A DNA stretch of 64,000 nucleotides, from contig NZ_CP013128.1 of the NCBI RefSeq assembly GCF_001484045.1, positions 352,283-416,282 on the forward strand, in the 5' to 3' direction. The position numbers and the translations under genes are program-made. Origin of the DNA: Mycoplasma sp. (ex Biomphalaria glabrata). GTDB lineage: Bacteria > Bacillota_I > Bacilli_A > Mycoplasmatales > GCF-1484045. Position 1 is the first letter of the stretch. Each line of letters opens with the position of its first letter. Below, piece by piece: positions 1 through 64,000 of the stretch. The notes beneath the pieces were generated by a model. The model made no database searches, was not told the origin of the DNA, and worked only from the letters and a program-made list of their open reading frames with translations.

Positions 1-346
1 TTAGTTCTTTATTTTTTAGTAATTCATAAACTTTAACCACAATATCCTTATGACGCTGAGAAGTTGTTCTAATAAATTGGTCGTAATTAATGTTTAATTT
101 TTTTCATAAAATTTTAAAATTTTCGACATTTTTATCGACTAATTGTTGTGGCGTTAAATTTAGTAGTTGAGCTTGTTTTTCAATTTTTTGACCATGCTCG
201 TCGCTTCCTGTCAAAAAATAAACGTCGTCCCCTGTATTGATGCGAAATCTTTTATATGAGTCAGCTATAACCGTAGAATAAGCATGACCTATGTGCAAAG
301 TACTATTTGGATAATATATAGGCGTTGTTATATAAACTTTTTTCAT
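1..346 (-). CDS. metS: methionyl-tRNA synthetase, N-terminal part (cut by window edge)
   Basis: Charges tRNA-Met with methionine in the cytoplasm. About 115 N-terminal residues are visible and the rest lies outside the window. The class I signature HIGH is at residues 18-21, and a GSDEHGQKI segment typical of MetRS follows at about 48-56. Reading continues through a TGA (Trp) at 104-106 with good family similarity. The start at 346 gives the usual short N-terminus just before the first beta strand (KVYITTPIYYPN). It is the last visible gene of the leftward gyrB-to-metS run and lies 39 bases beyond rsmI. Confidence 0.93.
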
Positions 347-385
347 GTAATTATAATATTAATTGATTTTTAAATAAAAATAAAA

Positions 386-1093
386 CTACTTATTGTTAAT
401 AAGAACAACAATTTCGCCTTTTTTTATTCACTCTTTATCAATAAATTCCTTTACCGTTCCTATTAAAACCTCTTCAAATGTTTTAGAAATCTCTCTACAT
501 ATACATATTTCGATATTTTCACCAAACACTCTATAAATAGCATCCAGAAATTTATCAATCTTATTAATACTTTCAAAAAATATTAATGTTGTTTTTATTT
601 CTTTAAGATAGCTTAATTTGATTATTTTTTGTGTAATTTTGTTGTTTAAAAACCCACCAAAGTAAAAACTATCCGTTGGAAAACCACTTAAAACTAATGC
701 TGGTAATATAGAGTTTGGTCCGTTAATAATTTTTATATATATATCTTTCTCTCTTAAAAATCTCACAACTTTAAAACCAGGATCAGAAACTAAAGGATAT
801 CCTGCGTCACTAACCATAGCAATTGTTTTTCCAGATAAACACTCTTGATATATCTTTTCCGAAATTGTTTGAGAATTTTCATTAAATTTATTTAAAAAAA
901 TAAATTTTTTTCCTTCAAAATTAATATCATTTTTCTTTAAAAGATCTTTCGTTCTTCTAGTATCTTCGCATATAATTAATGATGCATTTTTTAATATTTT
1001 TAATGATAAAAAAGATGATTCTTCATTATTGCCGATAGGTGTTGCAATTAAATAAATTTGTAATTCATTATTATTTTGATTATATATTTTCAT
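386..1093 (-). CDS. rsmI: 16S rRNA 2'-O-methyltransferase (C1402)
   Basis: RsmI methylates the ribose of C1402 in the decoding centre of 16S rRNA using S-adenosylmethionine. The 235-residue product shows the family motifs ATPIGN (17-22) and SDAGYP (95-100), followed by LVSDPG. A TGA near the 3' end (428-430) is read as Trp and the real stop is TAG at 386-388. The start overlaps the end of tmk by 14 bases, suggesting translational coupling. Its position after tmk and before metS matches the Bacillus yabC region, with holB missing from between. Confidence 0.93.
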
Positions 1094-1733
1094 TTTTAAT
1101 CATTTTCTTAATTATTTTTTTTGCCTGTTCTAATAATTCACTTTCATTCAATAAAGGATCTAACGAAATAAAATTATTTGGATTATTATATTTTTTTATA
1201 ATTTTTTTATAATTTTCATTAACTTCATGATAAAATTCAAAATCTTTTTCGTCCATGCGATTTTCTTTAACATGAGATTTTCTTTCCATGATTTTATATA
1301 AATCTTGATCACTTTTTGGAATGAGAAAAAAAGTTATATTAGGATAAACTAATTTAGGCTCATTAAATAACTCTAACGCTTTTACATTAATTTCATTAAT
1401 AAAATCCGAAGTAATGTTTTTAGATGATTGATATGCAATAGTAGAAAAATAATAACGATCACAAAAAATAATTTTTTGATTTAAATTAGGTAATATCACA
1501 TCTTTAACATGTTCTATTCTACTGGCTAAAAATAAAAATAGCTCAGTTACTATGCTTAAATTATCAAATTCAAAAATTAATGATCGAATTTTTTCAGCAG
1601 CCGGGCAATTTTTACCTCCCGGTTCTCTTGTTGTGAAAATATTTATATTCTCATTTTCACAAAAATATTTCTTTAAATTGTTGATTAAAGTTGTTTTCCC
1701 GGTTCCATCAATCCCCTCAAAAACTATAAACAT
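1080..1733 (-). CDS. tmk: thymidylate kinase
   Basis: Phosphorylates dTMP to dTDP for DNA synthesis. At 217 residues it has normal family length. The P-loop GIDGTGKTT is at residues 7-15, the TREPGG dTMP-binding motif at 35-40 and the DRY motif at 92-94. The start overlaps the end of recR by 10 bases and the stop (TAA) lies inside the rsmI start region, so recR, tmk and rsmI form a tightly coupled group. Confidence 0.95.
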   Translation of the reverse strand: MFIVFEGIDGTGKTTLINNLKKYFCENENINIFTTREPGGKNCPAAEKIRSLIFEFDNLSIVTELFLFLASRIEHVKDVILPNLNQKIIFCDRYYFSTIAYQSSKNITSDFINEINVKALELFNEPKLVYPNITFFLIPKSDQDLYKIMERKSHVKENRMDEKDFEFYHEVNENYKKIIKKYNNPNNFISLDPLLNESELLEQAKKIIKKMIKNENI

Positions 1734-2335
1734 TCTTCTTCCTTTCTGCGATTTCTGAACGATGTAATTAGTGTGTGTTTATCAACATAATTGATATTCG
1801 ATCCTAACGATAAACCAATTGCTAATTTCGTAATTAGAATGTTTTGATTTTTAATGTTATTAATAATTAATTTAGAAAGAATTTCTCCTTCTAAAGTCGG
1901 ATTTAAGGCAAGAATGACCTCGTCAACATTATTATCTTTAATTAAATTTAGTAATTGATTAAATTTTTGATTTTTTTTAGATTGAAAAAGTTCTTTGCGT
2001 AAATCCAAATCGTTATAAAAAATAAAATATTTTCCATTATATTGATTAGTAGTTTCAATAGCATTTAAATCTTCTGGTTTCTCTACTATACATAATTTAG
2101 TGCTATCTCTATTTTGGTTAATGCATATTTCACAAATTTCATTTTCTGAAATAGTATTACATACTTTACAACTTTTTAAGTTTAAAATTGCATCATTAAA
2201 AAGTTGAAAGTATGTTAAATTTTTACTTTTTTCTCTTTGCACCAAAAAAATCGCTAATTTTTGAGCAGTCTTCTTTCCAATACCTGGTCAAGTAGCAATT
2301 TCGTCTATTAATTTTTCTAAACTATTATTTTTCAT
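1724..2335 (-). CDS. recR: recombination protein RecR
   Basis: RecR acts with RecO in recombinational DNA repair by loading RecA. The 203-residue product has a helix-hairpin-helix (WPGIGKKTAQKLA, residues 16-28), a four-cysteine zinc finger (Cys56, 59, 68, 71) and a Toprim domain. The N-terminus is only recovered if a TGA is read as Trp16. The ATG at 2335 shares its A with the TAA stop of ybaB (TAATG), a standard coupling. Synteny with Bacillus ybaB-recR is kept. Confidence 0.93.
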
Positions 2336-2646
2336 TAAATAAGATTTTTTTGTCAAATTTCATTGATGATGATTTGAATTTCTCTATCGATATTCTCACT
2401 AGCGGCATTCATTGCATTTTTTAACATATCTAACAAGCTACTTTTGTTTTTTAATAAGGAATCACTAAAATCAATTTTCACTAATTTCTTATTTCCCATC
2501 ATAGTTACAACAACCTCTCCACCATTAAATTCAAAAATAAATTCTCTGTTTTCTAGTTGTTTTTGTTTTATTGATAATTCTTTTTGGATTTCTTGAAATT
2601 TATCAAGCACTAAACTATCATTCATTGAAAGATTTTTTTCACTCAT
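2335..2646 (-). CDS. ybaB: nucleoid-associated protein YbaB/EbfC
   Basis: Small DNA-binding protein of the YbaB/EbfC family (103 residues, normal length). An N-terminal helical segment is followed by the conserved beta part (GGEVVVTMMGNKKLVKIDF) and a C-terminal helix. A TGA near the end is Trp and the stop is TAA at 2335-2337. In Bacillus and many other bacteria it follows dnaX. Here no dnaX lies upstream; the next gene upstream is tadA. Confidence 0.9.
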
Positions 2647-2688
2647 TTTTCCCTACTTATTCACTTAATCTTTATTAATTTTAACAAA

Positions 2689-3137
2689 TTAATTACTTCT
2701 AATTTTTTTAAAAAAATCAGAAAGCATTGATTTTACATCATCGGCTAATAATCCTTTTTCAATTTCAACTGTATTATTTATTAAATCTTTACTAAATCGG
2801 TGTTCATTATTAGAATCTGCAGCATAGTAAATTTTTTTAATAAACGATTGTTTAATAGCACTATAGCACATTGAACATGGTTCTAAAGTTATGTATATGC
2901 GGCAATTCGATAACCGTCAATTTTTATTTTTTTTGTTGCCTTTGCAATAGCTATCATTTCTGCGTGTTTTAAAGGATTATTACTTTTTTCTTTTAAATTA
3001 TGAGATTTTGCTAATATTCTATTTTTGTCATTGACAATAACACACCCAACTGGGACTTCTTTTTTTAAAAAGGCTTTTTTTGCTTCTTTTAAAGCAATAT
3101 TCATAAAATATTCATTCGTCAATTCGTGTTTTTTCAT
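2689..3137 (-). pseudogene. tadA: tRNA adenosine(34) deaminase, frameshifted
   Basis: TadA converts A34 to inosine in tRNA-Arg(ACG). The first half (from 3137) has the HAE zinc/proton-shuttle motif in LKHAEMIAI. The second half, in another frame, carries LEPCSMC with the two zinc cysteines. The first frame hits TAA at 2889-2891, so the catalytic site is split. The break sits in a TATACAT sequence. Restoring a second tandem copy of these 7 bases would rejoin the frames as RIAAYT-LYITLEPC, matching the usual spacing of the family (this repair is inference). As read, the gene is non-functional. An assembly error is possible. Confidence 0.8.
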
Positions 3138-3146
3138 AATTTAAAA

Positions 3147-3232
3147 CAAAAACCACTACACATTTCAGTTCTCATTAAGGATGCTACCTTCCGGTCCTGA
3201 CCTGGTTCTAAGGTTAAAATTGTAGTGGCACA
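3147..3232 (-). ncRNA. ffs: signal recognition particle RNA (small, 4.5S type)
   Basis: The complementary strand holds the SRP RNA apical core: GGTCAGGACCGGAAGGTAGCA, with the GGAA tetraloop and the asymmetric internal loop bound by Ffh. The ends pair as CCACTACA (3221-3228) with TGTAGTGG (3153-3160), giving one closed hairpin without an Alu domain. The T-rich stretch after it probably terminates transcription. Its place between serS and tadA matches the scr locus of Bacillus. Confidence 0.93.
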
Positions 3233-3258
3233 TTTATTTTATCAATATGTTGCAGGAA

Positions 3259-4521
3259 TTAAAAATATTTTTTTAAAATAGTTGGAATATTAATGGTTCC
3301 ATTAACCGTTTGATAATTTTCAATTATTGCAGCAATTGTTCGCTCTATTGGTAATGATGAACTATTAAATGTGTAAACATATTTTTTTTCACCTTTTGCG
3401 TTTTTGTACTTTGTATTAATTCTTCTCGCCTGAAAATCACCGCATCAAGAACATGACGAAATTTCTCTATAACATTCTTGACCTGGTAATCAAACCTCTA
3501 TGTCATATGTTTTTTTACTTGAAAATCCTAAATCCCCTGTACATAGTTCAACAACACGATAATGTAGTTTTAATTTATCTAAAATTCTCGTTGCAGTTTT
3601 TAACATGTCTTTTAAAGTTCTTAATTCATTATCTTGAGTTGTCATTTGAACAATTTCTACTTTAGTAAATTCATGTAGTCTAATTAAACCTCTTGTATCG
3701 CGTCCTGCCGAACCTGCTTCTTTTCTAAAACATTGTGTAGCCGCTGTCAATTTAATCGGTAACATTTCTTCATCTAAAATATTATCCCTATATTTGTTAG
3801 TAATTTGAACTTCAGCTGTCGGACTTAAATATAATGAGTTCTCTTGATTAAATTCTTTAATTTTAAATAAATCATCTTCAAATTTCGGTAATTGCCCTGT
3901 TCCTTCTAATGGCTTTGCGTTCAATAAAATAGGAGGGTGAATTTCGCAATAATCATCTTTTGCATTATTATCTAAGAAAAAAGATATTAAAGCTCTACGC
4001 AATTTTGATAAAAATTCTTCATAATAAACAAATCTAGCTCCAGAAATAGTTTTAATGCTGTTTTCATCTAGTCAACAATTATTACTAATAATATCTCAAT
4101 GATTTAATGGTTTAAAAGAAAAAATAGGTTTTGAATTTTTAATTTTAATGACTTTATTATTTTTTTCATTATTGCCTATAGGAATTGTTCCATGTGGAAC
4201 ATTTGGAATATTTTTTAATTTTTCAATGTAATTTTGTTCTAAATCACGAACTATTATCGATAATTCGTTTTGTTCATGAGAAATTTTTTTGGCTTTTTCA
4301 ATTTCTTTTAAGAATAAATTTTTATCGTTTTTCAGCAACTTTGCTTGTTCTGCTGATTGATTCTTTAAATAATTTAAATGTTCATATTTTGTTAAGTTGG
4401 CCTTATAAGAAAGAAAAGTTTTAATAACATCATTTATTAAATCTGTAAAATCTGTTCCCCTTTTATTTAACTCTTTAATAACTTTTAATTTATTATCGAT
4501 AATATAATTAATATCTAACAT
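3259..4521 (-). CDS. serS: seryl-tRNA synthetase
   Basis: Class II synthetase that charges tRNA-Ser. The 420 residues include an N-terminal coiled-coil arm (about residues 30-100), motif 2 (FRKEAGSAGRDTRGLIRLHEF) and the normal C-terminal end (NGTINIPTILKKYF). Several TGA codons are read as Trp. Its start overlaps the gyrA stop by 7 bases, so it is probably translated from the gyrase transcript. Confidence 0.95.
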
Positions 4522-6941
4522 GATTTCCCTATCACAGTTGTTGAAATAATTTTATCGTCATCTTTTAAATTCATGATAATTACACCTTTAGATGATTTTG
4601 ATTTTGTAACTCTTATATCGTTAATATTAATTCTATTAGAAATACCTTTTTCTGTAACTAATAATATTTCATCATTTTCATTTACAGAAAGGGAATAGAC
4701 GATTCTATCATTATTACTCTTTGAAATTAGATTATAACCTTGTGTTCCACGACCTTTAATTCTAAAACCTTCATCTAATAAATTTAATTTACCCATTCCT
4801 TTTTCTGTAATTATTAATAAATATTTACTATTACTATCATTAGCTGCTGAAACAACATAAGAATTATCTAATAATTTTATAGCTTTTACACCTTGCGAGG
4901 ATCTTCCAATATCTCTAATTAAACTTGCATCAAAACGTAATCCTTTACCATTTGATGTGACAACTATACACTTAGTTTCTTTAGTTGTTTTCAATACATT
5001 AACTATTTCATCATTTTCTCGTAAAGAAATAGCAATTTTCCCATTTACGTTTATTCTAGCGTAGTGGAGAATAGAAGTTTTTTTTATTAAACCGGTTTTA
5101 GTTATAAAAGATAGGGAAGTGTTGGCATTATAATCTTCCTTAGAAACATTAATTATCTCTTTAATATCATCATCTTTTTCTAATGTTTTAAGGAGATTTA
5201 TAATCGGAATTCCTTTAGATTGTTTTGATTTCGAGAAAATTTTATATCCTTTAATACGATAAACAAATCCTTTTTTAGTAAAAAACATATAGTCGTCATG
5301 GGTACTTCCTGAGGTAACTAATTTTGTTACATCATCTTCATAAAAACTTAAACTTTTTGTTCCAACTCCGCCTCTATTTTGTAATTTATATTCTTCTACA
5401 GGAATTCTTTTTATGTAATTACTTTGCGTCATTAAAACAACAATATCTTCACGCTTTATTAAATCTTCATCTTCAATGTTTGAATAATCCTCAGTAATTT
5501 CTGAACGTCTTTCGTCCCCAAATTTTTCTTTTATTTTTAAAAAAGAATTTTTGATAATTTCTAATTGTTTATTTTTACATTCTAAAATTTCAAGAGATTT
5601 ATTAATAAAAGATGTTAATTCGTCGACTTCATTATCAAGTTTTTCTTTTTCTAAACCAACTAATCTTTGCATCTTCATGTCTAAAATAGCTTTTGCTTGA
5701 ACTTGTGTTATTTCTAATTGATCACAAAGATTGCTAATAGCGTCACTTGATGTACGAGATTCTTTTAAAATACGAACAGTTTTGTCAATATCTTCAACAG
5801 CCTTTTTAATTCCTAATAATAAATGAATTCTTTGTTCTGCTGCTTTTAATTCAAAACGAGTTTTTTTAACAAGAATTTCAACCTGAAAATTAATTATTTC
5901 CTCTAAAATTTCTTTTAAATTAAATGTTTTTGGTTGACCATCTAATAATGCTAAAAAATGGCAACTAAAATGTGTTCTTAAAGAAGTGTGTTTAAATAAA
6001 TTATTTAAAACAACCTCCGATTCAAATCCTTTTTTGTATTTAATAACAATACGAATACCTTCATAATTAGATTCATCCTTAATATCAGAAATACCTTCAA
6101 TAATTTTGTCATTAACTAATTCAGCTATTCTTTCAATAATGCGGGCTTTATTTGTTTGATAAGGAATTTCTTTAACAATCAATATTCTTTCTTCTTCAAG
6201 AACATCTACCTTTGCTTGAATAGTAACTGATCCAGAACCATCACGATAAATCTTGCGGATATTTGAAGGAGAACTTACATAGCCTCCAGTTGGAAAGTCA
6301 GGTCCTTGGATGGCATCAATTAATTTTTCAATATCTACAGAATCATCATTAATTTGTAAAATCAACGCGTCGATTACATTATTTAAATTATGAGGAGGAA
6401 TATTAGTTGCCATCCCGACAGCAATACCTGATGAACCATTTAATAATAAATTAGGAATTAAAGATGGTAATACTGAAGGTTCTTTTTCGGTTTCATCATA
6501 ATTATCAACAAATCTTACTGTGTCTTTTTCAATTCATGACAACATTTCACTAGACATTTCTTTCATTCTTATTTCTGTATAACGCATAGCAGCTGCACTA
6601 TCGCCATCTATAGAACCAAAATTTCCGTGTCCGTCGATTAATAAATAACGCATATTAAAATCTTGAGCCATTCTAACAATTGCATCATAAACTGAAGAAT
6701 CACCATGTGGATGATACTTACCAATCACATCCCCGACTATTCTAGCGGATTTTTTGTATGATGAATTATGAAAATTTTTTATATTAAACATAGAATATAA
6801 AATTCTTCTATGAACTGGTTTTAAGCCATCACGAAGATCAGGTAATGCACGACTAACAATTACGCTCATCGAATAATTTAAAAATGAATTTCTAATTTCA
6901 TTCGATACAGATTTAAGTATTAAATTTTTATTTTCTTCCAT
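4515..6941 (-). CDS. gyrA: DNA gyrase subunit A
   Basis: Breakage-reunion subunit of gyrase (808 residues). The catalytic tyrosine is Tyr121 in [10 protein letters not shown]. The quinolone-binding region reads [12 protein letters not shown], with the usual Ser and Asp/Tyr context. The C-terminal beta-pinwheel repeats are present, and the GyrA-box is degenerate (QSKGIP and QGVKAI-type blades are seen). The ribosome-binding site AGAGGG lies 7 bases before the ATG. It follows gyrB by 9 bases. Confidence 0.96.
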
Positions 6942-6950
6942 AATCCCTCT

Positions 6951-8846
6951 TTAAACATCTAAATTTTTAATAAATTTAGCATTTTCTTTAATAAATTTAC
7001 GTCTCGGTTCTACATCTGATCCCATTAACATAGAGAAAGTTTCATCAGCTAAAACTACATCATCTATAGTAATTTTAATTAATTGTCGGAGTTCTGGATT
7101 CATTGTAGTTTCTCATAATTGTTGAGGATTCATTTCTCCTAATCCTTTATATCTTTGAATTGAAAAACCTTTTGTATCATTTTCTTCACGATATTTATTT
7201 AGTTCATTATCATTATAAAAATATAAAATTTGTTTTTTGTTTTCTAATTTATATAAAGGTGGTTGTGCTAAATAAACATAACCATTTTCAACTAAAGGTT
7301 TCATATATCTAAAAAAGAAAGTCAACAATAAGGTTCTAATATGAGAACCATCTACGTCAGCATCCGTCATAATAATAATTTTATGATATTTCAAACCTGC
7401 AATATCAAAACTCTCTTGAATACCGCAACCAATACTTTTTATTAAGTTCCCAATTTCTTGATTATTCATTATTTTTTGAATAAGGTTTTTTTCAACATTA
7501 ATTACTTTTCCTTTTAATGGTAAAATAGCTTGAATTTCTCGATTTCTACCTAATTTAGCACTACCACCAGCAGAGTCTCCCTCAACTAAAAATAATTCAC
7601 ATTCTTTTGGATTTCTAGATGAACAATCTGCTAATTTACCAGGAAGAGTAGAAATTTCTAAAACACCTTTTCTTTTAACAAATTCACGAGCTTTTTTAGC
7701 GGCGATTCTTGCTCGTTGTGCTTCTAATCCTTTTTCAATAATTTTATTAGCAACTTCTGGATTTTCTAATAAAAATTTTTCAAAATTCACATCAAATAAA
7801 TCATTTACAGCTTTTCTTGCATCGGAATTTGATAATTTACCTTTTGTTTGACCTTCGTATTGTGGTTCAGGATGCTTAATAGAAATTAAACACGTTAATC
7901 CTTCACGAATATCCTCACCTTGTAAATTAATTTTATCCTTACTTTTTTTAAAATTTGTGGTTAAGTAATTATTAATAACTCTAGTAAAAGCCATTTTAAA
8001 ACCTTCTTCATGAGTTCCACCTTCATGAGTACTAATATTATTACAAAACGAAGCAACAACATAATCTTCAGTGTCTACATGTTGTAAAGCTAATTCAACG
8101 TTTATATCGTTAACTGTATCATCAAAATAAAATATTTCATTATAATTTTTTTCTTTATTTTTATTTAATTCTTGTAAATATTCTTGAATTCCACCTTGAT
8201 AAAAAAAAGTGTAATCAGTTTCATTTCTTTTATCAGAAAATTTAAGTCTTAAACCTTTATTTAAAAATGCTAATTGTTTTATTCGATCTACTAACGTTTG
8301 ATGGTTAAAAGTATTAACTTCTTTAAAAATAGTTTGATCAGGTTTAAATTTTACTCAAGTTCCTGTTTTTGATGATGAACCTATAATTTTTAATTCTTGA
8401 TCTTTTTTGCCACCATTATTAAAAGAAATTTCATAAGTATTCCCATTTCTAAAAACTTTTACGATTAAATATTCACTTAAAGCATTAACAACACTAGCAC
8501 CAACTCCATGTAATCCACCAGATACTTTGTATGTTGAATTATCAAATTTTCCGCCAGCATGCAAATTACAAAAAACCGTTTCTACTGTTGACATATTTGT
8601 TTTAGGATGTATATCTACAGGAATCCCGCGCCCATTATCTTCAATAATAATTTCGTTATTTTTTGTAACTGTTATATTAATTTCATTACAAAATCCAGCT
8701 AAAGCTTCATCTATAGAATTATCTAAAATTTCTCAAACTAAATGGTGATAACCTTTCTCATTAGTGTTACCTATATACATACCTGGACGTTTACGTACAG
8801 CTTCTAAACCTTCTAAAATTTTAATACTACTTGAAGTATATTCCAT
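6951..8846 (-). CDS. gyrB: DNA gyrase subunit B
   Basis: ATPase subunit of gyrase (631 residues). The GHKL ATPase motifs [14 protein letters not shown] and [15 protein letters not shown] are near the N-terminus. The Toprim metal site is EGDSAGGSA plus [14 protein letters not shown], and the C-terminus ends FIKNLDV as usual. Internal TGA codons fall at Trp positions. It is the first gene of the leftward run and starts 7 bases after a GGAG ribosome-binding site. Its promoter lies in the AT-rich gap at 8912-8940. Confidence 0.96.
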
Positions 8847-8911
8847 TTATTAATCTCCGAATTCTTATTTAATTACAAAAACTATATTTTTTATAAATAA
8901 AGCACTTAAAA

Positions 8912-8940
8912 ATTATAATTCTATTTTTATTAAAAGTAAA
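8912..8940 (-). promoter_or_regulatory. probable gyrB promoter
   Basis: On the minus strand TTTACT is followed after 17 bases by a perfect TATAAT. The untranslated leader to gyrB would be about 60 bases. A second possible -10 (TATAGT) lies closer to the gene. Confidence 0.45.
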
Positions 8941-9138
8941 ATTTGTTAATAATAATAATTTTATATTTCTTTAATATATATAAATTTATTTTAATAAATA
9001 TATATTTAATTATTTATTATAATAAATTATAGTAATTTATGATAATAAATTTATTTATTTAAATAAAACAATAATAAAAATAATAATAAAAATAATAATA
9101 TCTAAATGAATACATAACTTTTTATTAATAAATACTAT

Positions 9139-9167
9139 TTGAAATTAAGTTCCATTTAATATAAAAT
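9139..9167 (+). promoter_or_regulatory. probable rpmH promoter
   Basis: TTGAAA, a 17-base spacer and TAAAAT stand about 30 bases before the rpmH start. This is the best promoter match in the gap and faces the rpmH-rnpA-yidC-mnmE run. Confidence 0.6.
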
Positions 9168-9196
9168 ACTTTTATTCATTGTGAAGGGTAAAAAAT

Positions 9197-9331
9197 ATGA
9201 AAAGAACTTGACAACCTAATAAATCTAAAACAAAAAAAACACACGGGTTTTTAAAAAGAATGTCTACTAAAAAAGGGAAATTGGTTTTAAAAAGAAGAAG
9301 ACAAAAAGGAAGAAAAGAATTAACAGTTTAA
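9197..9331 (+). CDS. rpmH: 50S ribosomal protein L34
   Basis: Complete 44-residue L34, too short for most gene callers and containing one TGA (Trp5 in MKRTWQPNKSK). The end [12 protein letters not shown] is typical of the family. The ribosome-binding site GAAGGG precedes the start. It opens the rightward run at the origin, as in most bacteria, where it directly precedes rnpA. Confidence 0.95.
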
Positions 9332-9343
9332 TTTTTAAATAAA

Positions 9344-9698
9344 ATGAGTAAACTTAATTCTTTAAAAAAAATGAAGATTTTAAAATAGTTTTTAACAATA
9401 ATAAAAAAAACTAGATAATAATTTGATTATTTTTTATAAGAAGAATAACCTTGATCATTTAAGATTAGGTTTAGCGATTTCTAAAAAAATAATTAAAAAA
9501 GCTGTTGAACGAAATAAAATTAAAAGAATAATCAGAGAAATTTTAAGAAAACAAGATATAAAAATTAATTATGATTTAGTAATTATCTTATCTAAAAATT
9601 TTTCTGTTAAGAATATTTATTATAAAAAAATAGAGGAAAGTATTATTTTTTTATTAAGTAAAATATATAAGGACACTAATGAAAAAAACCACAACTAA
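9344..9698 (+). CDS. rnpA: ribonuclease P protein component, two frame breaks
   Basis: RnpA assists the RNase P RNA in tRNA 5' processing. The family pattern is present but spread over three frames. MSKLNSLKK continues as NEDFKIVFNNNKK after the A8 tract at 9364-9371, then as LDNNLIIFYKKNN after the A8 tract at 9403-9410. The rest reads normally, with the basic core AVERNKIKRIIREI. Adding one A to each tract gives a 118-residue protein of normal size. As read, the gene cannot make RnpA by simple translation. The end overlaps the yidC start by 20 bases. Confidence 0.85.
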
Positions 9699-10743
9699 TA
9701 GTCCGTTAATTAATTTGATTAATCAATATAATAGCGGAGTAGGAGCTAAACCAAATAAATGAAAAAATATTTTTACTTGATGTAAAAGAATAGTTTTCTT
9801 ATTTTTGATGACATTCACTTTATGGGGCTGTGTTCAATTAATGTTTGATAATTCAATAATGACAACAAATCAAATTGGTTCAGGTTTTGAAATTATTACT
9901 TCACCTCAAGATGCTTATAATCACCATAACACAGATGGAAATAATGGAGAATTAGCGTTTAATCCTATTTCGAATTGATCGCAAGCTTGATCTCATGGAC
10001 CATTTTATGGTTTATTTGTTTGACCAGTAGCTACTTTAGCTATTGAATTAATTAAAATTTTTGGTGGAGGAGAAGCTTGATGAGGGATAGTTTTAACTAT
10101 TTTAATTCTTGTTATTTTCTTTAGAACAATAACATTATTTTTTACGTTACCACAATTAAAACTTCAAGCGAATATGCAAAAATCTCAAATTAAAATTTCA
10201 GAAATTAGAGCTAAGTATGAAGGAAGAAAAGATTTAAGTAGCAAGCAACAAATGCAAGCGGAAATAATGTCTTTTTACAAAAAAAATAACATCAAACCAA
10301 TGGCGTTAATCACTTCTTCTTTGATAACATTGCCGTTCTTTTTTGCTGTTTATAGATCATTTAGTGCATTAAGAGTGATTAAAGAGGCGCACATTGGGAA
10401 TATAATTGATTTTAATACAACAATTTTACCATCAATTTTTTCAGCACACGAATGACAATATTTAATAATTGCCGTCTTTTTAATAGCTTCACAAGTTCTT
10501 TCATTTAAGTTACAAGCAATATTAAATCGCGAGAAAACAAAAAAAATGGATGAAAAAACAAGGAAACAATATAAAAAACAAAACTTAATTCAAAATATTA
10601 TGATGGTTGTAATTATAATTTTTATTCTTAATATTCAGGTTTCCCTAGCTTTTTATATGTTTTTTTCATCAATTTTTACAGCATGTCAAACTTATGGATT
10701 ACACATTTATCAAAAACGCAGAAAAGATTTAAGATTAAAATAA
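9679..10743 (+). CDS. yidC: membrane protein insertase YidC/Oxa1
   Basis: Inserts proteins into the cytoplasmic membrane together with or without SecYEG. The 354 residues show an N-terminal hydrophobic segment (residues ~38-55), where LWGC resembles a weak lipobox, a short outer loop, then the conserved core from GPFYGLFVWPVATL. The cytoplasmic coiled-coil hairpin (MQKSQIKISEIRAKYEGRKD) is clear, and the tail is basic (YQKRRKDLRLK). Many TGA codons are Trp. It is overlapped by rnpA and followed closely by mnmE, as in other Firmicutes, where jag usually intervenes. Confidence 0.94.
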
Positions 10744-10746
10744 TTT

Positions 10747-12077
10747 ATGTTAGAAAAAATAATATCTCTTTCTAGTGCTCCATTTAAAGGTGCTATTGCT
10801 ATTATAAGAATGAGTGGAGATGATTGTATAAATACTTTTCAATATTTCTTTTCTAATAAAGAAAAATTAGAACACGGAAGATTTTATTATGGGAAAATTA
10901 TAAACAATCAAGAAATTGTTGACGAAGTTATTGCTCTAATTTATAAAAAACCTAATTCATTCACTGGTGAAGAAATGGTTGAAATTAATTGTCACGGAAG
11001 TTTGTATGTTGTTGATCAAATAATTTCGTTATTTATACAAAATGGATTTAGGCAAGCAAATAAAGGCGAGTTCACACTACGAGCATTTTTAAATAATAAA
11101 ATAAATTTAATTCAAGCTGAATCAATTAATGATCTTGTTAATAGCAGAAATGAAATTTCAAGGAAAATTTCTATAAATAATTTAGTTAACAGAGCTGATA
11201 ATAAAATAAAAATAATTAAAGAAAAAATTTTAAATTTAATAACTGATATAGAAGTGAAAATTGATTACCCAGAATATTATGACATTATTGAAAAACTACA
11301 CGAGGAATTGAAAAATAATTTATTAATTATAATTAAAGAATTGCAAGTAATAGAATCAAAATCTATTTTATCTCAACCTTTACTAAATGGTATAAAAACA
11401 GCTATTATAGGAAAACCTAATGTTGGAAAATCTAGTTTATTAAACTGTTTAATAAAAGAAGACAAAGCTATAGTTTCTCATATTCCAGGAACAACAAGAG
11501 ATTATGTTGAGGGTGAAGTTCTAATAAATGATATTTTATTAAAAATAATTGATACTGCAGGAATCAGAAAAACAAAAAATTTATTAGAAAAACAAGGTAT
11601 TGAAAGATCAATAAAAATTGCTCAACACGCTGATATTGTTATATTTTTGATAGATTCAGAATTAGAAAAAATTTCTTCTGAGGAAAAAAAATAATTAGTA
11701 ACATAGATAAAAACAAAATCATTTTTGTTCGAAATAAAAAAGATTTATTAAGCGTTAGAGAAGATTTTAACACACCATTTATTTCTACAAAAAATAATGA
11801 CATTGAAGAATTAGTAAATATTTTAGTTAAAAAATTTAAAAATTTTCAAATTAATTCAAGCGATCTAGTATTAACGAATGTTCGTCAAATTAGTTACATA
11901 AAATCTTTATCTAAATCTTTAAAATTAATTAATAAAATGTTGGATGGAAAACAAAATTTGGAATTAATTTCATTAGAATTACAAAAAACATTGTTATTTA
12001 TAAATGAATTATTAGGTGAAGATTATTCAGAGGAAATTATTACAAATTTATTTAAGAATTATTGTTTAGGTAAATAA
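10747..12077 (+). CDS. mnmE: tRNA modification GTPase MnmE, one frame break
   Basis: MnmE with MnmG modifies the wobble uridine of certain tRNAs. The N-terminal folate-binding domain (1-~115), the helical domain and the G domain (P-loop GKPNVGKSS 222-230, DTAG 269-272) read in one frame until EEKK at 315. That frame stops at TAA just after an A8 tract (11684-11691). One more A continues as IISNIDKNKIIFVRNKKDL, with the NKxD motif, and ends YCLGK, the conserved cysteine motif. The repaired protein is 443 residues, normal for the family. Confidence 0.88.
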
Positions 12078-12100
12078 GATAAAATAAAAGTAAGGAAATT

Positions 12101-12892
12101 ATGAACGGTTATATCGATACACATTGTCACCTTAATAGTGAGTTATATGAAAATGAAAATGTTCCAATTGATGAATTAATATCACAAGCAACAACTAATG
12201 AAATAATTTCGTTAGTTAATGTTGGAACTACTATTGAAGATAGTAAAAAAGTTGTTGAAACGGCAACTGTGAAAAAAAACATTTATGCTGCTATAGGTGT
12301 TCATCCAAATTATGTTTTGGATAATAAAATTAGCCCTAATGATATTGAAATTTTAAATGAGTTATCTAAAAATAAAAAAGTAATTGCGATCGGTGAAATT
12401 GGTTTGGATTATCATTACGCACGTTCTATTGAACAGAGAAAAAATCAATTAATTACTTTCACTAAACAAATAGAATTATCACTAGATAAAAAATTACCCG
12501 TAATAATTCATTGTCGCGATGCATGAAGTGATTTAGTAAATGTTTTAAGAAAATATAAAAATAAAGGAATAAAAGGAATAGTACATTGTTATTCAGGTGA
12601 TTTATCAGTAGCAAAAGAATTAGTACAAATGGGTTTCTATATATCATTTTCAGGAATTATCACATTTAAGAATGCTGTTGAAATAAGAGAAGTTGTTGAT
12701 TGATGTCCTATTCAAAATTTACTTATTGAAACAGATTCTCCTTATTTATCGCCAGAACCATATAGGGGAAAATTGAATCGTCCGGAATATGTTGTCTTTG
12801 TAGCTAAAAAGATTGCTGAGATTAAAAAAATAACATTAGATCAATTAAGCTTGCAATTGATCGATAATGTTGCAAATATTTTAGGAATTTAA
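12101..12892 (+). CDS. tatD: TatD-family metal-dependent DNase
   Basis: TIM-barrel nuclease of the TatD family (263 residues, normal). Metal ligands are visible in DTHCHL (residues 6-11), [22 protein letters not shown] and ETDSPYL. The ribosome-binding site AAGGAA precedes the start. Its stop overlaps the next ATG (TAATG). Adjacency of tatD and rsmA is shared with Bacillus, and adjacency of mnmE and tatD with Mycoplasma genitalium. Confidence 0.93.
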
Positions 12893-14409
12893 TGAATCAC
12901 CACTTTTTTAAAAAAAAATGAGGACAAAACTTTCTAAGAAATAATCACATTATAGAAAAAATTATTGATCAAATAGATAATGATTCTTATGTAATAGAGG
13001 TTGGTCCAGGAGATGGTGCACTAACGAAAAGAATACTTTCTAAAGTTAAAAAACTTGTGGCAATAGAAATCGATAGTGATTTAATTGAGAAATTAAATAA
13101 TGAAATTAAAGATGAAAAATTTAAACTAATTAATTATGATGTAATGAAAATAGATTTTAATTCTTTTATTAATGAACATTTTCAAAGTGCAAAAAAAATT
13201 ACATTAGTTTCGAATTTACCTTATAACATTAGTTCTCAAGTTTTATTTAAAATATATGAAAATTATGATTTATTTGATAAAGCTATATTAATGTTGCAAA
13301 AAGAAGTCGCTGACAAATTAAATGCTAACCCATCAGACGAAAATTATAGTAATATTACTGTTGCTACAAAAACTATTTGCAGTTATCAAGAAATTGCTTT
13401 TGTTGGAAGAAACAATTTTTTTCCAGTACCAAATGTCGACAGTAAAGTTTTTAAATTAACATTTAATAAAAATTTAGACGGGATAGATTTAAATAAATTT
13501 TTAAATTATTTAAAGAAAATTTTTTTGCATCGAAGAAAAACATTAAAAAATAATTTAAAAAACTTTCATATAAACGATGAAAAAATAGATAATTTGCTAA
13601 ATATAAAAAAATTAAATAAAACTATTAGACCTGAAGAATTGAACGAAAAAAATCATCTTTCATTGTTTTTTTTATTAAATGATTTTAACTTGATTAAATC
13701 AAACGCCAAAATAACTTTGGCTTTGTCTGTTGGAAAGAAAATAAATGATTATCATGAAATTTTAGGTATATATTATCCTATTTTTAATTTATATGATGAA
13801 ATCTTTATTAAAGAATCAAATACAAATAAAGTAAATTTTTACCCATCACAAATATATAATTCCACTATTGATAAAATTTTAAAGAAAAATTTAACTGAAA
13901 AAAAATACGAGATTTTTGTGATAAAAAACATTCCGCTAGGTTCAGGAATGGCAGGCGGCAGTTCTAATGCATGATTTTTTTTAGATTATATTAACAATAA
14001 AAATTCTTTAAATTTAAGTAAAAATGAAATTGAAAATATACTTAAACCTATTTCAACTGATTCATTATTTTTTATTAATAATAGTTTGTCGTTAGTTTCC
14101 GGTAATGGTGAAATTCTTGAAGAAATAGACACAAAATTAAAGCTAGATGTTGAATTATTTTTTAGTGAAATTAATTCCTCCACCAAAAAAGTCTATGAAG
14201 AATTTGATCGAATAACTAATGATCCGAAAATTAATAATGACAAAATTAATTTAATTGTAAATTCACTTAAAAATGATGATTTAAAAAATGTTAAAAATCA
14301 TTTATTTAATGACCTATCACTAGCATTTAAAAATCTTTATAATTTAAATATAAATTGAAAGGATAAAAAACTAACAGGTAGTGGTTCAACGCTGTTCGTT
14401 GTTAAATAA
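12892..14409 (+). CDS. rsmA-ispE: in-frame fusion: 16S rRNA dimethyladenosine transferase + CDP-ME kinase
   Basis: One open frame of 505 codons without a stop. Residues 1-~266 are RsmA/KsgA, which dimethylates A1518/A1519 of 16S rRNA: KKWGQNFLRN, the SAM motif EVGPGDGALT (~36-45), NLPYNIS (108-114) and FFPVPNVDSKV. Residues ~267-505 are IspE, the kinase of the MEP isoprenoid pathway: SNAKITL with Lys273, DYHEI, the ATP motif GSGMAGGSSNA (350-360), Asp390 in STDSLFF and GSGSTLFVV near the end. No stop and no in-frame ATG separate them; TTG at 13690 is the only plausible internal start. Bacillus has the same order as separate genes. The IspE half is short (about 239 residues). Confidence 0.87.
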
Positions 14410-14410
14410 T

Positions 14411-15382
14411 ATGCAAAATAATCAACAAATCATTTTCGGTCTATCAAGATCTTTAGAATTAGCTAAGAAAGTTTCAAAACAGGCATCAATTTTATTAGGT
14501 GAAGTGGAAAAATTAGAATTTAAAGACGGGGAAATTCTTGTAAAACCCGTCAATACAGTTAGAGGTAAGGATGTTTTTATTATTCAAAGTACTTCTAAAC
14601 CGGTTAATGATTCAATAATGGAATTGTTAATTTTTATAGATGCATGCACACGCGCTTCAGCTAGGAGTATAAGTTTAGTTATTCCTTATTTTGGTTATGC
14701 TAGACAAGATAGAAAAAGTAAAGTACATGAACCGATTACTTCAAAATTAATAGCTAAATTAATAAGTACATTGAAAGTCGAACGTGTAATTACATTTGAT
14801 TTGCATTGTCCACAAATAGAGGGTTTTTTTGATGTTCCTGTTGATAATTTGAATGCATTACCAACTCTTTGCAATCATATTGTTAATAAGCAACTTAAAA
14901 ACCTTGTGGTAGTTTCTCCAGATCAAGGTGGTGTTGTTAGAGCTAGAAAACTAGCAGAATCATTAGATACTTCATTGGCGATTATTGATAAAAGAAGACA
15001 TATAGCTAATAAATCTGAGGTTATGAATATTCTTGGAGATGTGGAAAATAAAAATTGTCTTTTAATAGATGATATGATTGATACCGGAGGAACAATTATT
15101 AATGCCGCTAATGCTTTAAAAAGTAAAGGAGCTAATAAAATTTATGTAGCATGTACGCACGGTTTATTTAATGGAGATGCTGTAGAAAAATTTAATAATG
15201 CATCGTCTATTGACAATATAATTACAACAGACACAATAACTTTAGATAAAAAAATTACTAAATTAGAAGTTATCACGATATCAGATTTCTTGGCTGATGT
15301 AATTAAGGCTATTATTGAATCAAAACCAATTGGTAGTGTTTACAAAGAACATACAAAAGTTTTACCAACATCATGAAATTAA
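14411..15382 (+). CDS. prs: ribose-phosphate pyrophosphokinase
   Basis: Makes PRPP from ribose 5-phosphate and ATP for nucleotide synthesis. The 323-residue protein has FKDGEILVKP near the N-terminus, YFGYARQDRK (ATP loop), VVVSPDQGGVVRA and the PRPP-binding loop LLIDDMIDTGGT. The start at 14411 is chosen because an in-frame upstream start would lie inside ispE and adds nothing conserved. The true stop (TAA at 15380-15382) comes two codons after a TGA, so it overlaps pth by 10 bases. There is one base between the ispE stop and this ATG. Confidence 0.94.
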
Positions 15383-15927
15383 TTGTAGGATTGGGTAATC
15401 CGGGAAAAGAATACGAAAAAACAAGACACAATGTTGGTTTTTTAGCTATTGATCATTACATAGAAACAAATAATCTTGGAAATTATTCAAAACATCAATT
15501 TGGTGAGTATATTAAATGTCAAGAAAAAGGTGCTATTTTTGCAAAACCAACAACTTATATGAATTTAAGTGGGACATTTGTTTGTTATTTAGCTGGTTAT
15601 TTTAAAATTAATGTAAGTGATATATTCGTGATTTATGACGATATTTCATTTGAAATAGGTAAATTTAAATTAAAGCAAAACGGAACATCTGGCGGGCACA
15701 ACGGAATAGATGACATTATTAAAAATTTTAAAACAACAGAAATTAAAAGACTAAAAATAGGTATTTATTCACCTCACCAATCATCAATGAAACATTTTGT
15801 TCTTTCAAAATTTAGGAATGACGAGTTAGAGAAATTACAAAAATTATTTGAAACAACAGATAGGATAATAGAAAGTTTTTTAGCAAAAGATTTTACAAAA
15901 ATACAAAATGAATTTAACTCAAAGTAA
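15373..15927 (+). CDS. pth: peptidyl-tRNA hydrolase
   Basis: Releases tRNA from peptidyl-tRNA that drops off ribosomes. The 184 residues show LIVGLGNPGKEYEKTRHNVGF with the catalytic histidine, KPTTYMNLSG and IYDDISFEIG. Both ends overlap neighbours (prs by 10 bases, tilS by 20), so prs-pth-tilS are likely coupled. Confidence 0.95.
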   Translation: MKLIVGLGNPGKEYEKTRHNVGFLAIDHYIETNNLGNYSKHQFGEYIKCQEKGAIFAKPTTYMNLSGTFVCYLAGYFKINVSDIFVIYDDISFEIGKFKLKQNGTSGGHNGIDDIIKNFKTTEIKRLKIGIYSPHQSSMKHFVLSKFRNDELEKLQKLFETTDRIIESFLAKDFTKIQNEFNSK

Positions 15928-17119
15928 TTATAACAATTTAGAAGATGTTTATTTAGTCGGGATCAGTGGTGGTCCAGATAGTGTATATTTACTACATTAC
16001 TTATTAAACAAAGGATACAAAAAACTAATTCTAGTCCATATTAACTACAATAAACGTCCAACAAGTAATCGGGACGAAGAAATTGTTAATCAATTAGCTA
16101 ATAAGTTCTTTCTTCCTTTTGAAACACTTAATGTTACTGAAGAATTGCAAGGTAATTTTCAAAATTGAGCAAGAAAAATAAGATTATCATTTTTTAAAAA
16201 AAATATTAATAAATATAAGGCAAAGGGTGTTTTTTTAGGACACAATTTAAATGATCAAGTGGAAACATTTTTAATTAAAAAACATCAACGTAAAACCTTA
16301 AATTTTTCTGGAATAAAGAATATTCAATTAGTTAACGATATTTATTTATTTAGACCTATTCTAGAAATTTCTAGACAGCAAATTATCGAATTTTTAGACA
16401 GCAATAAAATTAATTATGGAATTGATGAAACTAATGATTCTGAAATTTATTTAAGAAATAGCATTAGAAAAAATATTAAAAATTATGAGCATCACGAAAT
16501 TTTACAAAAAATTAAAGAAAATAAGATAAAAGAAGAACAAATCGTTAATCTAATTAAAAAAAATTCTAGTAATTTATTTTATATAACTAATTTTCTTTCC
16601 CTAAATAAGGAAGAAAAATTTTTTTTCTTCAAAATATGAACTAATTATTCATTATCATTAAAAAATATTGAAAACATAACTTGTTTTCTTGCAAAGAAAA
16701 CAAATCCTAATGGCATTTTTGAATTAAAACAAATTAAAATTACAAAACAATATGATCAATTTTTTTTACAAGAATTAGAGCAAAAAAACATTAGCAAATA
16801 TGAAGTTATTATTGAAAATAAAAACTTTTCTTTTCAAAATGAATATTTATCTATTAGTTCTTCATTTAAAATTGATCACAAATACTGAGAATTTTGCGGA
16901 AATTTTCCATTAAAAATCAGAAATTACGAATCTCTAGATAAAATTAATGAAAAAAAAATTAGTAAATTATTTATTAAGAACAAAATTCCTCTAAACTACA
17001 GGAAAAAATGACCAGTTATCGTTGATTTGAACGAACAAGTAATTTCGGTTATTGGTATTAAAAACATTAATTCAAATGAATGTTTAAAAAAATTATCTAT
17101 ATATTATAAAATAATATAG
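15908..17119 (+). CDS. tilS: tRNA(Ile)-lysidine synthase
   Basis: Converts C34 of tRNA-Ile(CAU) to lysidine so that AUA codons are read as isoleucine, a vital step in such an AT-rich genome. The 403 residues include the PP-loop SGGPDS (about residues 19-24), HINYNKR and GHNLNDQVETFLIK. The weakly conserved C-terminal region is present. Five TGA codons are read as Trp. Followed by hpt and ftsH exactly as in Bacillus. Confidence 0.92.
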
Positions 17120-17122
17120 ATT

Positions 17123-17632
17123 ATGAAAAAATTAATAACAAAAGAACAATTGCACGCAAGAAATATCGAGATAGCGAAAGAAATTAGTAATATTTATGGT
17201 GATGAAGAATTAACTTGCATTGTTCTTTTGAGGGGGGCTTTCTTCTTTGGTTCAGATTTATGTAAATTATTAAATAACATTAAAATTGATTTCTTAATTT
17301 CAACATCGTATGAAGGTCAAAAAAGTAAAACGAATCTTGGATATAATTTGATTTCAGATATTAGAGAAGATATTGTAGGTAAAAATGTGCTAATTATCGA
17401 AGATATTATTGATTCTGGTGATAGCATGATTGATACAATTAATATAATTAGATTAAAAAAACCAAAATCAATTACAGTGGTTTCTTGTTTAAAAAGAAAA
17501 AAAATGATTAAGTTCATTCCGTCAGATCATTTTATTTATGGTTTTGAAGTAGGAGAAGGATTTCTTGTGGGTTATGGACTTGATCATAATCAAAAACAGC
17601 GTGAATTAGAAGATATTTATACAATTGAATAA
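17123..17632 (+). CDS. hpt: hypoxanthine phosphoribosyltransferase
   Basis: Purine salvage enzyme that makes IMP/GMP from bases and PRPP. At 169 residues it has normal length, with LLRGAFFFGSDL, the PRPP motif VLIIEDIIDSGDSM and the C-terminal GYGLDHNQKQRELEDIY. It begins 3 bases after tilS and probably ends the prs-hpt run, since a strong promoter for ftsH follows. Confidence 0.94.
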   Translation: MKKLITKEQLHARNIEIAKEISNIYGDEELTCIVLLRGAFFFGSDLCKLLNNIKIDFLISTSYEGQKSKTNLGYNLISDIREDIVGKNVLIIEDIIDSGDSMIDTINIIRLKKPKSITVVSCLKRKKMIKFIPSDHFIYGFEVGEGFLVGYGLDHNQKQRELEDIYTIE

Positions 17633-17635
17633 AAT

Positions 17636-17664
17636 TTGTAATGGAAAAGTTAATAAATTATAAT
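17636..17664 (+). promoter_or_regulatory. probable ftsH promoter
   Basis: TTGTAA, a spacer of 17 bases and a perfect TATAAT lie 30 bases before the ftsH start. A GTGAGAA stretch acts as a weak ribosome-binding site. No CIRCE heat-shock element was seen. Confidence 0.6.
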
Positions 17665-17693
17665 AATTTTATCTTTTGCGAAAGTGAGAATTA

Positions 17694-19724
17694 ATGGATA
17701 AAAATAAGAAACCTCAAAATAATACTGAAAAAAATAACAATATAAGAAAAATCATTATATGATGTACAGCTTTAGCAATAATAGGTGTTATTGTTTACTT
17801 CTTATTTTTCTATTCTCCTTATGGCGAAATAAGCATATACGACTTAATTAACCATTTAGGTAATGGTTGAAAAATTAGTAAAGGAACACTATATTTTGAT
17901 TCGGCCGTGTATACAGGTTATTTTGATTTAATTGATCCTAGTGGTAAACATCATCTTGTAGAAGTTTCCTTTTTAAATGCGGCTTTTCCTGGTGGCACTG
18001 AAACATTTTTAGATAAACTTTTAAATCTAGATGGAGGACATGTCATTCAAATTCATAAGAATGAAGGTCCAAGTTTTTGAGAGTCACTTTTAAGTAGTTT
18101 AATTCCGGTTTTATTAATCGGAGCTTTAATGTTTTTCCTATTCAAAAATATTGCTAAATCAGGAAAAATGGACATGGGTTTTGATAGCAAATCAAAAGCT
18201 AAAATTTCAACATCTAATTTAACATTTAATGATGTTGCTGGTTATAAAGAAGAGAAGGAAGAACTACAAGAAATTGTGTCATTTTTAACATCTCCTGAGA
18301 AATTTAATGCGATGGGTGTTAGATTACCGCGCGGAGTATTGTTGGTAGGTCCCGCTGGAACTGGAAAAACATTATTAGCTAAAGCTGTTGCTGGTGAAGC
18401 GAATGTACCTTTCTTTTCGGTATCAGGATCAGATTTTGTAGAAATGTTTGTAGGTTTAGGAGCTTCAAGAGTAAGAGATTTATTTAAAACGGCTCGTAAA
18501 ATGTCTCCTTGTATAATTTTCTTTGATGAAATTGATGCTGTTGGTCGAAGTAGAGGAATTGGTATCGGTGGCGGAAACGATGAAAGAGAACAAACTTTAA
18601 ACCAAATTCTTGTTGAATTGGACGGATTTAATACTTCTAGTGGAATAGTTGTTATGGCTGCAACAAATCGCGCAGAAGTTTTAGATCCCGCATTATTAAG
18701 ACCAGGTCGTTTTGATAGAAAGGTAAATTTTCATCTACCTAACTTACAAGAACGTATGCAAATTTTAAAAATTCATGCAAAAAATAAAAATTTTGATGTC
18801 ACTGTAGATTTTGAATTAATAGGAAGAAAGACGGCTGGTTTTAGTGGTGCTGAATTAGAAAATTTAATCAATGAAGCTGCCATTTTAGCTGTTCGTTTCG
18901 GTAAAACGATAGTAACTAATGATGAAATTAACGAATCATTCGATAGAATTATTGCAGGTTTATCTAAAGTTTCGAAAGTTTACACAAAACATGAAAAAGA
19001 ATTAATTGCTTATCATGAAGCAGGGCATGCATTAATTGGTTTAAAAATGGAAACAGGTGATAAAGTTACTAAAGTTTCGATAGTTCCTAGAGGAAACGCT
19101 GGAGGATATACTTTATCAACTCCAGAAGAAGATAATTCTTTAATGCCTAAAAAACAATTAGTTTCAAAAATAATTACTTTCCTTGGAGGAAGGGCATCAG
19201 AAGAATTAATTTTCGGTAAAGATAACATAACAACCGGAGCTGTTAATGATTTTGAGGTTTCATCAGACATAATTCGTAGAATGGTAACTGTATTTGGAAT
19301 GAGTGAATTAGGCATGGTAAACTACGCAATTGTTACATCAAATAATTCCTCAGGTTATGCCATCCCAAGAGAAGTAACAATCTCGGATAAAAAATTAAAT
19401 CAAATAGATGAAATTGTAGAAAAAACAATGATTGAATGTTACGATCAATCTAAAAAAATATTAAAAAAATATCGTAAGGAATTAGATTTAATAGCACAAG
19501 GATTGCTAAAATATGAAACTTTGGATGAAGAAGATTTGAAACAAATACTTGAAACTCATACAATTCCTGAAAAAAATGTTGAAGATTTAGCACACAATAA
19601 GTTAAGAAAAGTAAATTTAAATAAGATAGAAGATATAAAGAAAGTAAAAAAAGTTTATACTAACAATCCAGCGGTTAGTGTAAAAAGTTTAGAAAAAGAC
19701 ACTGATACTGATAAAAAAGATTAG
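17694..19724 (+). CDS. ftsH: ATP-dependent zinc metalloprotease FtsH
   Basis: Membrane-anchored AAA+ protease that degrades misfolded membrane proteins and regulators. The 676 residues comprise TM1 (~24-43), an extracytoplasmic domain, TM2 (~135-150), the AAA domain (Walker A GPAGTGKT 219-226, Walker B IIFFDEIDAVG, second region of homology) and the zinc protease motif HEAGH (441-445). The C-terminal tail is lysine-rich. All of TM1 and the outer domain are recovered only when TGA is read as Trp. Confidence 0.96.
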
Positions 19725-19741
19725 TTCAAAAAGGGGAACAC

Positions 19742-20653
19742 ATGTCTAAAACAGAAGTAACACAAGAAGAAAAAAAAGAGATATCTAAGCAAAAACGCGA
19801 AGATAAAATAAAATTTAAGGAAGCAAAAAAAATTCAGAAGCAACTTTTAAAACAGGCGGCTATGACAAGAAAGAAATATTCTACACGCATTATTCGTGGA
19901 GATGTTATTGCAACAACTGGTATCAAACCAGATCTAGAGCAACACATTATTGAAGTTTCACAAGTCCGTAAATCATACACACAAGGAGCTAATAGTTTTC
20001 AAGTTTTGAAAAATATTGATTTGAAAATAAAGCGTGGTGATTTTGTCGTTATTTTAGGGCCTTCAGGTTCAGGAAAAACAACGTTACTTAATGTAATTAG
20101 TGGACTAGATACTATTGACAGTGGTGATATTTTAGTTGATGGTTATAACATTGCATTATTGAAAGATAAGCATTTAACTGAGTTTAGAAGAAACAAAATA
20201 GGTTTTGTTTTCCAACAATACAATTTACTTCCTCATTTAACTGCAAAAGAAAATGCTGAAGTTGGAGCTAACCTAAATAGAAACAAGAAAAGTGAATTAA
20301 AAATAGATAAAATTTTTAAAATGATTTGATTAGAAGATCATATGCATAAATTTCCTTATCAATTATCTGGTGGTCAACAACAGCGTGTAAGTATCGCTAG
20401 AGCTTTGGCAAAAGAACCTTCAATATTGTTTTGTGATGAACCAACCGGAGCACTAGATGAAGCCACAGGAAGAATTGTCCTTGAAGTTTTAGTTAATATT
20501 AATAAAAAAAATAAAACAACTATTATTCTTGTTACGCATAATCCAAATATTGCTGAAATTGCTAATTCAGTTATTACCATTGTGAATGGTGGAATCCAGT
20601 CTTATAAAACAATTAAGGATCCAAAATCTCCAAAAGAAATTAATTGAGCGTAG
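19742..20653 (+). CDS. ABC transporter ATP-binding protein (FtsE/MacB/LolD type)
   Basis: ATPase of a lipoprotein-releasing/MacB-type ABC system (303 residues). The first ~75 residues are lysine-rich and outside the domain. Walker [10 protein letters not shown] is at about 106-114, the signature LSGGQQQR at ~209-216, Walker [15 protein letters not shown] follows and the switch histidine is in VTHN. It sits 18 bases after ftsH with a good AAAGGGG site and just before three FtsX-like permease genes, which it probably energises. The exported substrate cannot be told from sequence. Confidence 0.9.
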
Positions 20654-20656
20654 TAG

Positions 20657-23566
20657 ATGATTCTATTAATTAAAAATGGGTTTGTTGAAATAAGAAAATA
20701 CTTTTTCCAATTTTTATGTTGTATATTATTAATTTTTTCAGGAATCACTATTTTTACAACACTAAATTTATCAGGTAAAGCAATTTCAGATAGTTTTTAT
20801 TATTATTCAAAAGCAACAAAGCTTTATAATTTTAATACTCCAGATAACAATACAAGTTCATTTGACTGAAATCCAAGTGATCCTGTAATTAAACAACAAT
20901 GTAAAAACTATGTTGATTTTTCAAATCAACAAAATAGTTATGAATGCGAATTAAATCTAATAAATTATTATTCTAGCTCATCACAATTTGACTATGATTG
21001 AGACATTGCTCAAAAAGTTTCTACACAAATATTCTTAAATAATCAAGTTCAGCAAATTACAGTTGAACCATTAGAAAATAATATGAATTATATGATTCCT
21101 TATTTTCAAAATGCTAATTATATGGAGTCTAATTATTTACAAGATGGAAATTGTATTGTAAATCCAGATTGAGCAAAATTAAATAATTATCATATTGGTG
21201 ATATGATTAATCCATTTAATTTACAGCCTTTAAAAATCACAGGATTTGGAGTATTGCCTTATTATGTAAACGAACAAGTTTCACCATTTTTTAACAACGG
21301 AGCTATGGCATACATTGTTACAAATCCTTTTACTTTTCAAAATATTGCAAAAACTTATCAAGTTAATTCAAAAAGTATAGATTTTCGATTTAATACAGAT
21401 TTTCATACAGTTGATCAAGTCAATGCTAAGGTTAGTGACTTAGATAACTTATTGCAATCAAAACTAGTTATAAAAAACCCAAAATTTCATTTTTTTAATT
21501 TTGCTTATAAATCAGGACTTGATTTTGATAATACAAATAGAAGAATTTCAATAATTTCAACATCATTATTTTTGAACGCCCAAATTGCTAACATTTTCTT
21601 GGTTATATTGTTAAGTAATGCCGGAATAATTACATTTATAGTTGTTAGAAGAAGAATTTCAGATTCACAAAAACAAATCGGTTTATTAAAATCACTTGGT
21701 TACACTAATCTTGAAATTGCTGCTTGGTTTTTACCTTTTTCCTTTGTTGCTTGTTTGATAGGATCTGTATTAGGATCGCTAACGGGATTTTTATTGCAAT
21801 CATTTATTAACGAACTCTACCACATGTATTATCCGTTAAATATATTTGATTACTCATGACAAACTTTCTTTTTTTCTTTAGTCATTCCAATTATTTTAAT
21901 TTCGGGAACAAATTTATTTTTCTCTGTTCGCTTAATATCAAAAAACACAGCATCCTTAATGAGGGGAGCAACATCGGATAAAGTTACTTTCATATTTAGT
22001 TTATTGCGTGTATGAACGTCTAATTTATCATTTAAATTTCGTTTCACTTTTGCTTTGTTTTTAAAATCTATTGGCAAAATGACAATTGTGGCTGTAAGTA
22101 CACTAATTTCAGGATTTCTAGCACTATTTAGTGTGTCAGCATCATCAACTGTGGAGGTATTATCAAGAAATGCCTTAGCCACATCACATTATAATTACAT
22201 GTATAAATTTAATGAAAATTATTTACTAAATAATAACTATAAAATGTTTCAAGAAAAATGTATTAACGGAGAGCAACGAATTCCTGAATGTTTATGGGCC
22301 AAAGGGCAGGCAGGTAATCCTGATCAATACATAAGTCCTTTAGATTCAACCTCTCTTTTTAAAGCTATTGAAGATAGTATTAACAAAGGTTCTTTTGATT
22401 TGGTAGCATTATCTGGAAAATATTATTTATTAACAGATGATAATAAAAATTATTTGAAAGTAACTATAATTCCTTTCATAACGAACATTATCAACACCAC
22501 TTCTAACCAACAATTAAGAACAGAATTGGGTGTTTTGTTGATTTACCTAAGTGAAGTTATTAATTCATCAAAACCATATGTAACTTTTGGTTATTTAGTG
22601 CAAGGTCAAAATGACGTTAGCGGTTTGAATTTTCAGGATAAGATTGATCCCAATCAACAAAACAATTTGCAAACAACATCGATTATTTCATGATATGGGG
22701 ATTATAAAAATTTATCTAAATTTATGACATATTATACTAATTCTTTTCAGCAAGCATTAGAACAAAAAATAAGTAATTACACTCCGATTGCTGTTTCGAC
22801 ATTTTTAGCCCAACAAGATTCCTTAAAAGTTGGATCAACAATGGAGTTGGGTAATACAAAATGTGAAATTGTTGATATTTATGATAATAGAGTAATGAGT
22901 GAAATAACCATGTCACCAACAAATATGTACAAATATTTGTTAGATGAGCAAAAAATTTCAATAGTTACATATAATAAATTAATTTCAGAATCACTATCGG
23001 AACAAGAGCATTTTAGTAACATGTTATTATCTAATGAAACAATGCAAGAATACCCTTTTAATTATCTTCCGATAAATGTTTCTAAGGTTTCTAATTCAAC
23101 TTTTTTATCTTGATATTTTAATTTAAATCAATTAAAGGAATTTATATCAGGGCAAATTAATAAATTAAATATCATGATTACTTTATTAATAATTGCTAGC
23201 GCAATAATTTCATTAATTATCATATTAGTTATTGCAAATGTAATTATCAATGAAAATAAAATAATCATATCTATTATGAAAGTTCTTGGTTATCGAACAA
23301 ATCAAATTAATAGAATGTTTCTTGGAATGTATTTACCTGTAATGTTAGCTGCATTCTTGTTATCAATAGGTTTTGTTAATGTTTTACTAAATTATTTAAC
23401 AAACACTATTTCTTCTAACGCTAATGTTTTAGTGGATTTCTCATTAAACATCTTTGATATTTTGATTTCATTATCAATTATAATTATTTTGTATGCATTA
23501 TCAGTTTTATCGGGGTATCGCTTAATCAAAAAAATTGGATTTTTAAAAGCAATTCAAGCCGAGTAG
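20657..23566 (+). CDS. FtsX/MacB-like ABC permease, 8-TM, two-unit
   Basis: A 969-residue membrane protein read through many TGA codons. It has two FtsX units: TM1 (~15-40) plus an outer domain plus three TMs, then a second TM (~466-490), a second outer domain and three TMs. Each unit has the cytoplasmic KxLGY motif (LLKSLGYTNLEIA and MKVLGYRTNQINRMF) that contacts the ATPase. The outer domains carry closely spaced cysteine pairs (for example near 535 and 545). The ATG lies 3 bases after the ATPase stop. Typical of large mycoplasmal permeases of unknown cargo. Confidence 0.88.
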
Positions 23567-23573
23567 GAAAATT

Positions 23574-24941
23574 ATGAACAAAATTCTTAAAAATATGTAT
23601 AAAGGGATCTTTTCACACAAAACACAGTTAATAGCTTTAATTGTTTTAGTTTGTATAGGTGTCAGTTTTGCAATTGGCGTAAGTTCATCGATTCAAGTTA
23701 TTAGTAAAAAATACGATGAAATGGTTAAAGAATCAACACCACATCAATTTATTATGGATATTTCTAATCTTTCTGATGTCAGTGATGAAAATGATAAAAA
23801 TCATCAAATTCACGACGAAAGTCATTTATTAAAAAATATCGAAACTTATTTGAATCCTTTTTTTACAAGTAGTAATGTACAAGAACAATATACAGTTAAA
23901 GATATTCACGAATTATATACTGGATCGGTATCTGGAGATAAGGGTGCAAATTCAGTATTTAAAGTTGAACCATATCAAGCGACCGGTGTAGATAAAACTA
24001 TTATTGTTAAAACGATGATTGATCCGAGTAAAATGCAAGCTGATGAAATTTACATTTCACCATTTTATGCTCAAGCAAGACATATCAATTTAGGAGATTC
24101 AATAACGGTAGGGCAAGATAAACCTTATAAAGTTGTTGGTTATGCAGTTAGTTATGATTTTTTATTTATGCAAGTTGATAAATTAAATCAAATTCCTGAT
24201 GGTCAAAACGAGGCAATGGTTTATTGTAGTCCTAATGCCTTTTATTACAATCCAACAGATTTAGCTGATGGAAGTCGATTTGCAACAACATCTAATCAAG
24301 ACCGCGAAATTTATATTATGGGAGCAACGAATCAAAAAAATTTCGATTTTCGAAATTTTTTACAAAATAAAATAAAAAACCCAGCATTCAACAACTCAAC
24401 CGGAATTTTAAATGTAACTGGAAGTGGTTTTAATTATTCCTTCAATATATATAACGGGAATGACCCAAAATTTTTATTTAATAACCGCTCAAATACTTTT
24501 GGTAATATAATTGATGACACAAAGAGTATTATGATCGTTTTGATGATTATTTTAACGATAGTTACATGATTCATCATTACCATCATTAGCAAGAAGCGTC
24601 TAGATCAAGATAGTCAACATATTGGTATTTTCATTGCCAATGGTTATCGAAAACTAGAAATTATTTTAAGTTATGTAGGTTATTCGTTTATTAGCACGAT
24701 TGTTTCATCAGTTTTGGCTATTTTTGTCTCAATTGGAGTTTATTATTTTATTACTCAATTATTTTTAAGTTTATTTAATTTACCAATTTTTGGGACACCA
24801 TGAGATTTCGGAGAAATTGCAATATATTCTGTTATTTCCGCGATAATAGCTATCATAATTACTTGTTCAATAACATTCTTATTCTTGTGATTTAAATTAA
24901 GAAATGTGACGACTATTGAATTAGTGAAAAGGGAGGTTTAA
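23574..24941 (+). CDS. FtsX-like ABC permease, first half of a split pair
   Basis: 455 residues: TM1 (IALIVLVCIGVSFAIGV), an outer domain of about 260 residues, then three C-terminal TMs, with IGIFIANGYRKLEII as the ATPase-contact motif. It corresponds to the N-terminal unit of the neighbouring two-unit permeases. The stop TAA is followed after one base by the GTG of the next gene. A GGGAGG sequence inside its end provides the ribosome-binding site for that gene. Confidence 0.85.
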
Positions 24942-24942
24942 A

Positions 24943-27387
24943 GTGAAAAAAGAACCTAATTTCTTTAAAAATATTTTAGAGAATAATAAATTTTATCGTC
25001 GCCATTTACGTAATAAAACTCTAAAAAAAGAATTATCAGAACAAGAATGACAAGAAAAAAAATATCGCGATTATCAATACATTCGCAATTTACGTAGTAT
25101 GCAATGATCAATTGCTACTAGATACATTTCTCGTATTGCAACTGTTGCAATAATTATGTTTACTTCATCAACTTTAATTTTGATTTCTATTTTATTACCT
25201 AATGCCTTAGGTGTTTTTAAATCAGGAGCTATTAATGGATTCGGAAATTACCAATCCTATAGTGAATATCACGATACAGCTATTAATATTCCGGTTACAA
25301 AAGGTAATTCAGAACAAAGTTTTGATCAACAAGTTGATACAACAGATCCATATTTATCACCAGTTGGAGGACCTTTTTCACCATTCAATGGCGAAAAAGG
25401 AGTAGATAATCGTTATAGTGTTTTTGATGAAAATGATGATTACCAAACAAGTTATGCACCAAATTACACAAGTTCACCTTTAAACCTATCATTATTTAGT
25501 TATTTAGGTGGGTTTGTAATTAGTACAAAATGGGTTCAAAACTTAGACAATAGTGGAATTAGTGCTCCGGCTTTCAAGAATACAATTTGTAGTGCTTTGG
25601 GTATAGATCCAAACGGACCAGGAATAAAAACAGGAGTAGATTGTATTACCCAAGTAATTAGGCAAAATGCTCCAGCATATATTAACCAAAAATTATTTGG
25701 AACTGGTGCTCAACCGAACATTTATTTGACAGCTGCAGATATAGAATATAGTTATTTAACAGACACACTATACACTCACATAAATGGTAATATCGAAGAT
25801 AAAAATATTAAGTCAGAAATATGAGGTTTAAATCCCAATAGTAGTTTTAATTTAACAGACGGACAAACAGATTTATTTAGTAAATTAAATAGTTCTTTAT
25901 TGCAATATGCTGGGAAAAATGTTTTCCCGTGTTTTGTCAATAAAACACTAGAGAACGATTTGAAGGTTAATAATGCCATTGATAGTAATGGGGATTTTAT
26001 GTATCAATCAAACTATCAAGTCGGATTTTATCAGGACCCAACAGATCCAAATAAATGGTTGGCGATTAATCCAAATAATTACTATTGATCATTGAATAAT
26101 GGGTTATCAGTTTTTTTTGATCCGCTAAATAGTCCAGGAAGTTCAACAGATGCCTTTCTAAATGCTGAATCAACATTTGATCCGTCGCAAGCACGTCCAA
26201 CTCAAGACAAAGTCGTGGATGTTAATAATAGTGTTGATGCTTTGGTTGCTAAAGGGAAATTTAAAATAGAAACAATTCCTTACACAGTTAAAATGCATAG
26301 TATTGGTGTTGCAAATGATTTTGGTGATGCAAGAATTTTTACAACACACTCATTAGCTAACGAAATCGCTGGATATTATGCACCAACAACAAATGATCAT
26401 TTTATTTACAATTTACAAGCAAAATCACCTTTCGATTTAACATCATCAACGATTAGTGAATTATCTAAACCCACTTACTATAACTCTAATTCACCGATTG
26501 CTCAAGCTTTAACGCCGGTTAGTTTAGATGACATTGAAAATTATTTATCAAAAACGCCTAATGCTCATTTAGCTTCAGATGGTCACCCTTATCAAGATAA
26601 AATTTGAGCTCCTTTACTGCAAGGAGATATTAAAAACGATAAATATAGTTTATCTGGTGGATACACATTGTATTCATTTAAGGACGATCAAAGTGATATT
26701 TATTTTAACGGCCGACTATCAACGCAATTAGAAAATGCTGATTTATCGATATTTTCAATTTGAACACCATACGGAAATTATGATCGTTTTGGAATGTCAG
26801 ACACTTCTGATAAAAATTGAGACCCGACTCAATTTGCAAATGGATATAAATGTAGTGGACCCGCCGACCCTACATGTATAGGTTCTGCAAATCAATCTTC
26901 AATATCGGTACAAAATGCTTATTCAAAGAAAGAAGTTGTAGATGCTATCGATAAAATTGTTCAACTAATTACAATTGTTTTATATGGAACGCTATTATTC
27001 TTTTTGGTTGTATCGTTAATAATTATTCTAGTTTCAACAAACATTGTTATTGATGATAACAAAAAAAATATTTCTGCTTTTAAAATTATGGGTTACCGTA
27101 ATTCTGAAGTAATAAAAATTATCACTCAACCGTATTTTATGACAGTTATTTTGGCATTCCTTCTAGCAATTCCTGTTGTTATTGGTATTTTCAGCGTTTT
27201 ATTAGACGTTATCGGTTCGGTTACTGGTTTAAATTTAGCTCAATCGGGTATTTCAATATGAGAGTTTGCTCAATGATGACATTTCGCAATCGGTCTAGTA
27301 ATAATTGTTTTTATTTATACCTTAAATATATTTCTAAATAGAAAAGCATTAGATAGAATTAAACCAATTGATGTTTTAAAAGGATAG
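24943..27387 (+). CDS. FtsX-like ABC permease, second half of a split pair
   Basis: 814 residues starting at GTG 24943, which has a perfect GGGAGG site 7 bases upstream. A basic cytoplasmic stretch (~60 residues) precedes TM1 (VAIIMFTSSTLILISILL). A very large outer domain follows, then three TMs with FKIMGYRNSEVIKII. Cysteine pairs occur in the outer domain (for example CSGPADPTC). With the preceding gene it makes the equivalent of one 8-TM permease. It ends 2 bases before lysS. Confidence 0.85.
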
Positions 27388-27389
27388 AC

Positions 27390-28882
27390 ATGGAATACAA
27401 TAGAAAATTTTCTGAACAGGAACAAATTCGTCGTGACAAAAAGAAAAATTAAAAAATTTAGGATTTGAAAATTATTCATCAAAAAAAGAAACTAATACTT
27501 CAATTGAAGAATTATTTATTAGATATAATGAATTATCAAAAGAGGAACTTGAAAACAAAAATAATTACACCTATCAAGTAATGGGTCGCGTAATGGCTAA
27601 ACGTGATCAGGGAAAAACAATTTTCTTTAATATTAAAGAAGTTCTAAAATCAATTCAATGTTATGCTAGACAAGATGCCTTAACTGAAAATGAATTTGCA
27701 GGGCTAGGTTTAATGGATATAGGGGATATTGTTTATGTTACTGGAACGATTATGAAAACCAAACTTGGTGAATTAACCTTAAAAATTAAATCTTGAGAAA
27801 ATGTCACAAAAAGTTTGAAGGTTTTACCTGAAAAATATCATGGTTTGAATGATATAGAAGAAAAATATCGTCACCGTTATGTAGATTTAATTACAAGTGA
27901 TGAAACAAAACAAGTTTTTATTGATAGAACTAAAATTATTAAATCAATTAGAAATTTTTTGGATGATCAAAATATTTTAGAGGTTGACACTCCAATGCTT
28001 CATGCAATTCTTGGTGGAGCAGCAGCTGAACCGTTTGTTACACATCACAACCAATTAGACAGAGATTTTTATTTACGTGTTGCCCCAGAATTATTTTTAA
28101 AAAGACTAATTGTTGGTGGTTATAGAGGTGTTTATGAGATGGGAAAAAATTTCCGTAATGAAGGCATTTCTATAAAACATAATCCCGAATTTACTGCCAT
28201 TGAAATTTATATCGCAAATCAAGACCTTCGAGATATGATGAAGTTGACTGAAGATTTAATTAAGCATGCTGCATCAAAAATTATGACTAGTATGAAAATA
28301 AATTATGATGGCAACGACATCGATTTAAATGAATTTAGTAGAATTTCGATGATAGATAGCATCAAAAAAGAAACTAATATCAACTTTTTAGCGAAAAATT
28401 ATTCAATAGATGATTTGCTAAAGATATGTAAAGAACATAACATACATGTTGAAAATCATCAAAAAACCTTTGGACATGTAGTTAATTTATTTTTTGAACA
28501 TTTTGTAGAGAAAACACTTATAAATCCGACATTTATTTATGATTATCCAATTGAAATATCGCCATTTGCTCAAAAATTGAAAGAAGATGAACGTTTTACG
28601 GATAGATTTGAATTATTTATTGGGGGAAGAGAATACGCTAATGCTTTTACGGAATTAAATGACCCAGATGATCAAATGGAACGCTTGGAAAACCAATTAA
28701 AAGAGAAAGAGAAAGGAAATAAGGAAGCGAATGAAATAGATATAGATTTCATTGAGGCTTTGGAATACGGAATGCCGCCTACAGGGGGGTTAGGCATCGG
28801 AATTGATCGTCTAATTATGTTGCTAACAAATAGAAGAAATATTCGCGACGTAATTTTATTTCCAACATTAAAAACAAAATAA
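27390..28882 (+). CDS. lysS: lysyl-tRNA synthetase (class II), one frame break
   Basis: Charges tRNA-Lys. The N-terminus reads [20 protein letters not shown] and hits TAA. One extra A in the A5 tracts at 27438-27448 continues it as [13 protein letters not shown] and on to the OB-fold ([15 protein letters not shown]) and the class II core ([47 protein letters not shown]). The repaired length is 497 residues, normal for Lys[10 protein letters not shown] replaces the usual GGAxAR/KPF. It is embedded between two permease genes of the ABC cluster. Confidence 0.88.
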
Positions 28883-28900
28883 TGGTAGAAAATCAAAAAA

Positions 28901-31900
28901 ATGTTTTATTTATTTAAAAATAATTTTAAAAGTATTTCTAAGAATAAGATTAGTTTCATATCGATTCTTTTTATTTCTTTATTAAATTCCTTATTGTTTG
29001 TTGTTTTTGCTTTTTCATTAGATAATTATGAAACATCTTTTGCAAAATACGAAAATCAAACTTATTTGCATTACTATTCGCTAGATAAAAACAAAGTATC
29101 TTTAAAAGATGGTTCACCGATTACTAATGATAATTTTAATAATTGATTTAACAAACCTTTCGGAAGTAAAGGTTTAGAGTGAACTGAAAATTACGAAATT
29201 ACTTCAATTACAAATTTTAGAGGAGTTTTGAGTTATTTTTCTTTTTTAAATTTTAATGGAACAAATGATCATCCTTTTACATTTAATAATGCCAAGGTAG
29301 ATTTACCTGATATTACAAAAATGAATAATCAATTTAATATAAACGATGAGAATCCAGACATTAATTCCGAAATAAAAACCGGATTACCTGTCTTAGCTAG
29401 TCAACCATGGGCAGAAAATTGAAATATTCACATCGGTGATAGTGTGAGTATTTTTGGATTGACATTACTAATTACAGGATTTGCCAAACCTGCCAATTTA
29501 GTTTCTCCAGTTATTGGAGATAACATTTCAACAAAAGGTACTAATTCTGGATTCTTTATTATTAATTTTGGAGCGGAAAGGACTATAACAGATTTAAATG
29601 ATGTTGAAAATCGAGTAAATAATTTTAATAGTCATGTATCAACAAACACTTCAACGCTGAAATCTACATTTGTAATGAGGGATAATTCGCAAATTTTTTC
29701 AAATAATTTTGTTACCCAACAATTATATTCAAAATACAAAACATCTTTTGATGACGATTTTAAATGAATAGAACAACGAGACCAAGATTCAAAAATAAAT
29801 ATTCTTCAGAATTCTTGAGTGGATGATTTTAGAATTAGTCGTTTTCTTAAAACAATGGAATCAATAGTTTTTTTTCGAAATTTTTTTGGGATATCGTTGA
29901 CACTTATCGTTTCTCTAATTACAGCCATTACTCTTAAAAGATTAATTCATAATTCTAAAACTGAAATAGGTATTTTAAAATCTCTAGGTTATTCGCCAGC
30001 AAGTATTGCTATTAGTTATTCGACATTATTAGGATTTATTGGAATTTTAGCAGGTTTGTTTGGAGCGCTTACTGGATTTTTATTACAAGCAATTGTTACC
30101 TCCTTGTCATCAGACGTTTTCTTAATAACAATACCTTTATCCGCATTTTTTGTGGTACCATGACTGATTGGTTTATTTTTCCCGGTAGTGTTATTGGTTT
30201 GTTTAGGTTTTATTTTTAATATGCAGTACACGACTAAAAAAATATTAGTTCTTACGCGACCAATTGTTATGACTAATTTATATTTTTTATCATCATTAAA
30301 TGGATTATTAGATAGACTTCCTTTTTGAACAAAATTTTCAACAAACACTGCTTTAAAATCAATGTCAAAATTAGCAACTTTGCTTTTAGGAATTATGTTC
30401 TCAACAACATTACTATTTACAGCTTTTTCTATGAATGGTTTGATTTCGAGAAATTTGCAGGAAAGTTTGAAACCTTTGAATTACAATTTTGAAATTACTT
30501 ATAACCGTCAACAAATTATAGATAACAAAAATATTTTAATAAATAGTCCAGATCCAGAAGTTAACTTAAATGGAAGCTATTATGGCAAAACCACAACCGA
30601 CGTTTTAACACCAAAAAATGGTTCTTATTCTCTAGTTCCTGAACAGGACGGAGCAAGTAGAAACATTAATGAAGAATGAACTAAAAATCTTCAAAAATTA
30701 AGTACACCAGATATTGAAAAATTATTTACATTTATGATGAATAACGGGATGGGCGGTTATTATTTTACAGTCCAAGAAATTAATCAGCAGGCTGGAGGAA
30801 TTGATAAAAGTACACTACCAGATGTTGCTAGAGTTTTAAGTAATATTGCTAGCATTTTACCTTCAGGAAATATTAAAACATTTGTAAATAGTTTAATAAA
30901 TAGTGTAAACGAATTAGAAGCAAATTTTAGCGGATTACCGACCACGAATAAAAATTTTTATATTAATTCTGGTTTTTCTTTATATGATTCTGAACACGAT
31001 TATCGTTATGCAGATTCATCTACAATTATTAAAGTTCCGACTGGTGAGAATGTTGATTTCGATGTTAAGGGCATGAATGATTTATATAATAACTTACCGA
31101 TTTCTAATTTTGTAAATACTATTAACTATACAGAAATAAACAATTTACAACAAGATCAAAATTTACCTGGAGTAATGGTGAATCAAAATGCTAGTGATAA
31201 TTATGGAATTAAAATCGGGGATATTATAAATATAAACGGACAAAACTGTTTAGTTCAGAAAATTTTTTCCGGTTATTTTAAGAACATTATTATTACCTCG
31301 GATAAAAACTTTTCAACTATTTTTTTTCCACATCAAACTATTCTAGATGATAAATTAAATAATGCTGTAATTTATAATAAATATTTTAATAATAATTTAA
31401 GTATTAGTGATTACCTATCGACACGTTTTTCTTTTGTTTTACAAACATCACCAGATAATCCAAATGTATTTAGCGCTTCAACCAATTTTTCATCATTTTA
31501 TTCAGTAAAAGATGTTTTAGATGCTGTTAATTTAATTGTTTCAACGGTTCAAATTTTTATCGCTATTACCGTTTTTGTTTTTATTGCTATTGCTATAATC
31601 ATTATTATGTCGGTTATCGTGTTAATTGTTTATGAAAATTCATTATTTATGTCAATTATGAAAGTTCTAGGATATTCATCAGGTCAAATTAATAAGTTGT
31701 TTATGTCTATATATATGCCGTCCATTTTTATTGGACTTGGGCTTGGTGTTCCTCTTTCAGTTTTTGCTGTAAATTATTTATCAAATCAATTGACAACAGT
31801 GTTAACAATCGGGATTAGCCCGCATACTGATATTTGAGACCTATTAGCATCTATTAGTGTTGTTGTACTGATCGTATTAATTGCTGCATTATTTAGTAAA

Positions 31901-31951
31901 TCTCTTATTAATAAAATTGAAATGAATCAAGCTTTAAAATCTTTAAATTAA
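28901..31951 (+). CDS. FtsX/MacB-like ABC permease, 8-TM, two-unit
   Basis: A 1016-residue paralogue of the permease at 20657. TM1 is at ~15-42, a first outer domain is followed by three TMs with LKSLGYSPASIAIS, then TM5 (LATLLLGIMFSTTLLFTAFS), a larger second outer domain and three final TMs with MKVLGYSSGQINKLF. The start at 28901 directly opens the TM-preceding segment MFYLFKNNF. There is no clear ribosome-binding site, so it may depend on lysS translation 18 bases upstream. It has no ATPase of its own and probably shares the one at 19742. Confidence 0.85.
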
Positions 31952-32020
31952 AAATATATGCACATTAGTTGCTCTAATTGGGTTTAGATAATTAAAAATT
32001 TTTTTATAAAAAATATTGTT

Positions 32021-32043
32021 AAATATTATGTATCATAATATTT
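32021..32043. promoter_or_regulatory. perfect palindrome upstream of nrdJ, candidate operator
   Basis: Two exactly inverted 10-base arms (AAATATTATG and CATAATATTT) are separated by TAT. They end 14 bases before the nrdJ start, just ahead of its AAGGGGGG ribosome-binding site. TTGTTA (32018-32023) and TATTTA with 17 bases between could be a promoter overlapped by the palindrome. It does not look like a standard NrdR box. No B12-box sequence is seen, so a cobalamin riboswitch is not supported. Confidence 0.5.
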
Positions 32044-32057
32044 ACCAAGGGGGGAAA

Positions 32058-34589
32058 ATGTTTTTAGAAGAAACAAAAACCGAAAAATTATTAGTGCCTA
32101 AATGTGATGAAGGGATGAAAAAAATGTACTCAAAATCATACATAAAATCATTAAATGACGACATAGAGAGATGTTTTGGATGGGTTTATCCTATTGAAGA
32201 CCATTATAAAATTACTAATCAAGGAATTTCTAGATTGGTTATGCTGGATAGGTATAGTCAAAAAGATAAAAATCAGGAAACCTTAAAAAAAGGCGATTTA
32301 GTTGTTGTTATTTTAAGAGAGGATCCGCTATTTCCATCTCGTGGAATTGGTAATATCATCGAACTAAATAATAGTAATGTAAAAGTGAAAGTAGAAGAAC
32401 AATATTTATCAAATTTATCGCAAGATGAACAGGCAAATGATGGTATTATTGTTAGAAATTGTGGCCAAATAGAAAAACCTCTTGAAATTTTTTGAGAGCA
32501 AATTGCTAAGAGAGTAGCTCATAATTTATCTGAACAAGAATTGACAGATGGATCAAAAAAACGTTACGAAATGGAATTTTTTAATGAAATTAGTAATTAT
32601 CGTTTTATACCTGCAGGTAGAGTTCTATATGGTGCAGGGAGTGATAGTAAAGTAACTTATTTTAACTGTTTCGTTTTGCCGTTTATTAAAGACTCTCGTT
32701 CTGGTATTTCAGACCACAGAAAAATGGCAATGGAAATTATGTCAAGAGGTGGTGGTGTTGGAACTAACGGAAGTACTTTAAGACCGAAACACGCTGTTGC
32801 TAAAGCTGTGGGAGGTAGATCATCAGGAGCAGTTTCTTGATTAAACGACATTTCGAATTTAACACACTTAGTTGAACAAGGTGGAAGTCGTCGTGGAGCT
32901 CAAATGATTATGCTTTCTGATTGACACCCCGATATTATCGAATTCATCATTTCTAAAATGCAACGCCCCGATGTTATTTTGTGATTAAAAGAAAATTCAA
33001 ATGATCCATTAATTAGAGAAGAAGCTGCTAAGAAAATAAAATTTATTCCGATATCAAATAGTGATAGAGAAATGTATGAAAGTATTTTAAGAAATAAAAA
33101 AGATTTTAAACCAAATATCGTTCAACATGCCACTGATTCTTTAAGAGCTGGCGGAAAATGAGAAGTATTGAATCCAGAATTTTTAACTGGTGCAAATATT
33201 TCAATCACTTTATCAGATGAATTCATGAATGCTGTTGAAAATGATAGTACATGAGATTTACGTTTTCCTGATTTAGAAAATTTTTCACCTGAAGAAAAAC
33301 AGATTTATGAAAATGAATGATCATCATGTGGAGATATCAGTGAATGAGAAAACAAAGGATATAAAACTAAGATTTATCGTCGTATGAAAGCTAAAGATTT
33401 ATACCACTTAGTTACTTTTTGTGCCACATATTCAGCTGAGCCAGGAGTGTTCTTTATTGATGTTGCAAATAAGATGACAAACGCAAAAGCATACGGGCAA
33501 AAAGTTGTTGCCACAAATCCTTGCGGGGAACAACCATTAGCTCCGTTTTCAGTTTGTAACTTAGGAGCTTTGAATTTAGCTAAGTTTGTGGATAAAAATT
33601 CTGGAAAAATTTTATATGAAGAATTAAAATCTTCAGTAGCTATTGCTGTTAGAATGTTGGATAACGTTATCGATTCAACTCCTTATTTTTTAGAGGAAAA
33701 TCGTGAACAAGCTTATAAAGAAAGACGTATTGGACTAGGAATTATGGGTTTACATGATTTACTAATTTGAAACAAAAAAGCATATGGTTCTGAAGAAGGA
33801 AATGTTGTTGTCGAAAAAGTTATGGAAACTATATGTGTTACCGCTTATAAAACAAGTATCGAAATAGCAAAACAAAAAGGTTCATTCCCTTATTTAACAA
33901 ACCGTGAAGCATTTATTGAAACAGGTTTTATGAAAAAAATGCCAGAGGATGTAAGACGCGATATTTTAGATTATGGAATTAGAAATTCACATTTATTAAC
34001 GATTGCCCCAACCGGAAGTACAGGAACTTTAGTTGGAGGATCAACAGGTTTAGAACCATATTTTGCTTTCAAATATTTTAGATCAGGTCGTTTAGGAAAA
34101 GATATGGAAATAGAATCTGATATCGTAAAAGAATGAAAATCAGTTAATAAGTATGACCAAGAAGAATTACCAAATTATTTTATTTCTGCTATGGAATTAA
34201 CGCCTGAACAACATACACAAGTTCAAGTAATTATTCAAAGATGAGTAGATTCTTCTATTTCAAAAACGGTTAATGCACCAGCAGGTTACTCAGTTGAAAA
34301 TGTAGAAAAAATTTACACTATGCTTTATAAAAATGGTGCTAAAGGTGGAACTGTTTATGTAAATGGTTCAAGAACGGCACAAGTATTATCTCTTGAAAAA
34401 GAAGCAAAAGAAGAACCGTCTCAAGATTTAATTAACATGAAGGAAAAATTACGTGGAGATCGACAAGATCGTGAAATCGGAAACGAAGTCGACAATATTT
34501 GTCCACTATGTAATGAAGGTATTGTAAAAGAAATAGGTGGTTGCAATACTTGCACTAACTGTGGTGCTCAATTGAAATGTGGTTTATAA
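32058..34589 (+). CDS. nrdJ: adenosylcobalamin-dependent (class II) ribonucleotide reductase
   Basis: Reduces ribonucleotides to deoxyribonucleotides with a B12-generated radical and no partner subunit (843 residues). Active-site residues are visible: Asn487, Cys489 and Glu491 in NPCGEQPL, one redox cysteine in FNCFVLPF and its partner in FSVCNLGALNL. The C-terminal shuttle/zinc-type tail is CPLCNEG...CNTCTNCG. The phosphate loop is TIAPTGSTGTLVGGSTGLEP. Residues ~75-145 form an extra segment (KKGDLVVVILREDPLFPS). The ATG at 32058 is preferred over two upstream ATGs because AAGGGGGG precedes it. Mollicutes normally use NrdEF. Confidence 0.92.
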
Positions 34590-34596
34590 TTAAATA

Positions 34597-35268
34597 ATGA
34601 ATAACGTTACTTTTATTGTTTTATGTTCTGGAAATTCTAAACGTTTTGGTAGTCAGAATAAGATTTTTTCCAACATCAACGGTAAAAAAGTTATTGAAAT
34701 TTTGTTAGAAAGAATTATTGAATTTTCTTTTGCCGAAATTATTATTTCTATTAAAAAAATAGATTTACCAAAATTAGGAGAAATTTTAAATCAAGATAAA
34801 TTTATTAACTGCAATTTTAAAATTTCGTATGGCGGAAGAACTCGCCAAATTAGCTCTGAGAATGCTGTTGCGAAGGCTAATTTTCCGTTTGTGATGATTC
34901 ATGATGGTGCACGACCCTTTTTACAAAAAAAAGTAATTCAAGAAATTTTAAATTACATTCCTAAATATGATGCTATTATTCCAGTTTTAAAATTAAATGA
35001 TACCCTTAAAATGGTAAATAAAGAATTTGTGCAAAAAACATTAGATCGAAAAAAATTTGTTTTAGTTCAAACTCCTCAATGCTTTAAAAAAAGCTTAATT
35101 CAAACTGCTTTTTTGTCAGCAAATAAAGCTGGTGACTTTGATAATTATGATGATTCAGTATTAATAGAAAAATATACAAAAAAAAGAGTTAAGACAATAG
35201 ATGGGTCTTATTTAACTGAAAAAATTACGGTCCCATTGGATATTGAAAGGATTAGTAGATATGAATAA
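34597..35268 (+). CDS. ispD: 2-C-methyl-D-erythritol 4-phosphate cytidylyltransferase
   Basis: Third enzyme of the MEP isoprenoid pathway, making CDP-ME from MEP and CTP. The 223 residues show a nucleotidyltransferase loop (LCSGNSKRFGSQNKIF, an unusual variant of AAGxGxRM), GGRTRQISSENAV, IHDGARPF, KLNDTLK and QTPQCF, all characteristic. It supplies the substrate for the IspE half of the fusion at 12892. The start is 7 bases after nrdJ. The end overlaps the next gene by 8 bases. Confidence 0.92.
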   Translation: MNNVTFIVLCSGNSKRFGSQNKIFSNINGKKVIEILLERIIEFSFAEIIISIKKIDLPKLGEILNQDKFINCNFKISYGGRTRQISSENAVAKANFPFVMIHDGARPFLQKKVIQEILNYIPKYDAIIPVLKLNDTLKMVNKEFVQKTLDRKKFVLVQTPQCFKKSLIQTAFLSANKAGDFDNYDDSVLIEKYTKKRVKTIDGSYLTEKITVPLDIERISRYE

Positions 35269-36232
35269 GGATTTTCAATTCATTCGTATAACGGAATTAG
35301 CTGCCATTTCATCGTATCCAATTATCGGAAGTCATAATAAAAATTTAATAGATGAATATGCCGTAAAAAAGATGCGAAAATTATTGAATGATACGGATGC
35401 TAAAATATATGTCAAAGTAGGTGAAGGTACCTTAGATGAGGCTCCTATGCTATATGTTGATGAAGTGCTAGGTAAAAAGAATAGTAAGTATAAATTTGAT
35501 ATAGTTGTTGATCCGATTGAAGGAACATCTAATGCTGCTAAAAATTCGGGTCCTAGTGGGTGCGTTATCGCTATTTCGAGATGAAATAAAATTAAAGCTT
35601 TACCTGATATGTATATGGAGAAATTCTTTTGTAAGCAAATGTTTGCAAAATCTATTTCACTTAAAAAAACTTTAGAACAAAATGTTATTGGAATGCAGAA
35701 AATAAAACAAAATTTGAAATGTTTAATCCTAAACAAACCACGTCACAAATTTGCGATAGAAATTTTAAAGAAAATGAATGTAGATGTAAAAACAATTGAT
35801 GATGGTGATATTTTAGCTGCAATTTTGGTTGTTTCTAAGGACTACGATTTTATTTATGGTATTGGTGGAGCTCCCGAGGGTTCAGCAATGGCGGCTTTAG
35901 CCATTTCTACATTTTGTCATTTTGAAGGAAGATTATATCCTTATGAAAAAATATGAGGAAAAGATGAACACAGCGCTAGAGAAAGCATCATTATGAATGA
36001 AAAAAAACTGAATTATAAAAAAATTTATAAGTCAGATGATTTAATTAAAGATAAAAAAGTTCGTTTTATTACCACATTTTTAACCGATTTAGAACACCTT
36101 AAAGGAATTAAAAAAATTAATGATAATTACGAAGTTAATACTTTTTTTGCTTCACACGGAGTGTATCGTAAAATCGATAGTTTTTATAACACAGAAACAA
36201 TTAAACAATTAAAGCCAAACTTATTTAATTAA
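35261..36232 (+). CDS. glpX: GlpX-type (class II) fructose-1,6-bisphosphatase
   Basis: Class II FBPase family (323 residues), hydrolysing fructose 1,6-bisphosphate. Motifs: VGEGTLDEAPMLYVDE, the metal site DPIEGTSNAAKNSG (usual form DPxEGT) and the substrate loop GIGGAPEGSAMAALA. The C-terminal THGVYR-like segment appears as SHGVYRKID. A few mollicutes carry this gene; its exact substrate could differ from FBP. The ATG at 35261 overlaps the ispD stop. A small weak hairpin region and a strong promoter follow. Confidence 0.85.
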
Positions 36233-36254
36233 ATTCTTCTAAAGAATATACCCA

Positions 36255-36283
36255 TTGATAAAACTAACATTTATATATATAAT
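36255..36283 (+). promoter_or_regulatory. rpsF operon promoter
   Basis: TTGATA, exactly 17 bases, then a perfect TATAAT followed by TG. This is one of the best promoter matches in the window. Transcription would begin near 36290, giving a leader of about 58 bases before rpsF. Confidence 0.7.
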
Positions 36284-36299
36284 TGTTTATGTCAAATTT

Positions 36300-36330
36300 G
36301 TCATCTCTTATCACTTAGTGATCAGATGTC
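36300..36330 (+). promoter_or_regulatory. rpsF leader hairpin, candidate S6:S18 binding site
   Basis: CATCT (36302-36306) pairs with AGATG (36324-36328), and ATCAC (36310-36314) with GTGAT (36318-36322). This leaves an uneven 3/1 internal loop and a TTA apical loop. A hairpin with an uneven loop before rpsF is the known place of the S6:S18 autoregulatory motif. The diagnostic CCG in that loop is not present, so this is tentative. Confidence 0.4.
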
Positions 36331-36347
36331 CAGAAGGGAGAATAAAT

Positions 36348-36653
36348 ATGGAAAAATATGAATTAATGTTTATAGTTAGTTCTAACGTGACTGAAGAAGG
36401 TTTACATGAAGTTGAACAAAAAGTTTCTTCTTACTTTAATGAAGTCATCAATTTAGACAAATGAGGAATGAAAGACTTTGAATATCCAATTAAAAAAGAG
36501 TTAAGAGGATATTATTATATTCTTGTTGGAAAGATTGATAACAAGAACAATAAAGAATTAAAGCACTACTTTCAATTTTCAAAAGAAGTACTAAGACATT
36601 TATTAATTAATGTTAATAAAGAAATTAATCATCCACTAAAAGAAGCGAAATAA
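36348..36653 (+). CDS. rpsF: 30S ribosomal protein S6
   Basis: 101-residue S6, starting MEKYELMFIVSSNVTEEG with the usual beta-alpha-beta layout. YPIKKELRGYYYILV matches the S18-binding face. A longer in-frame reading from 36255 is rejected because GAAGGGAG precedes the ATG at 36348 and homology begins there. First gene of rpsF-ssb-rpsR. Confidence 0.95.
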
Positions 36654-36662
36654 GGAGGATTA

Positions 36663-37118
36663 ATGTTTAATAAAGTAATTTTAATTGGAAGAGTTACTAA
36701 AAAACCTATTGCTACTGATTCAAGTGCTGGTAAAATTGCGAGATTTTATTTAGCAACAGATCGTGGAATAGGTAGTCAAAAGAAAACAGATTTTATTCCG
36801 TGCGTAGCTTTTGCTAAGACAGCGGAAACCGCCATTAATTATTTAGATAAAGGAACTTTAATTGCAATTGAAGGTAGATTGAATGTTTCTAATTATGTAA
36901 AAGATGGTGTAAATCAAACACAAACAACTGTTTTAATAACAACTTTTCAATTTTTAGAAAAAAAATCCACTTCACAGAAATCAAACTCAACCCAAATTGA
37001 TCCAATGATTTCTGAAATGAAAGAATCTTTTGAAACAAGTTATAGTTCAAATGACGATTTTTCGTTTGATGAAGAAATTAAAACAGAAAGTAAAGACATA
37101 ATAGACTGGGAGTTATAG
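36663..37118 (+). CDS. ssb: single-stranded DNA-binding protein
   Basis: SSB of 151 residues. The OB-fold begins [15 protein letters not shown] and contains [12 protein letters not shown] and [16 protein letters not shown] low-complexity linker and an acidic tail DIIDWEL follow, a variant of the DDDIPF partner-binding tip. AAGGAGG precedes the start. Encoded between rpsF and rpsR, as in most Firmicutes. Confidence 0.95.
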
Positions 37119-37119
37119 A

Positions 37120-37365
37120 ATGTTAAAGAGAAAATCAAAAAAAAATAGTGGGAAAATCATTAAAAAGAGAGATTCTTACTTAAAAAAGAATAATATTACA
37201 TTTATCGATTACAAAGATGTAGATCTATTAAAAAAATTTATCGCAAGTAACGGAAAAATTTTACCAAGTAAAATTACAAGCGTTACAGCTAAACAACAAA
37301 GACTATTAGCTAATGCTATTAAAAGAGCAAGATTAATGAGTCTTTTATCGTATAACAAAAGATAA
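37120..37365 (+). CDS. rpsR: 30S ribosomal protein S18
   Basis: 81-residue S18 with a basic N-terminus, [25 protein letters not shown] (in family style) and [21 protein letters not shown]. One base separates it from the ssb stop. It ends the three-gene operon. Confidence 0.95.
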
Positions 37366-37404
37366 TTATTCTAATTTATAAATCATAAATTATATACTTA
37401 AATT

Positions 37405-39420
37405 GTGAATACAATTTTAAACGTCTGAAAAAAAATAACACTACTATCAATTCTATTTATCATAATAGAAGCATCATCGATAGTAGTTTTTATTGCAATT
37501 GGTGAAATTCAAGATATTCTATTATCTTCAATAATTTTTGGGATTAACTTGATCTTTTTTACACTATTTTTGTGAATAAATTATTACTTAACTAGAACAA
37601 AACTAATTTCTTCTCAACAAGTTATTAATTATGTTGATAAGGTAGGTTACGATATTGCTGGCTTGGGTATTTGTATTTATGATTTAAACAAGAATATTTC
37701 GTGAATTAATTCCTTTATTGAGGAAAGAGAATCGACAAATATTATTGGAAAAAATATTGCTGAATGAATTCCTGAAATTTACAAATTGTTAGCAAATCCT
37801 GAATACAAACTTCAAATCAAGAAAAATTCTAGGTTTTATGAAATTAGAGTTCTAAAAGATAATAATATTATCTTTTTGAAAGATGTTACAGAGTATAAAA
37901 ATTCTATTGATTTGTACAATAAAGAACAATTAGTTTTTGGAATTGTTTATATCGATAATTTAAAAAATATTATTTCCTCAAAAGGATCAAAATTTGAATA
38001 TGAAGTTATTTCTACTATTTCTCAAATTTTGAATTCATGAGCTTCAAAACACAATATTTTTATTTATTCGACAGATATTGATAGATATATTTTCCTTTCA
38101 AAACGAGATATTTTAGAAGATGTAATGGCAAACGAAAAATTTAGTTTTATTCAAGAAATGACAAGCATTCATTGAGCAAACAAAGAGGGAGTTTCAATTA
38201 ATATAGGTGTGGGTTATGGAAATAATGATCCAAACTTGCTTTATGAAATTGCTCTTGATAATCTAAAAAGAGCTCAATCTCGAGGTGGAGATCAAGCTAT
38301 TATTAGAAATTATGGTGAAGTGGACCGAATAATTTTTGGTGGCAAAAATACATTAAAAGAAAAAAACATAAGAAATGAAATTAAGTTTTTTGCTCTAAAG
38401 GTAAGAGAAAAAATTCGTGAAGCAGATTCAGTTTTAGTAACTGGTCACCAATGAGGCGATTATGATTGTATTGGTGCAGGTTTAGGGATGTATGAATTGT
38501 GTCGTGCCTTAGGTAAAAAAACTAAAATTGCTATTAATTTTAATTATCTTGATAAAAATGCTCATGATAATATAGATAAACTTATCCCTTCTCATGATTT
38601 AAAAAGTATTTACATTTCCCCTAAAAATGTAGACAAATTTGTTGATGAAAAAACACTAGTAATCGTTGTAGACACTCATATTAAATATCGTACAGAAGTT
38701 CCAAATATTTTTGATGAATCTCGTAATGTAATCGTTATTGATCACCACATCTTAAATGAAAAAGGAAATATCGAAACCGAGGATAAATATATTGAACCTA
38801 AGGCTTCTAGTTCGAGTGAAATTATTACTTTTATTTTGAATGAGTTGATACCTAATACTAAAATAACACAATACATTCTAGATTTAATGTTAACTGGAAT
38901 GGTTCTTGACACAAATTATTTTCATAACAGAACTTCTCAAAAAACCTTTGAAGCGGCAGCCATTTTAAAAAGTTGAGGAGCAGATGCAAAAGTTGCTGAA
39001 AATTTATTAAAAGATCCTTTCGAAATAGTTGCTTTAAAACAACAAATTATTAAAAATACGACTGAAATCATGCCTGGTTTCTTATTGGCTATGGGGAATA
39101 AGGAATATAAAATACCAAGAAGTATTATTGCTCAAATAGCTCAAGAATTAACTGAAATTAAAGGAATTAAGGCGGCTTTCGTTATAGCAAATGATCAAAA
39201 TGGTGTTTCTAGCATGAGTGCCAGAAGCAATGGTTTTGTTAATGTCCAATTAATTGCTGAGAAAATGAATGGTGGTGGTCATTTTAATGCGGCCGCTACT
39301 CAAAACGAATCATTAACAAATGAACAAATGAGTAATCAATTAATAAATGTCTTAAAAGAGAACGCAAAAAGTATTATCCTTAAAAGTGCAGGAGATGATG
39401 ATGAAAGTTATTTTGATTAA
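37405..39420 (+). CDS. gdpP: cyclic-di-AMP phosphodiesterase GdpP (DHH/DHHA1)
   Basis: Degrades c-di-AMP, which controls potassium and osmotic balance. The 671 residues comprise two TMs (~9-55), a PAS-like domain, a degenerate GGDEF domain (~170-290) and a DHH-DHHA1 phosphodiesterase part: VTGHQWGDYDCIG, DHH at 446-448, and GGGHFNAAA. The order gdpP-rplI-dnaB is conserved in Firmicutes. GTG at 37405 is the first start of the frame and has no good ribosome-binding site. Confidence 0.9.
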
Positions 39421-39856
39421 AGATGTTTTAAAAGTAGGGAAGAAAAATTCCATAGTAGAGGTTAGTGAAGGTTATGCTAATAATTTTCTATTTGCTAAAG
39501 GGTTAGCTATTGCTTATAATGATGCAAATAAGATTAAATTGGAAAAAGAATTAGATCTTAAAAAACAAAAAGACAATGAAGAAATTCAACTATTGAAAAA
39601 AAATTCTGATTATTTATCTACAAAACAATTCATTTTTTATTTACAATCAAACAATAAAAAAGCTATAGGTGGGATAAATACTGGAACAATTGCAAAAAAA
39701 ATTCGTGATGAACATAATGTTGAAATTCCGAAGAATGCATTTCCAAATAATTTTAAAACTATCCATGCTTTTGGTGAGTTTCAAATAGATTTGAATCTTG
39801 GGAAAGGTATTAAATCAACAATTAAAGTGTTGGTAAAAGAGAAGAATGATAGATAA
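39401..39856 (+). CDS. rplI: 50S ribosomal protein L9
   Basis: 151 residues starting MKVILIKDVLKVGKKNSIVEVSEGYANNFL, the N-terminal domain typical of L9, followed by a long charged helix and the C-terminal domain. Three ATGs occur in a row; the third (39401) is best spaced from GGAG at 39391-39394. It overlaps the gdpP end by 20 bases and dnaB by 11. Confidence 0.93.
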   Translation: MKVILIKDVLKVGKKNSIVEVSEGYANNFLFAKGLAIAYNDANKIKLEKELDLKKQKDNEEIQLLKKNSDYLSTKQFIFYLQSNNKKAIGGINTGTIAKKIRDEHNVEIPKNAFPNNFKTIHAFGEFQIDLNLGKGIKSTIKVLVKEKNDR

Positions 39857-41165
39857 AAATGCCATACTAGCTATTGAAGAATCGATCATAGGATCGATAT
39901 TAGATGATGATGATAATAGATTATTAGCTATCAGAAAAATCTCACATAGCGATTTTTTCAATTCAGAAACGAGACAATTATTTAAATTGATTGTTGATTT
40001 GAGCGCAAAAAAATCAACAATCAATTTGGACACTATTCTTTTAGAGCTTCAAAAGCAAAATATTTTTGAAACAATTGGTGGTCAAAGAAAAATTAATCAT
40101 ATTATTTCTAAATCAACAGCTTTTGCTACTTTAGAAAATCACCTTGACACCTTGAAGGAAGCATCATTAATCAAAAAAATTGGTAAAGAAACAGAACAAA
40201 TTAATTCTCTTATTAACCAAAACAAAAGTGTTGAAGAAATTCTTTATCACATTGAGAAAAATATTATTAATTATTCATCTGAACAAAGTCAACGAGAAAA
40301 TGAAAAAATGATCGGTGAAATTGCTCAGGAAGTTTATAAAAAAATAGAAAAAATGTCTTTAACTGATGAAACAATGAATGGAATTTCATCGGGTTTAAAA
40401 AGTTTAGATAAGGTTACAAATGGTTTTCAAAAAGGAGACTTAGTAATTTTAGCTGCTAGACCAAGTATGGGTAAAACATCGTTAGCTTTAAAATTTTTAT
40501 TTGAGGCAACAAATAAATTAAGACCTGATGAATATTGCGTTTTCTTTTCGTTGGAAATGAACAATGAACAGATCGTCCAAAGAATAATGTCAATGGCATC
40601 AAACGTTCCTAGCGAAAAAATTCGAAATTATAAGTCATTATCTGATACTGACAAACTAAATTTACAAACCATTGCTGATAAATTTAGTCGTTTAAGAATG
40701 ATTATTAACGATTCTCCAAATATTCACATCAACGATATTCAATCCTCATTGAGAAAAATAAGTATTTCTAAAAAAATATCATTAGTTGTAATTGATTATC
40801 TACAATTAATTTCATCCACAAATAATTCTTTAAGTACACAAGAAAAAATGTCCGAAATATCTAGAAAAGTTAAGCAAATTGCTCGTCAATTTGATGTTCC
40901 TGTTATTGCCTTGTCTCAATTATCAAGAACACCTGAAAAGCGCGAAGATAAACGACCAATTATGAGTGACTTACGTGATAGTGGTGCTATTGAACAAGAT
41001 GCTGATATTGTAATGTTTTTGTACAGAGATGATTATTACAATAAAAAGGGTGATGCGAATATGATGTCACCAACTGAATTAATCATTAAAAAACATAGAA
41101 ATGGTCCAACAGGAACAGTTAATATTGCATATTGACCATCAACAACTTTATTTACCGATAATTAA
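39846..41165 (+). CDS. dnaB: replicative DNA helicase
   Basis: Hexameric helicase of the replication fork (439 residues). The N-terminal domain is at ~1-110. The RecA-like domain has Walker A ARPSMGKTSLA, Walker B LVVIDYLQLI, QLSRTPEKREDKRP and DSGAIEQDADIV. One TGA just before the end is Trp and the stop is TAA at 41163-41165. Follows rplI as in other Firmicutes. Confidence 0.96.
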
Positions 41166-41175
41166 ATAGTATAAT
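41147..41175 (+). promoter_or_regulatory. probable lipoprotein promoter
   Basis: TTTATT, 17 bases and a perfect TATAAT, overlapping the dnaB end. The -10 element ends only 7 bases before the next ATG, so transcription would start at or next to the start codon. A ribosome-binding site is absent, consistent with a leaderless message. Confidence 0.5.
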
Positions 41176-41182
41176 TTAAGAC

Positions 41183-41872
41183 ATGAAAATAAAAAATCGT
41201 GGGAAAAAAATAGTTTTAGGAACTTTTTTAGTTGGAACGGCGGCATTGTTAACAGCTTGTTCTATTGACAAGACAAATTTCAATTTCAACATTAAGAATA
41301 TTGATTCTAATCAAATTATAGGAATGGTTCAAAGTGCACTAAATGATCAACAACCATCTAATTCGTTCTTAAAAATTGATAATAACAAAGGTATTAAATG
41401 CAACGATATTAGTAACAAAACATTTAACTATATGTGTTCAGAAGGTCATTATGATTACAAGCAAATTAAAGGTATTTATTGAACTAATGACACAACCTCT
41501 AATTCAGGACAAGATAGCAAGTATGACTCTATTTATCATTTTGATCAAAAAGTTGATGCAAGTACTTTAGATATGTCATCTAATCAAGAACAAACATCAA
41601 ACACTTTTAATGGAACACAATTTGACTATACTTCTTTTATTGGAACTCAATCTGGCACAAAAGATTTAAAAAACCCATTTTTTTGAGGATCAACTCTGCA
41701 ACAAAAATCTACTGTTTCGCCACTTAGATTATTGCTGTGATTTACATTTATCGGTAAAGATGATAAATTCCACTATATTGCTGCTATGACTTCTTTTCAC
41801 TATAATACTATCGACAAAGATAAGAACGAAGGATTAATTCAATTATCATTTGATTTTTTTCCAGCAACTTAA
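41183..41872 (+). CDS. lipoprotein of unknown function
   Basis: 229 residues with a clear signal peptide (basic MKIKNRGKKI, hydrophobic core) and lipobox LLTAC, Cys26 being the lipidated residue. The mature part is rich in Asn, Ser, Asp and Thr, with a cysteine pair (IKCND...YMCSEG) and an aromatic-rich C-terminal half. No known domain was recognised. It is the only lipoprotein in the window and lies alone between dnaB and the zinc-ribbon gene. Confidence 0.8.
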
Positions 41873-41901
41873 TTTAGTTTATTTTTGAAAAATAATATAA
41901 T
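41873..41901 (+). promoter_or_regulatory. probable promoter with palindromic spacer
   Basis: TTTAGT and a perfect TATAAT are 17 bases apart. The spacer is itself an exact palindrome (TTATTTTT, G, AAAAATAA; 41879-41895). It may be an operator or simply the end hairpin of the lipoprotein gene; no T-run follows. Confidence 0.35.
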
Positions 41902-41945
41902 GTAAATGTAATTATAAATACACACATATATAGAAAGGGGTTTAT

Positions 41946-42095
41946 ATGCCAAAAACAATATACACAGCCGGAACTAATCCGGGTAAAGGCACTTATCAAT
42001 GTATAGCATGTCCTTACATCGTTGAATTAGAAGATGGAGAACCACTAGAAATTTGTCCAATTTGTGGTGTTCCAGAATACATTAAAATAGCTTAG
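41946..42095 (+). CDS. small zinc-ribbon (rubredoxin-like) protein
   Basis: 49 residues with two metal-binding knuckles, CIAC (about 19-22) and CPIC (38-41), after the conserved lead AGTNPGKGTYQC. Proteins of this pattern occur widely in Firmicutes and mollicutes; the role is unknown. GAAAGGGG gives a strong ribosome-binding site. Its stop shares a base with the GTG start of ung. Confidence 0.8.
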   Translation: MPKTIYTAGTNPGKGTYQCIACPYIVELEDGEPLEICPICGVPEYIKIA

Positions 42096-42763
42096 TGCTT
42101 CCGATTAATATAAACACAGAGTGAAAATATTTTTTAGAAGAAGAAACCAATAAGGAATATTTTCAAAAAATAATATTATTTCTCGATTGTGAATACAAAA
42201 ATAAGAAAATTTACCCTAAAAAGGAAGATATTTTTAGGGCTTTTTCTTTTTTTAACCCATTGGAATTAAAAGTTGTGATAATCGGACAGGACCCATATCC
42301 TTCAGAACATGCAGATGGATTAGCTTTTAGTTCACAAATTAGCAATAAAACCCCAGCGTCATTGCGAAATATTAATAGGGAAATATTTTCTCAATTTAAA
42401 AAAGAGAGAAAAAATAATAATTTAATTGATCTTGCAGAACAAGGAATTTTGTTGATAAATTCTAGATTAACGGTTGAGGAAAAAATACCACTTTCGCATA
42501 AAAATATCGGATGAGAAAAATTTTTAGAAAATTTATTAATATATATAAATTCTTTTAACAGTAATATTGTTTTTTTGCTTTGAGGAACTGAAAGTATAAA
42601 ATGTAAGAAATATTTAAGTAATTCTAAATTTTTAATTTTAGAATCACCTCATCCTAGCCCATTAAGTTGTTATCGTGGCTTTTTTGGAAATAATCATTTT
42701 CAAATAACTAATAATTATTTAAAATTAAAAAATACAAATGAAATAAGGTGATGAAGTGTTTAG
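42095..42763 (+). CDS. ung: uracil-DNA glycosylase
   Basis: Removes uracil from DNA. The 222 residues show the catalytic loop GQDPYP (64-69, Asp66), HADGLAFS, LINSRLTVEE and the DNA-intercalation segment ESPHPSPLS (here SPHPSPLSCYRG). It ends NEIRWWSV after two consecutive TGA codons. The GTG start overlaps the preceding TAG by one base. The end overlaps the next gene by 8. Confidence 0.92.
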
Positions 42764-43613
42764 CACAAGAAAAATAACTTATTTAGCTACATTAACAACG
42801 GCTAGTGTTGCTATTATTATTGTTCTTTCATCATTGACTCCAATCGCAATTTATCCTGATATTAGAATTTCTTTTGAAGGAGTTCTAATCAAATTAACGG
42901 GATATTTATTTGGTCCGATTTTTGGAGTTATCTCGGCTTCATTAGCTGAATTTTTACTATTATTATTTAGACCAGGAATTGTTCATTGAATTTACACATT
43001 AGCAATTATTTTATATGGTTTATTTGGGGGTTTAGCATACTTAATTAAAAATAAAACTAAAAATCCTGTCTTATGTTCAGCTTTGTTTAATTCAACTATG
43101 TCTATTGGGATAATATTTTTTGCAATTCTATCTATGTCACATATTATTAGTATAATAAACACCGATTCAATAGAATTTTTTAGTTTATTTCATGTTCCAA
43201 CATTATTGTTGTGAATATTTATGCTTATCGTTGGTGTTGGTATTATCGCATATTCAGTTTGATCATTAATATACTCAAAAATTACTAAAAAAGAAACGAC
43301 TATTTCGATATTAAATAATGTCGGACCAATTATCTTTCTATGTATTTTAACCGAGATTCAGTCTGTATTACTTGTAAGTTACGGAAATAGTATTGCTTTA
43401 ACGCAAAAATCATCATATATAAGTTGATTAACATTATCTTTAGCTGAGATGCCTATTAGAATTATTTTCAACGTTATTATTATTTTCTCAGGATGAAAAA
43501 TATTGAGTCCACTAATAAAAATTGAAAGATCTTCTGCAGAAAAACATTTAAAACATCAATCATCTCATAAGAGAAAAAAGGTTATCTTTTTAAAATGGAA
43601 AAAAAAGTCATAA
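42756..43613 (+). CDS. ECF transporter S-component (vitamin-binding subunit)
   Basis: 285-residue membrane protein with about six hydrophobic segments. It starts at GTG with AAGGTGATG upstream. The N-terminal part (TRKITYLATLTTASVAI, then YPDIRISFEGVLIKLTGYLFGPIFGVISASLAEF) follows the pattern of energy-coupling-factor substrate subunits of the folate-like group. It overlaps folC by 19 bases, suggesting folate as the substrate. It needs the shared EcfA/A/T module, which is not in the window. Confidence 0.75.
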
Positions 43614-44812
43614 ATAGTTCGTTAGTCGAAAATTATTTATATAGTTTAAAACCTAATACCGCCGATTTATTACACCAAAAAATGATTGATTGCTTAAAGA
43701 AGATGCAATTATTTGATAAATGCAATCTAATAAAAAAAATTATTGTTGCCGGAACTAATGGAAAAGGATCGACAACAATCATTCTATCGAAAGTTTTGAA
43801 TGAAAAATTTAAAAAAGTCGGTACTTTTATTAGTCCACATTTAATGTCTATAACAGAAAGAATTTCAATAAACGGGAAAGACATCGATTATAATGATTTT
43901 GCAAGAATTTTTCATTCCAATAAAGAAAATATTGAAAAAAATGAATTTTGTTTTTTTGAAGCTATTTTTTTAATTGCCATTGTGTATTTTATGGAACAAG
44001 ATTGTGATTACTTGGTATTAGAAGCCGGCATTGGAGCAATGTATGATGTTGTATCTATATTTAATAGCGAATACGGTATCGTTACTTCAATTAGTAAAGA
44101 CCATTGTGATATTTTAGGTAATACAATAATGGAAATTGCTCGAAACAAAGCGCATGTGTTTAATATAGCGAAAGTCGGATTATACAATTCAGTTCCAAAA
44201 AGAATTTCAGAATATTGAAATAAAGAATTTTCGCAATTGGTGAATTTATCCGGATTATATGAATTTAAAAATCACGAATTAATATTTCAAAATAAAAAAT
44301 ATTATCTAAATAATAGCAATTTTTCTTATTGTGAAAATTTTTGCTTTGGATTGTATATTGCAGAACTTGAAAATATAGTTTTGGATTATGATTTTTTTAA
44401 AGATTTTAAAATTCCTGGAAGATTTGAGTATTTAAATGAAAATATTATAATTGACGTTTCGCATAATCCAGAAGCAATTAATCATCTAATAAAAAATATT
44501 AAGAAAATTTATAATAAAACATACAATATAGAGTTATTTTTTTGTTGCATGAAAGATAAAAAGCCAAATTTATTAGTTAAAAAAATTTTGCAAAAATTTA
44601 ACACCAACCAATTACACATAACATCAATAGATTATTACAGATCTGCTAAAAAACATGACTACAATAAAAATTACCAAGATTTATTTATTGATAATTACCA
44701 AAAATATTTATTAGAAAATGATTTTTCTAGAAAAATATTGATTTTTTTTGGAAGTTTTTATTTTGTCTCGGAAATAAAATTTCTATATGAAGAAAATCGA
44801 TTGCTAAAGTAA
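43595..44812 (+). CDS. folC: folylpolyglutamate synthase / dihydrofolate synthase
   Basis: Adds glutamates to folate and so traps it in the cell. The 405 residues (one TGA) have the ATP loop AGTNGKGSTT (52-61), FISPHLMSITERISING and the C-terminal IIDVSHNPEAINHL. Being sandwiched between two folate-type S-components points to import and retention of host folates rather than synthesis. Confidence 0.9.
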
Positions 44813-44846
44813 AATTTAATTATTATCCGGTTTTAAGAGAGGAAAT

Positions 44847-45830
44847 ATGAATTTATATGTAGTGTTTGCGATTGTTGGGATTATATTTCTCTTCATTATT
44901 TCTTTTTGTTTGGAATTTTTCATAGCATACAAAAGTATTACTTTGAAAAATAGATACCAATTCTACTTAAAAAACACCTTTAAAACATCTAAAATAGCCA
45001 TTACAGGTATATTTGTGGCAATAGCTGTAATGGCTAATTATTTTGTGATACCAATTGTTCCGCCACAAACAGTTCTCATTACTTTATTCTCAATAACAAT
45101 TGGATTTGTAGGGATATTGTATGGACCGCTTTTAGGAACATTAACAGGTTTACTTGAAGATGTTTTACATTACTTGTTTAATTCAACCGGATTTAGTTAT
45201 TATCCAGGTTTTACTTTTTCAGCTTGTTTACATGGTTTTTTTGCAGGACTATTTGTTTTAATTTTTAGATATATAATTGGTCGAAGAAAAACGTTGGTTA
45301 TTTCTATGATTTCTATGTTAGTGATGCAAATATTAATGGTATTCAGTATTTTGTTAATTTATAGTGATTTTTCTATTTCTAGATCTTTTGAAAATATAGA
45401 TAAGAAGTTTAACGGTAGTGGTTTAGTTTTCTTAATACTATATTTTACGATTCCTAATTTTGTCATGATTATTTCGTTCTTAATGCCAATTGTTAAACCT
45501 AAAAAATTTGAACATTTAAATGTTTATTACATGATCATTTTGTATGTTTTATTTGATCAATTTTTAATTTCGATGGTATTTGATAATTTATGAGTTCATG
45601 ACCTATACGGGGTACCGATTGAACCATTAATAGCTTTAAAATCATTCTTATTGCCAATGTATGTTGTAATTAAATTTACCTTAACATATTTTCCTATTAT
45701 AGCCATTTACAATTTATGACCAAATGATACATTTATTGGACTTTTGTTTAATAACAATAACAGCAATAAATGTGTAGAAAATAGTAAAATTAAGGAAATA
45801 AGCAAAAATCAGTATGAAAATTTTCAATAA
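44847..45830 (+). CDS. ECF transporter S-component, folate-type
   Basis: 327 residues, about seven hydrophobic segments, with the family core SITIGFVGILYGPLLGTLTG and YYPGFTFSACLHGFFAGL, which resembles FolT-type S-components. GAGAGGAA precedes the ATG. The hydrophilic tail overlaps the cysS start by 17 bases. Second S-component next to folC. Confidence 0.78.
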
Positions 45831-47037
45831 TTTAACAAAACAACTAGAAGAGTTTAAAACCATTAACCATAATCAAGTATTGATGTATGTTTGTGGTCCT
45901 ACAACTTACGATTATATTCATATAGGAAATGCAAGATGTTTTTTAACTTTCGACATAATTTACAGATATTTAGAATTTAGCGGATATGAGGTTTTATATT
46001 TGCAAAATATTACAGATATCGATGATAAAATAATAAACCGTGCTATAAAAAATAAAAAAGAAGAACTAGAATTATCAAATTTTTTTTATCAGGAATTTAT
46101 AAAAGATTGCGAAAATTTAAACATCAAGAAACCATGAAAAACCATTAAAGTTAGTGATGAAATAAATGCTATTAAAGAATTTATCAATAAATTAATTTCA
46201 AATAATAGCGCTTATATTTCAGATAGTAATGTTTATTTTGATACTTCGAAAATTCAAAATTATGGAGTTCTTTCAAAAAGAATACTAGAAGAAAATTTGG
46301 AAAATTCGCGCGAAATTATTCAATCAAAAAAACACAATGCAAGTGATTTCATACTTTGAAAACAAACTAACGAAGGAGTTAATTGAGATTTTAACGGAAT
46401 TCAAGGAAGACCTGGATGACATACTGAATGTGTTACATTAATTAAAAAATATTTGGGACCTAGAATTGATATTCATGGTGGCGGAATAGATTTAACATTC
46501 CCGCATCACGAAAACGAAATCGCTCAATCTTGTGCGCTAGGAGATGATTTTTTAGCGAACTATTGAATACACAACGGACAATTATCACTAAATAATGAAA
46601 AAATGTCAAAATCATTGGGTAACATTATTAGTGTTCATGAATTTAATAATAAATATGATGATAATCTTTTAAGATGAATTTTTATGCAAAAACGTTATGC
46701 TCAACCTCTTGAAATAAGTGATAGTGTTATCGAGGAATCAAATAAACAACTTCACAAAATTTATGATGCTATTGAAAAGTCATTAATTAATTACATCAAT
46801 ACATCACAGTCTAATGAGTTATTTATGAGAAAATTTAGTGAACAAATGGATAATAATTTCAACACTGCAAATGTTGTAACTATTTTGCTAGAAATAGTTA
46901 AAAAAATAAACATTTTGACACGTGACAAAAATGTTAATAAAAACGAAATTTCTGTTCTACTAAACACATTTTTCAAAATTTTTAGTGTATTAGGTTTTAA
47001 AATGAAACAAAATTGAAACAAAATTGAAATTAATTAG
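45814..47037 (+). CDS. cysS: cysteinyl-tRNA synthetase
   Basis: Class I synthetase of 407 residues. HIGN is at 36-39 and KMSKS at 263-267. Zinc ligands are present: CGPT, WHTECVT (C) and the HHENE motif in [11 protein letters not shown]. Many TGA codons are Trp, including Trp in GRPGWHTE. It heads the conserved cysS-rlmB-sigH-rpmG-secE-nusG order of Bacillus (mrnC and yacP are missing). Confidence 0.95.
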
Positions 47038-47046
47038 GGGGATATT

Positions 47047-47772
47047 ATTACAAAATTAATATATGGCAAACAACAAGTACTAAGCGCAATTAAGAGTGGA
47101 AAAAAAATTGACAAAGTTTATTGCACACCAAAGTCTTTTGATATGATCGATATTTTTAATCAAAATAAGATTATTTATAAATTAAGACCAAGTGATGAAA
47201 TTACCAAAATTGCTGGCAATAATAATCACCAAAACGTAGTTGCATTAGTTTACATGGAAGAGCCGTTAACATTAGAACAATTTTTACTAAAATCATCATC
47301 AAAAGAAAAACAATTAATTGTGATTTTGGATAAGATACAAGACCCTCACAACTTTGGATCAATATTAAGGTCATGCGAAATATATAAAACTGATGCTGTT
47401 ATTTTTGGAACTCATGAACAAGCCCCAATAACCCCAGTTGTAACTAAAACTTCTGCTGGAGCATTAAATTATTTAGATGTTGTTCAAGTTGGAAATATTT
47501 CTCAGGCGATTGAAAAATTAAAACAAGCTGGTTTTTGAATTTATGCAACTGGATTTTCCGAAAGAGCTGTTCCATTATCTGCAATAGATTTATCTGATAA
47601 AATGGCACTTGTCTTAGGCAATGAAGGTGACGGAGTTTCTAAGAATATTTTTAAAAATTCAGATTTTCAAGTAAAGATAGAAATGCTTGGTAATACAGAA
47701 AGTTTAAATGTTAGCGTCTCTTGCGGTGTTTGTCTATATTTCATTAGATATTTACAAAAATTTCACTACTAG
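47047..47772 (+). CDS. rlmB: 23S rRNA 2'-O-methyltransferase RlmB (TrmH/SpoU family)
   Basis: SPOUT methyltransferase of 241 residues. Homology begins at once (ITKLIYGKQQVLSAIKSG). The knot motifs are LDKIQDPHNFGSILRSCE, LVLGNEGDGVS and ESLNVSVSCGV. No ATG or GTG exists between the cysS TAG and this sequence, so the start is the ATT at 47047 (or 47044), 5 bases after AGGGGG. A non-AUG start is therefore indicated. One internal TGA is Trp. Confidence 0.87.
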
Positions 47773-47780
47773 AGGAGAAT

Positions 47781-48395
47781 ATGGAAATTAAAACATTAGA
47801 AATAATAACAAGTCAAAGTGACGAGTTTTTGGCATTGGTGTATAAAGATACATCACAAGAATCAATTATTTTTCAATTAATGGAAAAATATAACGATAGG
47901 TTTAATATTTTAATAAAACAATTGCTTAGAAAATATTCATCTATTGCACTATATGAGGAAGATTTTTACTTTAATAAGTACATTGCTGTTAAGAAATCAT
48001 TAGATTGCTATAATCCAGAAAGCAATTATCAGTTTGTTCAATTTCTAATAAGAACATTTAAATGTCTTATTAGTGATTACGCAAGAAAATTTACACGTAA
48101 TAAGCATGTTGCTTTAAATTATGCCATCAGAAACGGGATAGAGGATTATCACATCGAAATTGCTGAAAGTAATGATGTTGAATTTGATATTTATCAAAAA
48201 AATTTAGTTAGAAACGTTATAAATGGTAAGGAAAAATTAACTTCTATCGAAAAATCAATTTTATTGATGAGAGTTAGAGGATATACGCCAGAAGAAATTT
48301 CTTACGAAATGAGCATGCCTATTAAGGCTGTTCATAATGCCTATTATCGGGCCGTTACAAAATTAAAACAGAATTATAAATATATTTCTAATTAA
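47781..48395 (+). CDS. sigH: sigma-70 family alternative sigma factor, SigH-like
   Basis: 204 residues with a weak region 2 (FVQFLIRTFKCLISDYARK) and a clear region 4 helix-turn-helix (LTSIEKSILLMRVRGYTPEEISYEM). Sequence alone would leave it as a divergent sigma factor. Its place between rlmB and rpmG-secE-nusG is exactly that of Bacillus sigH. In Mycoplasma genitalium a distant relative (MG428) controls recombination genes, so a similar minor regulon is possible (inference). GAGGAG precedes the ATG. Confidence 0.75.
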   Translation: MEIKTLEIITSQSDEFLALVYKDTSQESIIFQLMEKYNDRFNILIKQLLRKYSSIALYEEDFYFNKYIAVKKSLDCYNPESNYQFVQFLIRTFKCLISDYARKFTRNKHVALNYAIRNGIEDYHIEIAESNDVEFDIYQKNLVRNVINGKEKLTSIEKSILLMRVRGYTPEEISYEMSMPIKAVHNAYYRAVTKLKQNYKYISN

Positions 48396-48428
48396 TTAGT
48401 ATTACAATTACATTTTTGATACTATGAT

Positions 48429-48452
48429 AGTAGTACTTAGGTACTATTTTTT
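48429..48452 (+). terminator. intrinsic terminator or attenuator before rpmG
   Basis: AGTAGTAC and GTACTATT form an 8-bp stem (one G-T pair) around TTAG, followed by a run of T. It ends 12 bases before rpmG, so it either stops the cysS-sigH transcript or attenuates rpmG-secE-nusG. Confidence 0.65.
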
Positions 48453-48464
48453 ATTTAGGAGCAT

Positions 48465-48605
48465 ATGAAAAAAAAACAATATATATTGATTTGCACCGTT
48501 TGTCATAGTCGAAATTATCAAACACATACAAATCTTAAATCTGATGTTGTTAATAAGTATTGCAAGAAATGTGAAGCACATACTCCGCATAAAATTTCGA
48601 GGTAG
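48465..48605 (+). CDS. rpmG: 50S ribosomal protein L33
   Basis: 46 residues with two CxxC zinc knuckles (CTVC at 10-13 and CKKC at about 33-36), and the end HTPHKISR. TTAGGAG precedes the start. Directly upstream of secE, as in Bacillus. Confidence 0.93.
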   Translation: MKKKQYILICTVCHSRNYQTHTNLKSDVVNKYCKKCEAHTPHKISR

Positions 48606-48607
48606 TA

Positions 48608-49102
48608 ATGGAAAAAATGGATAAAAAAACTCTCCATAATCAGAGAAAAATCGAAAAAAGAGAAAACGCACTTAAAAAATGAAAAGCAAGAATTATAGAG
48701 CAAGAAAAAACTCCCGAATTAAAGGCTTATTTTTTTAAGTTAACTCCAGAGGAATTAGAAAAATACTTAAGAGAAGATGCGAAGAATCGACGTTCTGAAA
48801 AACGTTTATCATCAGCCGAATTTTATAAAAATAATTCTATTGATAAAGGTGTATATAATAACTTAAAACCCGATTCGATATCGAAAGTTAAATATAAAAG
48901 ATACATGAATAATAAATCATGATCATTTCATTACTTTTGAGGTGTGGGTAAAGAGCGAAGAAGAATTCGTTGAGAGTCAAAGGAAAATTTGAAAACTGAC
49001 ACAATTCAAACATTAGTATTTATTGTTATTTTTGCAGCAATCTTTGCTGTAGTAGATTTATTTATTACAATGTTAAGATACTTTCATGTAATTCAAAAAT
49101 AG
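48608..49102 (+). CDS. secE: preprotein translocase subunit SecE with long N-terminal extension
   Basis: 164 residues. The last ~65 carry the SecE signature: GKERRRIRWESKENLKTDT, then one TM (VFIVIFAAIFAVVDLFI). The first ~100 residues are charged and helical (Lys/Glu rich) and not part of ordinary SecE, which is usually about 60 residues in Gram-positives. Five TGA codons are Trp. It lies 2 bases after rpmG and before nusG. Confidence 0.88.
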
Positions 49103-49130
49103 ATTTAATGGATAGAGATAGAGGAAGAAA

Positions 49131-49667
49131 ATGAGTAATAATTTAAAGTGATATATCATCATAACTTATAATGGACATGAAGATAAAGTTAAAGAAGCAA
49201 TCTTATCAATGGCTAAAACGTTGAATTGAGAAGATGATATAGTAGATTTAAAAATAGTAAAAAGAACTGAAATAAATTCAAAAACAAAGAAAGAACGCGA
49301 AAAAAACGTTTATCCTGGTTATGTTTTTATTAAGGCGAATATGACAAATGATGTCTGATTTAAAATTAGAAATACATCAGGAGTTACAGGATTTGTCGGG
49401 TCATCAGGAAAAGGAACAAAACCCTTTCCGTTGTCAGATGAAGATGCTGAAAGAATGATTAAACAATCTGTTGAACTAAAAAATAATAAACAAATTGTAA
49501 TTAACTTTGCAATTGGAGATCATGTAACAATAACAAGCGAAAAAGATGGTTCTGAGGGTATTGTAAAATCAATTGATTATGCAAGACACACAGCAATAAT
49601 CGAAACAGAAATGTTTGGTCGATTAATGCCAATTGAAGCTGATTTTCAAAATATTAAAAAGCGATAG
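49131..49667 (+). CDS. nusG: transcription termination/antitermination protein NusG
   Basis: 178 residues: NGN domain beginning KWYIITYNGHEDKVKE, with KNVYPGYVFIKANM, TSGVTGFVG, and a C-terminal KOW domain (FAIGDHVTITSEKDGSEGIVKSID). GAGGAAG precedes the ATG at 49131. An upstream ATG at 49108 is out of frame. The gene ends inside a strong terminator hairpin. Confidence 0.95.
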
Positions 49668-49686
49668 TAATATTGCTTTTTTTTTA
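49657..49686 (+). terminator. intrinsic terminator after nusG
   Basis: AAAAGCGAT pairs with ATTGCTTTT across a 6-base loop and runs into a long T-stretch. The 5' arm includes the end of nusG and its TAG stop. Confidence 0.8.
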
Positions 49687-49701
49687 TAGAAATGATATTC
49701 T
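49673..49701 (+). promoter_or_regulatory. possible rplK promoter and leader start
   Basis: TTGCTT, 17 bases and TATTCT, overlapping the nusG terminator. About 70 bases of leader (to 49778) would precede rplK. An autoregulatory L1-binding leader is common there, but I could not identify its fold. Confidence 0.35.
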
Positions 49702-49778
49702 ATATAGGCACAATTTGTGTATATCTGTAGGAGACTATAAAAAGTCAGTTACTACTCAAAGAACCAAGGAGGTTTCTC

Positions 49779-50249
49779 GTGGCAAAGAAAGTTACACGTA
49801 TCGGTAAAATTCAGATAGAAGGTGGAGCAGCAAAACCTGGAGCTGCATTGGCATCATTTGGAATTAATATGCCTCAATTTTGTAATGCTTTTAATGAAGC
49901 AACAAAAAATCGTAAAGGTGAACAAGTGCCTGTTATTATTACGGCTTATAATGATAAATCATTTGATTTTGTTATTAAAAAAGCGCCTTTAACTTCTTAT
50001 TTATTAAAAGCAGTTAATGCTAAAAAAGGTTCAGCAAAACCAAATTCAGTAAAAATTGGAAAAATTAACGTTGAAACTTTAACTAAAATTGCAGAAGAAA
50101 AAATGGAGGATTTCAATACAACTTCCCTTAATTCCGCAATTAACACAGTAGCTGGAGCTGCAAAAAGTTTAGGGATCGAAATTGAAGGAAATTTACCTTC
50201 AAATAACGATAAAGAAATGCATTTAAAATTTAAAAAGGAGCAAAATTAA
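49779..50249 (+). CDS. rplK: 50S ribosomal protein L11
   Basis: 156 residues (slightly longer than usual) starting at GTG after a perfect AAGGAGG. GGAAKPGAALASFGINMPQFC and the C-terminal RNA-binding domain (SAKPNSVKIGKIN... TTSLNSAINTVAGAAKSLGIEI) are typical. One base before rplA. Confidence 0.95.
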   Translation: MAKKVTRIGKIQIEGGAAKPGAALASFGINMPQFCNAFNEATKNRKGEQVPVIITAYNDKSFDFVIKKAPLTSYLLKAVNAKKGSAKPNSVKIGKINVETLTKIAEEKMEDFNTTSLNSAINTVAGAAKSLGIEIEGNLPSNNDKEMHLKFKKEQN

Positions 50250-50250
50250 T

Positions 50251-50928
50251 ATGAAAAAATATAATTCGGCTACTGCTAAAGTGGAAAAAACAAAATTATA
50301 TAATTTATTAGATGCTATCAAATTAGCTAAGGATACAAGTTTTACAAAATTTGATGGAACTATTAATATTGCATTAAATTTAAATTTAGATACTAAACAA
50401 GCTAACCAACAATTAAGAGGTTCAATTTCTTTACCAAACGGTATTGGAAAAACTAAAAAAATTGCAGTTATTACAACAACAAAAATTGCAGATGCTGAAA
50501 AAGCAGGCGCTGATTTTGTTGGTTCAAAAGACTTATTAGAAAAAATTAAAAATGAAAATTGATTTGGTTTTGATGTTTTATTAGCTACTCCAGAAATGAT
50601 GGCAGAAATCGGTAAATTAGGAAAAATTTTAGGACCTAAAGGTTTAATGCCTAATCCAAAAGATGGAACAGTTACTATGGATGTTGCTAAAGCGATTGAT
50701 GAAATTAAAAAAGGAAAAGCTTCTTTTAGAACGGATAAAGATGGTAACATCCATTCAATAATCGGTCTAGTATCATTTAGCGATGAAAAATTATTAGAAA
50801 ACTTAGAAACATTTGTAAATTCAATTAAAAGATTAAGACCATCAGTTGTTAAAGGAAAATTTATTAAAAGTGCAACTTTATCAGCAACAATGGGTCCTGG
50901 TATTAGATTACAAGTTTCGGATAATTAA
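50251..50928 (+). CDS. rplA: 50S ribosomal protein L1
   Basis: 225 residues with one TGA (Trp). [19 protein letters not shown] is the L1 hallmark, followed by the [14 protein letters not shown] block. It forms a two-gene unit with rplK and ends before a promoter for rplJL. Confidence 0.96.
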
Positions 50929-50943
50929 TAATAATCAACTAAT

Positions 50944-50971
50944 TTGCAGTTTGAAAAAATTGTGATATAAT
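50944..50971 (+). promoter_or_regulatory. rplJL promoter
   Basis: TTGCAG, 16 bases and a perfect TATAAT (50966-50971), about 90 bases before rplJ. Confidence 0.65.
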
Positions 50972-50984
50972 CATTAGTGCTTTT

Positions 50985-51050
50985 TGCCTAAGATAGTAAC
51001 AGGGAAACCTTAATATTTGTTACCGAGGTGTTCTTAGCTTAAAGTAAGAA
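50985..51050 (+). promoter_or_regulatory. ribosomal protein L10 leader
   Basis: The leader can fold with CTAAGA (50989-50994) pairing TCTTAG and GTAAC pairing GTTAC inside it, leaving purine-rich internal loops. Location and layout match the L10 leader, where L10(L12)4 represses its own mRNA. The pairing was done by eye. Confidence 0.6.
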
Positions 51051-51059
51051 AGAGGTATT

Positions 51060-51563
51060 ATGAAAAAGAATCTCTTGAACAAAAACGCTAAAGTTGAAGA
51101 AATTCTATCTAAACTAGAAGCATCGAAATCACTTGTTGTTTTCGATTACAAAGGTTTAGATGTGGCAACTTTAGAATCTTTAAGAAACATCTTAAGATTA
51201 AAGGGATCAGAACTAAAAGTTTACAAGAACACTCTTGCAAAAATAGGTTTGTCTAAATTAGTTAAAACAGATGGTTTTGATAAGTCATTAACAGGGCAAA
51301 GCATTTTCATGTTTAATTATGACGATGCTTTCGCTCCAATTAAAGAATTAAAAAAATTCCTAGCTGGAAAAGAAATTAAATTAGATGTAATTAAAGCTGG
51401 TGTTTTAGAAAAAAAATTCATCAACAAAAAAGAAGTACTTGAGTTAGCAAATATTCCAGGTTTTGAAGGATTAGTAAGTATGTTCTTATCATGCTTACAA
51501 GCTCCAATGAGAAACTTGGCTTACTCACTAGATCAAGTTGCTAAAAGTAAAGAATTAAATTAA
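51060..51563 (+). CDS. rplJ: 50S ribosomal protein L10
   Basis: 167 residues: [30 protein letters not shown] and the C-terminal L12-binding helix. AAGAGG precedes the ATG. Partner of L7/L12 encoded 10 bases downstream. Confidence 0.94.
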
Positions 51564-51573
51564 GGAGTCAAAA

Positions 51574-51939
51574 ATGCAAAAATTACAAATTATTGAAGCT
51601 ATTGAAAAAATGTCTGTGCTTGAACTAAACGATTTAGTTAAAGCTATTGAAGAAAAATTCGGTGTTACAGCTGCTGCTCCAACAGCAGTTGCTGGAAATA
51701 CTGAAGCTGCTGCTGAAGCTAAAGCTCCAACAGAAGTTTCAGTTTTATTAAAAAATGCTGGTACAAATAAAATTGCAGTAATTAAAGAAGTATGTACTAT
51801 TACAGGTCTTGGATTAATGCAAGGAAAACAATTGGTAGACAAATTACCAGCTGCTTTAAAAGAAAAAATTAAACCAGAAGAAGCTGAAGAAATCGCAAAA
51901 AGATTAAAAGATTTAGGCGCAGAAGTAGAAGTTAAGTAA
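51574..51939 (+). CDS. rplL: 50S ribosomal protein L7/L12
   Basis: 121 residues: an N-terminal dimer domain ([15 protein letters not shown]), an alanine-rich hinge, and a C-terminal factor-binding domain with [16 protein letters not shown] and [22 protein letters not shown] is the ribosome-binding site. Confidence 0.96.
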
Positions 51940-51961
51940 TTAACTTTAATTTTTAAATTAA

Positions 51962-51996
51962 AAAAACAAGGATCGACTTGTCTTTCCTTGTTTTTA
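51962..51996 (+). terminator. terminator/attenuator between rplL and rpoB
   Basis: AAAAACAAGGA pairs perfectly with TCCTTGTTTTT (11 bp, 12-base loop). It probably reduces read-through from rplJL into rpoBC, a known feature of this operon in bacteria. Confidence 0.75.
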
Positions 51997-52035
51997 GTAT
52001 TTATGGAAAACTCAATAAGGAGTTCAGGAGGCAAA

Positions 52036-55000
52036 ATGACTTATCAAGTAAAGAAGTTCGGACATTATAGAAAAAGAAGATACTATAGTAAGATTGATAG
52101 ATATATTGAATTACCGAATCTAATTGAAATTCAAACAAAAAGTTATAAAAAATTTTTTGATGAAGGTTTTGAAGAAGTCTTTAACGAGATTTTCCCGATT
52201 GTAAGTAATAATCGCGAAATGGTTTTAAAATTTAATGGTTTAAAATTCGGAAAACCTAAATTTAAGACTATCCAAGAAGCAAAAGAAAAAGGTAAAAATT
52301 ACGAAGCTCCATTAGAAATTGATATAGAACTAGAATACACAGACGGAACAAAAAAGAGTCAACACGTTAAAAGTTTGTATTTTGGAGAATATCCAATTAT
52401 GACAAGTAAAGGAACTTTCATTATTAATGGAAGTGAAAAAGTTGTTATTGCTCAATTAGCTCGTTCTCAAGGTGCATTTTTTAAAAATTCAATTGATGAG
52501 TTTACAGGTAAAAACTTATCATCTGCAATGATTATTCCTTTAAGAGGAACATGAATTGAAATTGAAAATGATTCAAATGATTTAGTTCATGTAAGAATTG
52601 ACAAAAATAGAAAATTGAATGTCGTTACCTTCTTATATAGTTTTGGTATTCCGCAAGAAGTATTAGATCTTTTATTTGGAAATAGTCCTTTATATACAAA
52701 GTCATTAACTCAAAATATTGCAACAGATTGAATTGAAGCCTCACGTGAAGTTTTTAAGAAAATTAAACAAGGTGATCCAATCTCTAATGAAGGTGCAAAA
52801 CAAATTATGGGATCATTATTTTTTGATCCTAAAAAGTATGATTTATCAAACCCTGGTCGTTATAAAATTAATAAAAAATTAAGCATAGCAACTCGTGCTT
52901 TAGGTTTTTATTCAGCTAGAGATTTAACTGATGCTAAGGGTAATGTAGTAATTAAAGCTCAAGAGCAATTTACGCATGATAATTTACCAATTTTATCAAA
53001 ATTAATTGATGATAATATGTTAAATTTTGAATTTAAAACTATTAATTTTGGAAGTGTGAAATTGGATCTTTTAGAAATTATCAAGGATATTGAATTTCCA
53101 AATGAAACGTTGAAATTAATTGCTCCAAAAAGAACAAAAGAACACAATGTTATTCAAATAAGTGACATTTTAGCAACATTTAATTATTTTTTAAATCTAT
53201 TTTCTGGAATTGAAACTTACGATGATATTGATGATTTAGCAAATAGAAGAGTTAGAACGATTTACGAATTACTACAAAATCAAGTTCGCATCGGTTTGAC
53301 AAGAATTGAAAAAAATGTTCTTGAATTAATGAATACAACTTCAGATAAAAAAGCAACTATTAAAAATTTAATCAATAGTAAACCATTATTAGCTGTGATT
53401 AAAGAGTTTTTTAATACATCTCAATTATGTCAATTTATGGATCAAACAAATTTACTTAGTGAATTAACTAATAAACGTCGTTTAACAGCTCTTGGACCTA
53501 ATGGATTAAGTCGTGACCGTGCAGGGGTAGAGGTTCGTGACGTTCATAATAGTCATTATGGTAGAGTTTGTCCTATCGAAACTCCTGAGGGACCAAATAT
53601 CGGGTTGATTAATAATTTAAGTACATATGCTAAAATCAACGAATTAGGATTTATTGAAACTCCTTATTTAAAAGTCGTGAATGGAAAAGTAACTAACGAA
53701 ATAGAACATTTGATGGCAGATGAGGAGAATAATCACTATATTGGTCAAGCTAATATTAAATTAAATAAAAATAACGAAATTGTTGATAAAGAAGTTATTG
53801 CTCGTTTAAACGGAGAAATTACATTAATTGAAGCGAATAAATTATCATATGTTGATGTTTCTGCAAAACAATTAATTTCAATTGCTACTTCATGTATTCC
53901 ATTTATTGAAAATGATGATGCTAACCGTGCTCTGATGGGTGCGAACATGCAACGTCAAGCTATTCCACTATTAAGACCTGAAGCACCATTAGTTGGAACG
54001 GGTGTTGAATACGCCATCGCAAGAGATAGTGGTTTATCTATTTTAAATAGAGAAGATGGAGTAGTTAAATTTGTTGATGGAACAAAAATTATTGTTGAAA
54101 GTGATAAAGATAAAAAACAAATTCGCTATGATTTAATTTCATTTGAACGTAGTAATCAGGGAACATGCTTAACACAAATTCCGCTTGTAAAAGAGGGTCA
54201 AAGAGTAGAAAAAGATCAACTATTAACGGATGGTCCTTCAATGGAAAAAGGTGAACTAGCTCTTGGTCAAAACGTTTTAGTCGGTTTTACTACTTGAAAT
54301 GGATATAACTATGAAGATGCCATTATTATTTCTGAACGTTTAGTAAAAGACGATGTATACACTTCTTTACATATTGAAGAATACACAATTGAATGTTGCG
54401 AAACTAAACTTGGTGAAGAAGAAATTACTAGGGATATTCCTAACGTATCCGAAAATTCTAAAAAGTATTTAGATGAGGATGGAATTGTTCTTGTTGGAAC
54501 TGAAGTTAAAGAAGGAGATATTCTTGTTGGAAAAGTTACTCCAAAAGGACAAGTTGAAGCTTTAGCTGAAGAAAAAATTTTATATTCATTATTTGCTGAT
54601 AAATCAAGAAGTGTGAAAGACTCTTCGTTAAGAGTACCAATCGGTGGAGCCGGAATTGTTCAATCAATCAAAATCCTTTCAAAGAAAGATGGAGATGAAC
54701 TTAATAATGAAGTTTTAAAAGTAATTAAAGTTTACATTGTTCAAAAAAGAAAAATTCAAGAGGGTGACAAAATTGCTGGACGTCACGGAAACAAAGGAGT
54801 TATTTCAAAAATTTTACCTGTCGAGGATATGCCTTATTTAGCAGACGGAACGCCACTTGACTTAATGTTAAATCCACTAGGAGTTCCATCTCGTATGAAC
54901 ATTGGTCAAATTTTGGAATTACACTTGGGATTGGCAGCTAAGAAATTAAATATTCATGTAGCAACACCAGTTTTCGAAGGAATGTCAATTGAAGAACTTT

Positions 55001-55516
55001 CAACTGTAATGCAAGAAGCCAATATCCCAGAAGATGGAAAATTCGAAATCTTTGACGGGAAAACAGGTGAAAAATTTGATCAAAAAATTTCAGTTGGTTA
55101 TATGTATATGCTAAAACTTTCACACATGGTTGAAGATAAAATTCACTCAAGAAATATCGGTCCTTATTCATTGATTACACAACAACCTCTTGGAGGAAAA
55201 GCACAAAATGGTGGGCAAAGATTTGGAGAAATGGAAGTTTGGGCACTTGAAGCATATGGGGCAGCTCATTTACTACAAGAGTTATTAACAATTAAATCAG
55301 ATGATATTAAAGGTAGAACAAAAACTTACGAATCTATTGTTTGAAAAGAAAAAATTCCAAAACCTTCAACACCTGAATCATTCCTGGTTTTAACTAGAGA
55401 ATTAAAAGCACTAGGTATTGATGTCAAAATTGATCGTAATATAACAGATGATATTAATTATGACAAAAGTGATTATCTAGAAGATGTACAATTTGGAGAA
55501 GAAGGAGAAAGATCAT

Positions 55517-55524
<8 letters not shown>
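52036..55524 (+). CDS. rpoB: RNA polymerase beta subunit
   Basis: 1162 residues, the compact Gram-positive form. The rifampicin pocket reads [23 protein letters not shown], with Asn479 and Thr484 where sensitive bacteria have His526 and Ser531 (E. coli numbering). [12 protein letters not shown] and the C-terminal [27 protein letters not shown] block (read in two parts) are intact. AGGAGG precedes ATG 52036; an in-frame start at 51988 lies inside the terminator and is rejected. It overlaps rpoC by 8 bases. Confidence 0.96.
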
Positions 55525-59372
<3,848 letters not shown>

Positions 59373-59374
<2 letters not shown>

Positions 59375-59400
59375 AAATAGAGCATCTGCTCTATTTTTTT
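59373..59400 (+). terminator. intrinsic terminator after rpoC
   Basis: AAAAATAGAGC pairs with GCTCTATTTTT around ATCT and continues in T. Clear end of the rpoBC transcript. Confidence 0.85.
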
Positions 59401-59414
59401 TGTAAATAAAAAAT

Positions 59415-59442
59415 TTGTTTTTTTAGTAAAAAGTTATACAAT
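59415..59442 (+). promoter_or_regulatory. rpsL (str operon) promoter
   Basis: TTGTTT, 16 bases and TACAAT. The ~65-base leader contains a hairpin, TTACACA with TGTGTAA (59461-59482), before the AGGAGGA site; its role is unknown. Confidence 0.45.
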
Positions 59443-59511
59443 ATATATGTTTTCATGTATTTTACACACACGAGAATGTGTAAGAAGTTGCATACATAAA
59501 TAGGAGGAAAA

Positions 59512-59937
59512 ATGCCAACAATCAATCAGTTAGTTAGAAAACCAAGAAAAGATAAAACATCAAAAAGTAAATCACCAGCTTTAAACTTTTCATTAAATAC
59601 AATTTCAAAGAAAAGAAAAGCTATTGCATCACCACAAAAAAGAGGAGTTTGCGTTCGTGTTGGAACAATGACGCCAAAAAAACCAAACTCAGCGTTAAGA
59701 AAATATGCCCGTGTTAGATTATCAAATGGAATGGAAGTAATTGCTTATATTCCGGGTGAAGGTCACAACTTACAGGAGCACTCAATTGTTCTTATTAGAG
59801 GTGGACGTGTAAAAGACTTACCAGGGGTTAGATATCACATTATTAGAGGTGCTTTGGATACACAGGGTGTTGAAAAAAGACGTCAAAGTAGATCATTGTA
59901 CGGAACAAAGCGTCCAAAAGCTGCTGCTGCAAAATAA
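59512..59937 (+). CDS. rpsL: 30S ribosomal protein S12
   Basis: 141 residues. [15 protein letters not shown] carries the lysine equivalent to Lys43, and [13 protein letters not shown] the Lys88 equivalent, both in the streptomycin-sensitive state. AGGAGG precedes the start. It has a slightly longer linker near residue 25 than E. coli S12, as in Gram-positives. First gene of rpsL-rpsG-fusA. Confidence 0.96.
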
Positions 59938-59965
59938 TTTAATCAACGAATAAAAGGAGAATAAT

Positions 59966-60435
59966 ATGTCAAGAAAATCATTAAAAATTAAAAAAGAGTA
60001 AGTGTAGATCCAATTTACAACTCTAAGTTAATCAGTATGGCGATTAATAAAATTATGTTAGATGGGAAAAAAAGTATTGCACAAAAAATCTTTTATGATG
60101 CTTTAAAAATCGTTAAAGAAAAAACAAGCGAAAATCCTGTTGAAGTTTTTGAAAAAGCTTTATCAAACATTTTACCTCAACTAGAGTTAAAAAGTAGAAG
60201 AATTGGTGGAGGTAACTATCAAGTTCCTGTTGAAGTTTCAGCAGCTAGAAAAACTACATTAGGTATTAGATGATTAATCAACTATGCAAGATTAAGAAAT
60301 GATAAAACTATGGAAGAAAAATTAGCTCATGAAATCATTGATGCAGCTAATAATACAGGTGGAGCTGTAAAGAAAAAAGAAGATGTTCATAGAATGGCTG
60401 AAGCTAATAGAACGTTCTCTCATTACCGTTTCTAG
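59966..60435 (+). CDS. rpsG: 30S ribosomal protein S7, one frame break
   Basis: The start [10 protein letters not shown] runs into TAA because the A6 tract at 59990-59995 is one base short. With one more A it continues [27 protein letters not shown] and is then normal S7 to the end ([12 protein letters not shown]). The repaired protein is exactly 156 residues, the standard S7 length. S7 is essential for 30S assembly, so a true loss is very unlikely. Confidence 0.9.
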
Positions 60436-60443
60436 GATTAAGT

Positions 60444-62513
60444 ATGGCAAGAGAATTTAGTATAGATAAATATCGTAATATCGGTATCATGGCTCACATT
60501 GATGCCGGTAAAACAACAACAACTGAAAGAATTTTGTTTCACACAGGAAAAATTTATAAATTAGGTGAAGTTCATGAGGGAGCTGCCCAAATGGACTGAA
60601 TGGTTCAAGAACAAGAGAGAGGTATCACAATTACTTCTGCTGCTACAACAGCTTTTTGAAAAAACCATAGAATTAATATTATTGATACGCCTGGTCACGT
60701 GGACTTTACTGTGGAAGTAGAAAGAAGTTTAAGAGTATTGGACTCAGCGATAGCTGTTTTGGATGCTCAATCCGGAGTTGAACCACAAACTGAAACTGTA
60801 TGACGTCAAGCTACAACATATCAAGTTCCAAGAGTTGTATTTGTAAATAAAATGGACAAGGTTGGAGCAAACTTTATTGCAGCTGTTGATTCGATTCATA
60901 AAAAATTAGGTGGAGATGCACATCCTATTCAATTACCAATCGGTGCTGAAAATGATTTTATCGGAATTATCAATATCGTTGATAAAGAAGCGTATTTCTA
61001 TGATGGTAAATCAGATGAAAACTATGAAGTTAAATCAATTCCAGCAGAATACGAAGCTCAAGTAGAAGAATATCGTGCAAAATTAATTGAAGCTGTAGCT
61101 CATTATGAAGAATCATTAATGGAAGAATATTTTGAAAAAGGTGATGTTGATAATGCTACTTTAAAAACAGCAATTAAAAAAGCCGTGTTAACTTCAAAAT
61201 TCTTCCCAGTTTTATGTGGTTCAGCTTTTAAAAATAAAGGTGTTAAAGCTTTACTTGATGCAGTCGTTGACTATTTACCAAATCCGATCGAAGTTCCTCC
61301 AATGAAAGGTTTTGACGACCATGGTAATGAAGTTAATGTAGAATCTGACGAGAATGGTAAGTTTGCAGCTTTAGCTTTTAAAATTATGACTGACCCATTT
61401 GTTGGTAAATTAACTTTCTTCAGAATTTATCGTGGAAAAATAACTTCTGGTTCTGCTGTGATGAACACAACAAAACAAAAAGATGAAAGAATTGGAAGAT
61501 TATTATTGATGCATGCTAATAAGCGTGAAGAAATTGAAGAAGCGTATGCTGGAGATATTGTTGCTGCAATCGGATTAAAAAACACAACAACAGGAGACAC
61601 ACTTTGTTTAAAAGATAGACATGGTGAAGTAATTCTAGAATCAATGAATTTCCCAGAACCTGTTATCTCATTAGCTCTTGAACCAAAATCAAAAGCAGAT
61701 CAAACAAAGTTAGGATTTTCATTACAAAAATTAGCTGAAGAAGATCCAACGTTTAGAACATTTATGGATCATGAAACCGGTCAAACAATTATTGCTGGTA
61801 TGGGAGAGTTACATTTAGAAATTATTGTTGATCGCTTAAAAAGAGAATTTAAAGTGGAAGCTAATGTTGGTAAACCACAAGTTTCATACCGTGAAACATT
61901 AACAAAACCAGGAGAATGTGAAGGTAAATACATTAAGCAATCTGGTGGTAAAGGTCAATATGGTCATGTTTGAATAAAAATCGAACCAAACCCACAAAAA
62001 GGTTTTGAATTTGTTGATAAAATCGTTGGAGGAAAAGTTCCAAGAGAATACATTAATCCAGTTCGTGATGGTTTTAAAGAAGCACTTGAAAATGGTTTAT
62101 GCTGAGGTTATCCAATGATTGATGTTAAAGCGACATTATTTGATGGTTCATATCATGATGTTGATTCATCAGAAATGGCCTTTAAAATTGCTGCTTCACT
62201 AGCATTGAAAGAAGCTAAAGAAAAATGTAAACCAGTTTTACTTGAACCTATTATGGCGGTTAACGTTATTACGCCAGACGAATATTTCGGAGATGTTGTT
62301 GGTAACTTATCATCAAGACGTGGAGAAATTCAAGAAACAGATAAAGACGGAAATGCTAATAAAATTAAGGCATTTGTACCATTAAGTGATATGTTTGGAT
62401 ACGCTACAGATTTAAGATCATTTACTCAAGGTCGTGGAATTTATACAATGCAATTTAGTCATTATCAAGAGACTCCAAAAAATATTGCTGAAAAAATTCA
62501 AAAAGGAAAATAA
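60444..62513 (+). CDS. fusA: elongation factor G
   Basis: Ribosomal translocase of 689 residues. The G domain motifs [23 protein letters not shown] and VNKMDK are intact, with domains II-V following ([30 protein letters not shown]). It starts 8 bases after rpsG. Many TGA codons are Trp. Confidence 0.96.
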
Positions 62514-62514
62514 T

Positions 62515-62769
62515 ATGCCTAAAAAACTAAAACAGAAAAATATTAAAACTCTTTTGAAAGAGGAAAATCAAAATATTGATCCAATTATCCCAAAAGAACC
62601 AGTTGACCCAAAAACAGTAGAAATTAAATCAACTGACAAAAATTTTTTCATTAGTAGAAGATCAGATTTTTTAAAGGAAAAGAAAAAAATGAACACTGTG
62701 TTCATTGTTATTCTGATCCTTGTAATTTTAGGAACTATCGGCATTATTCTTTATTACTTTTTAAAGTAA
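62515..62769 (+). CDS. small tail-anchored membrane protein, unknown function
   Basis: 84 residues: a lysine-rich N-terminal half (MPKKLKQKNIKTLLKEENQN), a proline-containing middle, a basic block (KEKKKMN) and a single C-terminal TM (TVFIVILILVILGTIGIILYYFL). The topology predicts a cytoplasmic N-terminus. The ATG lies one base after the fusA stop. No known domain was recognised. A longer in-frame reading from 62434 is inside fusA and rejected. Confidence 0.65.
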   Translation: MPKKLKQKNIKTLLKEENQNIDPIIPKEPVDPKTVEIKSTDKNFFISRRSDFLKEKKKMNTVFIVILILVILGTIGIILYYFLK

Positions 62770-62778
62770 GCAAGAATA

Positions 62779-62807
62779 TTGTTTTTTTGAATAAAAAATA
62801 ATAAAAT
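62779..62807 (+). promoter_or_regulatory. probable tuf promoter
   Basis: TTGTTT, 17 bases and TAAAAT, with about 40 bases of leader to tuf. A weak CAAGAATATTG hairpin plus T-run just upstream may also end the fusA transcript. Confidence 0.5.
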
Positions 62808-62851
62808 AAATAAAGTTTTGCAAAAAATTAAGAAAAGAAAGAGGAAATCAA

Positions 62852-64000
62852 ATGGCAAAAGAAAAATTTACTAGAACCAAAACACATTTTAATATTGGTA
62901 CAATTGGTCACGTTGACCACGGAAAAACAACTTTAACAGCTGCAATTACAACATACTTATCAAAATCAGGTAATGCAAAAGCTAAAGGATATTCAGATAT
63001 CGACGCTGCTCCAGAAGAAAGAGAACGTGGAATTACAATTAACACAGCTCACGTTGAGTATGAATCTAAAAAAAGACACTACGCACATGTTGACTGTCCA
63101 GGACATGCTGATTATGTTAAAAACATGATTACAGGTGCTGCTCAAATGGATGGAGCTATCTTAGTAGTATCGGCTACAGATGGCCCAATGCCACAAACCC
63201 GTGAACATATCTTGTTATCAAAACAAGTTGGTGTTCCAAAAATGGTAGTATTTTTAAATAAATGCGACATGGTTGAAGATGAAGAGTTAATTGATTTAGT
63301 TGAAATGGAAGTTAGAGAATTATTATCTCAATACGGTTTTGATGGAGACAATACCCCAGTAATCCGCGGATCAGCTTTGGAAGGATTAAATGGAAATCCT
63401 GTATGAGAAGCTAAATTGGGTGAATTAATTGAAGCTGCTGACACATATTTAGACGACCCAGCTCGTGAAATGGATAAACCATACTTAGTATCAATTGAAG
63501 ATGTGTTTACAATTACAGGACGTGGAACAGTTGTTACAGGTAGAGTTGAAAGAGGAGTTTTACCAATCAACGAAGAAGTTGAAATTATTGGTTTAAAACC
63601 AACAAAGAAAAGTGTTGTAACTGGTATCGAAATGTTCAATAAATACTTAGACGAAGCTACTGCTGGTGATAATGTTGGATTACTATTAAGAGGAGTTCAA
63701 AGATCAGACGTACAAAGAGGACAAGTTATTGCTAAACCAGGTTCAGTTAAAGCTCACACAAAATTTAAAGCTCAAGTATATGCTTTAACTAAAGATGAAG
63801 GTGGACGTCATACACCATTCTTCTCAAATTACAGACCTCAATTCTTCTTTAGAACAACTGATGTTACTGGTGTTATAAACTTAAATCAAGGTGTTGAAAT
63901 GGTTATGCCAGGAGACAATGCGGAATTAAATGTTGAATTAATTGCGCCTGTTGCTATTGAAAAAGGAACAAAGTTCTCAATCCGTGAAGGTGGAAGAACT
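62852..64000 (+). CDS. tuf: elongation factor Tu (C-terminus cut by window edge)
   Basis: Delivers aminoacyl-tRNA to the ribosome. About 383 residues are visible, lacking only the last ~12. G domain: [18 protein letters not shown] and LNKCDMV. Domain II and III motifs follow, including the kirromycin-site region and IREGGRT at the edge. GAAAGAGG precedes the ATG. Confidence 0.96.

Follow-up and report, generated by a model that had tools for sequence, protein, structure and literature searches.

A probably old cobalamin-dependent ribonucleotide reductase and a putative B12 salvage kit in mollicutes

Does a bacterium with a very small genome make its DNA precursors by way of vitamin B12, and if so, where do the enzyme and its coenzyme come from? 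The question is raised by one gene in a 64,000-nucleotide stretch of DNA, here called the window (G000:C1:352283-416282), which belongs to a single-contig genome of 647,830 bp (97.5% complete, 28.2% GC, code 4). An earlier interpretation made from the letters alone, the sequence-only reading, had seen in it an adenosylcobalamin-dependent ribonucleotide reductase (RNR) in a mollicute. The bacterium is indeed a mollicute: RpoB places the genome inside the order, and its code is 4. We consider it likely that the enzyme, NrdJ, is the organism's sole RNR, dependent on cobalamin and fed by uptake, and it is probably an old, inherited class II reductase.

The nrdJ gene and the supply of deoxynucleotides

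The gene and its immediate surroundings contain the following features (window positions unless marked otherwise):

32021..32043, no strand assigned: perfect inverted repeat AAATATTATG-TAT-CATAATATTT, immediately 5' of nrdJ
32047..32054, + strand: Shine-Dalgarno-like sequence AAGGGGGG, 3 bases ahead of ATG 32058
32058..34589, + strand: nrdJ, adenosylcobalamin-dependent (class II) ribonucleotide reductase, 843 aa with code 4 (genome position G000:C1:384340-386868)
34597..35268, + strand: ispD (PF01128), starting 7 bases past the nrdJ stop

The nrdJ region is fragmented under table 11 and forms a single open frame of 843 codons under table 4. Tryptophan is encoded in it by 11 in-frame TGA and 1 TGG codons, the genome-wide numbers being 1821 and 104 (frames counted). 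The start called earlier, ATG 32058, proved correct, and as the strong ribosome-binding site AAGGGGGG stands just 5' of it, the alternative TTG 32016 is unnecessary. The exact sequence of the inverted repeat is found once in the genome, among 101 perfect repeats with 10-bp arms, and may be an operator or an RNA hairpin. No riboswitch, cobalamin riboswitches included, was detected near nrdJ within the window at Rfam gathering thresholds. The gene is followed by ispD and then glpX and lies outside any cobalamin cluster; nrdJ and ispD are probably on one transcript, with no functional link between them. On its 5' side, four large permease-like membrane protein genes (20657-31951; 455-1016 aa), FtsX/MacB-like by eye, form a run broken up by a lysyl-tRNA-synthetase-like gene at 27581-28882. 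Elsewhere in the genome, at G000:C1:58684-81905, large paralogous proteins of surface type (599-2611 aa) are encoded in a cluster; their N-termini are alike, and some are split at 5-base N gaps.

The predicted protein scores 1280.1 bits against NCBIfam NF005991 and 562.3 bits against TIGR02504 (NrdJ_Z), the curated equivalog cut-offs being 854 and 399.95, respectively, and 364 bits against Pfam PF02867. Its best relative in the PDB comes from T. maritima, whose B12-dependent RNR (1xje/1xjk) it matches with E 1.5e-65. In an alignment of 75 NrdJs, C204, N487-P-C489-G-E491 and C500 are invariant, C489, C204 and C500 aligning with T. maritima NrdJ, and so are the tail cysteines 815, 818, 829, 832, 835 and 841; the Pfam scan showed no ATP-cone domain. 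The prediction that window positions 32058-34589 encode an intact NrdJ is confirmed, and a chance match is excluded. The sequence-only reading had pointed to class II motifs (NPCGE, a cysteine pair and a CxxC-rich tail), which the invariant residues bear out, and its placement of the protein among the adenosylcobalamin-type reductases is upheld, as a family assignment, by scores above both cut-offs. Like other NrdJs of the NF005991/TIGR02504 type (Bacillaceae; T. maritima 1XJE), the protein has the expected length, barrel, catalytic cysteine triad, NPCGE loop and C-terminal cysteine tail, and is encoded by a single-subunit gene. Unlike Bacillaceae NrdJ, to which it is about 59% identical, it has 11 tryptophan codons that are TGA and sits on a long branch. 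The gene itself is ordinary and of a known type; its interest lies in what surrounds it, namely the salvage kit described below and the adenosyltransferase that appears to be missing.

A second RNR large subunit (NrdE included) and NrdD (NRDD domain, PF13597) were not found in the genome, nor was NrdF (PF00268), the lack of a small-subunit match being as expected of NrdJ. Phmmer searches of the genome with mollicute deoxynucleoside kinase (dNK) and Tdk gave no match; the sole dNK-family match, below cut-off, is the thymidylate kinase Tmk (window 1080-1733). Thioredoxin, thymidylate synthase (ThyA), DHFR and dUTPase are present, together with a CAVC pyridine nucleotide-disulphide oxidoreductase that we take as the thioredoxin reductase (TrxB). 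With no other RNR and no deoxynucleoside kinase found, the genome shows no way to dNTPs other than through a functional NrdJ. Its metabolic role is that of the class Ib NrdEF of mycoplasmas, and intact NrdEF would have made it redundant; the genome search for nrdE and nrdF found neither, so NrdJ is not made redundant. As no NrdF, NrdE or NrdD was found, the supply of DNA precursors would hang on outside cobalamin, which agrees with the earlier claim that DNA synthesis is tied to a cobalamin supply.

Putative cobalamin uptake and the search for an adenosyltransferase

A B12 uptake system and a cobalamin adenosyltransferase had been proposed as things to look for. The search for the first gave an ECF module and candidate partners for it, at these genome positions:

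G000:436136-438676: ECF module with two ABC ATPases (shared) and a CbiQ-type EcfT
G000:548079-548726: CbrT-like S component, profile match 1.3e-9
G000:514878-515378: CbrS-like membrane-anchored protein, profile E 7e-4, just after dUTPase

The S component obtained its match with a profile built without its own sequence, which left the other S components of the genome unmatched. Pairwise comparison links it to CbrT-like proteins from family f10 and from L198, a locus of the same class outside the order; alone, it matches neither 6fnp nor any Pfam family. With its sequence included, the profile (A1) of the S components that mollicutes encode next to nrdJ has its best PDB match in 6fnp_A, CbrT of L. 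delbrueckii (E 5.6e-14), and we infer that the protein would carry cobalamin as its substrate. The CbrS-like protein, which has no Pfam match, could perhaps be a membrane-anchored cobalamin binder. A BtuCD-type B12 importer (FecCD permease, PF01032) is absent from the genome.

Other S components were considered and set aside. Those in the window at 42756-43613 (beside folC) and 44847-45830 are weakly folate-family-like and unmatched by the CbrT profile, and were therefore rejected as B12 transporters. The one at G000:553516-554154 resembles the solved S component 4RFS (E 2e-4) and, weakly, 6ZG3; we take both to be pantothenate (PanT) transporters and thus did not take it as CbrT.

For the order as a whole, we sampled 298 genomes, 34 of which carry NrdJ by our own cut, a near full-length or multi-fragment match; three of those counted (G018, G050 and G078) may hold broken genes. 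A CbrT-like S component is present in 34 of the 298 genomes, including 29 of the 34 NrdJ carriers (Fisher 4.5e-30, ignoring shared ancestry), and CobA/BtuR (PF02572) in 44, including 33 of the carriers (Fisher 3e-33, again ignoring shared ancestry). In many mollicutes an ECF S component is encoded beside nrdJ. By these gene matches, NrdJ-bearing mollicutes appear to share a B12 salvage kit consisting of a CbrT-type ECF S component and a CobA/BtuR adenosyltransferase. PduO is matched as well in G059 and G139, both from f3.

In genus g16 the two are fused: three genomes encode CbrT and CobA as a single 358-aa protein that starts about 20-35 bp past nrdJ (L017:4020-5096, L018:4022-5098 and L020:4015-5091, from G051, G025 and G066, all without NrdF). 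The L018 fusion, the only one that was domain-scanned, has a complete CobA/BtuR domain (PF02572, 174.6 bits, residues 185-358). The S components L021:148-1329 and L261:156-1268 carry about 170-190 aa more at the C-terminus, an additional domain that may be a CbrS-like binder joined to CbrT. In G117, a 2'-deoxyguanosine-I riboswitch (L022:1355-1419, 52.1 bits) immediately precedes nrdJ, which suggests product feedback on the B12-dependent RNR.

A described parallel is Lactobacillus delbrueckii, a B12-auxotrophic Firmicute with an nrdJ-cbrS-cbrT-pduO cluster, whose NrdJ is supplied by an ECF-CbrT transporter (PMC5997447). Locus L198 resembles that cluster in that its nrdJ adjoins the genes for PduO, an S component and a CbrS-like protein (weak DUF4430 match). 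The genome studied here differs from it in that the genes are scattered (G000: 384, 436, 514 and 548 kb) and an adenosyltransferase was not found; the other NrdJ-bearing mollicutes use CobA/BtuR (33/34). A 2009 survey of 17 mollicutes found nickel and cobalt use lost in 88% (PMC2667541). Open-licence full texts yielded no published account of a mollicute or Spiroplasma NrdJ, class II RNR or adenosylcobalamin system, which is weak evidence, as only that literature was covered.

The search for an adenosyltransferase (CobA, PduO or EutT) used the domain models PF02572 and PF01923 as well as a CobA profile built from 30 mollicute sequences, and was negative throughout the genome apart from about 3 kb of masked sequence. 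The masked stretch covers 5,000 bases (G000:C1:161283-166282) from the 5' end of the 23S gene, probably with the 16S inside; the 3 kb, about 0.5% of the genome, lie beyond the expected 16S and are probably not rRNA. With that exception, no adenosyltransferase is detectable here, in contrast to all 33 other NrdJ-bearing genomes. The sole match to the GKGKT motif, G000:533363-534379, is an RNase HII-family protein and was rejected as a candidate.

As no adenosyltransferase of a known family is detectable, the likeliest course is that the coenzyme is imported already adenosylated. Such direct uptake is feasible, since L. delbrueckii CbrT accepts Ado-Cbl, more weakly than other cobalamins (PMC5997447). 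We put forward import of ready-made adenosylcobalamin from the host or neighbouring microbes tentatively, with rather less than even confidence. Equally tentative is the wider proposal that the organism is an obligate adenosylcobalamin scavenger, which would have dropped the adenosyltransferase kept by the other 33 NrdJ-bearing mollicutes and would import the labile coenzyme through a variant of CbrT.

It is also possible, if on balance somewhat improbable, that the genome has the same CbrT and CobA kit as the other carriers, its adenosyltransferase being hidden in the 3 kb or too diverged to be recognized. Such an enzyme would be expected from the near-universal presence of CobA among the carriers, from its occurrence in the f3 and f10 genomes with which this NrdJ groups, and from the existence of masked bases; it would, however, have had to escape all three profiles and the motif search, in which only an unrelated protein matched, or to lie in the very small part of the genome left unseen.

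Distribution and age of NrdJ in the order

The 34 carriers belong to families f1, f3, f4, f5 and f10, and 15 of them lack NrdF, leaving NrdJ as the sole RNR found there. NrdF is above cut-off in 136 of the 298 genomes, and with these frequencies the earlier statement that mollicutes normally rely on NrdEF was too strong. Decayed nrdJ remnants are present in f9 (G008, G021, G027 and G033) and f7 (G251). In the four f9 genomes nrdJ is broken by stops and frameshifts and NrdF is lacking, and in G008 and G033 CobA, too, is fragmented; these genomes are RNR-less and in the course of losing the NrdJ system. A further open frame, L251:1087-3765 in G124, lies beside NrdEF and encodes an NrdJ-like protein (34% identical) that lacks the cysteine tail and in which both C204 and the NPCGE loop are replaced, probably an inactive relative of the reductase.

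In a tree of the 75 NrdJs, a single branch with support 99/95 separates the 30 mollicute sequences from 45 of other Bacilli. The root of the RpoB tree splits f10/f7/f11 from the rest, and the occurrence of NrdJ on both sides suggests that it was present in the common ancestor and has been lost many times since. The GC3 and TGA use of our nrdJ are native to its genome. Judged from these comparisons, NrdJ is probably an old, patchily lost trait of the order, the deep relationships in its tree being shaky. Whether it is an old trait of all close relatives, as the sequence-only reading had asked, thus receives a divided answer: old it appears to be, but G001, its sister in the RpoB tree, carries NrdF and lacks NrdJ.

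Our NrdJ groups with f3 and f10 (100/97) and not with its RpoB neighbours f4/f5; in the RpoB tree the genome stands next to f2, which is itself long-branched, followed by the f6/f4/f9/f5 side. A rooted test with NrdJs of 36% identity as outgroup did not reject a single mollicute NrdJ clade (p-AU 0.078), but this outgroup is too distant to settle the base of the tree. The grouping with f3/f10 may come from long branches or from transfer within the order. A move of NrdJ between mollicute families, for example among the ancestors of f1, f3 and f10, would make the gene old in the order and not strictly vertical here. It would fit the disagreement between the two trees and the rejection of a clade joining our NrdJ to those of f4/f5 (p 0.0175), but the longest branches of the tree are involved, false joins are expected among them, and the outgroup is remote; we regard such a move as doubtful.

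Many genomes of the order have neither NrdJ nor NrdF, and some of f9 are losing NrdJ, a setting in which this organism, too, might take deoxynucleosides from its host and have no real need of the enzyme; with every catalytic residue in place, no dNK or Tdk found, and ThyA, DHFR and dUTPase retained, we think this very unlikely. Hardly credible, finally, is the replacement of NrdEF in this lineage by a recent horizontal gain from Bacillaceae or another Firmicute, the course that the sequence-only reading had suggested: in its favour, similarity to Bacilli NrdJs (up to 62%) equals that to NrdJs of mollicutes, and G001 has only NrdF, but NrdJ is spread over five families and both sides of the RpoB root, all 30 mollicute sequences stand apart from other Bacilli with ours grouped with f3/f10 (100/97), and the base composition is native.

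A proposed route from scavenged cobalamin to DNA

In the reading that we prefer, an old NrdJ fed by cobalamin uptake, the enzyme would, as one of the TIGR02504/NF005991 type, probably reduce ribonucleoside diphosphates. Homolysis of adenosylcobalamin would produce a thiyl radical at C489, C204 and C500 would serve as the redox pair, and the C-terminal cysteines would pass electrons, with thioredoxin and thioredoxin reductase as the reductant. The dTTP would be made via dUTPase, ThyA, DHFR and Tmk. An ECF transporter composed of the shared ATPases, EcfT and the CbrT-like S component, perhaps aided by the CbrS-like binder, would scavenge the cobalamin, the coenzyme most likely being taken up in its finished, adenosylated form from the host or from microbes nearby, and the living cell would depend on this supply.

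The picture of mollicutes as making deoxynucleotides by NrdEF or not at all is corrected by these results. A noticeable fraction of the order retains an apparently old B12-dependent RNR together with a B12 salvage kit of its own, and in nearly half of the carriers (15 of 34) no other RNR was found. The mollicute CbrT-CobA fusions are an uncommon opportunity for work on coupled import and adenosylation. For the 648-kb genome studied here, DNA synthesis would have its limiting link in the supply of vitamin B12, with implications for who the host or community partner could be.
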